Source of the DNA: Ammoniphilus oxalaticus
Lineage (GTDB): Bacteria > Bacillota > Bacilli > Aneurinibacillales > RAOX-1
Length of the DNA: 43,524 nt
Direction: 5' to 3'
Assembly: GCF_003609605.1 (NCBI RefSeq)
Contig: NZ_MCHY01000003.1
Location: 1-43,524 of the forward strand
Shown here: positions 1-43,524 of the stretch, piece by piece
How positions within the stretch are numbered: position 1 is the first letter of the stretch
Layout: the number at the start of each line of letters is the position of its first letter
Notes under the pieces: generated by a model
What the model was told of the DNA's origin: nothing
Databases searched by the model: none
Seen by the model: the letters and a program-made list of their open reading frames with translations, nothing else
Translations under genes and position numbers: made by a program

Positions 1-1489
1 AATTCAGGTTATAGAAGAAGGGGTTAAAGGGACCAATGTAGAAGATTTTCAAACAGAATTTGAGGCCTATTGGAGACAGCAGGACGGCATTGAGGAAATT
101 TATAGTTTTATTAGCGAAAGTAATGATGACGTGCGTGAATTAAATCTTTGGGTGTTTTTTCACGAAAAACGCACTACAACTATCGCTGCGGAACCAAAGT
201 TCAATATGCCAGATTTAGCGCGCAGTTTCTTTCATATGGATATGAAGAGTGCCTATCGATCACGTTGCATCTATCTTCCATTAAAAAAGGAAACACAGCT
301 TATTCCGTCTACTTTAGACTTAAGTGAGATAAAGAACTTAAGAGGGAATATTCTTTCCAATTTATCACCTTCTAACCAGGAGAGGTTAAGAAAGATCTTT
401 AAAAGGAAACAAAGATTGGTACCATTCCAAGAATTTATTATTATAGGTTTGCCTCTTTCTAACGGCAGACTTGCTTTATTTGGGATACGTTTTTGGATAC
501 GTGAAGTAACGCATATGAAAAATCGAAAAAACAAGGTCATCCCTACTATTCGTTTACATCCACTCGTTATGTCTCCTGCAACGATGACAGCTCACCCACT
601 GAGTGTTAAGCGGTTTCATCCGCAATTTCAATTAAATCGGACAGGAGGTAATGCCGAGTTGATAAACAAACATGCTGTTGTTATCGGAGTTGGTTCTATA
701 GGGAGTGAAGTAGCAACAGGACTAGCCAAACTTGGTCTTGCAAAGTTAACTTTTGTTGATCCGGATGTCCTTGATATAAATAACATCCATCGTCATTTCC
801 TTGGAGTTAACCATCTATATGTTGCAAGTGAAAACGGTCCTTTAAATAGATTTAAAGTGTTCGCAATGAAAGACGAATTGCAGAAAAAATATCCGATGCT
901 CGAGGTCGACTCGATCTGTAAGGAGTTTACTGAGGTAGTAAACCAGGATTTAATAAATTGGTCAGAGGTAGACCTAGTTGTTGTTGCGATCGGGAGTCCA
1001 AATGAGGAAATGTATATTAACCGCTTCATGCATCAGCTCGAAATTCCAATTCCTGTGATTTATACGTGGGTGGAACCCATCGGGATAGGCGGACATGCAC
1101 TTGTTACACTAAATGGAACAAAACAGGGGTGCTATCAATGTCTCTTTATGCCTGTTGGTGAAGAGCCGATATCGAATCGAGCAGCCTTCGCAAAACCTTT
1201 TCAGACATTCGCTAAGAGTATCACAGGGTGTGGAAGTGCTTTCACACCTTATAACTTCCTTGATAGCCAGAAAACGGCTCTATTGGCTGTTGAGGAATCG
1301 GCCCGAGTTTTACTAAATAAGGAAACGGATAATCCCCTTTGTTCATGGAAAGGTGACGCAAATGACTTCCTAGCTGTCGGGTTTGAACTAAATCCACGTT
1401 ACAGTTTTACCCACGAAAGGCTACATGAAATGCGATTGCTGTATAAGGATCCACAGTGTCCTATCTGCAGTGGTGGGAAGCAGGCTTGA
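1..1489 (+). CDS. cap2: Cap2, E1 part and end of E2 part (CBASS E2-E1 fusion; gene continues from 43187)
   Basis: Cap2 is the ubiquitin-transfer-like enzyme of type II CBASS that conjugates the C-terminus of the CD-NTase to a target and so primes it. The frame is open from position 2 with no start needed, because codon one is completed by the last two bases of the window. In joined numbering this part holds the end of the E2 region, a linker, and a ThiF/E1 adenylation domain. The nucleotide-binding motif GVGSIG lies at about residues 342-347 and is followed by an acidic loop (VDPDVLDINN). The candidate catalytic cysteine is C523 in SITGCGSAFTPYNFLDSQK. CYQC and CPIC pairs look like a zinc site. 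It overlaps the start of the Cap3 gene. The GTG at 131 (V157) is inside the protein and is not the start. Confidence 0.93.
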   Translation, partial: IQVIEEGVKGTNVEDFQTEFEAYWRQQDGIEEIYSFISESNDDVRELNLWVFFHEKRTTTIAAEPKFNMPDLARSFFHMDMKSAYRSRCIYLPLKKETQLIPSTLDLSEIKNLRGNILSNLSPSNQERLRKIFKRKQRLVPFQEFIIIGLPLSNGRLALFGIRFWIREVTHMKNRKNKVIPTIRLHPLVMSPATMTAHPLSVKRFHPQFQLNRTGGNAELINKHAVVIGVGSIGSEVATGLAKLGLAKLTFVDPDVLDINNIHRHFLGVNHLYVASENGPLNRFKVFAMKDELQKKYPMLEVDSICKEFTEVVNQDLINWSEVDLVVVAIGSPNEEMYINRFMHQLEIPIPVIYTWVEPIGIGGHALVTLNGTKQGCYQCLFMPVGEEPISNRAAFAKPFQTFAKSITGCGSAFTPYNFLDSQKTALLAVEESARVLLNKETDNPLCSWKGDANDFLAVGFELNPRYSFTHERLHEMRLLYKDPQCPICSGGKQA

Positions 1490-1962
1490 GTTTGAATGGA
1501 CAAACGTTCTTATTGCCTAGTGGTAAAAAACTGAAGTTAAGAGAACCTGCAATTGAAAAAATGATAAAGTATCGTCAACTTTCTTCAAATGATAATGAAG
1601 CTGGTGGCATTTTAATTGGGCGTATTTTAATTGAAAGCTCTGATTACATTATCGATGATATTACAGTACCCATGAAGAATGACATTTGCAGACGAACGAG
1701 ATTTATCCGCAGTTCAAAGGAGCATCAAGAATATTTTAATGAGAAATGGGAAGAGAGTGAGGGACGTTGTTTTTACTTAGGAGAATGGCATACCCATCCT
1801 GAAGATATTCCGTATCCGTCATTTATTGACTTTAATGACTGGGAACGAATTGTACATCAAGGCCATGAATCAAACGATATGTTTTTTATTATTGTAGGTA
1901 TCAAAAAAATTCACGTTTGGCATAAGAGAGCAAATAGCAAACAGTCAACGTTATTATCTTAA
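1456..1962 (+). CDS. cap3: Cap3, JAB/JAMM-family metalloprotease of type II CBASS
   Basis: Cap3 is a deubiquitinase-like peptidase that cleaves Cap2-made CD-NTase conjugates. The complete JAMM zinc signature is visible: the upstream glutamate in NEAGGILIGR and EWHTHPEDIPYPSFIDFNDW, which fits H-x-H-x7-S-x2-D exactly. At 168 residues or less it is the usual single-domain size. The start is uncertain. GTG at 1456 has AAGGA six bases upstream and overlaps cap2 by 34 bases. TTG at 1486 would overlap the cap2 stop as TTGA, and TTG at 1492 sits closer to the conserved region. The tight overlap supports translational coupling with cap2. Confidence 0.9.
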   Translation: MSYLQWWEAGLSLNGQTFLLPSGKKLKLREPAIEKMIKYRQLSSNDNEAGGILIGRILIESSDYIIDDITVPMKNDICRRTRFIRSSKEHQEYFNEKWEESEGRCFYLGEWHTHPEDIPYPSFIDFNDWERIVHQGHESNDMFFIIVGIKKIHVWHKRANSKQSTLLS

Positions 1963-1988
1963 AATATTTGAAGGGAAGATGAGATAAA

Positions 1989-3092
1989 ATGTCACGTTAT
2001 ACATCTGCTGCTGATAAGTTCGTGTTATGGGCAAATTCAGGGGGGATTTGTGCTTTCCGTGGTTGTAATGAAAAACTTTTATACCAAGTAGATGGGATTA
2101 ATGTCAACCTATCAAACGCAGCTCATATTATAGGTCATAGTAGCAAGGGACCAAGGGCAGAATATAAAGCGGAATACAAGATCACTGAATTTAACGTTGA
2201 TAATGAGCCCAATCTAATGCTTACCTGTTATGATCACCATAAAATTATTGATGATAGTCGTATAAGGGGAAAGTACCCTCCCGAATTACTCTTTGAAATG
2301 AAAAAGGAGCACGAAGAATGGGTTCAAAGAAGGGTGGAAACGAATTCAAAATCTATCGCCTTAATACATAAGACGAAGGGCGAGCCGCTGGATGAAATCA
2401 TTCTGAGTGAGGAGTTGAACAACCTTCTGATTGCAAATATCCAATATCAGGAGGAGTTAATGGACTTCACTGATGAAGGATGGCTAGAGGCGAAGAAAAA
2501 GAACAAGGAATTATATGCAAAGTTTAAAGAAACTGCTAGACACTGGCCGGGAGCAAAAATTGAGATGTTTCCTCTATCACATATTCCGCTATTGATTCAT
2601 ATAGGCTCTCTTATTACTGACACAAATCCTGTTACAATTTATCAATATGACCGAATGAGTATGAAGTGGGTTTTTGATTCACCTGAAGCCCCACATGTTG
2701 AAGATCTAGGTCTTACAGTCAATAGAAATGAATGCTCGTCAAATCAACTGGTTGTTACTATTGGTCTTAGTGGGATTGTTCACACTAGGGACGTTGAAGC
2801 CGTTATCCCCCCCAAAAAATATGATTCAATGGAAATAAAAATTAATAATCCACGACCAGATCGGGTTCTATATAGGGAACATGTGAGCTCTATTCTTTCA
2901 TTATTCAGGGAAGAAATCTATGACATGATTACTAAAAATGGTTATAGTGAAGTTCACTTATTTTACGCTGGTCCCGCCGGTCTTGCTGTTGAAATAGGTA
3001 GATGTATAAATAAAAGTATGTGGCCAGATGTTTATATCTATAATTATGACAATCGTAAAAACCCAAAATATCAGATGGCCATAACAATATAG
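1989..3092 (+). CDS. cap5: Cap5, HNH endonuclease-SAVED effector of CBASS
   Basis: Cap5 effectors bind the cyclic oligonucleotide made by the CD-NTase through a SAVED domain and then degrade DNA with an HNH nuclease domain, which causes abortive infection. The N-terminal 125 residues carry HNH hallmarks: a cysteine pair in GGICAFRGCNEKL, the AAHIIGHS strand-histidine, and NEPNLMLTCYDHHKIID. The C-terminal 230 residues resemble SAVED, with conserved-looking segments such as HLFYAGPAGLAVEIGR near the end. ATG at 1989 follows a purine-rich stretch containing GAAGGGAAG. It lies 26 bp after cap3, so it is in the same operon. It is the last gene of the operon; in many CBASS loci the effector gene comes first. 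Confidence 0.9.
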   Translation: MSRYTSAADKFVLWANSGGICAFRGCNEKLLYQVDGINVNLSNAAHIIGHSSKGPRAEYKAEYKITEFNVDNEPNLMLTCYDHHKIIDDSRIRGKYPPELLFEMKKEHEEWVQRRVETNSKSIALIHKTKGEPLDEIILSEELNNLLIANIQYQEELMDFTDEGWLEAKKKNKELYAKFKETARHWPGAKIEMFPLSHIPLLIHIGSLITDTNPVTIYQYDRMSMKWVFDSPEAPHVEDLGLTVNRNECSSNQLVVTIGLSGIVHTRDVEAVIPPKKYDSMEIKINNPRPDRVLYREHVSSILSLFREEIYDMITKNGYSEVHLFYAGPAGLAVEIGRCINKSMWPDVYIYNYDNRKNPKYQMAITI

Positions 3093-3127
3093 CTGACTGT
3101 TAAATCAGGAGCCGAATTCTATCGATG

Positions 3128-3166
3128 AAAAAGATGCGGTGTGGTGGGGAACAGCGTATCTTTTTT
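3128..3166 (+). terminator. Rho-independent terminator after the CBASS operon
   Basis: An imperfect stem (AAAAAGATGCG pairing with CGTATCTTTTT, one mispair) encloses a G-rich loop and runs into six Ts. It lies 36 bases after the cap5 stop and is the only good terminator before the IS remnant. Confidence 0.6.
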
Positions 3167-3505
3167 ATCTAATCTCGCTTCATCTCAACCTCATCCCCCC
3201 AATCTCCAATTCCCATAAATACAAATCAATTATTAATCATGGGATAGGCTCCTTCCTCTTATGCGCTGAGTTTAATTTTTTAAAAAACGATGAAAACGGG
3301 CTTTTTTCTATCTTATATGCCAAGTACAACCTATCTTCTTCTGACAGTGAATACGGCCACTGAAATGTACCACCAGTGCCATCTTATTTACCACCAAGTG
3401 ACAAAGATTGTACCAGTAAGTGACAGGCAGTTTACCACGATACCTTCTGTATAATTATTGAGCGCGCTTTTCAGCGTGCCGTTATTATGTAGGGGGTATT
3501 TTTGT

Positions 3506-3910
3506 ATGATTCATTATCGAAAGATACTGGAATTGCACGATGAGGGGATTAGTTTTAGAGGCATTTCCGCCAGTACAGGTAATTCTCGTCAAAAGGTAAC
3601 GGAGATCATTGGTCTTGCAGAAAGGAAGGGATTGGTCTGTCCGTTAGAGGAAGAAATGACGGATAAATGGATTGAAGAGTTTCTCTTCCCGGAGAAGTCT
3701 TTGGAGGGTTCGGGGCGGCAACCATTGGATTTCGATTATATTCATAAGGAGTTAGCCAAGCCAAATGTAACGCTTTCCCTTTTGCATCATGAATATGAAG
3801 CGGCGTGTCGAGCGAACCAAAAGATTCCGTATTCATATCGCAGTTTTTTGCGTCATTACAGTCGGTACGACTATCTTCTGTTCTCAAATCGATCCCAATG
3901 GATGGCATAA
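3506..3910 (+). pseudogene. istA: istA transposase, N-terminal fragment
   Basis: The first 120 residues (MIHYRKILELHDEGISFRGI onward) match the helix-turn-helix N-terminus of IS21-family IstA transposases. ATG at 3506 follows AGGGGG. The integrase (DDE) core is missing. After about 3866 the reading frame runs into istB DNA in the wrong frame and stops at 3910 after about 14 meaningless residues. Confidence 0.85.
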
Positions 3911-4028
3911 AAAGTTAGGAAATGAAACGATTGCGGAAGCTATTTTAGACCGCATCATTCATGACTCCTATCAGATTCTACTTGACGGAGAGATCTCGAT
4001 GCGTGAACGCCATGGATTAGGCCTTTAG
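3867..4028 (+). pseudogene. istB: istB helper ATPase, C-terminal fragment
   Basis: From the codon for TTIFCSQIDPNGWHKK to the stop at 4028 the sequence matches the C-terminus of IstB, including AEAILDRIIHDSY and MRERHG. The Walker ATPase motifs are deleted and there is no start codon of its own. The frame differs from the istA fragment, which puts the deletion joint at about 3863-3872. Confidence 0.85.
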
Positions 4029-4040
4029 TTAACTAAATAC

Positions 4041-4090
4041 AAAAAAGTCCTACAAGATTAGCAAATGCTTAATCTGTAGGACTTTTCTAT
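4041..4090 (+). terminator. Terminator inside the IS21 remnant right end
   Basis: AAAAGTCCTACAAGATT pairs with AATCTGTAGGACTTTT around a short AT-rich loop (GCAAATGCTT region), followed by more Ts. It can work in both directions because A and T runs flank the stem. It would stop transcription leaving the IS. Confidence 0.7.
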
Positions 4091-4287
4091 CTTGTGGTAA
4101 ACGTCTTGGCGTTGCGTGGTACATTTCTTGGCAAACGGTGGTACAAAAGATGGCGAGGCTGGTAAGATCTCGAGGCCGTATTCAGACAGACAGCGCATAG
4201 TGCATATTATGTGACTAGTTAAGTTGACATCTTTGAAACTCTTGAAAATACTTAGGTATATGTAAATGATAACAACCAAATAAAAAG

Positions 4288-4319
4288 AGCGGCTTCATCC
4301 TACAAAAGAATAAGCCGCT
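4288..4319 (-). terminator. Terminator of the minus-strand gene at 4329
   Basis: Perfect 8-bp stem AGCGGCTT/AAGCCGCT. On the minus strand it is followed by CTTTTTATTT. It begins 9 bases after the stop of the 4329-4592 ORF. Confidence 0.75.
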
Positions 4320-4328
4320 GTGTTCATT

Positions 4329-4592
4329 TTAGTGTAGATCATTTATATCCATGAAATCTGTATTCATCAAGAAGCTGACCATCGGTTCGTTCTGCCCATG
4401 ATCTAAGCGAGGTGGGACTTGAAAACAAATATCGTCCTCTTTCCAAAAATAGCTGAACGTATTGGGAAGCGTATTTGTTAAAGACCCATCAATCTCGTAT
4501 TTTTCCGTCACCAACACTTCTTTTCCATCAATTTCAATTGGTTTGATTCGAACGTTATTCGGATTTCCATCAACATGATAAAAAGAAAACAT
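4329..4592 (-). CDS. Hypothetical 87-residue protein, possibly a C-terminal gene fragment
   Basis: No family is recognised. The sequence is acidic with no signal peptide. ATG at 4592 has AAGGAG six bases upstream, and a terminator follows the stop. The same frame stays open for about 26 codons upstream of this ATG, back to a stop near 4675, and reads as plausible protein ([16 protein letters not shown]) without a normal start codon. Two readings fit: a small gene with a fortuitous open upstream region, or the tail of a larger gene whose 5' part was lost. The terminator shows that it is or was an expressed unit. Confidence 0.5.
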
Positions 4593-4706
4593 TCCGTTCT
4601 CCTTGATTGTCTCATAGATATTATTATTTTTAATCTGTTTAAATGTAAATCTGGGAGTGTCGTGTGTGAATATAAATCATATTATGTGCTACGATGTTAA
4701 ATACAA

Positions 4707-5933
4707 TTAATCAACCCATGTTTTTAACAATCTGATTAAGCTAAGATTACTTTCATTCTCACCTTCAAACTCTAGATAATATCTCCCGTAAGTATATGTA
4801 ACTGAGTAGGCGTCATTATATTCAAAATAGTCAGCAGAATCCGGCTCCCCAAGTTTTTCTATAATATCCTGTTCGCTCATAGCAGGAATATATCTCATGA
4901 TACCAATCACGGTATCTTCTGTTACTTCAGAGCCTGGATACATTAGCATATGGTTCTCTGGATCATGATAAATATAGGCATGTTTTTCGTAACCTATATA
5001 ATTAGCCCCGTTCCATCCTCCGCCTTCCAAAAAATCGCCCTCTACTAACATAATTTCACTTACCTTTGTCCCAATTCCAAACGACATCCCTTTTAATTTT
5101 CCTTGCTTCGCTAATCTTATAAATTCAGAATCTAAATCAATATCTAATTTCGTTAAAGGGATTTTAGGTCTATTAAATGTATCATTACTTGCAAGAAGGT
5201 CATCTATCGTAATCTTTAGTGCTTCTTGCCAACTAACCTCAAAACTATCCAAGACAACATCAACAAATTGATCTTGATCCCAATAAACTCTATGTAACAC
5301 AATTTCAATATAATTCCCATGATTAATATTTTCTAACACATATATATTTCCGTCTTTTATTTTAATGGGACCTGAACTATACCCTTCGCTATATAACTCC
5401 TCTACATTACCATTCATTCCTTTTCCATAAATAACAAGGTCCCCAATTTTCCCATTAAACCCAAGTCTTGTTGTAATTAATATTTGTTCCTTGATAGAAT
5501 TCGGTATAAATTTTGAAAAATGTACCTCATGTAAATGGTCCGTCGGGCTTTCGATGGAATCTGTTATAATAAATTCACTATAGATGGGCAACCATTTCTG
5601 AGAATCTGTACTGTACTGAAAGATGGCTAAATTAGTATCAACAAAATCTTCATGACTATCAGAAGCTGAATTGAAAATTATCAACTGCTCTTTTGGATTT
5701 TTACCAGTAATTTGCACAGGCTCTGATATTAAAATTTCAATGTTACTATTATCTATTGCGTATTTTGGGAAAAAATCATAGATGTCAAATGGAGTAATCT
5801 CGGTGGGGTTAATTTCATAACCATCCTCTTTATCTTGAGGTTCATCAATTCCATCAGCGACCTCTTTTCCAGAGGCACAGGATGTTAAGATTAATAATAG
5901 TATTATAAATAATACAAATCTTCTTAGACTCAA
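4707..5933 (-). CDS. Surface lipoprotein with C-terminal DUF4309-like domain
   Basis: A lipoprotein signal peptide is clear: basic start, hydrophobic core FVLFIILLLIL, lipobox LTSC with lipidated C19. The mature protein should sit on the outer face of the membrane. The middle is a beta-rich region of unknown function. The C-terminal 130 residues (from LAKQGKLKGMSFGIGTKVSE) resemble the DUF4309 domain and repeat the pattern seen in the neighbour at 6051-6908, including I-IEKLGEP near the end. Both genes run on the minus strand 117 bp apart and are likely co-expressed. Composition is AT-rich compared with the transfer genes. The function is unknown; a role at the cell wall is inference. Confidence 0.8.
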   Translation of the reverse strand: MSLRRFVLFIILLLILTSCASGKEVADGIDEPQDKEDGYEINPTEITPFDIYDFFPKYAIDNSNIEILISEPVQITGKNPKEQLIIFNSASDSHEDFVDTNLAIFQYSTDSQKWLPIYSEFIITDSIESPTDHLHEVHFSKFIPNSIKEQILITTRLGFNGKIGDLVIYGKGMNGNVEELYSEGYSSGPIKIKDGNIYVLENINHGNYIEIVLHRVYWDQDQFVDVVLDSFEVSWQEALKITIDDLLASNDTFNRPKIPLTKLDIDLDSEFIRLAKQGKLKGMSFGIGTKVSEIMLVEGDFLEGGGWNGANYIGYEKHAYIYHDPENHMLMYPGSEVTEDTVIGIMRYIPAMSEQDIIEKLGEPDSADYFEYNDAYSVTYTYGRYYLEFEGENESNLSLIRLLKTWVD

Positions 5934-6050
5934 TCCATTCGCTCCTTAAATTAATAGTACATACTATCATTTCAAAAATTTTATCTAAACAACCCATCTA
6001 TACTAGCTCCAAAACCAATACATACCGAATAGCGATACGTCCTAAACTTT

Positions 6051-6908
6051 TTATCGATTCTTATATATAGATACCTCAGTTATATTGTTTTTCTCGGAGT
6101 CACCACTAAAATCAATCGTAAAGTCACCGTAAATATAAATTATATGATTCCAGAAATCAGTATACAAAAGATATTCATCATTTGGTTGCCCTAATTTTTC
6201 AATAATAGATTCCCTGGTTTGTGGGACTAAGTATTTTGTAATCTGTAATATATTCTCACTGCTAAATGGATCAAAGTGGAAAGAAACGTCTGAATACTCA
6301 TAAAGATTAGCACCCGCCCAATAATCGATAACCTCGGGTTGCCCTAATTGTAATGCCGCTTTAGATATCGGATCACCTATTTTTATATCATAATCTGGAA
6401 GCTTACCTTGCTTAACACTGGCAACAAACAAGTTATCAAAATAAGAATTAGTTTCTTTTGCATTTTCATGATGGTTTCCATAAAGGTTAATCACTCTGTT
6501 TTTACCGTCCCAATCGACCTCGACACCAATCATTTCACTTAATGATCTTAACGGTACCATCACTCTACCATTGATTATTTCTGGAGCCTTAGGAATAACA
6601 ACTCCTATATCATCCACTTTTGCATACGGTAACCCTACTGTTAAAGTAATTTCCTTTTGATATCGCGTTGTGATCTTTACTGATTTTGCAACGGGATCCC
6701 AATCAATTTTATTCCTGTTGTCATAGGCTTCTACAATGTTTCGAACTGGAACTAGGGTAAAACCATTTTTAATAACCGCTGGGGAATCAAAGTCTAATTT
6801 TTGACCATTCAAATAAGTCTTTACATTCGATGCATCCGCGGTATTTAAACCGACATATAAAAATGAGATCACACAACCAATAACTAAACCACGTTTTATC
6901 TTTTTCAT
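6051..6908 (-). CDS. Secreted protein: copper amine oxidase N-terminal domain plus DUF4309-like domain
   Basis: Residues 1-26 form a signal peptide ending near ADAS. Residues 30-145 match the copper-amine-oxidase-like N-terminal domain common in Bacillales surface proteins: paired repeats with FTLVPVRNIVEAY / VMVPLRSLSEMIG and DWDPVAKSVKI / DWDGKNRVINL. Despite the name it has no oxidase activity or copper site. Residues 165-285 resemble DUF4309, shared with the lipoprotein downstream. ATG at 6908 is preceded by GGAGA. It is the first gene of the two-gene surface unit. Such domains occur in wall-associated and sporulation-linked proteins; a plasmid role is not known. Confidence 0.82.
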   Translation of the reverse strand: MKKIKRGLVIGCVISFLYVGLNTADASNVKTYLNGQKLDFDSPAVIKNGFTLVPVRNIVEAYDNRNKIDWDPVAKSVKITTRYQKEITLTVGLPYAKVDDIGVVIPKAPEIINGRVMVPLRSLSEMIGVEVDWDGKNRVINLYGNHHENAKETNSYFDNLFVASVKQGKLPDYDIKIGDPISKAALQLGQPEVIDYWAGANLYEYSDVSFHFDPFSSENILQITKYLVPQTRESIIEKLGQPNDEYLLYTDFWNHIIYIYGDFTIDFSGDSEKNNITEVSIYKNR

Positions 6909-7441
6909 TCCTGTATCTCCTCATATACTTAATAATAACGACCTTTTTATCTATTAGACATATATCGAGCTATTAGGAGTGGCGGGCATGATGGGCTTGG
7001 CAGCCTAACAAAACCCTTGGGTATCAGACTTGAGTAACGAATCATGCCGACAGAAGCATCATATCAAGCCCCTTGTAATTTTCTCTATTAATATCCGTTA
7101 CCCAAAGAAAATGGTGAAGTGCCGAAAAAAGTCATTACTTGGATATATCGGCCTTTTACTATATTCGTTTAGGCATAGCCTAACAACATGCTATTTCATA
7201 TTTTTAAGCCTTGCCTCAATAGGGCACACTCTATTGGGACTTTAATGAATGGAATAAAAAAGGTTTTGAACTCGAAAGATAGCACACATATTAAAGTGGG
7301 GACCAGTTCGCCCGTGTGCTTTTTTCGGGCTTTCGGGCTGTTTTTTTGATGGGCTATTCGAAAAAAAAATAAAATTTGTTTCATAAAATTAAAAATAGGA
7401 TAAAATAAAATTGTAGTCATCGATTTTAAGGAGGCTAAAAT
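6909..7441. other. Intergenic region with several inverted repeats, no convincing gene
   Basis: An 8-bp inverted repeat GGCATGAT/ATCATGCC (6985-6992 and 7041-7048) encloses a segment with local pairing. AGCACAC/GTGTGCT (7281-7287 and 7314-7320) followed by TTTTTTC could be a plus-strand terminator. Short ORFs here lack ribosome sites and recognisable sequence. Confidence 0.5.
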
Positions 7442-7738
7442 ATGTACGGACCTAATGCTATTTCAAGAGAAGACGAGGATAAAATCCCCAAATTCAATGA
7501 TCACGCTGAAGCAAGAGCGTGGTTTAAAGAAAGATATGGCGATAATTTCGAGATGGTTACTTCCGATTTATCCGAAGGTGGTAAAGTGTATTTCTACCAT
7601 TTGGTGTTAGACAGGCTAAAATATAATGAAATGCAGCGTAAATTAAGAGAAGAGAGTAATTTTATAGGGACAGAGCTTATGTTCAGTTATCAATCAGTTG
7701 AAATTTTCGAAAATGGTCGCATCCATATCGTTCATTAA
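7442..7738 (+). CDS. Hypothetical small soluble protein, 98 residues
   Basis: No family is recognised. ATG at 7442 has a strong AAGGAGG eight bases upstream, so translation is credible. The product is soluble, charged and probably alpha/beta, with no signal peptide, membrane segment or cysteine cluster. It is a single gene, with the hexamer array at 8042 about 300 bp downstream. GC content is low. It belongs to the plasmid control region by position only. Confidence 0.7.
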   Translation: MYGPNAISREDEDKIPKFNDHAEARAWFKERYGDNFEMVTSDLSEGGKVYFYHLVLDRLKYNEMQRKLREESNFIGTELMFSYQSVEIFENGRIHIVH

Positions 7739-8041
7739 AAGAAAACGAAATTCTATTTTCCTTTTTTGTTCGACTCACAGATTATTAATTTGCGTAAGGA
7801 CAGTAATCAGCTTGTCCATCTTCCCCGCATTTTTTTAGTAACCTCAAGCCTTGATCAGGCCGCCAATCAGGGCTGAATCCTATGTAAGATTTAAGATACT
7901 AACGCAGTTTTTTCTAAAAACACGAAATCAAATGACAATTTTGTCACGCTACGCTAACAAGACCATGCTTACTCAGCTAATTAAATGTGTTTATAAGAAA
8001 CCGAGAAAAGGTTCACGCTACTGAGACTACCCTATACACAA

Positions 8042-8077
8042 ACGTAAACAAATACGTATGCGTTTACGTTTACGTAT
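8042..8077. repeat. Hexamer array A, putative partition/RHH operator
   Basis: Six hexamers lie in one 6-bp phase: ACGTAA, ACAAAT, ACGTAT, GCGTTT, ACGTTT, ACGTAT. The array also contains a 10-bp inverted repeat (CAAATACGTA at 8049-8058, TACGTATTTG at 8071-8080). Similar arrays recur at five other places on the plasmid. Confidence 0.7.
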
Positions 8078-8303
8078 TTGTTCTTACATGATTTGTATAG
8101 CATGATTTAGACTGTCTCACTCTTGAACCATAATTATGGATTATCGACCACGATCTCGATCTCTTTACCTTAAGCTATAATCTCACTTTTTATCTTTAAC
8201 GCTAATTAGTACTATATGCCACAAAAGAGTGTATCTAATAACTAAGTAGAGATGGTCTTATGTCAATTTAAATCTCCTTATCTTTCAAATAGTTATTATA
8301 TAT

Positions 8304-8345
8304 ACGTAAACGTAGTTGTATACAGTTACACTTACGTATACATGG
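8304..8345. repeat. Hexamer array B, upstream of the zinc-ribbon gene
   Basis: Seven in-phase hexamers: ACGTAA, ACGTAG, TTGTAT, ACAGTT, ACACTT, ACGTAT, ACATGG. The outer copies form TATACGTA/TACGTATA dyads. Its place 77 bp before ATG 8422 suggests an operator for that gene. Confidence 0.65.
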
Positions 8346-8421
8346 CCGATTAGTTTAATTTGTATGTATGCCATTCAAACTTTCTGTCAATATTGGTTAA
8401 TAAGAAAGGTGGGATGTTTAA

Positions 8422-8559
8422 ATGAATTGTATAGATTGCGGAAAAAATGGAGCAACCAAGCAAACTAAATATCGATGCCTAAAGTGCGAAAAATTGTACA
8501 CGGCAATATCCCCAAATAATCCTAAGAACAAGTCGTTTATCAAGCGGATCTTTGGCTAA
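8422..8559 (+). CDS. Zinc-ribbon miniprotein, 45 residues
   Basis: The ORF reads MNCIDCGKNGATKQTKYRC and continues to KCEKLY, giving a C-x2-C ... C-x2-C zinc ribbon. It ends in a basic tail (KNKSFIKRIFG). ATG at 8422 has AAAGGTGGG eight bases upstream. The gene is too short for routine gene callers. Its last four bases overlap the convergent RHH gene at 8556. A DNA- or RNA-binding role, perhaps in plasmid control given the operator-like array just upstream, is inference. Confidence 0.65.
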   Translation: MNCIDCGKNGATKQTKYRCLKCEKLYTAISPNNPKNKSFIKRIFG

Positions 8560-8834
8560 TAAATAAGCTTTCCCTCGTCATTGATCGGCACTATACGGAA
8601 TGGATCTTCTTTCGTAACGCCATGCCTATCTTGAATCCAATTAATAAAATCAGGATGATTTAAAAAATAAGAAAGTACTTCATTAACGAGTTCTGATTCC
8701 GTTGTGTTACAAGACCGAGCCAATCGATTCAATTTTTGTTTATCATCAGATGATACATAAGATTGAACACGCTCTTTTTTATCTGAACGCGTATTTCGGA
8801 CTGGCGCCCCCTGCCCTACTCCTCTAACCTTCAC
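8556..8834 (-). CDS. Ribbon-helix-helix (CopG/Arc-like) DNA-binding protein
   Basis: A basic N-terminal arm (residues 1-23) precedes an RHH-like core: strand RVQSYVSSDDKQKLNRLA, then a helix with TESELVNEVLSYFLN. At 92 residues it fits a small plasmid regulator. ATG at 8834 follows CGGAGTGA. The gene lies downstream of the parA operon on the same strand, separated from it by array C, which has a terminator-like stem. It may be a copy-number or transfer repressor, or a second centromere-binding protein. The target site is unknown; the hexamer arrays are the obvious candidate. Confidence 0.75.
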   Translation of the reverse strand: MKVRGVGQGAPVRNTRSDKKERVQSYVSSDDKQKLNRLARSCNTTESELVNEVLSYFLNHPDFINWIQDRHGVTKEDPFRIVPINDEGKLIY

Positions 8835-8994
8835 ATAATCACTCCGTTTCTCATTTATCCTCTAGTCTCAGAGTATGAGCCACTAAAAGTTTGAGACTCT
8901 CAACGTCTTAGATGTTAAAAGTTTATGCATCTGAAAGTCCCGATAGAACGACGTGAAACTTACTTACGAACCCTATGTGCTTGGAAAAAAAGAA

Positions 8995-9031
8995 AACACT
9001 TACATATACGTTTACGTATATGTAAGTGTTT
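8995..9031. repeat. Hexamer array C forming a perfect 16-bp inverted repeat (operator and terminator-like)
   Basis: AACACTTACATATACG and its exact reverse complement flank TTTA (8995-9030). In the hexamer phase it reads ACACTT, ACATAT, ACGTTT, ACGTAT, ATGTAA, GTGTTT. On the minus strand the stem is followed by a T-rich run (TTTCTTTTTTTCC), so it may also end the parA operon transcript. Confidence 0.75.
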
Positions 9032-9066
9032 GTGTTGTTGTTTTCAAATATTTTATAGAAGGGAGC

Positions 9067-9315
9067 TTATATCTTAAAATACTGACGTAATGCTTCATTA
9101 AAAATCCTTGTTTTTTCTCCACGTTCATTTTGAGCCTCTCGTGTAATAAGCTCAATGATTTCATTTTCAATCCACACCGTTTGGCGTGAATAGCGATCCT
9201 CAAATTTTTCCCTTTTCTTTCCTCTGTTTACGTTTGCATGAACAGGTTCAATTAGTTGCTCGTGAGCAGACGATCGGACCTTATTCTTTATTTTGTCCTT
9301 AAAGTTATTAGACAC
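9067..9315 (-). CDS. RHH centromere-binding protein, ParB-analogue of the partition operon
   Basis: The gene follows parA and overlaps its end by 8 bases, the usual place for the small ParB/ParG/omega-type partner. The N-terminal half is basic and disordered-looking (NRGKKREKF). The C-terminal half has an RHH pattern: strand RQTVWIENEIIELI, then a helix ending TRIFNEALRQYFKI. At 82 residues it matches ParG or omega rather than classical ParB. Such proteins bind short direct repeats in their own promoter and the centromere, and stimulate ParA ATPase. The hexamer arrays at 10086-10115 and elsewhere are the predicted sites. Confidence 0.8.
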   Translation of the reverse strand: MSNNFKDKIKNKVRSSAHEQLIEPVHANVNRGKKREKFEDRYSRQTVWIENEIIELITREAQNERGEKTRIFNEALRQYFKI

Positions 9316-10066
9316 GATTAATCAACTCCTTTACGACATCATGAAAAGGTTCTACAGCCTGCCTCAACTCTGAGTTATTAAAAAAACCGTTAATAGGTAA
9401 TCGGCCTGTTGCAGCTTTTCTAGAAATAATAGTTTCGAAAACTAACTCTGGATAATCCTCTTCGACCAACTCAATAAAAGCCTTGGAATCCGTTCGACGT
9501 GAATCGATCATCGATCGAAGGATTCCCGCCACTTTTAATTTCGGATTAACCTTTCTTTGAGCATGGCCTACAGTCTCTAGGAACCTTTCTAATGCTGAAT
9601 AACAAAACCTTGAAGCCTCAAATAAAACCACAACAGCATCAGACGCACACAATGCGTTAATTGTTTGGTCACCCAAGGCGGGAGGTGTATCAATCAAAAT
9701 ATAATCATAGTCATCTTTCACTTTTTCAAGTGTCTTATCTAAAACTAAGGATCGATTATCTCCGTATTCTGAATACAGCCATCGCGGAAATGTAGCTAAA
9801 AGATCTTCTGCCGTGAGTATATGAAGAGTGTCATCAATTCGATGTATGTAGCCTCGCGCATCTTGTTCCTTCATAGCCTCTAGTATTGTTTGACCATGAA
9901 AATCATAAATGTCTTGTTGGGTAAGAAGTTCGGTTAAGTTTCCTTGACTATCAAGATCAACGGCAAGGACCCGATGTTCCCGACTTAATAAATAAGATAA
10001 GGTTCCAGCGGTGGTGGTTTTTGCCGAACCGCCTTTTTGTATTCCGCAGGTTATAACGACTGCCAT
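9308..10066 (-). CDS. parA: ParA partition ATPase
   Basis: A 252-residue Walker-type ParA. The deviant Walker A motif is KGGSAKTTT at about residues 11-19, with the signature lysine present and alanine where glycine is usual. Walker A' is VLAVDLDSQGNLT (A-box), and Walker B is YDYILIDTPPALGD. There is no N-terminal HTH, so it is a small type Ib-like ParA and the RHH partner probably does the autoregulation. ATG at 10066 follows GGGAGGTGATACTAA. The promoter region carries array D. ParA uses the nucleoid to place plasmid copies into both daughter cells. Confidence 0.92.
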   Translation of the reverse strand: MAVVITCGIQKGGSAKTTTAGTLSYLLSREHRVLAVDLDSQGNLTELLTQQDIYDFHGQTILEAMKEQDARGYIHRIDDTLHILTAEDLLATFPRWLYSEYGDNRSLVLDKTLEKVKDDYDYILIDTPPALGDQTINALCASDAVVVLFEASRFCYSALERFLETVGHAQRKVNPKLKVAGILRSMIDSRRTDSKAFIELVEEDYPELVFETIISRKAATGRLPINGFFNNSELRQAVEPFHDVVKELINRV

Positions 10067-10085
10067 TTAGTATCACCTCCCACTT

Positions 10086-10115
10086 ACGTATACGTATATA
10101 ACAACGTGTACGTAT
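10086..10115 (-). promoter_or_regulatory. Hexamer array D in the parA promoter (predicted centromere/operator)
   Basis: Five in-phase hexamers: ACGTAT, ACGTAT, ATAACA, ACGTGT, ACGTAT. A minus-strand -35 box TTGATA lies at 10122-10127 (plus-strand TATCAA), so the array covers the spacer, -10 region and leader, about 20-50 bases before the parA ATG. Binding here would repress parA. Confidence 0.65.
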
Positions 10116-10215
10116 TTATATTATCAATGTTTTTGATTGGTGTATAGTAACCTTTTAAAATTAAATAGTTCTTCAAACACTCGCACTCGCGACAGAACAC
10201 ATCATAAAACCAAAT

Positions 10216-10251
10216 ACGTAAATGTAAATGTATATGTTTACGTATACGTGC
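10216..10251. repeat. Hexamer array E upstream of parA
   Basis: Six in-phase hexamers: ACGTAA, ATGTAA, ATGTAT, ATGTTT, ACGTAT, ACGTGC. Array D is about 100 bp away, so the two may be bound together as one partition complex. Confidence 0.65.
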
Positions 10252-10604
10252 CATTGTGGTAATATAAGGTATACGGAGTGGCAGAGGGATATCTATGGTC
10301 ATGCAGAAATGAATTGAATAAAGTCGAATCCTGCGATATAATTTAAAAAACCAAGTATTTCCTAATTACATTCAATTTAAAAAAATAAAATAAAAACCAT
10401 ACGGCCTAATGATCGTGCGCTAACACTTTCAATAGGTCTGATCACTGAGTTGCAGTCAGTGAACAGGAGCTTCCGCATGGCTTTGAATCCATCATAGGAT
10501 GAATTAGTTAACTAATTTACCTCATATTTTACGATATCAGAGTCGTGTTGTCAATTTATTTACAGATTACTTTCCGTTTACTGTAAGTATTTTAAAGGAT
10601 ATTT

Positions 10605-10647
10605 AGCCCTTTCACTCTAATCAGTGAAAGGGCTTTTATTGTTTTTC
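10605..10647 (+). terminator. Strong intrinsic terminator with no gene before it
   Basis: Perfect 12-bp stem AGCCCTTTCACT/AGTGAAAGGGCT with a 6-base loop, then TTTTATTGTTTTT. The T-run is on the plus strand. No plus-strand protein gene lies between 10303 and here. Confidence 0.85.
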
Positions 10648-10662
10648 TAAGAAAAAGATAAA

Positions 10663-10701
10663 AAAACCACCCTTTGTCTTTGGCGGGACGAGGTGGTTTT
10701 T
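10663..10701. terminator. Second intrinsic terminator upstream of rep
   Basis: AAAACCACC/GGTGGTTTT with a 20-base loop and T5 on the right side; the A-run on the left allows minus-strand use. With the previous stem it insulates rep from read-through. Confidence 0.7.
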
Positions 10702-10708
10702 CAAAACA

Positions 10709-10794
10709 GGCAGGAGTCCTATCAGGGATCCTAATAGAGTCCTACACTCAATTTAATTAAATTATATTTTAACACAAAATATAGGACTCCTGCC
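10709..10794. promoter_or_regulatory. Spaced 14-bp inverted repeat over the rep promoter region
   Basis: GGCAGGAGTCCTAT (10709-10722) is exactly complementary to ATAGGACTCCTGCC (10781-10794). The 58-base AT-rich spacer contains related boxes GATCCTAAT and AGTCCTAC and could hold the rep promoter. The right arm ends 24 bases before the rep ATG. It could be an operator for Rep or an RNA stem controlling rep expression. Confidence 0.6.
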
Positions 10795-10818
10795 AATAAA
10801 ATATTGGGGGAGATTGTA

Positions 10819-11937
10819 ATGACTAAAGATTCCGTTAAATTTGTTTCAGGTAGAAAGAAAACAAGAGGGGAATTAAGGCTACCTCAGTTACATTTTATCG
10901 TATTAGACGATTGGCAAGATAAGATTGGTAAAGACGCAATATGGGCATGGCTCCAATTTTATACATGGGCAGACCGTAGCCAATCGGAACGGGAACATGA
11001 TGTAATCCCTAATAGCATGAATAAAATTCAAAAGAAACTCGGTGTCGGAAAAGGAACATTCTATAATAAAATCATCAGGCCACTTTGGAATCACGGCCTA
11101 ATTGATCTACAGGAAATAGAATTAAAAAGTAAGGGTGGCCATAATCCAGTTAATATAATCGTATATGAGTATCCACAAAACGATCCTGCTTTAGCAACAA
11201 GACCGATTAAACCTATACGTGATTATGATAAAGATTATAAGACTGAAACGAGAAAAACCGCTTTAAAAGGTGGTCGGCCAAAAAAAGAAGAAGGGGGTAG
11301 TTCCCATACAGAACTACCTGACCCTAGTTCCCATACAAAACTACCCCTAGTTCCCGTACAGAACTACCCTAGTTCCGTACGGGAACACAATAATGTCTTG
11401 AATCAATCTAATGTTTTAAATGACTATAATGAGATGAATAAAAGTCAGTCTATCAATCAAATCAGTAGTTCAAATTTTGAACCACCTCAAACATATCAAT
11501 CTCAAATAGAAAGTGAATCTATTAAGTCAATCATATTAAAAAATCAAAAGATGCTTGACCGACTGACAGACATTGAAACGGTTTATTTAGCTATAAAAGA
11601 AAAACCTGGCTATAGCGAAGCTCTATTTATTCAAACCTTATTCAAAGCTAATGAGGCTAAAATTAGTGTCCCTTTTAAACACTACTTTCTAAAAGCCATG
11701 ATGAATAACGTAAAAGCGGAAGAAGCAACTACAACTCAAGCTCAAAAGAAGAAAACGGATATGCCTGAATGGATCGTCAATCAAAGTCAGAGCGAACAAG
11801 ACACGGATCCAGCAGCTTCTTCCGATCAGGATGAACTCACGATGGAACAAAAACTAGAGGCAACAGAATTGCTATACCAATTGAATGAAATCGATGAACA
11901 AGAATATAAAAGGAGAAAAAGTGAGCTCATAGGCTAG
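10819..11937 (+). CDS. Putative plasmid replication initiator (winged-helix Rep)
   Basis: The N-terminal 120 residues form a winged-helix-like domain (WAWLQFYTWADRS, then IQKKLGVGKGTFYNKIIRPL and NHGLIDLQE), as in theta-type Gram-positive initiators and DnaD-like proteins. A low-complexity Ser/Pro/Thr linker at residues 155-195 is encoded by the iterons. The C-terminal half is helical and charged and ends in an acidic tail. ATG at 10819 has GGGGGAG six bases upstream; a TTG at 10804 also opens the frame but lacks a site. Iterons inside the gene, two upstream terminators and the nearby parA support an initiator role. The exact Rep family could not be assigned. Confidence 0.72.
   Translation: MTKDSVKFVSGRKKTRGELRLPQLHFIVLDDWQDKIGKDAIWAWLQFYTWADRSQSEREHDVIPNSMNKIQKKLGVGKGTFYNKIIRPLWNHGLIDLQEIELKSKGGHNPVNIIVYEYPQNDPALATRPIKPIRDYDKDYKTETRKTALKGGRPKKEEGGSSHTELPDPSSHTKLPLVPVQNYPSSVREHNNVLNQSNVLNDYNEMNKSQSINQISSSNFEPPQTYQSQIESESIKSIILKNQKMLDRLTDIETVYLAIKEKPGYSEALFIQTLFKANEAKISVPFKHYFLKAMMNNVKAEEATTTQAQKKKTDMPEWIVNQSQSEQDTDPAASSDQDELTMEQKLEATELLYQLNEIDEQEYKRRKSELIG
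11298..11386 (+). repeat. Iteron array inside rep, probable oriV
   Basis: Four copies of a 21-base unit, TAGTTCCCATACAGAACTACC, start at 11298, 11325, 11348 and 11370 with spacing of 27, 23 and 22. Each unit has internal dyad symmetry (TAGTTC...GAACTA). The last is degenerate and ends in GTACGGGAAC. Iterons within the initiator gene are a known layout for Gram-positive theta plasmids such as RepA_N types. Confidence 0.78.
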
Positions 11938-11959
11938 TCAAAGCAAAAGTCATCAAACG

Positions 11960-12004
11960 AGCAGACCATCCTGAAGGGCAATGGAAGCCTCAGGATGGTC
12001 TGCT
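11960..12004. repeat. Perfect 15-bp inverted repeat after rep
   Basis: AGCAGACCATCCTGA and its exact complement are separated by 15 bases. It starts 23 bases past the rep stop, but no T-run follows (GGCGCACGCGGG comes next), so it is not a standard intrinsic terminator. It could be an mRNA 3' stabiliser, a protein site or a single-strand initiation signal. Confidence 0.65.
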
Positions 12005-12107
12005 GGCGCACGCGGGCGTCAAGTCTAGACAAATATACCAACCTGGCATTCAGTGGCCTAGAAACCCTCTTTAGGGGCGTTAGAATCTGTTTTAACGAAG
12101 GAGATGA

Positions 12108-12428
12108 TTGGAGAAAGTGGTAAATTACTATAAAAACGAGAAGAAAAGGACTTTTGAAGATGGATCAAGAACGTTGGAACGAGGCTTGCATCGATTTGTC
12201 GTCTACATCAAACCTGTTTTTCTAGTGATTCTTTTGTTATTCTTAATGACCGTCAAAGTGCCGCTGGGCGGACTGCTCCTGATCGTGTTTGTTTGCATTG
12301 CCTGGCGAAAGATTTTGTATTCCTTTGGATTTATCCTCCAATGGCTGTTTAATTTGACTGTATCCATTTTTTCAGCCAGCTTGTTCTTCTTTTTACTTGT
12401 TTTCGCTGTGATCTATTTCTTCACATAG
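12108..12428 (+). CDS. Small membrane protein, 106 residues
   Basis: No family is recognised. A basic cytosolic N-terminus of about 33 residues is followed by two or three hydrophobic stretches (VFLVILLLFLMTV, GLLLIVFVCIAW, SASLFFFLLVFAVIYFF). It starts with TTG at 12108, four to five bases after GAAGGAG; no in-frame ATG lies nearby. It is the first of four small membrane-protein genes between rep and the toxin-antitoxin pair. A surface-exclusion or transfer role is possible but not shown. Confidence 0.6.
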   Translation: MEKVVNYYKNEKKRTFEDGSRTLERGLHRFVVYIKPVFLVILLLFLMTVKVPLGGLLLIVFVCIAWRKILYSFGFILQWLFNLTVSIFSASLFFFLLVFAVIYFFT

Positions 12429-12543
12429 GTGTGTATATTCTTGAATATGAGAAGCGGCAATTCGTTTTGAAAAAATATTTAAGGGATCCTCTTACAAAAT
12501 AAGGTTCACATGCATGGAGGGCTCCTGAAAAGAGGTGAGAGAC

Positions 12544-12723
12544 ATGGGGTTTTTCTTTTCGACGATTTTATTTTCAATTCTATTTTTCATTAGCTGTGTC
12601 GTTATGGCTATGAGGTTACGGGACCGTAAAGACGACGGAATCATAGGGCGCACAATCATTAGCTCCATGTTATTAGGGTCTTTGATTTTTTGTTTGTTAG
12701 GGTTTATAGGGAATGTTATTTGA
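12544..12723 (+). CDS. Small two-pass membrane protein, 59 residues
   Basis: Two hydrophobic helices (FFFSTILFSILFFISCVVMAM and IISSMLLGSLIFCLLGFIG region) flank a charged loop RLRDRKDDGIIGR. ATG at 12544 follows AGAGGTGAG with good spacing; the upstream GTG at 12535 overlaps that site and is unlikely. No homologous family is recognised. Gene and ribosome site look genuine. Confidence 0.55.
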   Translation: MGFFFSTILFSILFFISCVVMAMRLRDRKDDGIIGRTIISSMLLGSLIFCLLGFIGNVI

Positions 12724-13038
12724 AGTTGTATAGCTTTTACATGCAGGGGAACAAAAGTTAGATTTTGTCCGCTTACTTCAACACGGCCATAGAGCGGATT
12801 GCCTTGAATTCAAAGGGATTGGACTGTTCATAAGCCCGATTTGTTTATGCAGGAATCTATACATGGCCCCTTTTAGGGCGTAAACTCGCCTTTATTGGCT
12901 CTTTCGAGCGCATAGAATAAAAAAATGAGGGGAAAACGGGTCTGATCCCGGTAACAGTGTTACTGTGTTACTCAGTAACTATGACGGGGAGGTAGGGTTT
13001 CTACGAACATTGCTTGTCCAAAGGAGTTGTATAGCATA
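12724..13038. other. Intergenic region between small membrane genes, holds tandem dyads
   Basis: The only clear structure is at 12951-12979, listed separately. The rest shows short pairing (GGCCCCTTTTAGGGC near 12864) but no gene. Confidence 0.5.
12951..12979. promoter_or_regulatory. Two overlapping-style GTTAC dyads, putative operator
   Basis: GTAACAGTGTTAC and GTTACTCAGTAAC, two palindromes built from the same GTTAC half-site, lie 3 bases apart. They are 60-88 bases before the gene at 13039, where a repressor would act. Confidence 0.5.
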
Positions 13039-13290
13039 TTGAAGAAAAGCACTTATTTTATCATAGGCACTCTTTTTCTTATTTTTAGCGGTTTGATATA
13101 TACAATTGAACGGATAAATTCAATTGTATTCTGGTCTGTACATAGGATTGCGGCAAGTGGAGGCGGTAGTTATCCAACAGATCCAACGATGCCGTCATTA
13201 ACTGAAAACTTTTTTGTAATGGCATTTTTAATAATAGGCATTTTATTCTTCTTAGCAGGTTTGCTAAATGTTTTAAAAGAGATGAAGTAA
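13039..13290 (+). CDS. Small two-pass membrane protein, 83 residues
   Basis: Two membrane helices (YFIIGTLFLIFSGLIY and FFVMAFLIIGILFFLAGLL) are separated by an external loop rich in Ser, Gly and Pro. The start is taken as TTG 13039, 12 bases after AAGGAG; TTG 13027 would touch the ribosome site. A terminator stem follows directly. The function is unknown; loop and size resemble immunity or exclusion proteins only loosely. Confidence 0.55.
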   Translation: MKKSTYFIIGTLFLIFSGLIYTIERINSIVFWSVHRIAASGGGSYPTDPTMPSLTENFFVMAFLIIGILFFLAGLLNVLKEMK

Positions 13291-13335
13291 ATGCTACTCT
13301 AGCGTGACAAAACCGTTATTTTGTAGCATCATTTT
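13291..13335 (+). terminator. Terminator after the 13039 gene
   Basis: ATGCTAC (13291-13297) pairs with GTAGCAT (13323-13329), with further inner pairing ACAAAA/TTTTGT, followed by CATTTTTATTT. Confidence 0.6.
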
Positions 13336-13359
13336 TATTTAGGATTTAAAGGAGATATC

Positions 13360-13527
13360 ATGCGATCTACTAAAATAATGCTATTGGGTATAGCATTAAT
13401 GTTGGTTTCAATATACATTCCACACGAACCTGCATTTAGGACAGCTGGGAATGAGCTCTACCTTTTAATTTTTGGGTTTATTCTTACTCTAGTCGGATTC
13501 TTTAAAAAAGAAGATCGTAACAAATAA
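13360..13527 (+). CDS. Two-pass membrane miniprotein, 55 residues
   Basis: ATG at 13360 follows AAAGGAGATATC with ideal spacing. The product has two hydrophobic segments, MLLGIALMLVSIYI and LYLLIFGFILTLVGFF, joined by a short hydrophilic loop, and a basic end KKEDRNK. A bidirectional terminator begins 10 bases after the stop. No family is recognised. It resembles the neighbours at 12544 and 13039 in layout (helix, loop, helix), so these may be related exclusion or stress peptides. Confidence 0.55.
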   Translation: MRSTKIMLLGIALMLVSIYIPHEPAFRTAGNELYLLIFGFILTLVGFFKKEDRNK

Positions 13528-13537
13528 ACTATAAGAC

Positions 13538-13580
13538 CCGATTTTCCCCTATAAAGGTATAGGGGAAAATCGGATTATTA
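13538..13580. terminator. Bidirectional terminator between the 13360 gene and the toxin-antitoxin operon
   Basis: Perfect 15-bp stem CCGATTTTCCCCTAT/ATAGGGGAAAATCGG with a 6-base loop, followed by ATTATTATTTTT. It separates convergent genes. Confidence 0.85.
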
Positions 13581-13594
13581 TTTTTAAGGTCCCT

Positions 13595-13858
13595 TTACTT
13601 GTAAATGCCGCCGCGGGAATCAATGGTGCGTATGTACACGATTTTTTCATGGTGGTCGATTTCAAAAAGGATGCGGTAGGCCCCCACTCGCAGTCGGTAG
13701 AGTCCAGCATAGCCTTTCATCGATCGAATATCGCCGATCGGGGGTACTTGAAGAAGGCCTCTTAATCCTGATGCGATGCGTTCTTGAATGGCTTTTTCTT
13801 GCTTGGCTAAAAATTTAATGCTGTTTCTATGGTAAATCAACTGATAATCCGAACTCAC
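13595..13858 (-). CDS. RelE/ParE-family toxin
   Basis: An 87-residue protein with the RelE fold pattern: YHRNSIKFLAKQ at the start, a central LRGLLQVPPIGDIRSMKGYAGLYRLRVGAYRI core, and EKIVYIRTIDSRGGIYK at the end. RelE toxins cut mRNA on the ribosome, and ParE relatives poison gyrase; the LRVGAYRI-type core with a final basic tail fits RelE better. The start is a GTG at 13858, inside the antitoxin gene (32-base overlap), which couples translation. On a plasmid this is an addiction module. Confidence 0.85.
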   Translation of the reverse strand: MSSDYQLIYHRNSIKFLAKQEKAIQERIASGLRGLLQVPPIGDIRSMKGYAGLYRLRVGAYRILFEIDHHEKIVYIRTIDSRGGIYK

Positions 13859-14078
13859 GTTTAGCGTCCTTTCCCGTCACAAAACCTTCCTCGCTGTCTA
13901 ATTGCCGAAGTTCCTCCTCTGTAAGTGGGGCATCGTCAGGTTCCATCTGATCGATTGCAGCCCAATTGGGGCGTGTGTGACGAAGCGCAAGGAATGTTAA
14001 ATAATCATAGGCTGATTTCTTGGCTTCCTCTGGCAGCGCGTGAACCAACTTCATGAGCTCTTCATTGCTAATTGCCAT
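13827..14078 (-). CDS. Antitoxin partner of the RelE-type toxin
   Basis: An acidic 83-residue protein upstream of, and overlapping, the toxin gene, the standard antitoxin-first order. The N-terminal half (SNEELMKLVHALPEEAKKSAYDYLTFLALRH) is helical and resembles small addiction-module proteins such as DUF2281. The acidic C-terminal half (DDAPLTEEELRQLDSEEGF) is probably the flexible toxin-neutralising arm. ATG at 14078 is preceded by AGGAAGGATG. It lacks an evident classical HTH, so autoregulation could be through the complex. Confidence 0.78.
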   Translation of the reverse strand: MAISNEELMKLVHALPEEAKKSAYDYLTFLALRHTRPNWAAIDQMEPDDAPLTEEELRQLDSEEGFVTGKDAKREFGLSVDLP

Positions 14079-14155
14079 GAAAAATCATCCTTCCTGAAAA
14101 ATGTCTGCTCTTATCTTAGCGTATCACAAACGTTAAATTTAATGATATGGATGTT

Positions 14156-14797
14156 TTATGAATAGGTCACCGGAACGACATCCAATTTTAACGTTTGCGC
14201 AACGACATACCTTCGATAGCCGTCTGTGAGAACACCATTCTTTGCGTTAATCGTGATGGGTTTGTCCAGGTGGCCATGCTTCTTTACAAACTCGATCGCC
14301 TGATGTGTTTTTTGACGATTGGGCACGGTCTGCAAAAACTCTTCTGGAATGGTAATCGCGTCCAACGGGATCAGGTCTTGCGTTCCTTTCGGTTGGCGTT
14401 GTGTCTTTTCTTCCGTTGCCGCGGCAACTTGTTCCTCCGCTTCTTCAATCTCTTTTTGAGACGAGGGTTCTTTCTCGGCTGACTTTTTCTTTCTATCGGC
14501 GACGATTTCAATTTGATAACAGACGACGCCGATCTCTCCCCAACATTCATCGACTGGGATGTCGAGGGTCGGCTCGCCTTGAATAAACAATCGATTTTCT
14601 TGCAAATTCTGTTCGTCGATGCCCGCTTTGGTTAACTGCTTCTGGTTCACAAAGACGGTATAGGTGATCGGGCTGCTTTTTGGCAATCCTTTCGGCGCGG
14701 AAGGTGAACCGCTTTCCTCCATATCAAAAGGGAAGATGTTGCCGATGGATCGCAACGAACTAATCGATTTACCTGTTAGGGTCATTTTGTGCGCCAT
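14156..14797 (-). CDS. ParB/sulfiredoxin-fold protein
   Basis: The C-terminal 75 residues fit the ParB N-domain/sulfiredoxin fold: IPLDAITIPEEF, then KPITINAKNGVLTDGYRRYVVAQTLKLDVVPVTY, where DGYRR corresponds to the family G-x-R-R turn. A coiled, Glu/Gln/Ala-rich linker joins it to an N-terminal domain of about 110 residues that is not recognised. There is no HTH or dimerisation domain of a true ParB, and parA already has an RHH partner, so it is probably not the segregation protein. Members of this fold can be CTPases, nucleases or DNA-binding. ATG at 14797 follows GGGAGAGGATG. Confidence 0.68.
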   Translation of the reverse strand: MAHKMTLTGKSISSLRSIGNIFPFDMEESGSPSAPKGLPKSSPITYTVFVNQKQLTKAGIDEQNLQENRLFIQGEPTLDIPVDECWGEIGVVCYQIEIVADRKKKSAEKEPSSQKEIEEAEEQVAAATEEKTQRQPKGTQDLIPLDAITIPEEFLQTVPNRQKTHQAIEFVKKHGHLDKPITINAKNGVLTDGYRRYVVAQTLKLDVVPVTYS

Positions 14798-14975
14798 GTT
14801 TCATCCTCTCCCTTCTGGTTTATTTTAACATCACTTTCTAAACCTCTCCATGCCATTTAAAACGAAATAAAGCGAGAAACATAAAGAGATCCAACTAGGT
14901 CCCTCTTTTTACTTACAGCGTTCTACACATTGGAGTTGTCACTTAAATAGGAACAAGTTGTTACTCCACACGGTT

Positions 14976-15011
14976 ACACATACATCTACGTCCACGTTTA
15001 CGATTACGTAG
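14976..15011. repeat. Hexamer array F upstream of the transfer operon
   Basis: Six in-phase hexamers: ACACAT, ACATCT, ACGTCC, ACGTTT, ACGATT, ACGTAG. It is more degenerate than D or E and lies 120 bp before the predicted transfer promoter, which may link partition proteins to transfer control. Confidence 0.55.
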
Positions 15012-15132
15012 CCATTCAACTCAATCCGAACACATGCGCCCAAGGTCATAGTCGCAAAGGCGCGATTGGCTACTTTGAATACAAATTAATACGTACCAAG
15101 GGTTCATTTTGACCGAAAGTTGACTAAATCCA

Positions 15133-15161
15133 TTGAAAAACTTGGATAGGTTACGTATGAT
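15133..15161 (+). promoter_or_regulatory. Predicted sigma-A promoter of the transfer operon
   Basis: -35 TTGAAA (15133-15138), exact 17-base spacer, -10 TATGAT (15156-15161). The XRE gene begins about 95 bases after the expected start site. Confidence 0.5.
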
Positions 15162-15263
15162 GATATCAAGCGAGTCAAAAACTGGAATTAAAAACAACTG
15201 CTAGTCATGGAGTGAATATAAACTACACCATGTAGATGCGGTTGCTAGAAAAAGGGGGTTGAA

Positions 15264-15776
15264 GTGGCTTACTATTTTGGCGATTGGATCCGAGAACAAC
15301 GAGAAATTCGCGGCTTAAGACAAGCGGATTTATCCGAATTGACGGGGATTAAACAAAGCACGATCAGCATGTGGGAAAGCAAAGACATCATTACGCCATC
15401 CATTCGAAATATTTGGATCATTACACAAACATTAGGGATTCCCTTATCGAACGTGCCGTGGGATTACTTAGATTTGAAACTCAACAACGAACAATCGGAG
15501 GATGATAGAATGGGCCAACGTTTTCGGCTGTACGATTTGCCAAGGGCAAATTCAGTCAAAACCTTTGAGGGCGAAGTGTACCGCGTGGTCGGTTCGATCG
15601 GCATCGAAAAAGAATCGGGCGAAGTGAGACACATCACCGATCTGTATTACCGAGCCAAGACGGTCGTTTCACAAACCAAAATTGTGGCGAAAAGAAAACA
15701 TGCGGAAGAAGAGTTGAAAAAAATAAACGAACCGAAACGAAGCCGCAATAGAAATCAGAAAGTAAAAGTTCGTTAG
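15264..15776 (+). CDS. XRE-family regulator at the head of the transfer operon
   Basis: The N-terminal HTH_3 domain (residues 5-65) has REIRGLRQADLSELTGIKQ, STISMWES and a recognition helix, typical of phage- and ICE-type repressors. The C-terminal half is a separate basic domain (MGQRFRLYDLPRANSVKTFEG onward) ending in a Lys/Arg-rich tail. GTG at 15264 follows AAAGGGGG. Codon 83 is an ATG at 15510 preceded by CGGAGGATGATAGA, an unusually good internal ribosome site that would make the C-terminal domain alone. The likely role is repression or activation of the transfer genes. Confidence 0.8.
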   Translation: MAYYFGDWIREQREIRGLRQADLSELTGIKQSTISMWESKDIITPSIRNIWIITQTLGIPLSNVPWDYLDLKLNNEQSEDDRMGQRFRLYDLPRANSVKTFEGEVYRVVGSIGIEKESGEVRHITDLYYRAKTVVSQTKIVAKRKHAEEELKKINEPKRSRNRNQKVKVR

Positions 15777-15789
15777 AAGATAGAGGGAG

Positions 15790-16072
15790 AGTAACACACC
15801 ATTAAAGACAGTAAAAAAGACAAATACGCGGGCTGTGGCGTCATAGCGGAGTGTCTGTGTCGAGGGCCGAGGCATGGATATACTCATTTGAAAGGTTGGG
15901 CAAGTCATCCGAAAACTTGCTGTTTGACCAGTGGCCGTGAATAGTTCTTGGTGATCTAAAAACCTTGTGCGTCAATGAGCAAGTCGGGATCGTGGGCTTC
16001 GCATGTCATTGTAGAGTTCGTAAGTTACCGCTAGAAACTTACAACACCTACTGTCTTGAATGGTGTGTTACT
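15790..16072 (+). ncRNA. Candidate structured RNA (or MITE) closed by a 24-bp inverted repeat
   Basis: AGTAACACACCATTAAAGACAGTA (15790-15813) pairs with 16049-16072 with a single mismatch. Inside are further hairpins: GCTGTG/CATAGC with a 4-base loop (15832-15847), GCAAGT/ACTTGC (15900-15920), CAATGA/TCATTG (15973-16011), GTAAGTT/AACTTAC (16020-16042), and a possible long-range AAGGTT/AACCTT. No ORF with a ribosome site fills it. It lies in the leader between the XRE gene and the next transfer gene. It could also be a miniature inverted-repeat element; no target duplication is seen. Confidence 0.5.
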
Positions 16073-16102
16073 GCCAATGGAATGAAAAAGGTGGTGAAGT
16101 AG

Positions 16103-16318
16103 GTGGCGACAAAAGAGCAACGTCAAAACAAACAGTTTGTAGAAAAACTCTTGCAGATCCAAGGGATTCGTTACGACGATTGGGTAGACGAGCTACACGT
16201 ACAGTTTTTACAGGAGAACAATAAGCTCATCTTGGAAGCCTTGGATAGCAAAATTAGCAAGCGCAAAGAGGAAGCGAAGCAGAGCGAAGACGTTCAATCA
16301 CACAGCGTTACACTATAA
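16103..16318 (+). CDS. Hypothetical small transfer-operon protein, 71 residues
   Basis: No family is recognised. It is soluble, helical and charged, with a Lys/Glu-rich end. GTG at 16103 follows AAAAAGGTGGTGAAG. It is 27 bases before the VirB2-like gene and clearly in the same operon, so it is probably a transfer accessory or regulator. Confidence 0.65.
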   Translation: MATKEQRQNKQFVEKLLQIQGIRYDDWVDELHVQFLQENNKLILEALDSKISKRKEEAKQSEDVQSHSVTL

Positions 16319-16345
16319 ACCATTTAGGAAAGGTGGAGTACAGAC

Positions 16346-16573
16346 GTGGAAGGGTTAATTTCAACGGGTCAGTCCATTTTAGAGTGGGCGCAGCAGCTCG
16401 GTTTATTGAGTGCGGCGATCGCTTTTTGTATTGGTGGCTATTACTTAATTTTAGGCGGTGATCAAGGGCGCAGAAAGTCCGTTGGTTGGTTTATCGGCGC
16501 CAGCGTCGGGTTGATCGTGGTGATGGGCGCGATGGGGATTGCGCAAGGCATCGATAGCAATATTAAATTTTAG
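16346..16573 (+). CDS. VirB2/TrbC-like small membrane protein of the T4SS
   Basis: A 75-residue protein with two hydrophobic helices, LGLLSAAIAFCIGGYYLIL and SVGWFIGASVGLIVVMGAMGI, joined by a short polar loop GGDQGRRK. That is the topology of VirB2-type pilins and their Gram-positive counterparts. GTG at 16346 follows AGGAAAGGTGGAG. Position at the start of the secretion genes agrees. In Gram-positive systems it probably forms part of the channel rather than a true pilus. Confidence 0.7.
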   Translation: MEGLISTGQSILEWAQQLGLLSAAIAFCIGGYYLILGGDQGRRKSVGWFIGASVGLIVVMGAMGIAQGIDSNIKF

Positions 16574-16575
16574 AA

Positions 16576-16613
16576 AAAGTCACTCAAGAGACATGGGGTG
16601 GCTTTTTTTGATG
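16576..16613 (+). terminator. Attenuator-like terminator after the VirB2-like gene
   Basis: AGTCACTC pairs with GGGTGGCT (allowing G-U) and is followed by seven Ts. It would lower expression of the downstream genes relative to the small pilin-like protein, a usual need in T4SS operons. Confidence 0.6.
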
Positions 16614-16637
16614 CCAAAAATACAGAAAGGAGCGTAA

Positions 16638-17762
16638 ATGATGTTGCATGTCCTGTTTTTTAGCGTCGACGATCCGTTGATCCCGAATCATACGCGGTTG
16701 GATTTTCCCGAAGCGGTGAAGTTGACGGATGAATTAGAAACCAAGTGCCGCGAAGAAAAACGCGTCATGACCTCGCGGTTTGTGGTGATCTCTACGGAAA
16801 CGGATCTCACGTTTTATGACGGCAGCTTTCAATTCGGATCGTACGAAGCGCCAAATATCTATCAGCAGATTAAAAAGATCAGCGAGCGAATCAAGGTCAG
16901 CAAGAAGGATCAAGCGGATAAGACGTACTTTTTGGAACAAATCGAAGCGTTGACGCCTGAATCCTACAAAAAGGAAGAAATTATCGATAAAGAGCTCATT
17001 CATTTGGATAAATCACGCATTTCCAAATTAAAAACGTGGCAACGCAGGGTCGTGTATGCAACCGCGGCCCTTTCCATTGCCGCGTTGGGCGCGGTATCCA
17101 CGATCTTTATTGCGCAAAAAGCGCAATACGAGCAAGCATTGGGCGATGGCAGAGACATCGTGGAGGATCAAAAGGGACTGATCGACATCTATGAAACAGC
17201 CTTGCTTGGCAACAAAGAAGGATTGGAAGCTTATTTGCAGGGGGAGGCGTTATCGGAGAAACAGCAGCACATCCTGGTCGATATGTACCTCAAAGCCGAA
17301 GACTACGATCAAGCGGTGGCGGTCTTAGAAGATCCCGTGCAAGTGGAAACGTACATCTTAAACAGCGAGTCATGGGAAGACCAGGAGAAGATCAACAAAC
17401 TCAAAGCGTTTAATGAACTGTATCCAACCAACGAAGCCCGCTTTGATATGGCGTTCTACGAACATAATTACGAATTGATGCTGAACCTGCCGCCGATCAA
17501 CATGACCGCGAAGCGTTCTCGCATGAAAACATACGCGTTGATGCGGTTAGGCAAAATCGAAGAAGCCAAAATCGAGATCAATCATAACAACGACGATAAT
17601 CTCAAACGGGTCATCGATCGCTACGAAGTGTTGCAAGCGGAAATCAAAACGCTTACCGAAAAGTTGGAACGCGAACAGCAGGCGAATGGCAAAGACCCCG
17701 CCTTGATCCAAACGTTAACAGAGGAATTGGCGAAGAAAAAAGAAGCGTTGGCGGCCTTATGA
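16638..17762 (+). CDS. EssB/YukC-like single-pass membrane protein of the transfer operon
   Basis: Layout: a cytosolic globular domain (about residues 1-130), one transmembrane segment (VVYATAALSIAALGAVSTIFI, about 138-158), then a helical external domain with TPR-like repeats (YLKAEDYDQAVAVLEDP; LMRLGKIEEAKIEINHN) and a C-terminal coiled coil rich in Lys/Glu. This resembles EssB/YukC, the membrane scaffold of type VII secretion, rather than a standard VirB protein. Sequence-level identity could not be checked. ATG at 16638 follows AAAGGAGCG. Its stop overlaps the coupling-protein start as ATGA, so the two are translationally coupled. Confidence 0.62.
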   Translation: MMLHVLFFSVDDPLIPNHTRLDFPEAVKLTDELETKCREEKRVMTSRFVVISTETDLTFYDGSFQFGSYEAPNIYQQIKKISERIKVSKKDQADKTYFLEQIEALTPESYKKEEIIDKELIHLDKSRISKLKTWQRRVVYATAALSIAALGAVSTIFIAQKAQYEQALGDGRDIVEDQKGLIDIYETALLGNKEGLEAYLQGEALSEKQQHILVDMYLKAEDYDQAVAVLEDPVQVETYILNSESWEDQEKINKLKAFNELYPTNEARFDMAFYEHNYELMLNLPPINMTAKRSRMKTYALMRLGKIEEAKIEINHNNDDNLKRVIDRYEVLQAEIKTLTEKLEREQQANGKDPALIQTLTEELAKKKEALAAL

Positions 17763-20287
17763 TGAAGGAGAACAAACGATGGAGAGGGATCGGGATTGGG
17801 TTGGTTGTTTTTCTAGCCATCTTTTCAATCCTGTTTTTGGCGTTTAACTTTATTTTGAACCTGGGAATCGATGTCTTTCAAAAGACATTGGGGTCGGGTT
17901 CGCTGTTACAGACGGAAAAGATCGAGCTGGATGCTTCCATGCTGCTGTCTTTTCCGTTTTTAGGTTCCGCGTTCTTGTTCTATGTCGCTTTATTTGTTCT
18001 TTCCTTTACGCTCAGTCTCGTTGGCGTGTTTAAGGTATTGAATAGTTTTGGAAGACTGAATAAAGACCAAAAGGGGAGCGCGCGGTTCACAACGTTTCAA
18101 GAGATTCAACAGCAGTATCGGGATGTGCCCGATCGAAAAGAGCGTTTTTCGGGTTCGGGCGGCGTGCCGATCGCCCGTTACAAAGACCGATTGTTTATCG
18201 ATGACAGCCCGGTCAACAACTTAATTATCGGGACCACGCGCTCAGGGAAAGGAGAAACCTTTGTTTTCTCCGCAATTGATATTTATAGTCGCGCCGAAGA
18301 ACAGGCGAGTATGGTCATTAACGATCCCAAGGGAGAGCTATTTTCAGCCTCCAATGAAACGCTAGAGAAACTAGGGTATCATGTGGAAGTGTTGAATCTG
18401 ATGAATCCGATCCAGTCGATGTCGTATAATCTATTGCAATTGACGATCGACGCGTTTATGGAGGGGAATTATTCGTTGGCGCAGCAATACGCGCGTTCCG
18501 TGGCGTTCATGTTGTACTATGATCCGACGTCGAAAGATCCCTTCTGGGCCAATTCATCGACGGATTTATGCACGGCGTTGATCCTCGCTTTGTGCGAACA
18601 ATGCCGACACGAACCCGAGAAAATCAACATGTATAACGTCGCGTTGATGCTGTCGGACTTAGGGACGCGCACGGTGGAAGACGCCAACGGACAAGAGATC
18701 AGCGCGTTGGATGACTTTTTTGGCCAATTTCCTGAAAATCATCCCGCGAAAATGCAATATGCGACGATTAACTTTTCAGGCGGACAGACGCGGGCCAGTA
18801 TTTTAGCCAACACGAACGCCAAGCTTGGCGTGTTCACGTTGGATGGGACGGCGAAACTGACGTCTCAAAATTCCTATGATATGACATTGATCGGTTTCGG
18901 GCGGTGGATCAAAGCGAAAACCACCCCCGACACACGGGTGACGCTTACGTTTCCGAATGGAAAAACAGAGACGATCCGCTCGGACGCGGACGGCATGTTT
19001 ACGTTGTACCATAAAAATCCGTTGCGGCATCAAGATGACATCACGATCCGTGTCGGCGAAATGGATGCGACCATTCGGATCACGGAGAAAGAGGGAACGT
19101 TACGTGGCGCATGCGATCACGAACCAATCGAGATCCGAGAAGTCATGCAACACGACAAGCCCACGGCGATCTTCATGATTACACCCGACTATGACGCGAC
19201 GTTTCATGTCATTGCGTCTTTGTATGTGAAACAGGTCTATACGAACCTGGCGCGCGTCGCTTCCCAAGCGGAAGGGGGCAAATGTCATCGCGAAGTGATC
19301 TTTCTTTTAGACGAGTTTGGCAACATGCCGCCGATCGAAGACATGTCCAATATCATTACCGTGTGTTTGGGTCGCAACATTCGTTTCAATCTCATCATTC
19401 AAGCGTACTCGCAATTGGAAAACCTGTACGATAAGGAATGGAAGACGATTGACGGGAACTGCGGAAACACGTTGTACTTGCTCACGGCCGATGAAAGCAC
19501 GGCGGAGCTCATTTCGAAGAAACTCGGCGAACAGACCATCGTGACGAAATCGCGTTCCGGTCAAACGGTGTCGTTGAATAAATCGCGGACGGAAAACGTC
19601 GACGCGAGGCGACTTTTAACCGCGACCGAAGTGATGGGGTTAAAAGAGGGCGAAATGATCGTCATTCGCGTCATTAAACGCCAAGATAAAAACCGCAATC
19701 GGATTCAATCCTATCCGATCTATTTAACAGGAAAAACGGCGTTAAAGTACCGGTGGGAATACCTGGCCGATGACTATGACACGAGCAAATCGATCAATGA
19801 AATGGACATCCCTTGCGCGCATGCGATGATCGACTTAAACGAATTGAAAGCGGATTTTAAGGTGAATCAGTTTGCGAAAAGGAAGCGACAGCAAGAAGAG
19901 GCGCAAGAAGAAAAAGAGTTACTAGAAAAAGAGAGGGAAGAACAAAGACAAGAAGCCGCCGCGTTACTGGCGAAAAGGAAGCAAGACTTGGCGCGCAACC
20001 GACATGCGCAGCGGAAGCAAGAAAAAAGAGAACAAGAGAACGAGGGTCGTCCAGCCGATTCGAAGCCACGGATCCAAACGAATCGCGTGATCAGTCAGGA
20101 TGTATTGTTGGCGGTGTACGACGATCCGGCGTTGGCGAAAAAATACGGAGAAATGGATTTATTGGCGTTTCGAGACATCTTACTTGCAGACAGCGAGAAG
20201 ATCGCGGATCAAAAGACTGTCGCGGTGATGGTATCGAAAATCACATTTGCTTTAAACAAGTTAAATGAAAAGGAGGAAGCGGGATAA
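17759..20287 (+). CDS. virD4: VirD4/TraG-type coupling ATPase with an inserted beta domain
   Basis: The type IV coupling protein brings the relaxase-DNA complex to the channel. Two N-terminal membrane helices (about 11-33 and 64-90) are followed by Walker A GTTRSGKGE (158-166), the NDPKGEL motif (188-194), FWANSSTDL, and Walker B VIFLLDEFGNMPP (513-524). A segment at about 380-455 (VTLTFPNGKTETIRSDADGM, DDITIRVGEMDATIRI) reads as an Ig-like or carboxypeptidase-regulatory-like beta domain inserted in the ATPase. The C-terminus has a charged coiled coil (residues 700-770). At 842 residues it is longer than typical members. Confidence 0.92.
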   Translation: MMKENKRWRGIGIGLVVFLAIFSILFLAFNFILNLGIDVFQKTLGSGSLLQTEKIELDASMLLSFPFLGSAFLFYVALFVLSFTLSLVGVFKVLNSFGRLNKDQKGSARFTTFQEIQQQYRDVPDRKERFSGSGGVPIARYKDRLFIDDSPVNNLIIGTTRSGKGETFVFSAIDIYSRAEEQASMVINDPKGELFSASNETLEKLGYHVEVLNLMNPIQSMSYNLLQLTIDAFMEGNYSLAQQYARSVAFMLYYDPTSKDPFWANSSTDLCTALILALCEQCRHEPEKINMYNVALMLSDLGTRTVEDANGQEISALDDFFGQFPENHPAKMQYATINFSGGQTRASILANTNAKLGVFTLDGTAKLTSQNSYDMTLIGFGRWIKAKTTPDTRVTLTFPNGKTETIRSDADGMFTLYHKNPLRHQDDITIRVGEMDATIRITEKEGTLRGACDHEPIEIREVMQHDKPTAIFMITPDYDATFHVIASLYVKQVYTNLARVASQAEGGKCHREVIFLLDEFGNMPPIEDMSNIITVCLGRNIRFNLIIQAYSQLENLYDKEWKTIDGNCGNTLYLLTADESTAELISKKLGEQTIVTKSRSGQTVSLNKSRTENVDARRLLTATEVMGLKEGEMIVIRVIKRQDKNRNRIQSYPIYLTGKTALKYRWEYLADDYDTSKSINEMDIPCAHAMIDLNELKADFKVNQFAKRKRQQEEAQEEKELLEKEREEQRQEAAALLAKRKQDLARNRHAQRKQEKREQENEGRPADSKPRIQTNRVISQDVLLAVYDDPALAKKYGEMDLLAFRDILLADSEKIADQKTVAVMVSKITFALNKLNEKEEAG

Positions 20288-20514
20288 TGCGTGAACAAAT
20301 GGAATTGCTTGATCGTTATATCACGGCCAATCAAGCGTTGTTGGAGCAAGGCGAAACGTTGTATGTGCAAGCGAACGACGGCATCATCATCCTTCGCAAT
20401 GAGGTCAATGAAGCGGGCGAGAGCCGAACGACCACGTACTTTTCAGAGTTTGACGGCACGTTGAATCTGTCTGTAAAAGAAGTAATCCAAGCGTTGGAAG
20501 GGGGAGAATCGTGA
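20287..20514 (+). CDS. Hypothetical small transfer protein, 75 residues
   Basis: No family is recognised. The ATG overlaps the coupling-protein stop (TAATG), and GGAGGAAG just upstream is a strong ribosome site. An N-terminal helix (LLDRYITANQALLEQGE) is followed by beta strands (LYVQANDGIIILRN, TTTYFSEFDGTLN) and a final helix, suggesting a compact cytosolic alpha/beta protein. Its place between VirD4 and the lipoprotein marks it as a transfer-operon member. Confidence 0.65.
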   Translation: MREQMELLDRYITANQALLEQGETLYVQANDGIIILRNEVNEAGESRTTTYFSEFDGTLNLSVKEVIQALEGGES

Positions 20515-20933
20515 GAAAGAGCATCGGATGGCTGATGCCGCTTGCCTTCTTGTTGTTAATGGCTTGCGGATCGGGCGGCAACGGCGGTTCCTATTTTACC
20601 CAAACGAGCTTTGACGAGATCAACCGATACTTTGAAGGCGATCAGGATGGATTCGTGTTCATTACTGTAGATAATGACGAGCCTTTTGTTAAGACAGTAG
20701 AGCAAGTGGCGAATCAAGAGAAAGTGACTGTGTGGATGTATAATCCATATCGGGCAGATGGGGCAAATAGAAACGAAGATGGTAGACCTATGTATCCAGA
20801 TTCAAGTGATATAAGGGGAAATTCAGTCTTTTATATGGAAAACAATAGAGTTGTTGGTGAACTACCCGCGGACGGATATGCTGGATCAAGATTGGTAGAA
20901 GAACTTACTTCTTTTTTCAATCTATATCGATAA
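20511..20933 (+). CDS. Transfer-operon lipoprotein, 140 residues
   Basis: The signal peptide GWLMPLAFLLLMAC ends in a lipobox LMAC (C19), so the mature protein is membrane-anchored outside. The rest (FVFITVDNDEPFVKTVEQVANQ, VTVWMYNPYRADG, FYMENNRVVGELPADG) has a thioredoxin-like strand-helix pattern but no CxxC, so redox activity is unlikely. GTG at 20511 overlaps the preceding gene by 4 bases. From about 20690 the composition becomes more AT-rich than the surrounding operon, which hints at a recombination joint inside the gene. Confidence 0.7.
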   Translation: MRKSIGWLMPLAFLLLMACGSGGNGGSYFTQTSFDEINRYFEGDQDGFVFITVDNDEPFVKTVEQVANQEKVTVWMYNPYRADGANRNEDGRPMYPDSSDIRGNSVFYMENNRVVGELPADGYAGSRLVEELTSFFNLYR

Positions 20934-20974
20934 TTTGGATGCGATTACGTGAAGGGAGGGGAAGATGAAAGATC

Positions 20975-23011
20975 ATGAGTGATGGAGAAATCATCATAAA
21001 ATTAGAGCAATTTGAAGATTACCTCACCATTGGCAGTGTTTTTTCAGATCCGTTTCGGTGGATCGGTTGGGTGCTAATCAAAGGATTATCCCTCATGTTA
21101 GACGGATTAGAAAAGGTCACTAATGAGGTGTTGATGATCAAATTATTCTTTGATCATCCCGATATAGCGGCGTTCGTTTCGGCGATACGCCCTTTTTTGT
21201 ACCTTCTTTTAGCGTTTAGCTTGATTTACGCGGGATATTTGCTCATTTTTCAGAAGAAATTTAATCGTGAAGGCATGGCGGTCAATTTGTTTGTCGCGTT
21301 ATCCGTGCTCGCGCTGCTTGGCGTCGGCATGGAAAAGGCGAATGAATTTACCGATGAAGCGATTCAAGCGATCGGATCGCAACAGGTGTATGAAGAACAG
21401 TCTGGCACGTTATCGCAAAACATTTTGTCTCGCAATATTTATGATCTGATCCAATTTGATAGTCATAGTTGGTCAAGTGCCGAGCTGGATCAGCCAAACA
21501 CCATCCCATTTAGTATGATCGGTGGTATTTCTATTACGGAAAAGTTTGATAGTAGTAGAAAGGAGCTGGATATGAGTGAGGATGGAAAGGATTTATCAAA
21601 AAAGCAATTGATGTGGAATGGATTTGAAAAAGAGTTAAGTAAATTGGATCAGGGCATGTTGTCGTGGAACAACCAATATTACTATCGGTATTCTCCCGAT
21701 TGGATCACGCTGGCGACCACGATTGTCGTGATGGCGTTCACGTTGTTTAGTATCGCCTATAAACTCGCGCGGTTGTCGTATGAACTGGCGTTTAATTATG
21801 TGCTAGCCATGATCATTTCCCCCGTGGATTTGCATGACGGACAGAAAACAAAGAAAATCCTGCAATCCATTTTAAATACATTTGTGGTCATTATTTTGAT
21901 CTTTTTATCGATGAAAGTGTATATGGTCGGCACGGCGTACCTTGCGAATCAGTTGAATGGCTTTGCGTACCTCGTGGCCCTCATCGCCTTTTCCGTGGCC
22001 GTCATTGACGGGCCTAACATCGTGGAAAGGATATTTGGCATTGACGCGGGATTGAAATCGGGTTGGGGGGTGCTCGCGGGAGCGTACGCGGGCTATCGCA
22101 TGGTGAACGCTTTGGGAAGCGGGGTAAATGGCCTGGCGCGTCAAGGCGCTCAATCGAACGACAAGAATAGAGGAACCCCATCGTCCATGAGAGGGGGAGG
22201 GCATGGAGAAAAAGCGCCCTCGCCGAATGACGGAGAAAAGGGAGAAGAGAACAACCGCGTGGCCGTTCCAGGAACCGATACAGGCGGATCGAATACAGGC
22301 GGCGCCGCGGGTTCAGAGACGGAAACGGGTAGTATTCCCGGACTTGGCAGCGTGTCGCGCCAAACGGAAGAACCAGCGCAAAGGAAACAAACGCGGGCGC
22401 CTTCGCCGAATGATCACGAACGCGGCATGGGCGGTTTTCGTGGTCTGGCTCCTTCGTTTGCTCACGCGGGTGTCGGGGCGATCAGCGGTGCGGGATCTGC
22501 ATCCATGGTTCGATCAATGAGTCGAATGGAACCAGCTAACGTGAGTGATCAAGCGATGGTTCATCCCAACGCGGACGCTTCTCGCGCGCAGCCTACGGTG
22601 AGCGGTTCGACAACAGACGGAGGAAGCGCGTCCCGTCCTTCATCCGCAGGTGTTCAAGGGACGCGTCCCGTTCGGGGGGGTTCTTCTTCCATGACGCGAA
22701 CCGCGAGCGTAACGGATACCGCGAAGGTCACCGATCAGACGACGGTTCAGCAAAACACGGACGTTTCCAGTGTGCAACAGACGGTTCAGGGAGCGACGAC
22801 GGAACACGTTCGAAAAACGGGGGCATCCGCGACGCCGCGTGTGTCCAATCGAGTTGAGCGATCTGCTATGAACCAACAAACGGTTCATGAAACGATTGCG
22901 AGCAACCAAGAAATTGCGGTTACGCGTGTAATAGAGGAAAAAAATCAAACAAGACACACGGATAAGCAAAAGAAACAACGAGTAGAAAGGAAAAACCATA
23001 AGAAGAGATAA
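20975..23011 (+). CDS. VirB6/TrbL-like polytopic T4SS channel protein
   Basis: About six hydrophobic segments lie in residues 25-380 (for example FLYLLLAFSLIYAGYLLIF, LATTIVVMAFTLFSIAY, TFVVIILIFLSM, YLVALIAFSVAVI), with a large external loop at about 130-240. This fits the VirB6/TrbL inner-membrane component. The last 280 residues are low-complexity, rich in Gly/Ser/Thr/Gln, with the motif APSPND twice and repeated SMxR and TVQxxT runs, and a basic end. Such long soluble tails are common in Gram-positive TrbL-like proteins. ATG at 20975 lies 8 bases after GAAAGATC; the better GGAGGGGAAG is further up, so spacing is loose. Confidence 0.8.
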   Translation: MSDGEIIIKLEQFEDYLTIGSVFSDPFRWIGWVLIKGLSLMLDGLEKVTNEVLMIKLFFDHPDIAAFVSAIRPFLYLLLAFSLIYAGYLLIFQKKFNREGMAVNLFVALSVLALLGVGMEKANEFTDEAIQAIGSQQVYEEQSGTLSQNILSRNIYDLIQFDSHSWSSAELDQPNTIPFSMIGGISITEKFDSSRKELDMSEDGKDLSKKQLMWNGFEKELSKLDQGMLSWNNQYYYRYSPDWITLATTIVVMAFTLFSIAYKLARLSYELAFNYVLAMIISPVDLHDGQKTKKILQSILNTFVVIILIFLSMKVYMVGTAYLANQLNGFAYLVALIAFSVAVIDGPNIVERIFGIDAGLKSGWGVLAGAYAGYRMVNALGSGVNGLARQGAQSNDKNRGTPSSMRGGGHGEKAPSPNDGEKGEENNRVAVPGTDTGGSNTGGAAGSETETGSIPGLGSVSRQTEEPAQRKQTRAPSPNDHERGMGGFRGLAPSFAHAGVGAISGAGSASMVRSMSRMEPANVSDQAMVHPNADASRAQPTVSGSTTDGGSASRPSSAGVQGTRPVRGGSSSMTRTASVTDTAKVTDQTTVQQNTDVSSVQQTVQGATTEHVRKTGASATPRVSNRVERSAMNQQTVHETIASNQEIAVTRVIEEKNQTRHTDKQKKQRVERKNHKKR

Positions 23012-23013
23012 AC

Positions 23014-23040
23014 AGGACCGCCGCGCGCGGTCCTTCTTTT
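23014..23040 (+). terminator. Intrinsic terminator/attenuator after the VirB6-like gene
   Basis: Perfect 8-bp GC-rich stem AGGACCGC/GCGGTCCT with a 5-base loop and a TCTTTTATT tail. It begins 3 bases after the stop codon. Confidence 0.8.
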
Positions 23041-23063
23041 ATTCCAAAGGAGGTTTTAAGTAG

Positions 23064-23372
23064 GTGAGAACGTATCGTATTCCAAGCGAAATATCGACGG
23101 AGTTAAAAATCAATAAGGCACTGTATTTGTTCGATCTATTATTCATCATTGGTCTCATTGTATTCCGAATGATCGTGTTGCCCTTCATTCATTCGTCTTT
23201 CACGTGGTATTTCACCATCTTTCTGGTGATCTTTGGCGGGTTTATGCTGATCCGTCCATCGGGCAACCCGCAAAAACGGATGTATCACGCGATCTATTAC
23301 GCCATGATCCGCAGAAAAGACGCCTATAGCGCGATCGATTATAAAGGGAGGGAAAATCATGACGCTACTTAA
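23064..23372 (+). CDS. VirB3-like/DUF5592-type small membrane protein
   Basis: A 102-residue protein with one helical hairpin in the membrane (ALYLFDLLFIIGLIVFRMIV and YFTIFLVIFGGFMLI), a basic loop after it, and the N-terminal pattern RTYRIPSEISTELKI seen in Gram-positive VirB3-like (TrsC/DUF5592) proteins. GTG at 23064 follows AAAGGAGG. It overlaps the next gene by 14 bases. Genes for VirB3 and VirB4 are usually adjacent, as here with one TrsD-like gene between. Confidence 0.72.
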   Translation: MRTYRIPSEISTELKINKALYLFDLLFIIGLIVFRMIVLPFIHSSFTWYFTIFLVIFGGFMLIRPSGNPQKRMYHAIYYAMIRRKDAYSAIDYKGRENHDAT

Positions 23373-24003
23373 CGAAAGCAAAGTAAAAAAGAAACGAACG
23401 GCCGCAAGCGGGGCTATTTTAAACGAAAAAAATGTGGTGACCGCAAGCGAACAGCGGAAAAGACGCAAAAAAGTGGCGTCGTTGTTCGCGGATTTCTCCC
23501 CGGTGGTCGATTTTGCGGAATACGATTGTTTTGAATTGCGCAGTGGTCGCTACTTAGACATGGCGCAAGTGACGAGCAAAGACATTTATTCGCTCAATGA
23601 AACAGATAAGAACGCCGACATGTATTTGCTGACGTACTTATTCCAAGCGTACAACGGCGATCTAAAAATCGTTCCGCTCTATACGCCGGTCAATTTAGAA
23701 AAGCAGAAGAACCAAATCATTCGAAACATCCGACGGGCGAAAGATCCCGCGTATGTTCCTTTTCTAGAAAAAAAGCTGGCGGAACTGGCGTTTATCGAGG
23801 AGAACCGTCTAAACAAGGAGTACTTCTTCTTTCTGTACGCCGATAGCGTCAAGGAATTAAGGGAACAAAAGAATCACCTCAAGCGATTGCTCGCGCGGAA
23901 CAATCCGATGATTGAACTGGATCTGGAGAAGAAAATCAACGTGTTGTATCAGCTATCAAACTTAAATTCAAAACCAAGCATGGATGGAGGGATGCGAACA
24001 TGA
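23359..24003 (+). CDS. TrsD-like protein preceding VirB4
   Basis: A 214-residue soluble protein with a basic N-terminal 35 residues, then an alpha/beta region (VVDFAEYDCFELRSGRYLDM, DLKIVPLYTPVNLEKQKNQI) and a long helix. It resembles TrsD of staphylococcal conjugative plasmids, which looks like a detached N-terminal piece of VirB4. ATG at 23359 has AAAGGGAGGG upstream and overlaps the VirB3-like gene. The 4-base overlap with virB4 supports joint assembly with that ATPase. Confidence 0.7.
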   Translation: MTLLNESKVKKKRTAASGAILNEKNVVTASEQRKRRKKVASLFADFSPVVDFAEYDCFELRSGRYLDMAQVTSKDIYSLNETDKNADMYLLTYLFQAYNGDLKIVPLYTPVNLEKQKNQIIRNIRRAKDPAYVPFLEKKLAELAFIEENRLNKEYFFFLYADSVKELREQKNHLKRLLARNNPMIELDLEKKINVLYQLSNLNSKPSMDGGMRT

Positions 24004-25955
24004 TTCACGCGCTGGCGCGTTTATTTCAACCGAAAACCGATGAAGAAGTGATCGGGGAAAAAGGCTACAATCCGTCGTTGTTGGCGCGGATCCAACCGCA
24101 AGGGGGCCTTCGTATTACCCCCAGTTATGTGCGGCTCGGAGACGGATACGTGTCTTGTATCCATGTTCACAAGTACCAAACGTTGGTGACGGACTTTTGG
24201 CTGGAACAACTGATGAGTATCGAAAATACGTTGGTCACGTTAGATATCGCGACCGCCAATAAGATCCAGATCGTCGAAGACATTAATAAGTCGATGGCGG
24301 AACAAGATAACCGATTCGTGAACGCCAAAGATAACGTCGATCGGATCAACGCCAAAGAAAATTACATGGAGTTGGATGAACTCTATAACCAGATCACGCA
24401 AGGCGAGGTCATGAAACGCGTGCATTTGCGGGTGTATGTCAAAGGCCGCACGTTGCAAGCGTTAGAAGAGAACGTCAAAGAAGTTCTCGACGAACTGCAA
24501 AGTTTAAATTATCGGGGAACGGTGCTGCTCAATGAGCAAGAATGGGAGTGGGAGAGCTTGTTTACGGGATACAGCGAACAATTAACGTATCCGAACAAAC
24601 GAAAAGGAAAAGACGTCCCGTCGACGGCGCTCGCGGGAGGCTATCCGTTTCACTATACGTTCTTAAATGACGATAACGGCACCTATTATGGCACAACCGA
24701 GACCAATGGGAGTGTCATTTTTGATTTGTTTCATCGCGATAAAAACCGCATGTTTTACAACGCCCTCATGATCGGAAAGATGGGATCGGGCAAATCGACG
24801 CTGCTCAAAAAGACGGTCATGGATCAAGCGATTAAAGGGCACAAGATCCGCATCTTGGACGTAACCGGCGAGTTTTCGGAAGTGGTCAAGGAACTCAACG
24901 GCAAACAGATCGCCTTGGATGGCTCACAAGGCATCATTAATCCGTTGCAAGTGTTTAAGACGGTGACCAACGACGATGGTTCCACGAATGAAACGTTATC
25001 GTTTACGCAGCATTTATCCAAGATGAACGTCTTCTACCATTTCATTAACCCGTCGTCGGATCGAAACGAAGCGACGGAGTTTGAGATTTTATTGCGTCAA
25101 CTCTACGTTCAACGCGGGTTATGGTCGGAAGACGGGGAAGAGGAGATCGCTATCACAAACTTTCCCGCGAGCGAATACCCGACGTTTTCCGATTTGCTCG
25201 CCTTAGTGAGAGACGAACTCTATGCGGATGGGGATCGAAAGAAAAGACGGGAGCATGTCGGCGCGGAACGCGAGATTCGCCTGGCGAACATTGAACTCAC
25301 CATTAAAAACTTGGTGGAGAACTATGGCAACATCTTTGACGGGGTTTCCTCCATCGATCACTTCGACGATGAACTTGTCGTGTCGTTTCCCCTTCGGAAT
25401 CTAACAAACCTGAAAGATGAAATCTACCAGGCGCAAGTGTTTAACATTATGAACATGCTGTGGGATGGGATGATCGTGAATGGATCGCATCAATTTCGTT
25501 CTTTCAATCGGGGCGAACTGCAATTTAACGACGCGACCCGCTATTTAATCGTGATCGATGAAGCGCATCACGTGATCAATACCCGCGACATCTCTCAACC
25601 GGCTGTGTTGTACCTGGAACGGTTCATGCGCGAATCCCGCAAGTACTTTGGCGGGATTTTCTTTGTTTCACATGTCATTTCGGACTTTGTTCCCGCAGGA
25701 TCAGACAGCCAAAACGCGGAGAACGTCAAGAAGCTGTTTCAATTGACGCAATACAAGTTCATTGGCCAGCAGGACGCGGAGTCGATGCCCACGATTCAAT
25801 CCGTCTTCGACGGACAGTTGACCGAATCGGAAGCACGCATCATTCCGACGCTTGAAACGGGTAAGGTTGTGCTTTGTATTTCCGGCTTAAAGAATCTTGT
25901 GTTTGAAGTGGATGTGTCGCAAGCCGAGTTAGCCATCTTTGGCGGCGGGGCGTAG
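24000..25955 (+). CDS. virB4: VirB4-family T4SS ATPase (TrsE-like)
   Basis: The motor ATPase of the transfer channel, on the cytosolic membrane face. Walker A is MIGKMGSGKSTLLKK (about residues 257-271), Walker B is YLIVIDEAHHVINTRD (about 514-529), and a conserved motif before it reads RMFYNALM. The C-terminal Gln finger region is FIGQQDAESMPTIQ. At 651 residues it is typical. The start overlaps the previous gene as ATGA. Codon use is GC-rich like the rest of the transfer core. Confidence 0.95.
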   Translation: MIHALARLFQPKTDEEVIGEKGYNPSLLARIQPQGGLRITPSYVRLGDGYVSCIHVHKYQTLVTDFWLEQLMSIENTLVTLDIATANKIQIVEDINKSMAEQDNRFVNAKDNVDRINAKENYMELDELYNQITQGEVMKRVHLRVYVKGRTLQALEENVKEVLDELQSLNYRGTVLLNEQEWEWESLFTGYSEQLTYPNKRKGKDVPSTALAGGYPFHYTFLNDDNGTYYGTTETNGSVIFDLFHRDKNRMFYNALMIGKMGSGKSTLLKKTVMDQAIKGHKIRILDVTGEFSEVVKELNGKQIALDGSQGIINPLQVFKTVTNDDGSTNETLSFTQHLSKMNVFYHFINPSSDRNEATEFEILLRQLYVQRGLWSEDGEEEIAITNFPASEYPTFSDLLALVRDELYADGDRKKRREHVGAEREIRLANIELTIKNLVENYGNIFDGVSSIDHFDDELVVSFPLRNLTNLKDEIYQAQVFNIMNMLWDGMIVNGSHQFRSFNRGELQFNDATRYLIVIDEAHHVINTRDISQPAVLYLERFMRESRKYFGGIFFVSHVISDFVPAGSDSQNAENVKKLFQLTQYKFIGQQDAESMPTIQSVFDGQLTESEARIIPTLETGKVVLCISGLKNLVFEVDVSQAELAIFGGGA

Positions 25956-25957
25956 TC

Positions 25958-27079
25958 ATGTCGAACGGCAACACCGCCGCGCGCCAGACCGTTCGAGCGA
26001 CGAAAGCGATCGCCACCCGCGCGGCGTTAAAGAAGCTCAATCTTGCCACGTTCAAAATTCAATTAATTCTGGCGCTGATCTTGATCCTGTTCCTCACGGT
26101 CGCCGTTTTAATCGCGGGGTTGGTGGCCGTCATTAGCGGCGGCGATCAATCTGACTCCTTCGTGGGGACCGGTCAAGCCCAGGTCAGCGCGGAAGTGACG
26201 CAGTATCGCGACGCGGTATTTAACGAACTGGATCAGCACGGGTTGAGTCAGTATACCGAATTGATTCTAGCTTTAATGATGCAAGAAAGCGGCGGGAAGG
26301 GATTGGATCCGATGCAAGCGAGCGAATCGTTTTGCGGGTCGGTTGGGTGTATTCAAGACGCGCAAACGTCAATCGAAAAAGGCGTGCTGCACTTTAAAAA
26401 CGTGTTGGATCGGACCGATGGGGATATCGAGTTGACGTTGCAAAGTTACAATTTCGGCGGCGGTTTTATTGATTATGTCCAATCCAACGGTGGGGCGTAC
26501 ACGAAGGATTTGGCGATCGCCTATTCTCAAATGATGTACGGAAAGTTAGCCCATACAGGGAACTACACGTGCCATCGACCCGAAGCGATTGAACACCAGG
26601 CGTGTTATGGCGACATTGGGTATGTGGATGCGGTCCTGCGTTATTTACCGTCCGCGTTGGAAGTGGATTCCGCGGCGCTTGGAGAAGGAACGTCCTCGCC
26701 GTTAGCGCGCGAGCTCAAGGTCAATTCTCATTATGGTTATCGGGTCGATCCCTTTTCAAAGGTTCGCACGTTGCATGCGGGTATTGATTTAGCTTGCACG
26801 TATTCCGATAGCATCCATGCCTTTAAAGACGGGAAAGTGGTGTACGCGGGAACCGCCAGCGGATACGGAAACCTGATTCAAATTCAACATGACGGTTTCA
26901 TTACCGCCTATGGTCACCTGGACAGTATTCACGTCTCGAATGGGCAACAGGTTCGATCGGGGGAAGCGATCGGATACTGCGGAACGACAGGGGCTTCGAC
27001 GGGAACGCATCTACATTTTGAAATCAAAACGGAATTATGGAAAGGACATATCGATCCCCGAACGTATTTGGGATTGTAA
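25958..27079 (+). CDS. Bifunctional cell-wall hydrolase: lysozyme-like plus M23 endopeptidase
   Basis: The VirB1-like enzyme that opens peptidoglycan for the channel. A cytosolic basic tail and a membrane anchor (LILALILILFLTVAVLIAGLVAV, about 33-60) lead to a lysozyme-like domain (about 80-220; catalytic Glu in LALMMQESGGKG, then SYNFGGGFIDYV), and then an M23 metallopeptidase (about 245-373) with zinc ligands in LHAGIDLA and HLHFEI. Gram-positive counterparts such as CwlT usually carry NlpC/P60 as second domain, so the M23 form is a variant. ATG at 25958 lies 2 bases after virB4. Confidence 0.9.
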   Translation: MSNGNTAARQTVRATKAIATRAALKKLNLATFKIQLILALILILFLTVAVLIAGLVAVISGGDQSDSFVGTGQAQVSAEVTQYRDAVFNELDQHGLSQYTELILALMMQESGGKGLDPMQASESFCGSVGCIQDAQTSIEKGVLHFKNVLDRTDGDIELTLQSYNFGGGFIDYVQSNGGAYTKDLAIAYSQMMYGKLAHTGNYTCHRPEAIEHQACYGDIGYVDAVLRYLPSALEVDSAALGEGTSSPLARELKVNSHYGYRVDPFSKVRTLHAGIDLACTYSDSIHAFKDGKVVYAGTASGYGNLIQIQHDGFITAYGHLDSIHVSNGQQVRSGEAIGYCGTTGASTGTHLHFEIKTELWKGHIDPRTYLGL

Positions 27080-27099
27080 CGATAAAAGGAGAAAACCCT

Positions 27100-27747
27100 A
27101 TGCTTTTGTCACGAAACGGCGTCTTGTTTCTTCTCTCTTTTTTTCTAGTGATGTCTTTGGTCTTCAATGTTTATAGTCTTGCCACGCAAGGAAACGTACG
27201 CGAGAAATATGAGAGAAACATCCAAGCGATCAATCAAAAGTTAATCGAAAGCGATCAAGAAAAAAGCGATTTGAAAGAGAAGATCGCTTTTTTTGCTGCT
27301 CAATCCCCAGCCGATGGGGAACCAAGCACAGCGGATCGTGATCCGATTTCGACGTTGGTCGTTGAAAAAAATAACGAAACCGAAAAGCTCAATGCGGCCA
27401 AACGGTTCATGGAATTTACCTTTAATAGGACGCCCGAAAATTACGCGGAACAAAAAAAGTTAGCGCGAAATTACATGACGCGGGCGTTGTTTGAAACGAT
27501 TTACGCCGCGGACGGCGTGGATGAACACGCGCAAAAAGTGAGCGTGAAACTGGAATCAGCGGACATTTATGTAGGAGAGAAGAATACAAACGAAGCGATT
27601 GTTTTTTACAAGATGAAAAATGAAATCAGGGAAACGGGTTATTCCGAAGTCGTTTCCGATTACGCCAAAGTAACCTTTGAAAAAGAAGATTCCGCTTGGA
27701 AAGTAGCGCGCATTCAGTCTTTAGATGTAAAAGAAGGAGGTCTCTGA
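27100..27747 (+). CDS. Membrane-anchored VirB8/TcpC-like transfer protein
   Basis: One N-terminal membrane helix (VLFLLSFFLVMSLVFNVYSLA), a coiled-coil stalk (residues 28-70), a Pro/Ser linker, and a C-terminal 120-residue domain with alpha then beta pattern (AKRFMEFTFNRTPENYAEQ; VSDYAKVTFEKEDSAWKVARI), as expected for the NTF2-like fold of VirB8/TcpC. ATG at 27100 follows AAAGGAGAAAACCCT; a start at 27037 would begin inside the hydrolase gene. Its stop overlaps the next start (TGATG). Confidence 0.7.
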   Translation: MLLSRNGVLFLLSFFLVMSLVFNVYSLATQGNVREKYERNIQAINQKLIESDQEKSDLKEKIAFFAAQSPADGEPSTADRDPISTLVVEKNNETEKLNAAKRFMEFTFNRTPENYAEQKKLARNYMTRALFETIYAADGVDEHAQKVSVKLESADIYVGEKNTNEAIVFYKMKNEIRETGYSEVVSDYAKVTFEKEDSAWKVARIQSLDVKEGGL

Positions 27748-28592
27748 TGAAGAAGAAAAAGCGAAAGAATTTAAAGTTTAATGTCTCCAATTACTACGCG
27801 GCGATCGCCTTGTTTTTCGTTTTAGGCATTGTATTTTTTGGCACATCGAAGATCTTTTTCGCTGAGGAAAGGCCGATTAATCAGACGCCGTTGCAAACGG
27901 AATTGGATCTTAGGGCAAATGGAAAGTTGAGCATTGATCGTTGGATCTACGATGAACATCAAAATAAAATGGAAGTCATTTTAGCGACGAATAACATGAA
28001 AGACTATCGGACGGATTTACAATTCAGTTCGGTTTCGAGAAAGGACGTTCGAACACCGTTGTCGATTCAAGCGGTCTATGAAGACAATGAAATCTTTATC
28101 TTACACATCGATCAGGTGCCCAAAGACTTCGAGCAATTGGCGATCCGACTGCATAAAAACGAGCGGAATTTAAACGATTGGTTTCAAGAACAAGAGGAAG
28201 AAGAAAAACAAACCCCCGTGATCTCCACGCTTTATACAGATGAACGTGTCGTCGAGAAAGGGGAAGTAAACGTAAAAGATCATCGTGACTATACGCGGCA
28301 AGTGGCCGATCAGATGATCGATCAATCCACAATTAAAATCAAAGAAAATGAGGAAAAGATGGAGCAATGGGAGGAAGTATATCGGGAACTGAATGAGGAA
28401 AAAGAAAAGTTAAAAGCGGGGCTGTTGTATCAGACGATGGACGAACAAATCACGACGAATAACAAGATTTATCAGTTGGATCGTGAGATGGACGTGAAGC
28501 AAAAGGAGATCGAAAAAATCGAAGCGGATAGCCAAAACATCCGCGCGAAGATCGAGCGATTGAAACAGAAAAAGCGGGATATTGGGTTTTAA
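27747..28592 (+). CDS. Membrane-anchored coiled-coil transfer protein, 281 residues
   Basis: No family is firmly recognised. A basic N-terminus (MKKKKRKNLKFN) precedes one membrane helix (AIALFFVLGIVFFGTSKIFF), a beta-rich external domain (residues 45-145), an acidic linker, and a long C-terminal coiled coil (195-281; KIKENEEKMEQWEEVYREL...). ATG at 27747 follows GAAGGAGG and overlaps the preceding stop. As last gene of the T4SS operon it probably acts as a scaffold or spacer at the wall. Confidence 0.68.
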   Translation: MKKKKRKNLKFNVSNYYAAIALFFVLGIVFFGTSKIFFAEERPINQTPLQTELDLRANGKLSIDRWIYDEHQNKMEVILATNNMKDYRTDLQFSSVSRKDVRTPLSIQAVYEDNEIFILHIDQVPKDFEQLAIRLHKNERNLNDWFQEQEEEEKQTPVISTLYTDERVVEKGEVNVKDHRDYTRQVADQMIDQSTIKIKENEEKMEQWEEVYRELNEEKEKLKAGLLYQTMDEQITTNNKIYQLDREMDVKQKEIEKIEADSQNIRAKIERLKQKKRDIGF

Positions 28593-28598
28593 AAACAA

Positions 28599-28688
28599 GG
28601 TACAAAACTGTGCCTTTTTTGATTTTAGGCGGGTACAAAATTGTACCCTTTTTACTTTTAGCTAGGTACAAGACTGTACCTCTTTTGA
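28599..28688 (+). terminator. Three tandem hairpins sharing GGTACA/TGTACC arms
   Basis: Stems at 28599-28614 (GGTACAAAACTGTGCC), 28631-28648 (GGGTACAAAATTGTACCC) and 28664-28681 (AGGTACAAGACTGTACCT), each followed by a T-rich stretch. The repetition is unusual: they may act as a triple terminator at the end of the T4SS operon, or as repeated binding sites beside oriT. Confidence 0.7.
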
Positions 28689-28706
28689 AAAAATGCGATA
28701 TCTCAA

Positions 28707-28760
28707 TAAACCCAGGCTTTGCCTGGGCTATCACGGCGCGTGATAGCATTTTCCCCTTAT
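28707..28760. other. Candidate oriT: two adjacent perfect hairpins upstream of the relaxase genes
   Basis: CCCAGGC-TTT-GCCTGGG (28711-28727) is followed at once by CTATCACG-GCG-CGTGATAG (28728-28746). Paired hairpins in the gap just before relaxosome genes are the usual oriT setting. A nic site cannot be fixed by eye; the stretch after the second hairpin (CATTTTCCCC) is the place to look. Confidence 0.5.
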
Positions 28761-28833
28761 GCTCTTTCTTACTCTTTTTAGTTTTTGTCTTTTTTCTTTG
28801 GATTTTTACTATGACGATGCAGGAGGTCGTAAA

Positions 28834-29085
28834 ATGAACATACTCATTAGGGATGTACATCCCGCGACAATCAACAAAATTGATGAACTCGCCAAACAAA
28901 AAGGGATTTCGCGACAAGAATATTTAAGAGAACACCTTGAAGCTTTTGCCGTTAGCGACTTGCATTTCAATCTCATGGATCGCTACGAAAAGCAATTGGA
29001 AGTAAACACAATGTTGCTAGAAAAAAATGCAAAGAAGATGGATGAAATGATTGCAGTCTTTACGCAATTGATGTTCGATGAATAA
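28834..29085 (+). CDS. RHH-type relaxosome accessory protein
   Basis: An 83-residue protein with a ribbon-helix-helix-like N-terminus (MNILIRDVHPATINKIDELA then KGISRQEYLREHLEAFA) and a C-terminal coiled coil. Small RHH proteins encoded just before relaxases bind oriT and help load the relaxase. ATG at 28834 follows GCAGGAGG. It overlaps the relaxase gene by 8 bases. Confidence 0.75.
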   Translation: MNILIRDVHPATINKIDELAKQKGISRQEYLREHLEAFAVSDLHFNLMDRYEKQLEVNTMLLEKNAKKMDEMIAVFTQLMFDE

Positions 29086-30157
29086 TTCACCCGCGGTCAT
29101 TATTAAGTCTCAATTTAAAATGGGCAAGCAACAAACCGCCAACGGTTCGTTTAGAAACTATGTGAATTACATGGATCGCGCAGATACGCATTCGGAGAAG
29201 AATGAATTTCAAAGTTATCAGGACTATATGAGCAACGAAGAAAAATCCACGGGATTATTTACGAACGAGAAAGATGTTCTAACGGATCAAGAAAAAGAAA
29301 GGTTTAAAGATACGTTTAAAGACATGCAGGAAAAAGGTAGCGTCTTATGGCAAGACGTCATCTCGTTCGATAACGATTGGTTAAAAGAAAGGGGCGTGCT
29401 TCAAGACAAAGGCATCGACGAAAAGAAATTAAAAAACGTGACGCGCTCAGCCGTCAATGAAATGTTAAAGCATGAGAAGTTATTGGATACGACCATATGG
29501 ACAGCGGCGATTCATTACAACACGGATAACATTCACATTCATGTGGCGACGGTTCAAACAAAAAATTTTCGAGAGCGAGGAAAAAGAAAACCATCCTCGA
29601 TTGAAAAGATGAAGTCGGCCACCGTGAATCAATTGCTGGATCGTTCCAAGGAAAATGAAAGACTCAATCAATTTATTCGAAATGATTTGATTCAAAGCAA
29701 ACGCGAGGATCCGATCCTATCGCTGAAAAATAGAATCGTGGATCGAGAGCTCGTGAGTCAATTTAAAAAGATTCATAGCATGCTTCCCGAAGACAAACGA
29801 CTTTGGCGATATAACATGAATGGGATTCAACACGTACGTCCCGAACTCGATAAGCTAACGGATATGTACATCGACCGCCATTTTAAAACCGAATTTGAAG
29901 ACTTTAAAAAACAGCTGGATCAAGAAGTGGCTGTCTATAAAAAATCGTATGGTGAAAACTCGAAGGCTGAACGTTATCGCGAGACAAAAATGAAAGACCT
30001 ATACACCCGCATGGGAAACACCATTTTAAAAGAGGTGAAAGATTTTGATCAAAAACAAAATAAAATCCCTTCAAGGAAGGGAAGGGGCCGTTCCGTTCAC
30101 GTCGGTCGTGAAGTGAATCGTTCGCGAACATATGAAGCTAACGAAAGAAGAGTTTAG
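29078..30157 (+). CDS. Relaxase, MOBP/MOBL-like (pLS20 RelLS20-type)
   Basis: Nicks oriT and pilots the strand into the recipient. The three-histidine metal motif is clear: H146, H153 and H155 in AIHYNTDNIHIHVAT. Candidate catalytic tyrosines are Y28 and Y31 in FRNYVNYMDR, a short motif seen in MOBL relaxases of Gram-positive plasmids. The C-terminal half is helical and basic, with an Arg-rich end (SRKGRGRSVHVG). At 359 residues it is compact, with no primase or helicase domain attached. ATG at 29078 lies inside the accessory gene; the ribosome site is weak, so coupling is likely. Confidence 0.85.
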   Translation: MNNSPAVIIKSQFKMGKQQTANGSFRNYVNYMDRADTHSEKNEFQSYQDYMSNEEKSTGLFTNEKDVLTDQEKERFKDTFKDMQEKGSVLWQDVISFDNDWLKERGVLQDKGIDEKKLKNVTRSAVNEMLKHEKLLDTTIWTAAIHYNTDNIHIHVATVQTKNFRERGKRKPSSIEKMKSATVNQLLDRSKENERLNQFIRNDLIQSKREDPILSLKNRIVDRELVSQFKKIHSMLPEDKRLWRYNMNGIQHVRPELDKLTDMYIDRHFKTEFEDFKKQLDQEVAVYKKSYGENSKAERYRETKMKDLYTRMGNTILKEVKDFDQKQNKIPSRKGRGRSVHVGREVNRSRTYEANERRV

Positions 30158-30446
30158 TCTTCAATATATTACGGACACGGTCACAGAACAGGTGACGCGA
30201 TCCGTGCAAGCGTCGTTGAATCAAACCATATCCAAAGAAATCAATCGCATTCGTCTCGGCGCCAATAACATTGATCGAAACACGCAAATCTTAATTGAGA
30301 TGGTGCAAGGGCATATTCAAATGCAAAACCTAGAGTATGTCATAACGACGGATATGGTTAAGCCTCCGTTCTTAAAAGATATTGAAGGGATCGTGCAAGA
30401 AAGAATTGAGAAACAAAAACAAAGAAAAGATTCAAGGGAGCGATAA
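30132..30446 (+). CDS. Hypothetical helical protein after the relaxase, 104 residues
   Basis: No family is recognised. The sequence is mostly helical with heptad-like spacing (TVTEQVTRSVQASLNQTISKEI) and a basic end (KQKQRKDSRER), suggesting a small coiled-coil or DNA-binding protein. ATG at 30132 lies inside the end of the relaxase gene (26-base overlap), which implies coupled translation and a role with the relaxase. Confidence 0.65.
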   Translation: MKLTKEEFSLQYITDTVTEQVTRSVQASLNQTISKEINRIRLGANNIDRNTQILIEMVQGHIQMQNLEYVITTDMVKPPFLKDIEGIVQERIEKQKQRKDSRER

Positions 30447-30450
30447 AAAC

Positions 30451-30735
30451 ATGAACGTATTTAGCGAAAATTACACGATTGGATTGATTAAAGAAGTCGG
30501 AGAGGAAGACGTCTTGTTAACGGTCAATGGCGAAGACGTTGTCGTGCCGTTAAGCGAAAAGAATAGAGAGGTCGTGTTTGAATTGGTCGAAGAAGGGACG
30601 TTTCTCGTTCCCTATGATCAAAAAAACAAGGAGATCTTGATGGCGATCGATGAAGCGGTTGTCTATGAAACCTTCCCTGAAATGGACAGCGAAGCCTTAG
30701 AAGGCGCCACCGACGACCTGCCCAATGAAGAATAA
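30451..30735 (+). CDS. Small acidic protein, 94 residues
   Basis: Strongly acidic. It begins with a beta-rich part (NYTIGLIKEVGEEDVLLTVN) and ends with a Glu/Asp-rich tail (DSEALEGATDDLPNEE). ATG at 30451 follows AAGGGAGCG. The gene overlaps the next by 11 bases. Acidic small proteins in leading regions can mimic DNA, but no antirestriction family is recognised, so the role is open. Confidence 0.62.
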   Translation: MNVFSENYTIGLIKEVGEEDVLLTVNGEDVVVPLSEKNREVVFELVEEGTFLVPYDQKNKEILMAIDEAVVYETFPEMDSEALEGATDDLPNEE

Positions 30736-31672
30736 AACGGGTGATCGCGTGAGCGAAAAGGAAATTCAAAAGGCGAGCGACGTTCATCTTCTCGACTACC
30801 TACAAACCAAAGGGGAAGGGTTGATTCAACAAGGGAAGTATTTTCGTCACGCCGAACATGATTCCTTGGTGATTCGAAACGATGGCAAATGGTTTTGGAA
30901 TAGCCGCGGGGAAGGCGGGCATGGCCCGATCAGCTTTGCGCGCGCCTTTTACAATTTAAGTTTTCAGGATGCGGTTCGCGATGTGAACCAGCTTTCGATT
31001 GATAAAACCTTGACGGATGATTTGAAAAAAGCATCTGAACAAGGTTTTATTTATCCCAAACAATACGAAGCGGACACGCAAAAACATGTCCGACGCTACC
31101 TCGTCCAGGAAAGAAAGATCGATCCGCGATTGGTCGATTCGTTAATCAAGAATGGCTACCTGGCCGAGGATCAACGAAAAAATTGCGTGTTTAAGTGGAG
31201 GGATTCAAAAGGAGACATTGTGGGCGCGGATCGGCAAGGGACGATCCGAACGAGCAACGGAACCTTTAAACAAATTGCGGCGGACAGCAAAGAAGATGGC
31301 GGGTTTCGAGTGGATGTCGGAACGCCAAATCAGATCGCTCTATTTGAAAGTCCGATTGACGCCATATCGTACTATGAATTATTTCAACTGCAAAATATCC
31401 GGTTGCAATCCATGAGCGGTTTAAAAGATCGAACCGCCAATACCGCGATCAAGGAACTCATTCAAGAGTGTCATGCGCGCGACGAAAGGGTAGAGAAGGT
31501 CATCTTTGCCGTGGATAACGATGAAGCGGGAAAAGGATTTGCGCAGCGATGGAAAAGCCTCCTTACCCAAGCGGATATCCATGTTCCGATCCATAAGGAT
31601 TGGAATGTTGATTTACAAAAAAGGAAAGAGCAGCAGAAGAAAAAAGAACCCGTTTATGAGATGGAGAGGTGA
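30725..31672 (+). CDS. DUF3991/Toprim primase-like protein
   Basis: The N-terminal 75 residues fit a DUF3991-like region (SLVIRNDGKWFWNSRGEGGH), without the cysteines of a CHC2 zinc finger. A Toprim_2 domain follows at about 190-300: catalytic Glu in ALFESPIDAISYYEL and the Asp pair in VIFAVDNDEAGKGFAQRW. Such proteins accompany relaxases and may prime the complementary strand in the recipient. A GTG at 30749 is an alternative start. The stop overlaps the next gene. At 315 residues it is primase-like without a helicase. Confidence 0.8.
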   Translation: MKNKTGDRVSEKEIQKASDVHLLDYLQTKGEGLIQQGKYFRHAEHDSLVIRNDGKWFWNSRGEGGHGPISFARAFYNLSFQDAVRDVNQLSIDKTLTDDLKKASEQGFIYPKQYEADTQKHVRRYLVQERKIDPRLVDSLIKNGYLAEDQRKNCVFKWRDSKGDIVGADRQGTIRTSNGTFKQIAADSKEDGGFRVDVGTPNQIALFESPIDAISYYELFQLQNIRLQSMSGLKDRTANTAIKELIQECHARDERVEKVIFAVDNDEAGKGFAQRWKSLLTQADIHVPIHKDWNVDLQKRKEQQKKKEPVYEMER

Positions 31673-31677
31673 TGGAA

Positions 31678-32604
31678 ATGAAAAGAAGCGCGCCTGTATT
31701 ACCCGATTCTTTCGTTCAATCGTTTGAAAAAGTAGATCCTTATCAAGCAGCGTTACATCTTCAATCGGAATACGGTCTATTATCCCATGTGGTGGAATGG
31801 GATCGGCACCAAGAGCTGGCCCCATACATGTCGAAAGAAGATATTGCTTTGCTGGGTTTGTACGAAGAAAGAGTCAATGGAGAGATGAAGCACCTTCATT
31901 CCCTCCGCCTTTCATCTTTTGATAAAGATCGAGAACGCGATGAAGAGGAGATCGCTCAGATTACCATTACAAACGGGCTGACGGGAAAAGAGTATGTCAT
32001 GAGTGTATGGGCCAATGATCTAGAAAACGATAAGCTGCAACCCTACTACGTCTACTTGAACCAACCGCTTCATGATCAAATCAACATCCAAGAACAGTTC
32101 ATAGATAAAGACATGGTCTCCAGCGGGGCCGTGTGGGAGGGAATGATCAACGAGCGTGTGTCCGATGTACAACTATTTGATTTGATCCAACCAAATGAAG
32201 AGATTGAACAGACCCTTCTCAATTACCACCAGGGACGGATCGATGAATTCAAGATAGACCTTCCGCAGGATCAATTGGCAATGGATCTGCATGACATCAT
32301 GGTCAATGAGGAATTGACCGAAGTCATGTTAAAAGCCAACGATGGCTTTTTAGAGAAGGATGATTTAGTGAGTCTTGGGAAGAACTTGCGTGGTTTTTAT
32401 CATTTGGATCTCAACATTCCCTATCAAGAGGATTTAAAGGGGGCCTTTCAGGATGCCCTTGAAATAGCAAAGGTAGAAGACGATGAATTGCCGTTCGTAA
32501 AAGAAACGTTCGGGGCTTTTGGTGTTCAAAGCGAAGATATTGCTTCGATCCATCGATCTAAAAGCATATCTACGTTTGAATTAGCGGATGACTTGGAGCG
32601 GTAA
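31678..32604 (+). CDS. Paralogue of the ArdC C-terminal domain, 308 residues
   Basis: Residues from about 80 to 290 repeat the C-terminal half of the ArdC-like protein at 33466: EEIAQITITNGLTGKEYVMS, LQPYYVYLNQP, LFDLIQPNEEIE, IDEFKIDLP and NEELTEVMLKANDGFLEKDD are all matched there. The N-terminal 80 residues are specific to this protein. There is no HExxH protease motif. ATG at 31678 has GGAGAGGTGA upstream; in-frame GTG 31669 and ATG 31672 also exist. It may be a stand-alone partner, or one product of a duplication after which one copy gained or kept the ArdC part. Confidence 0.75.
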   Translation: MKRSAPVLPDSFVQSFEKVDPYQAALHLQSEYGLLSHVVEWDRHQELAPYMSKEDIALLGLYEERVNGEMKHLHSLRLSSFDKDRERDEEEIAQITITNGLTGKEYVMSVWANDLENDKLQPYYVYLNQPLHDQINIQEQFIDKDMVSSGAVWEGMINERVSDVQLFDLIQPNEEIEQTLLNYHQGRIDEFKIDLPQDQLAMDLHDIMVNEELTEVMLKANDGFLEKDDLVSLGKNLRGFYHLDLNIPYQEDLKGAFQDALEIAKVEDDELPFVKETFGAFGVQSEDIASIHRSKSISTFELADDLER

Positions 32605-32935
32605 TTAATATTATGGGGTAGTACCAACAAAACGAAGAAAATAGGCTGTCCAATGAAGGCAGCTATTTATATTTCATTATGTATTTCAAAGGTAATTTAA
32701 TATTCGATGTTGTTCGATTAATATCAAATATAAAGCAGGTTGCTTTTTTCACTAATTTTCCTCCATCGTAATCTTCGGTGGAATTATTTTCATATCAAAA
32801 CTTACCTGTATAATGAGATTATATGAAATTTATCCGAAAAGAAATCTGATTTTAACCTATACAGAAATGTAGGTACTAAACGGGGGGCTTTCATTGTTTA
32901 CTACCTCATCAACATTTATAGAGGGAGGGTTCTCG
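32605..32935. other. Left part of the 32615 element, non-coding
   Basis: Contains the left terminal repeat, a weak hairpin near 32640-32665, and an AT-rich stretch with TATAAT at 32809-32814 that could promote the membrane-protein gene; no good -35 box is visible at 17 bp. No gene is supported. Confidence 0.5.
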
Positions 32936-33438
32936 GTGAATTTTATTCGGTCATTATATATTCGAAAGATACTTTGGCTGGTTGGATTAATCATACTATC
33001 AATCATAAGTTTAAATTTCGAAAATCAACTTAAACAAACTGCAAGCGAAACATTTGATACTCTTTCTGTTTTTTGGTCTAAACCAATCATTTCGGTTCTA
33101 TTTGGTTTTTATGTTTCTCTTATCTTCGTGAAAAAATGGTCAATTAACATAAATCTATCTCTATTATGGTGTGTGGCTATACCATGTACATTAGTATCAT
33201 TTGGATATCCAATATTGGCTACACTTTCATCCATTGGACTCTTGCCAGAAAATATTGAAAGTTCACCGGTTCCTTTTTGGTTATTAAAATTATTTTTATT
33301 TGACGTGTTTGGAATAATAACTGGCTTAACATTAATCCTAGGTTTCTTTTCACAAAACCAAGAGTGAAGAATTAATTAAGTTTAAGTAAAGGCAATATCC
33401 AATTTGTATCGTTTTCTGCGTTTTGTTGGTACTACCCC
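32615..33438 (+). mobile_element. Transposase-less element with terminal inverted repeats and a membrane-protein cargo
   Basis: GGGGTAGTACCAACAAAACG (32615-32634) is exactly complementary to 33419-33438, and the match continues inward for about 7 bases with one mismatch (AAGAAAA against CAGAAAA). TTAT abuts both ends and may be a 4-bp target duplication. The element is 824 bp, AT-rich, and sits between two genes that share a domain in the leading region. It carries one gene and no transposase, so it would be mobilised in trans, like a mobile insertion cassette. The family could not be assigned. Confidence 0.78.
32936..33367 (+). CDS. Four-pass membrane protein, cargo of the 32615 element
   Basis: Four hydrophobic helices are visible: KILWLVGLIILSIISL, SVLFGFYVSLIFV, LSLLWCVAIPCTLVSFG and LFLFDVFGIITGLTLILGFF. 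GTG at 32936 has GGGAGGG six bases upstream; TTG at 32894 also opens the frame but lacks a site. No family is recognised. The low GC content matches the element, not the flanking transfer genes, so it came with the element. An exclusion, stress or resistance role is only a guess. Confidence 0.65.
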   Translation: MNFIRSLYIRKILWLVGLIILSIISLNFENQLKQTASETFDTLSVFWSKPIISVLFGFYVSLIFVKKWSININLSLLWCVAIPCTLVSFGYPILATLSSIGLLPENIESSPVPFWLLKLFLFDVFGIITGLTLILGFFSQNQE

Positions 33439-33465
33439 TTATTATTTATTAGAAGGTGATATAAA

Positions 33466-35121
33466 GTGGCATATAAACGCAAAACAGCGGAGGAACGAGC
33501 GAAAGAAATTAACGATTTAATGTCGGGGATGGAACAACAGATTGTTACGTATTTTCGAAGTGAAGAAAGCCTAAAAGAATATTTGGATTTTATGGGGAAG
33601 TTTTATAACTACTCCACGAACAACAGCATATTAATCGATCGTCAATTTCATGGAGCCCAAGCTGTCGGCTCCTTTTCTTTTTGGAAATCGAAAGGGTTCT
33701 TTGTTCAAAAAGGGGAAAAGGGCATCAAAATTTTAGTGCCGAAGATGGTCACGTACTTTGAACGAAACGGCAAGCAAGTACAATTGAAATACGCGACGAA
33801 GAAAGAAAAGGAACAGATCGAAAAGAAGCAAATCCCAAGCTTTAAACGAACCTTTTTTGATATTGGCCATGTGTTTGATGTCTCCCAAACGAATGCGACC
33901 GCGAAAGACTTGCCGCAAATCTTCCCTAACCGTTGGTTGGAAGGATCGATTGAAAACTATCAGGCGATGTACAAGGCGCTTGAACAGGTGGCCAAAACAA
34001 ACGGCGTAAAGATCGTTGAACCCTACAATGAATTAGGTGTTGCTAAGGGCGTCAGTTACACGAAGTTAAAAGAAGTGGCCTTGAATCCGAGAAACAGCGA
34101 ACTGCAAAACGTAAAGACGCTCGTTCATGAACTTGCTCACGCGGTTCTTCATACCGCGGAAACGCATCAAAACTATACGAGTCAAGAAAAGGAGTTTCAA
34201 GCCGAGATGGTGGCTTATACGGTATCGAGTTACTTTGGATTGGACACATCCGAGTATTCTTTGCCCTATTTGCATCATTGGACGGAGGGGAAAGAATTAA
34301 AGGATCAGCAACAATTATTAAAAGAAGTTCGGGACACGTCCCATGATTTCATACAAACGCTTGAAGAAGAGCTGGTGAAAGATCGAGATCTAGCGACGGT
34401 AAAGGAACAGGATAAAGAAGCGGTCGCGGATCGGGGCGACGATCTTCAACCCATCGATTCACATACGTTGCGTATTTCCTCTTTCGGCGATCGAACGGAT
34501 CGGGCAAAAGAGGAAATCGCTCAACTGATCCTAACGAATGGGATGACTGGGAAAGAACACGTGACGAGTATATGCGCCAACGACATCGAAAAGGGCGAGT
34601 TGCAGCCCTATTATGTGTATGTGAATCTCCCCGCGAAACAAGGATTAAACCAAGCGAATGATTACGAAACCGCTTTAGCGGACAGTGTTGTCGATACTCC
34701 TTTATTTGAGATCATCCAACCGAATGAAGCGATAGAGAAAGCCATCCACGATTACGCAAACGGATCGATCGATGAATTCAATCTAGAGATTCCAAAAGAG
34801 AATCAAAAGATGGATGTCCATGAGTGGGTCGTCAATGAAGAATTAAGCAACCTACTTTTAAAAAGTGACCACGGATTGCTAGAAAAAAACGATATAATTA
34901 ACTTTGGAAAACTAACGCGAGGTTCGGATCTTGGCGTGGAAGGTCTGTTGAAAGAGAAGTTAGGTCACTCCTTTCATCAGACGCTAGACACAACCAGGGT
35001 GGAGCAAACGGAATGGCCGTTTGTAAAAGCAACGTTGGATTCATTTCAGATCCAAACGGATCTTCTTCCTAAGAATAAATCCCCCGTCAAAGCCGATCGA
35101 GAATCGGAGTTAGCCCGATAG
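33466..35121 (+). CDS. ardC: ArdC-like antirestriction protein with extra C-terminal domain
   Basis: Residues 1-130 match the ssDNA-binding N-terminal domain of ArdC (SMxxFYNYSTNNSIL, QAVGSFSFWKSKGFFVQKGE). A zinc metallopeptidase domain follows, with HELAH at 221-225 and a downstream Glu in EFQAEMVAYTVSSYFGLD. ArdC proteins are delivered or made early in conjugation and protect incoming DNA from restriction. Residues 335-551 are a second domain shared with the protein at 31678. GTG at 33466 follows AGAAGGTGAT. The inverted-repeat element is inserted just upstream and has split it from that gene. Confidence 0.85.
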   Translation: MAYKRKTAEERAKEINDLMSGMEQQIVTYFRSEESLKEYLDFMGKFYNYSTNNSILIDRQFHGAQAVGSFSFWKSKGFFVQKGEKGIKILVPKMVTYFERNGKQVQLKYATKKEKEQIEKKQIPSFKRTFFDIGHVFDVSQTNATAKDLPQIFPNRWLEGSIENYQAMYKALEQVAKTNGVKIVEPYNELGVAKGVSYTKLKEVALNPRNSELQNVKTLVHELAHAVLHTAETHQNYTSQEKEFQAEMVAYTVSSYFGLDTSEYSLPYLHHWTEGKELKDQQQLLKEVRDTSHDFIQTLEEELVKDRDLATVKEQDKEAVADRGDDLQPIDSHTLRISSFGDRTDRAKEEIAQLILTNGMTGKEHVTSICANDIEKGELQPYYVYVNLPAKQGLNQANDYETALADSVVDTPLFEIIQPNEAIEKAIHDYANGSIDEFNLEIPKENQKMDVHEWVVNEELSNLLLKSDHGLLEKNDIINFGKLTRGSDLGVEGLLKEKLGHSFHQTLDTTRVEQTEWPFVKATLDSFQIQTDLLPKNKSPVKADRESELAR

Positions 35122-35129
35122 ATCAAATC

Positions 35130-35164
35130 AAGCGGCCAAGCCGAGTCGTTTGGCCGCTTTAATT
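35130..35164. terminator. Terminator after the ArdC-like gene
   Basis: Perfect 10-bp stem AAGCGGCCAA/TTGGCCGCTT with a 9-base loop, followed by TAATTAAT. It starts 8 bases after the stop. Confidence 0.75.
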
Positions 35165-35185
35165 AATACAAGAGGATGATCAGAT

Positions 35186-37333
35186 TTGAAATATATTTTT
35201 GCGGAGAAACCATCGCAAGCGAAAGCGTATGCGGACGCCTTTACGATCGAGAAGCGAGAGAAGACGCATATTACGTTAAAACCATGCAACACGTTCCCAA
35301 AAGGAGCCGTCATTACATGGGGCATCGGACACCTGGTCGGGTTACAAATGCCCGGTGACTATAACAAAGAATGGGCCCGTTGGTCCCTTGATCACCTGCC
35401 GATCTTACCCGATACCTTTCGGTACAAGCCGAAAAAGGAAACGATGGCGCAATACCGCGCGGTGCAAGGCCTGTTTAAACGGGCGGAAAAAGAACGAGCG
35501 ACAGTGATTGTGGCAACGGACATTGATCGAGAAGGCAGTCTAATCTTTCATTCCACGTATCAATTGATCGGACACAAGGCGAAAGAGTTAAAACGTTTGT
35601 GGATTAACTCGTTAGAAGTCGATGAGATCCGCAAAGGGTTCCGTCAACTGCAACCGATCGATCAGGATTTATTGAAGTATGAAGAAGCGAAAACGCGCCA
35701 AATCGCCGATTGGATCGTGGGGATGAACGCAAGTCAACTCTTCACTCTATTACTAAAACAAAAAGGCTTGAATACGACGTTAAGCGTCGGGCGCGTCCAG
35801 TCTCCGACCGTCTATATGGTGTACCAACGCCAAAAAGAGATGGAGAACTTTGTATCTAAGCCTTTCTATGAGTTGTTTGCTGACTTCACCCATGAAAACG
35901 GCGCATACAGCGGGAAGGCGAAGGTCAAAGAAGAGCAAAAAGAAACGGTGTTAAAGCTGTTGGATGAAAAAGGACTGTCTGATTTAACAGACGATCAGGC
36001 GGTCATTAAAGATGTCTCCAAGCAATTGAAACGAACGCCGTCGCCACGGCTCCATTCTTTATCTACGTTGCAAACAAAAGCGAACAGGATATGGAAGTAC
36101 AGCCCGGCGAAGGTGCTGCAAGTGATGCAATCCCTTTACGAGAAGAAGATCGTCACCTATCCAAGAACGGATTGCAATTACATTACGGAAAATGAGTTTG
36201 CGTATCTATCTGAAAACGTTAGGAAGTACCAGGGGCTGATCAGCGTTTCCTTTGAACCAAAAATAAGGAAAAATAAGCGGTATGTCGACAACGCAAAGGT
36301 AAAGGAGCACTATGCCATCATCCCGACCCAATCGATTCCGTCTGAAAAGACGTTAGGTGGTCTATCGAATGAAGAGAGAAACATTTATTTTGAAATCTTA
36401 AAAACGACGCTTGCCATGTTTCACGACGATTACAAATATGAGGAAACCACTATCGTTACGGATGTCAAAACCATGGAATTTTTCACGAAAGGCAGGGTGG
36501 GAATCGAAAAAGGATGGCGATCCCTCTTTTCAAATGAAAAAATGGAGTCCGGTGAAAAAACGTCCCCTCAAAATGCGCTGCCTCAGGTTTTAAAGGGTGA
36601 CCGAGTGTCTTCAGCACTGGAAGTAAGAGAAGGCCATACAACCCCTCCTAAACCGTTTACCGAGGGCGGGCTTATTCAACTGATGAAAACCGCGGGGAAA
36701 ATGGTGGATGATGAATCTGAGAGTGAAATTTTGAAGGAAATCGAGGGAATTGGCACCGAAGCGACGCGTTCTTCGATTATTGAGACGATCAAAAAGAATG
36801 GGTATATCGAGGTCAAGAAAAATATCGTTTCAGTCACTAAAAAAGGGACTGTTCTTTGCGAAGCCATCGAAGGAAATTTGCTATCTAGTCCTTCTATGAC
36901 GGCGAAATGGGAAAGTTACCTTAAAAAAATCGGAACGGGTCAGGGATCTCAAGACTTTTTTCTAAAAAATATCGTCAAGTTTATTCAATCCACCATCGAT
37001 GAAGCCCCTTTAAAAATAAACCAGCAAGATATTCAAACGCTCGTCAACGAACAGAAGGACGTTAACTATATTGGCAACTGTCCGATCTGTAACTCAGGGA
37101 AAATGGTCGATCGAAAAACATTTTACGGATGCACGGAATATAAAAAGGGCTGCTCGTTCTCGATATCTAAAATGATTGCGGGTAAAAAACTAACGAATAA
37201 AAACATTAAAGATTTGCTAGAAAAAAAGGTAACGGCGAAAATAAAGGGTTTTAAGAGCCGAGCGGGGAAGGTGTTTGAGGCGAGGTTGTTTATTCAAAAT
37301 CAAAAGGTTGCGTTTCAATTTGAATCAAAATAA
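35186..37333 (+). CDS. topB: DNA topoisomerase III (TopB)
   Basis: A type IA topoisomerase that removes or decatenates single-strand tangles. The Toprim domain has E7 in AEKPSQAKAYADA and D112/D114/E117 in ATDIDREGS. The active-site tyrosine is Y325 in IVTYPRTDC. A zinc-ribbon C-terminal region carries CPIC...GC...GC (NCPICNSGKMVDRKTFYGC) near residues 635-660. At 715 residues it is complete. ATG at 35186 follows AGAGGATGATC. Plasmid topB genes are common on Gram-positive conjugative plasmids and aid replication or transfer. A terminator follows. Confidence 0.95.
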   Translation: MKYIFAEKPSQAKAYADAFTIEKREKTHITLKPCNTFPKGAVITWGIGHLVGLQMPGDYNKEWARWSLDHLPILPDTFRYKPKKETMAQYRAVQGLFKRAEKERATVIVATDIDREGSLIFHSTYQLIGHKAKELKRLWINSLEVDEIRKGFRQLQPIDQDLLKYEEAKTRQIADWIVGMNASQLFTLLLKQKGLNTTLSVGRVQSPTVYMVYQRQKEMENFVSKPFYELFADFTHENGAYSGKAKVKEEQKETVLKLLDEKGLSDLTDDQAVIKDVSKQLKRTPSPRLHSLSTLQTKANRIWKYSPAKVLQVMQSLYEKKIVTYPRTDCNYITENEFAYLSENVRKYQGLISVSFEPKIRKNKRYVDNAKVKEHYAIIPTQSIPSEKTLGGLSNEERNIYFEILKTTLAMFHDDYKYEETTIVTDVKTMEFFTKGRVGIEKGWRSLFSNEKMESGEKTSPQNALPQVLKGDRVSSALEVREGHTTPPKPFTEGGLIQLMKTAGKMVDDESESEILKEIEGIGTEATRSSIIETIKKNGYIEVKKNIVSVTKKGTVLCEAIEGNLLSSPSMTAKWESYLKKIGTGQGSQDFFLKNIVKFIQSTIDEAPLKINQQDIQTLVNEQKDVNYIGNCPICNSGKMVDRKTFYGCTEYKKGCSFSISKMIAGKKLTNKNIKDLLEKKVTAKIKGFKSRAGKVFEARLFIQNQKVAFQFESK

Positions 37334-37350
37334 AAGTGACCTTGATGAAG

Positions 37351-37376
37351 AAATCCCTCCTTGTTCGGAGGGATTT
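37351..37376. terminator. topB terminator
   Basis: Perfect 10-bp stem AAATCCCTCC/GGAGGGATTT with loop TTGTTC. It starts 18 bases after the stop. Confidence 0.75.
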
Positions 37377-37421
37377 GGAGGTTTACTGTGTTTGGAGGAT
37401 AATGGGTCTATTTTTTTCTAG

Positions 37422-37662
<241 letters not shown>

Positions 37663-37751
37663 ATCCAGAATCAGACGGTTTCTTTTCAATCTAATGATTA
37701 ACCAAATATTGACTGCATGTATTGTACTCTAAATCAAAAACCGATTGTTGG

Positions 37752-37794
37752 AAACAAAGCCGAAACCATGTTCTGGTCTCGGCTTTGTTTAATA
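37752..37794. terminator. Strong bidirectional terminator
   Basis: 12-bp perfect stem AAACAAAGCCGA/TCGGCTTTGTTT, with an inner ACCA/TGGT pairing. Flanking A and T runs allow both directions. It lies 110 bases past the end of the endonuclease gene and may serve it from the minus strand. Confidence 0.75.
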
Positions 37795-37899
37795 AAATTT
37801 TCTTCATATCAAACTCATTGCTGGATTACCCTCTACAAAACCCAAAAAGTTTGATATAAATAATAATCAGATACCATTCGGATACTCTTTATAAAAATT

Positions 37900-38787
37900 T
37901 TAAATCTGGGGCTTAAATGGTGGAAGAAAACTTTCTAGAAAGTCGACAACTGAATCTTTGCTTTTAAATTCAGCATCAATACGGTCTCCATTATTGTATC
38001 TTACAATTACTTCGTATTTTATAAATTCAGCTGATATAGTTTTACACTCTTCATATCCTTTAATAAACGTAATAACATCTGGGATATTAGTATATTCAAA
38101 CGATTCACCATGAAGAGGAAGCACCCTTATAGATTCAATATATCGCGTAATTGTTTTTTCGAGATTACTCATAAATTTTTTTATTCCCTTGGAGTTTAAT
38201 TCGTGCAACCTATCTAAGAGCGATTGCATATCTTCCCCAGAAAGGGATTCCCATGATTCTATTTTATCTTCAAAATCCTCTACTGCTGTATCTTCATCGA
38301 ATCTTGCATCAATATTTACATGTTTAAATGCCTCAATAACTGTGTCATATTCAAAATAAAGTATGTTGAATCCTAACGATTCCAGTTGATTCACTGCACC
38401 TTCAGTAAATACTCCTGATAACACTGCACCTATAAAGGGAGCCGTTTTACTATGAGTTTCTTTTAAAGGCATTATGGCCCCTTGTATTTCCTGGGCCTTA
38501 TTCCTTGAATGCTTAGTATACCTTCTCCAGGCAACTTCTATAAAAGCAACAGGCTGACCGATAACGTCTTGACTTCCATCCCTCTCTAAAACAAAGTCAA
38601 GGTCATGAGCATTTCCATAGCTATCAATCCAACTGACCTTTTTTCTTCTTCCTCTCGCTTGTCTAACACCTTTTTTATCCAAATACAATTTATATTTATC
38701 ACAAACTTCAACTAAAAGGGGATATATTGCTAATTCCATAAGATCTCCAATGATTTGCCCAAATTTATGGGAAGGGGATTTTGCCAA
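37900..38787 (-). CDS. PD-(D/E)XK-type restriction endonuclease
   Basis: The candidate active-site region is at residues 60-100: AHDLDFVLERDG (D62/D64), then PVAFIEVAWRRYTKHSRNKA with E84. WRRYTKHSRNKAQEI is a conserved-looking block of endonucleases that partner DNA methyltransferases. The usual catalytic lysine two residues after the Glu is replaced (EVA), so the lysine may be supplied elsewhere (K92 is a candidate). The C-terminal half is unassigned. It lies 7 bases after the methyltransferase gene on the same strand. Specificity cannot be read from the sequence. Confidence 0.75.
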   Translation of the reverse strand: MAKSPSHKFGQIIGDLMELAIYPLLVEVCDKYKLYLDKKGVRQARGRRKKVSWIDSYGNAHDLDFVLERDGSQDVIGQPVAFIEVAWRRYTKHSRNKAQEIQGAIMPLKETHSKTAPFIGAVLSGVFTEGAVNQLESLGFNILYFEYDTVIEAFKHVNIDARFDEDTAVEDFEDKIESWESLSGEDMQSLLDRLHELNSKGIKKFMSNLEKTITRYIESIRVLPLHGESFEYTNIPDVITFIKGYEECKTISAEFIKYEVIVRYNNGDRIDAEFKSKDSVVDFLESFLPPFKPQI

Positions 38788-38794
38788 TTTTCAT

Positions 38795-40090
38795 CTAACC
38801 TTTCACCCAAAGTCTTCCTTCTTTTAAAAGAACATCATGCTTTCTATTTTTCCACTTTACATTTCTATCACGTGTTTTTTCGAAATAATAATCTTTAAAA
38901 CCAGCAGCCAGGGCAAGTTCACCCATCCATCTGTCGACTGGGACATAGACACCATAAGGTGCAGAATCACCTATAACAAAACAAACATTAGAACCCTCTT
39001 TACATACTCTTCTCAACTCTATCCAAACTTTAGCTAAATCAAAAAAATAAGTTGCTATCATTGTGTGATAATTTTTTCGCCCGGCACGAGTTAGACGCTC
39101 TTCGTCGAGTTGTTGACATACATCTAAAATCTCTTCATAAATTGGCACTAAACCATCATCTTTTAGGATTTCAAAAGTTTCTTTTCTATATTTAGAAACA
39201 TGTTGTGTACATGAACGAATAAGATATTTACTGACTTTTTCTCTTAGATCTCCCCATCCCGATACTTCTCCAAAGAAGGACATTTCTAATCTCGTAGCAT
39301 CCGCATAATCATAGTTATTTGCATATGGTGGTGAGGTAATGACTAAATCAATGGAATTATCCGAAATCGATGGGCAATCTCTAGAATCTTCCTGATAAAA
39401 TTTTGCTTTAGCAGTACCCGTTCCTGATTGCATTTCCAACATATCATCGATCATCATATTTATTTGCTTTTCATAAGCTTCAAACGGAATTGCTACTCTA
39501 GCTTTAGTTTGATTAGGAAGTACATACTGCCAAGAGGCAGTTCCTACTGATGAGCACATTCTAAGAATTGATACTAATGCCAACCAAGATAATTGATACT
39601 CAGGGGAACCATCCCGATATTCCCGGACCGCATCTCTTATAGAAGACAGCTGCTCTAATGACTCAGGAGAATAACATTTATAAATTAAATCAGGAAACCC
39701 TTCAGTTGATCCAACATTCTGTATTGATCTTTCAAGTATCCTATCGGCAAAGCTGCGGAACTTATCAACACTAGTATTCCAATGGAGCTTGGCCTCAGTA
39801 ATTCTTGAAACAAATGGATGCACTTCTGTTCCCATGCTGCTTACACCTAATTTATCACTAGCAAGCAATACAGTTCCTGAACCAGTAAACGGATCAAACA
39901 CTTTAAAGTTATCTAATTCTTGATAGCTGTTCAAATTTGACTTTATTACTTCTTCTACCCATTCCGCAGAGAAACCTGCTGAATAACGAAACCATCTGTG
40001 AATAGGCAGTCTCATATTGTTGATGAAAGTGGAACTTGTGTCAGTCTTAGATTTCGTTTGTTTTACCTCGTTATTGATTAAGGAATTCAA
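38795..40090 (-). CDS. DNA methyltransferase (N4-cytosine/N6-adenine type)
   Basis: Motif I (AdoMet binding) is FDPFTGSGT at residues 65-73, and the catalytic motif IV is TSPPY at 252-256. Motif I before motif IV is the alpha/zeta-like order, although DPFxGSGT and TSPPY wording is typical of beta-class enzymes, so the enzyme looks permuted. The N-terminus has IHRWFRYSAGFS. At 431 residues the insert of 180 residues between the motifs may hold the target-recognition domain. It protects host DNA from the neighbouring endonuclease. ATG at 40090 overlaps the EVE gene stop by 4 bases. Confidence 0.88.
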   Translation of the reverse strand: MNSLINNEVKQTKSKTDTSSTFINNMRLPIHRWFRYSAGFSAEWVEEVIKSNLNSYQELDNFKVFDPFTGSGTVLLASDKLGVSSMGTEVHPFVSRITEAKLHWNTSVDKFRSFADRILERSIQNVGSTEGFPDLIYKCYSPESLEQLSSIRDAVREYRDGSPEYQLSWLALVSILRMCSSVGTASWQYVLPNQTKARVAIPFEAYEKQINMMIDDMLEMQSGTGTAKAKFYQEDSRDCPSISDNSIDLVITSPPYANNYDYADATRLEMSFFGEVSGWGDLREKVSKYLIRSCTQHVSKYRKETFEILKDDGLVPIYEEILDVCQQLDEERLTRAGRKNYHTMIATYFFDLAKVWIELRRVCKEGSNVCFVIGDSAPYGVYVPVDRWMGELALAAGFKDYYFEKTRDRNVKWKNRKHDVLLKEGRLWVKG

Positions 40091-40545
40091 TCTGTTGTTC
40101 CCTCCGTTGATTGTTTTTCAAAATTATTAATAATTTTCTCTTTCAAAAGTCTAAAGTCAGAATCAGAAAGTCTCCTATTTGACCTCTGAAAACCTGCTCC
40201 CCAATTCTTCAAACCTTTTGTAATATCAAGTTCATTAAGAACAGATTTCATTGGAATGAGATGATTTTTATCCAAAATAAATTTATAATTCATTGTGAGA
40301 TAATATTCGTAAATATCTCCGGCTATAATAAACGGTTTATTAGTTCCTTTTAACTCTTCTGTAACCTCAGCTATGCCCGCTATCACACTTTTTTGGGTTA
40401 AATATATAATTATCTCATTCCCTTTTTCTAACCCACTTAGTGTTCTAGAGTTCCTTGCATTTACAGGCCAAAACTTATTTGGATCCTTGACGAGCCTTTC
40501 CCACGTTGTTGGTTTAGTTATAAATAAATAATTGCTTCCACTCAA
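40087..40545 (-). CDS. EVE-domain (PUA-like) protein, first gene of the restriction cassette
   Basis: A 152-residue protein with EVE features: NYLFITKPTTWERLVKD at the start, WPVNARNSRTLSGLEKGNEI, then IIYLTQKSVIAGIAEV, with the fold ending near 145. EVE domains bind modified bases such as 5-methyl- or 5-hydroxymethyl-cytosine and are often linked to restriction systems. The start is TTG at 40545; no in-frame ATG lies nearby, and GTGAG is 11 bases before it. It overlaps the methyltransferase start (ATGA) and is co-expressed with it. The role in sensing modification is inference from the family. Confidence 0.82.
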   Translation of the reverse strand: MSGSNYLFITKPTTWERLVKDPNKFWPVNARNSRTLSGLEKGNEIIIYLTQKSVIAGIAEVTEELKGTNKPFIIAGDIYEYYLTMNYKFILDKNHLIPMKSVLNELDITKGLKNWGAGFQRSNRRLSDSDFRLLKEKIINNFEKQSTEGTTD

Positions 40546-40714
40546 AAAGTATCATCTCACTTTTTTAAAAAATAAAAAATCAATTTATAAATAAATCACC
40601 TAGTCCAAGTATAACATGAATGAAGGAGTGGTAATCTGTAAGGTGCTAATCTTAAAATAAACAGGCAATTTTGCCACTTTATTCACAAAGAATTTAACGT
40701 GACTATTCGCTGAG

Positions 40715-41020
40715 GTGATTTATATTAACCTGTTTCCCAGATTGGAAACGATTAAACGGCGTCAGCCAAATATCGTATCTGTGACCTTTAACATCCAAAA
40801 ATGTGGGAGCTTATGTAATAAGAAGACTCAGAGACATGCCCTTTTTGGATTCGTATCTCCGCTCGAAACCTTAACCAATCCTGAAACTCTAGACCCGAAC
40901 ATTCCTCCCTTTTCCAAATACGAGTATCCACTTCATGTACAAGTATTAGTCAAACTTTTATCAGATCTACATATGGCACAATTGTCTCATGAAATAGTAA
41001 AGGAAAAACTACCAATCTAA
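40715..41020 (+). CDS. Uncertain ORF, 101 residues
   Basis: No family is recognised and the ribosome site before GTG 40715 is poor (overlapping GAGG only). A good plus-strand terminator follows at 41162. The sequence has no membrane segment; it is mildly basic with three Cys/Lys-rich residues early. It may be a genuine small gene or chance coding; codon use is not decisive. Confidence 0.3.
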   Translation: MIYINLFPRLETIKRRQPNIVSVTFNIQKCGSLCNKKTQRHALFGFVSPLETLTNPETLDPNIPPFSKYEYPLHVQVLVKLLSDLHMAQLSHEIVKEKLPI

Positions 41021-41090
41021 TAAACTCATCTTACAAACATCATATCAAGATCATAAATATCTGATGAAAAATAAACGTTGGTGTTTCTAT

Positions 41091-41102
41091 ACGTAAATGT
41101 AG
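41091..41102. repeat. Two hexamers of the ACGTWT type
   Basis: ACGTAA and ATGTAG in phase after CTAT, resembling the first two units of array E. Only two copies, so it may be chance or a decayed site. Confidence 0.3.
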
Positions 41103-41161
41103 ATCTAAGTAAAAATTCGGTCTTAAATAATCTGAGTATTCGTCTTTCGTGTCACAAAACT

Positions 41162-41210
41162 CGTCCTTTTCTGAACATACATAGATTCAAGTGAAAAGGG
41201 CGCTTTTTTT
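41162..41210 (+). terminator. Intrinsic terminator upstream of the resolvase
   Basis: CGTCCTTTTC pairs with GAAAAGGGCG (one G-U pair) around a 21-base loop, then C and seven Ts. Confidence 0.65.
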
Positions 41211-41249
41211 ATGCCATATATGCTCCAAAACCCTGTTCTCTATTCAATG

Positions 41250-41267
41250 TTCAATAACCTTATTGAA
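41250..41267. promoter_or_regulatory. Perfect dyad upstream of the resolvase, possible res subsite
   Basis: TTCAATAA-CC-TTATTGAA, with a further TTCAAT copy at 41243. Resolvases bind AT-rich dyads just upstream of their own gene; the other subsites of a full res site are not evident by eye. Confidence 0.4.
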
Positions 41268-41319
41268 ATAATCTTATGGTACAATGAAATCAAAGAAAAA
41301 TAAAATGAGAGTGATTTTG

Positions 41320-41871
41320 ATGTTAATTGGATATGCACGTGTGTCAACAGGACTACAAAATTTGGATTTACAGAAGGATGCATTAATGCAATACGGATGC
41401 GAGAAAATCTTTTACGATAAAATAAGTGGAGCCAAAAGACAACGACCAGGTTTAGAGGAAACGCTTCAGTATGCGCGTGAGGGAGATACCATTGTCGTAT
41501 GGAGACTAGATCGGCTTGGTCGCAACATGCAGGACCTCATACAAATTGTAAATACATTAAATGAACGGGGCGTGGGATTCCATAGTTTACAAGAAAATCT
41601 AACAATGGATAAAAGCAACGCAACGGGGCAATTGATGTTCCACTTATTCGCAGCTTTTGCGGAATTTGAACGGAATCTAATCGAGGAACGCTCGGCTGCA
41701 GGACGAGCAGCCGCAAGGGCGCGAGGTCGTCTTGGTGGTCGTCCTAAAAAATACGGATCGAAAGATATTGAGATGATGAAAGCCCTAATTGATAATGGTA
41801 CACCCATTAAAGATGTTGCTGAAAGATGGGGTGTCTCTCGAACAACGATATATCGCTATCTAGAAAAATAA
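41320..41871 (+). CDS. Serine recombinase, Tn3-resolvase/invertase family
   Basis: The catalytic domain begins MLIGYARVSTGLQNLDLQK, with the nucleophile Ser in YARVST, and continues with the conserved VVWRLDRLGRNM and the long E-helix FAAFAEFERNLIEER. A C-terminal HTH is RWGVSRTTIYRYL. At 183 residues it is a standard small resolvase. The start is set at ATG 41320 (GAGAGTG upstream); an earlier start at 41284 adds 12 basic residues. With no transposase nearby, the likely role is to resolve plasmid dimers. Confidence 0.88.
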   Translation: MLIGYARVSTGLQNLDLQKDALMQYGCEKIFYDKISGAKRQRPGLEETLQYAREGDTIVVWRLDRLGRNMQDLIQIVNTLNERGVGFHSLQENLTMDKSNATGQLMFHLFAAFAEFERNLIEERSAAGRAAARARGRLGGRPKKYGSKDIEMMKALIDNGTPIKDVAERWGVSRTTIYRYLEK

Positions 41872-42126
41872 TACATGAATAACCCCCCGCTTATCTTATC
41901 AAATATGGATTATCATTCGAAATCCGCATTTTGTCGTCGGGTCCCCTATAAAGAAGTATGTAAATTTCTCATTAAAAGAAAAGCATGCAAAAATATGGTA
42001 ATATTATAGGTGTTGAATCATGCTCAAGATTAATAGAGTAGTGGATCATAATAGGATGATGCCAAGGACTATAATACTAATTGGATATGTAAATCACCAG
42101 AATAGGTTAATCAAATAAAAAAGGAA
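41872..42126. other. Upstream region of the CBASS operon
   Basis: A TATAAT box lies at 42070-42075, but no match to TTGACA is seen 16-18 bases before it. No gene is supported here. Confidence 0.4.
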
Positions 42127-43167
42127 GTGAAAGAAATAGCTCATTGTCAAAAGCAATTCACGGAGTTTCACGATGCTATTAAACTGACAGAAGAAAATCA
42201 AATCCTAGCCGAGAAACGGGACATCATTATCAATCGAATTAAGGACAAAATACCGGATGAAGCGAAAGATTATACGACGTTTAATCAAGGAAGTTACGCA
42301 ATGCATACCGGGATCAAGCCGTTGGATGAAAATTATGATATCGACTTGGGACTCTATTTTAAAATGTCTAAAGAAGATGTGAAGCCTGTCGAAGCAAAAC
42401 AGTGGATCTTAGATGCAGTAACGGGACATACAAATGATGTGAAAATGAAAACACCTTGCATAACAGTATCATATCAGGCAGGTTACCATGTTGATATTAC
42501 GGTCTATGCATCTGAGAATAGCGATGGTAAGGTATATCTTGCCAAGGGGAGACCAGGGAGTGCAGAAGAAAATAAGAAATGGGATGAGTCAAATCCGAAA
42601 GACTTGATTAAGACCATTCGGGACCATTTCGATAATGAAAATGACAGAAAACAGTTTCGTCGTATTATACGGTATTTGAAACGTTGGAAGGATATTCAGT
42701 TTAAAAACACCACATATGGGAAGCCAACTGGTATTGCACTAACCGCCTGTGCTTATCATCATATGTATGTGAAAAAAGAGATCGTGGACATTATGCAAAG
42801 TAAAGTAGAATACCGTGATTTAGATGCCCTTACTACTCTTGTGTCTAATATCCTCGATCAGTTTAGAACGGTATCTGTAATCGAAGATGATAGTGTAGTG
42901 TATTATCCCAAAATAACTGTTGATCTTCCTGTTGCCCCTTATCCCGATCTATTCGAAAAAATGTCACTAAAGCAGATGAAGACGTTCAAAAAAGAGCTGG
43001 AAAGTTTACTTGAGTGTTTACTAGATGCGAAGGCAGAAGCTGATCCAACCGACGCTGCAGAAATATTGAAAAAGGCATTCGGGGATGACTTTCCAGTCCC
43101 ACCTCGCAAAGATACGGGAAAAAAGGCGGCTGCTTTGGCATTAATCCCAAGTTCAGAATCAGCATAA
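42127..43167 (+). CDS. CD-NTase, cyclic oligonucleotide synthase of CBASS
   Basis: The first gene of the CBASS operon makes a cyclic di- or oligonucleotide on phage infection. The nucleotidyltransferase signature is NQGSYAMHTGIKP (G55-S56), then DENYDIDLG with catalytic D71 and D73, and a third Asp D123 in YHVDITVY. The OAS-like C-terminal part has RRIIRYLKRWKD and TGIALTACAYHHM. The C-terminus is a flexible, Ala/Ser-rich tail (AAALALIPSSESA) of the kind that Cap2 can conjugate. The start GTG 42127 has AAGGA only 2 bases upstream, so initiation may be weak. The clade could not be assigned. Confidence 0.9.
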   Translation: MKEIAHCQKQFTEFHDAIKLTEENQILAEKRDIIINRIKDKIPDEAKDYTTFNQGSYAMHTGIKPLDENYDIDLGLYFKMSKEDVKPVEAKQWILDAVTGHTNDVKMKTPCITVSYQAGYHVDITVYASENSDGKVYLAKGRPGSAEENKKWDESNPKDLIKTIRDHFDNENDRKQFRRIIRYLKRWKDIQFKNTTYGKPTGIALTACAYHHMYVKKEIVDIMQSKVEYRDLDALTTLVSNILDQFRTVSVIEDDSVVYYPKITVDLPVAPYPDLFEKMSLKQMKTFKKELESLLECLLDAKAEADPTDAAEILKKAFGDDFPVPPRKDTGKKAAALALIPSSESA

Positions 43168-43186
43168 ATCCCAAGGGAGAGTAGAC

Positions 43187-43524
43187 ATGGATATCATCAA
43201 GCAAGCTTTTAAAGAACTACAAGAGTATGATGAAAATATGATTTCTAACATTATCCCTATATCCCTTGATGAAAGGATGCAGTATCGTAACAGTACTTGT
43301 GTCTATGAACTAGAATTATCGATTTTAGGGAAACTCTCTGTTCTTACAATAGGGTTTCCCTTTTCATTCCCACGAAAACTACCTCTCATTTTTGATAAGT
43401 CAAGACGTTTCCCTAACATCCCCCATATAGAAACGGATAGATTGATTTGTTATACCCTTACAGATTCAATTATCATCGATGAACGTTTTCCTGGGGCGGT
43501 ACTGTTGCAGTCCTTACAGAAAGC
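43187..43524 (+). CDS. cap2: Cap2, E2 part (5' end of the gene, continues at position 1)
   Basis: The N-terminal 112 residues of the E2-E1 enzyme. ATG at 43187 follows AAGGGAGAG, 19 bases after the CD-NTase stop. E2 features are FPFSFPRKLPLIF, then FPNIPHIETDRLICYT, in which C88 is the likely E2 catalytic cysteine after the PNIPH motif. The frame reaches 43524 with two bases left (GC), and base 1 (A) completes an Ala codon, after which the frame runs on through IQVIEEGVKG without a stop. Confidence 0.92.
   Translation, partial: MDIIKQAFKELQEYDENMISNIIPISLDERMQYRNSTCVYELELSILGKLSVLTIGFPFSFPRKLPLIFDKSRRFPNIPHIETDRLICYTLTDSIIIDERFPGAVLLQSLQK

Follow-up and report, generated by a model that had tools for sequence, protein, structure and literature searches.

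In-register hexamer arrays beside parA as probable partition sites of a small RHH-like protein in plasmids of Bacillales

The window investigated in this study, a stretch of 43,524 nucleotides on the forward strand of contig NZ_MCHY01000003.1 from Ammoniphilus oxalaticus (GCF_003609605.1), carries six arrays of short repeats that each keep a 6-bp register, together with a short parA gene and the overlapping gene of a small protein, RHH1. Our comparison with related sequences argues that these arrays are very probably sites of RHH1, serving as parS centromeres that double as parA operators in a ParA/RHH system of type Ib. The clusters are most likely sites of an uncharacterised partition protein, since clusters of this kind are found at the same places in related plasmids of several Bacillales genera. 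Both roles had been proposed in a previous sequence-only reading of this DNA, and they gain support from the recurrent positions of the arrays and from a -10 box following an array in four relatives.

Six arrays and their 6-bp register

The arrays and the genes to which they are related in this study are located as follows:

8036..8081, no strand: hexamer array 1, about seven units, dyad-like (ACACAA ACGTAA ... ACGTTT ... TTTGT), 5-unit score 17.5/20; units from 8042 ACGTAA ACAAAT ACGTAT GCGTTT ACGTTT ACGTAT
8304..8343, no strand: hexamer array 2, 6-7 units, with a zinc-ribbon-like ORF at 8422 beginning 78 bp further on; units from 8304 ACGTAA ACGTAG TTGTAT ACAGTT ACACTT ACGTAT
8556..8834, minus strand: RHH2, RHH-like by eye, a neighbour gene between arrays
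8996..9031, no strand: hexamer array 3, located 3' to the stop codon of RHH1, overlapping a hairpin at 8994-9031; units from 8996 ACACTT ACATAT ACGTTT ACGTAT ATGTAA GTGTTT
9067..9315, minus strand: RHH1, parA-linked protein of 82 aa with a basic N-terminal tail, a linker and a C-terminal RHH-like part containing an RQTVWIEN strand
9308..10066, minus strand: parA, short Walker-type ATPase of 252 aa, overlapping the RHH1 start; AAA_31 2.7e-36
10086..10115, no strand: hexamer array 4, five units with a broken middle unit (TTATAT on the minus strand), immediately ahead of the ribosome site of parA; units from 10086 ACGTAT ACGTAT ATAACA ACGTGT ACGTAT
10216..10251, no strand: hexamer array 5, six units, with its start 150 bp upstream from parA; units from 10216 ACGTAA ATGTAA ATGTAT ATGTTT ACGTAT ACGTGC
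14970..15011, no strand: hexamer array 6, seven units, 5-6 kb off the par genes, between an ORF at 14156-14797 (minus) and an HTH gene at 15264 (plus); units from 14970 ACGGTT ACACAT ACATCT ACGTCC ACGTTT ACGATT ACGTAG

All six places described in the previous reading as phase-locked thus carry hexamers in register, and the comparison with shuffled sequence that it had proposed places their in-phase density far above chance, with 30 of 48 ACGT pairs located 4-48 bp apart being separated by multiples of 6 (mean of 600 shuffles 3.4, maximum 12). In a scan for seven units scored for ACGT, with a maximum of 28 and 100 dinucleotide shuffles as control, five places reach 20 compared to a shuffle mean of 0.01 (maximum 1). 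In the same scan, only a period of 6 and its multiple 12 yield arrays, the latter a single one, and none is found in the window at periods 5 and 7-11. The array at 10086, which consists of five units including a broken one, is caught by a 5-unit scan, and array 2 is the weakest of the six (21/28 and 16/20 in the two scans). Since exact ACGT is present in only 2-4 units of each 7-unit window (five windows), the units are degenerate and are described better by AYRT followed by two mostly A/T bases than by the ACGTWT of the original description.

The abundance of such words is by itself of little diagnostic value. A 5-unit search that allows up to three mismatches gives matches at six separate places of the A. 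oxalaticus genome (3.32 Mb), four on this contig and two on contig C1, and a backwards control pattern yields three matches per strand. Among 398 genomes, we find 19 places with 5-unit arrays; at five of them an RHH1 relative lies no more than about 350 bp away, and for the place in the window the distance is 5.7 kb. Because the backwards pattern is commoner than the 5-unit array, only linkage to RHH1 and position are informative. Runs of three units were rejected as markers, since ACGTWW repeated three times is found in 31 of the 398 genomes with only two places adjoining an RHH1 relative in a comparison of coordinates, and in genomes of the class such runs mostly lie away from these relatives. 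Such arrays are also found apart from RHH1, as in 11 stretches of viral contigs that carry arrays of four exact units and lack an RHH1 relative (E up to 1); most of these are uniform tandem repeats of the (ACGTTT)n type, and some are of identical sequence or located at a contig end.

Arrays in related plasmids and their candidate binding protein

The search for conserved arrays in related plasmids, which had also been suggested, has revealed that they recur at the same positions beside related pairs of parA and RHH1. We scored five units with a maximum of 20 and counted arrays from 16 upwards in 18 loci with both genes, comprising the window and 17 relatives, after removal of duplicates (L012, L013, L023, L024, L025, L054, L096); not all 18 are independent, the longest aligned stretches being 91-98% identical between L007 and L008 and 87-90% between L009 and L017. 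At least one array is present in 17 of the 18 loci, compared to 4 of 1800 shuffled flanks. As in type Ib systems, repeat arrays adjoin the par operon and its promoter: 14/18 loci have one within 200 bp upstream of parA and 12/18 one between positions -8 and +200 relative to the RHH1 stop, and in 5/18 an array resides within the RHH1 gene itself. The register is equally evident in 16 relative loci, where a multiple of 6 separates 297 of 396 close ACGT pairs, compared to 30 of 94 in 30 control loci, which themselves also exceed the naive share of 8/45. A unit logo derived from 66 arrays of 18 scanned loci shows A94 C78/T19 G83/A16 T93 followed mostly by A/T; L007 and L008 were kept apart. In these two, the region upstream of parA is devoid of arrays and the code is shifted, with AA, CG or AG spacers between AYRT cores.

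L018 is the locus of the 18 that has no array reaching 16, with a best score near the genes of 14.5. Outside the 18, L015 (truncated RHH1 and a ParA fragment) has an array, and none is found in L026/L106, a 5-kb contig with an RHH1 relative and no ParA match, none reaching 16 in the weaker RHH1 relatives L022 and L028, and none at a score of 17 in most loci of weaker RHH1 matches. On the whole plasmids examined, the arrays gather near par: in that of P. brasilensis all six are within 5.6 kb, in that of P. urinalis five of six within 1.6 kb, and in that of T. goriensis 8 of 12 at 70-80 kb, near par. No array is located inside the conjugation gene clusters of these three relatives, and the proposal that an RHH protein would also control copy number and transfer thus finds no support. 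In the window, array 6 ends 121 bp before the sole plus-strand promoter-like site in 14780-15400, where such sites occur at chance level.

Of the two RHH candidates considered from the outset, the comparison picks RHH1 (9067-9315), which we propose as the ParB-like protein binding the arrays. Like the partner in a type Ib system, RHH1 is small and adjacent to parA; its sequence pattern fits an RHH protein. It is poorly named by Pfam and NCBIfam: RHH1 itself matches neither a Pfam nor a PHROG family, and Pfam RHH_3 matches one of 11 family members (0.0028). A profile search of PDB sequences found nothing close to RHH1: its sole matches were 2q2k (E 0.5) and 2kel (E 1.4), with omega and ParG both absent. 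The RHH1 model contains two helices (51-61, 67-80) following an extended stretch at a mean pLDDT of 74; Foldseek gave no match for it, and the four entries listed by VIA with six chains compared are all RHH proteins (PutA, Arc; Z 2.5-3.3), with omega, ParG and pB171 ParB not in that list. The N-terminal lysine of the family is invariant in one set of 11 proteins and not in a second set of 11. In parA, the AAA_31 domain starts at residue 4, which defines a small ATPase without an N-terminal DNA-binding domain, and the match to the PrgP model (1.4e-27) is, like those to RepA-type ParA models, under the model cut-off.

That the arrays would instead be recognised by RHH2 (8556-8834) or a host factor appears very improbable. 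RHH2 sits between arrays of the window, and isolated 3-unit ACGT runs exist elsewhere in the class. However, a scan of the relative stretches at E 1e-5 yields no match to RHH2, and no array reaches 16 in four plasmid stretches with RHH2 relatives (4 of 57 plasmids, none among those listed as RHH1 carriers). The arrays, which track parA-linked RHH1 across several genera of Bacillales on the compared sequences, do not track RHH2, which we have rejected as their binder.

Operators, hairpins and coding sequence

The relation of the arrays to promoters is illustrated upstream of parA, where 5 of the 10 regions inspected contain TATAAT or TATACT at -37 to -40. In L001, L002, L004 and L005 this box starts 8-9 bp past the end of a 5-unit array, and in L010 it follows a shorter run with a score of 15. 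The nearest array in the window is not accompanied by a good -35/-10 pair; the broken unit of array 4 may hold an extended -10-like site (TG-n-TATATA), and array 5 contains a promoter-like -35 (TTTACA, 10228-10223, minus strand) in a region where promoter-like sites are at chance level. Arrays that stop just short of the parA -10 boxes would also suit sites that are operators only, bound by RHH1 or another regulator, with the centromere elsewhere or absent. The same holds for RHH relatives without a nearby ParA match, whose own reading frames are still preceded by an array: L101 and L102, intact and with no ParA match in the 8-10 kb examined, and likewise the broken L103. Their arrays also count in favour of the main reading. 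We nevertheless regard an operator-only role as unlikely, as many arrays are located beyond the RHH1 stop or a long way off par and their number, up to 12 per plasmid, exceeds the needs of an operator, and as the delta/omega arrays, in the account of PMC4498918, serve both jobs.

The centromere and operator function of the arrays would proceed by RHH1 dimers loading next to each other onto an uninterrupted series of AYRT-WW units, with each dimer presumably taking up either 6 or 12 bp. On the array or arrays upstream of parA, RHH1 would block the promoter and so keep ParA and RHH1 low by autoregulation. Loaded on all arrays together, it would form the partition complex (parS), from which the N-terminal tails of RHH1 would stimulate ParA to move plasmid copies over the nucleoid.

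A general role as RNA hairpins, terminators or attenuators, arising from self-folding of the palindromic ACGT repeat, is hardly credible, since a hairpin does not require a fixed 6-bp register, the arrays at 10216 and 14970 fold no better than shuffles (21 and 20 of 200 equally good) and palindromy over whole arrays is not above that of reshuffled units (median p 0.61), although array 1 folds well (z -5.5 and -5.1 on its two strands) and L010 contains, at 8144, a perfect stem and then TTTTTT. Hairpin formation likely remains a secondary role of the array that follows RHH1: the 17-bp hairpin at 8994-9031 with a T-run on the minus strand (-21.9 kcal/mol, z -8.2) makes array 3 probably also the terminator of the parA-RHH1 operon. 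A possible further use, in some plasmids, is as coding sequence of the RHH1 linker: each 6-bp unit spans two codons, which gives (N/D/Y)-V dipeptide repeats. Shuffling of synonymous codons of in-gene arrays placed 2 of 19 genes below an uncorrected 0.05 (L006 p 0.021, L021 p 0.028), a test that cannot separate selection on DNA from that on protein because the dipeptide repeat itself forces AYGT.

Relation to known systems and implications

In par2 of pB171, 6-bp direct repeats flank parAB on both sides, and the palindromic met box AGACGTCT of MetJ has an ACGT centre, with a K-x-T in the strand of the protein that resembles R-x-T of RHH1; unlike the window arrays, met boxes have an 8-bp spacing and are chromosomal and SAM-dependent. 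The ParB of pB171 par2 (ParA/ParB, parC1/parC2) is named as an RHH protein in PMC4498918. With delta/omega (pSM19035, inc18), the window shares a short ParA, a small ParB of RHH type (in the window a proposed, RHH-like one) and multiple arrays in which short repeats are contiguous. The parS arrays of delta/omega are described as overlapping the par gene promoters, as those of the window are next to parA, with one set of arrays acting as centromere and operator (PMC4498918) and at least four contiguous repeats needed for full stimulation of the ATPase (PMC9499535, PMC4498918). In contrast to the 7-bp non-palindromic WATCACW and the separately transcribed genes reported for delta/omega (PMC5016525), the window has a 6-bp palindromic core and overlapping parA and RHH1 genes, and scans with an ACGT/AYRT core found no array at the heptad period of omega. 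The system would work like omega and is not filed as omega. The claim that its code is distinct from the omega type holds for spacing and palindromic core, but a hexameric reading has a forerunner among RHH proteins: E. coli RelB is reported to recognise four 6-bp repeats in relO (PMC2812701). The latter is a toxin-antitoxin operator of two 12-bp half-sites with core [A/T]TGT[A/C]A, without long arrays or partition. TP228 (ParF/ParG/parH), as described in PMC7308502, resembles the proposed scheme in that ParA works with an RHH protein that stimulates the ATPase through a flexible N-terminal tail, in its centromere and operator upstream, and in its degenerate tetramer boxes separated by AT-rich spacers, whereas the window contains contiguous AYRT+WW hexamers and more arrays after the RHH1 gene, in relatives also inside it. 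Among the titles and abstract openings searched, none describes this partition family, and a search on array words, which requires at least two together so that single-word papers escape, returned only an unrelated match.

Collectively, it is conceivable, if doubtful, that these plasmids define an unnamed partition family of Bacillales, in which a palindromic 6-bp code is superimposed on other information: arrays of one kind would act as parS, cover the -35 as parA operator, form the terminator stem past the RHH1 gene and in some plasmids encode the RHH1 linker. If right, our study would describe a plasmid partition family that is poorly represented by name in family libraries, with protein and sites predicted jointly, so that centromeres would become readable from sequence and incompatibility testable. 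It would also raise the structural question of how RHH dimers are accommodated on palindromic 6-bp repeats without gaps, tighter than the 7 bp of omega, and in the in-gene and terminator arrays, if true, a single DNA word would plainly hold information of more than one kind.

Hexamer arrays on a plasmid-like contig

The window constitutes a complete contig of 43,524 bp (C3), one of 13 in a genome totalling 3.32 Mb, and resembles a plasmid in carrying, besides parA, genes for a VirD4-like coupling protein, a pLS20_p028-type transfer protein and a VirB4-like ATPase. The features relevant here are:

9308-10066, minus strand: parA
9067-9315, minus strand: RHH1, the parA-linked protein of 82 residues
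8556-8834, minus strand: RHH2, a second candidate binder
13595-14078: ParE-toxin-like gene that overlaps with the small gene preceding it, a probable toxin-antitoxin pair
131-3092: ThiF-like gene with a SAVED-domain gene farther along, resembling components of an anti-phage signalling system

Direct inspection of the sequence confirmed that the six in-phase arrays described in the sequence-only reading (near 8042, 8304, 8996, 10086, 10216 and 14970) are all present and in register. When ACGT is scored in seven successive hexamers, five places reach at least 20 of 28, compared to an average of 0.01 in 100 dinucleotide shuffles, and the same scan detects no place at periods of 5 and 7-11 and one at 12, a multiple of six. 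Similarly, 30 of 48 exact ACGT pairs located 4-48 bp apart are separated by multiples of six (mean 3.4 and maximum 12 in 600 shuffles), the top shares among 15 other palindromic tetramers being 3 of 7 for GGCC and 6 of 16 for TGCA. Throughout the genome, five-unit matches with up to three mismatches are found at six places, four on the window contig and two on contig C1. The latter contains two inverted repeats in hexamer phase, separated by 1.1 kb (94302-94341 and 95394-95421; 4303-4342 and 5395-5422 of the fetched stretch L100), and one of them precedes by about 110 bp a gene pair resembling a Doc/Fic-type toxin and its antitoxin, as judged from open frames by eye. The 9 kb fetched around these repeats yielded no RHH1 relative, and no T-run was seen after the first.

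Conservation of the arrays in related plasmids

A tblastn search with RHH1 identified ten Bacillales plasmids (of Paenibacillus, Brevibacillus, Alicyclobacillus, Peribacillus, Terribacillus and Halobacillus), all below 60% identity, and further loci came from genome (nine) and viral (two) contigs, some representing identical or almost identical plasmids. The arrays are conserved in these relatives: at a cut-off of at least 16/20, 17 of the 18 loci with parA and RHH1, window included, hold at least one, L018 being the sole exception. They reside within 200 bp upstream of parA in 14 loci, although not in L007 and L008, at -8 to +200 of the RHH1 stop in 12 and within the RHH1 gene in five, with 4 of 1,800 shuffled flanks reaching the same score. 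With a softer unit (AYRT, at least 17/20 over five units), relatives contain up to nine arrays each compared to at most one in shuffles (20 per locus), none at periods of 5 and 7-11, and L003, L018 and L022 contain none.

The 66 arrays of 18 scanned loci define a unit of A (94%), C/T, G/A and T (93%), after which come two bases that are AA, AT or TT in most cases and TA only seldom. AA favours the left half of an array (53 vs 27) and TT the right (42 vs 27), giving arrays a tendency to point towards a centre; beyond this bias, the palindromy of whole arrays is not significant. The near-identical Peribacillus loci L007 and L008 use a shifted code with AA, CG and AG spacers. Distant ParA and RHH relatives (L035, L036, L038 and L041) carry, roughly 1 kb away from the gene pair, 21-bp repeats of the GTCGCCAGACGACA type in place of ACGT hexamers, which may be another centromere code. 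L037 (1730-2275) shows GGTACC/GGGATC/GGTAGC hexamer repeats within a 313-residue open frame bearing an RHH match.

A TATAAT or TATACT box precedes the parA start by 37-40 bp in five of ten upstream regions inspected. In L001, L002, L004 and L005 such a box starts 8-9 bp after a five-unit array, which consequently covers the -35 region, and in L010 the box comes after a shorter run scoring 15/20. The window array closest to parA (10086-10115) includes one broken unit, TGTTATATA on the parA strand, whose sequence may provide an extended -10. A promoter-like pair has its -35 inside the 10216 array, such sites being at chance level in the region (10 vs 9.2). Downstream of RHH1, the array at 8994-9031 forms a 17-bp hairpin followed by a T-run on the parA strand and thus probably doubles as terminator of the parA-RHH1 operon; the same arrangement is apparent by eye in L010. 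The arrays inside the RHH1 gene (L006, L007, L008, L016 and L021) are located in the linker in a single codon phase, encoding (N/D/Y)-V repeats, and since synonymous shuffles were unable to show selection on DNA, their role at this level stays a reading.

The protein associated with the arrays

The sequence-only reading suggested that one RHH protein controls partition, copy number and transfer. The gene common to array-bearing loci is the parA-linked RHH1, which tracks the arrays, whereas four plasmid stretches with RHH2 relatives (out of 57 such plasmids, 37 of them predicted conjugative) contain no array at 16, the best scoring 15.5, and a scan of the relative stretches at E 1e-5 yielded no RHH2 match. 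RHH1 itself is likely an RHH protein. The window protein matches neither Pfam nor PHROGs, but one of 11 members matches Pfam RHH_3 (0.0028) and two match an NCBIfam RelB-like model (best 0.0029). Its structure model shows an extended stretch followed by two helices, and the four entries listed in a VIA comparison are all RHH proteins, at low Z. Conservation is best around F-E-x-x-[YH]-x-R-x-T-x-[WY]-[IV]-E-N and the following G-E-K-T-R; an N-terminal lysine shared by all 11 proteins of the first set is not invariant in the second.

Across 398 genomes of the class, 31 contain RHH1 relatives (E 1e-5) and 17 contain five-unit arrays with up to two mismatches, at 19 places. A backwards control pattern occurs more often than the array, and the pattern by itself thus proves nothing. 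Five places have an RHH1 relative no more than about 350 bp away (G195, G222, G242, G339 and, through a weaker match, G293:C5), the window array at 14982 is 5.7 kb from RHH1, and for the other 13 no relative was found in the fetched stretches. The adjacent relatives are remnants with in-frame stops in G242 and G339, and the frame is broken in G293 (L103). On large contigs of G222 (L101) and G195 (L102), an intact 164-residue RHH relative (FEKRYRRVTTYLEN) is preceded by a single array at a distance of about 25-35 bp from its start, with no ParA match found in the fetched 8-10 kb, and it is possible that this protein is a non-partition user of the hexamer code. The viral contig L115 contains three ACGTTA/ACGTAT arrays in 10.7 kb (3559, 5991 and 9630), distinguished from those of the RHH1-linked family by their TA spacers; one precedes by about 450 bp a ParA-like gene, itself following an HTH-like gene, and no RHH1 relative was found.

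Partition as the proposed role

The suggested control of transfer was not borne out, as the conjugation gene clusters of P. brasilensis, P. urinalis and T. goriensis hold no arrays. In these plasmids arrays are mostly found around par, with four away from it in T. goriensis, and the array at 14970 may represent an additional copy of the centromere site parS. Copy-number control is also unsupported, with no array tied to a rep gene as judged by position.

Hexamer repeats are found in parC of pB171. RelB provides a known case of an RHH protein reading 6-bp units (PMC2812701). In pSM19035, with its ParA/RHH pair delta and omega, 7-10 contiguous heptads overlap the delta, omega and copS promoters and full ATPase stimulation needs at least four contiguous repeats (PMC9499535, PMC4498918). 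By analogy to this system, RHH1 would most likely load onto contiguous units, where it would repress parA-RHH1 and, together with ParA, segregate the plasmid.
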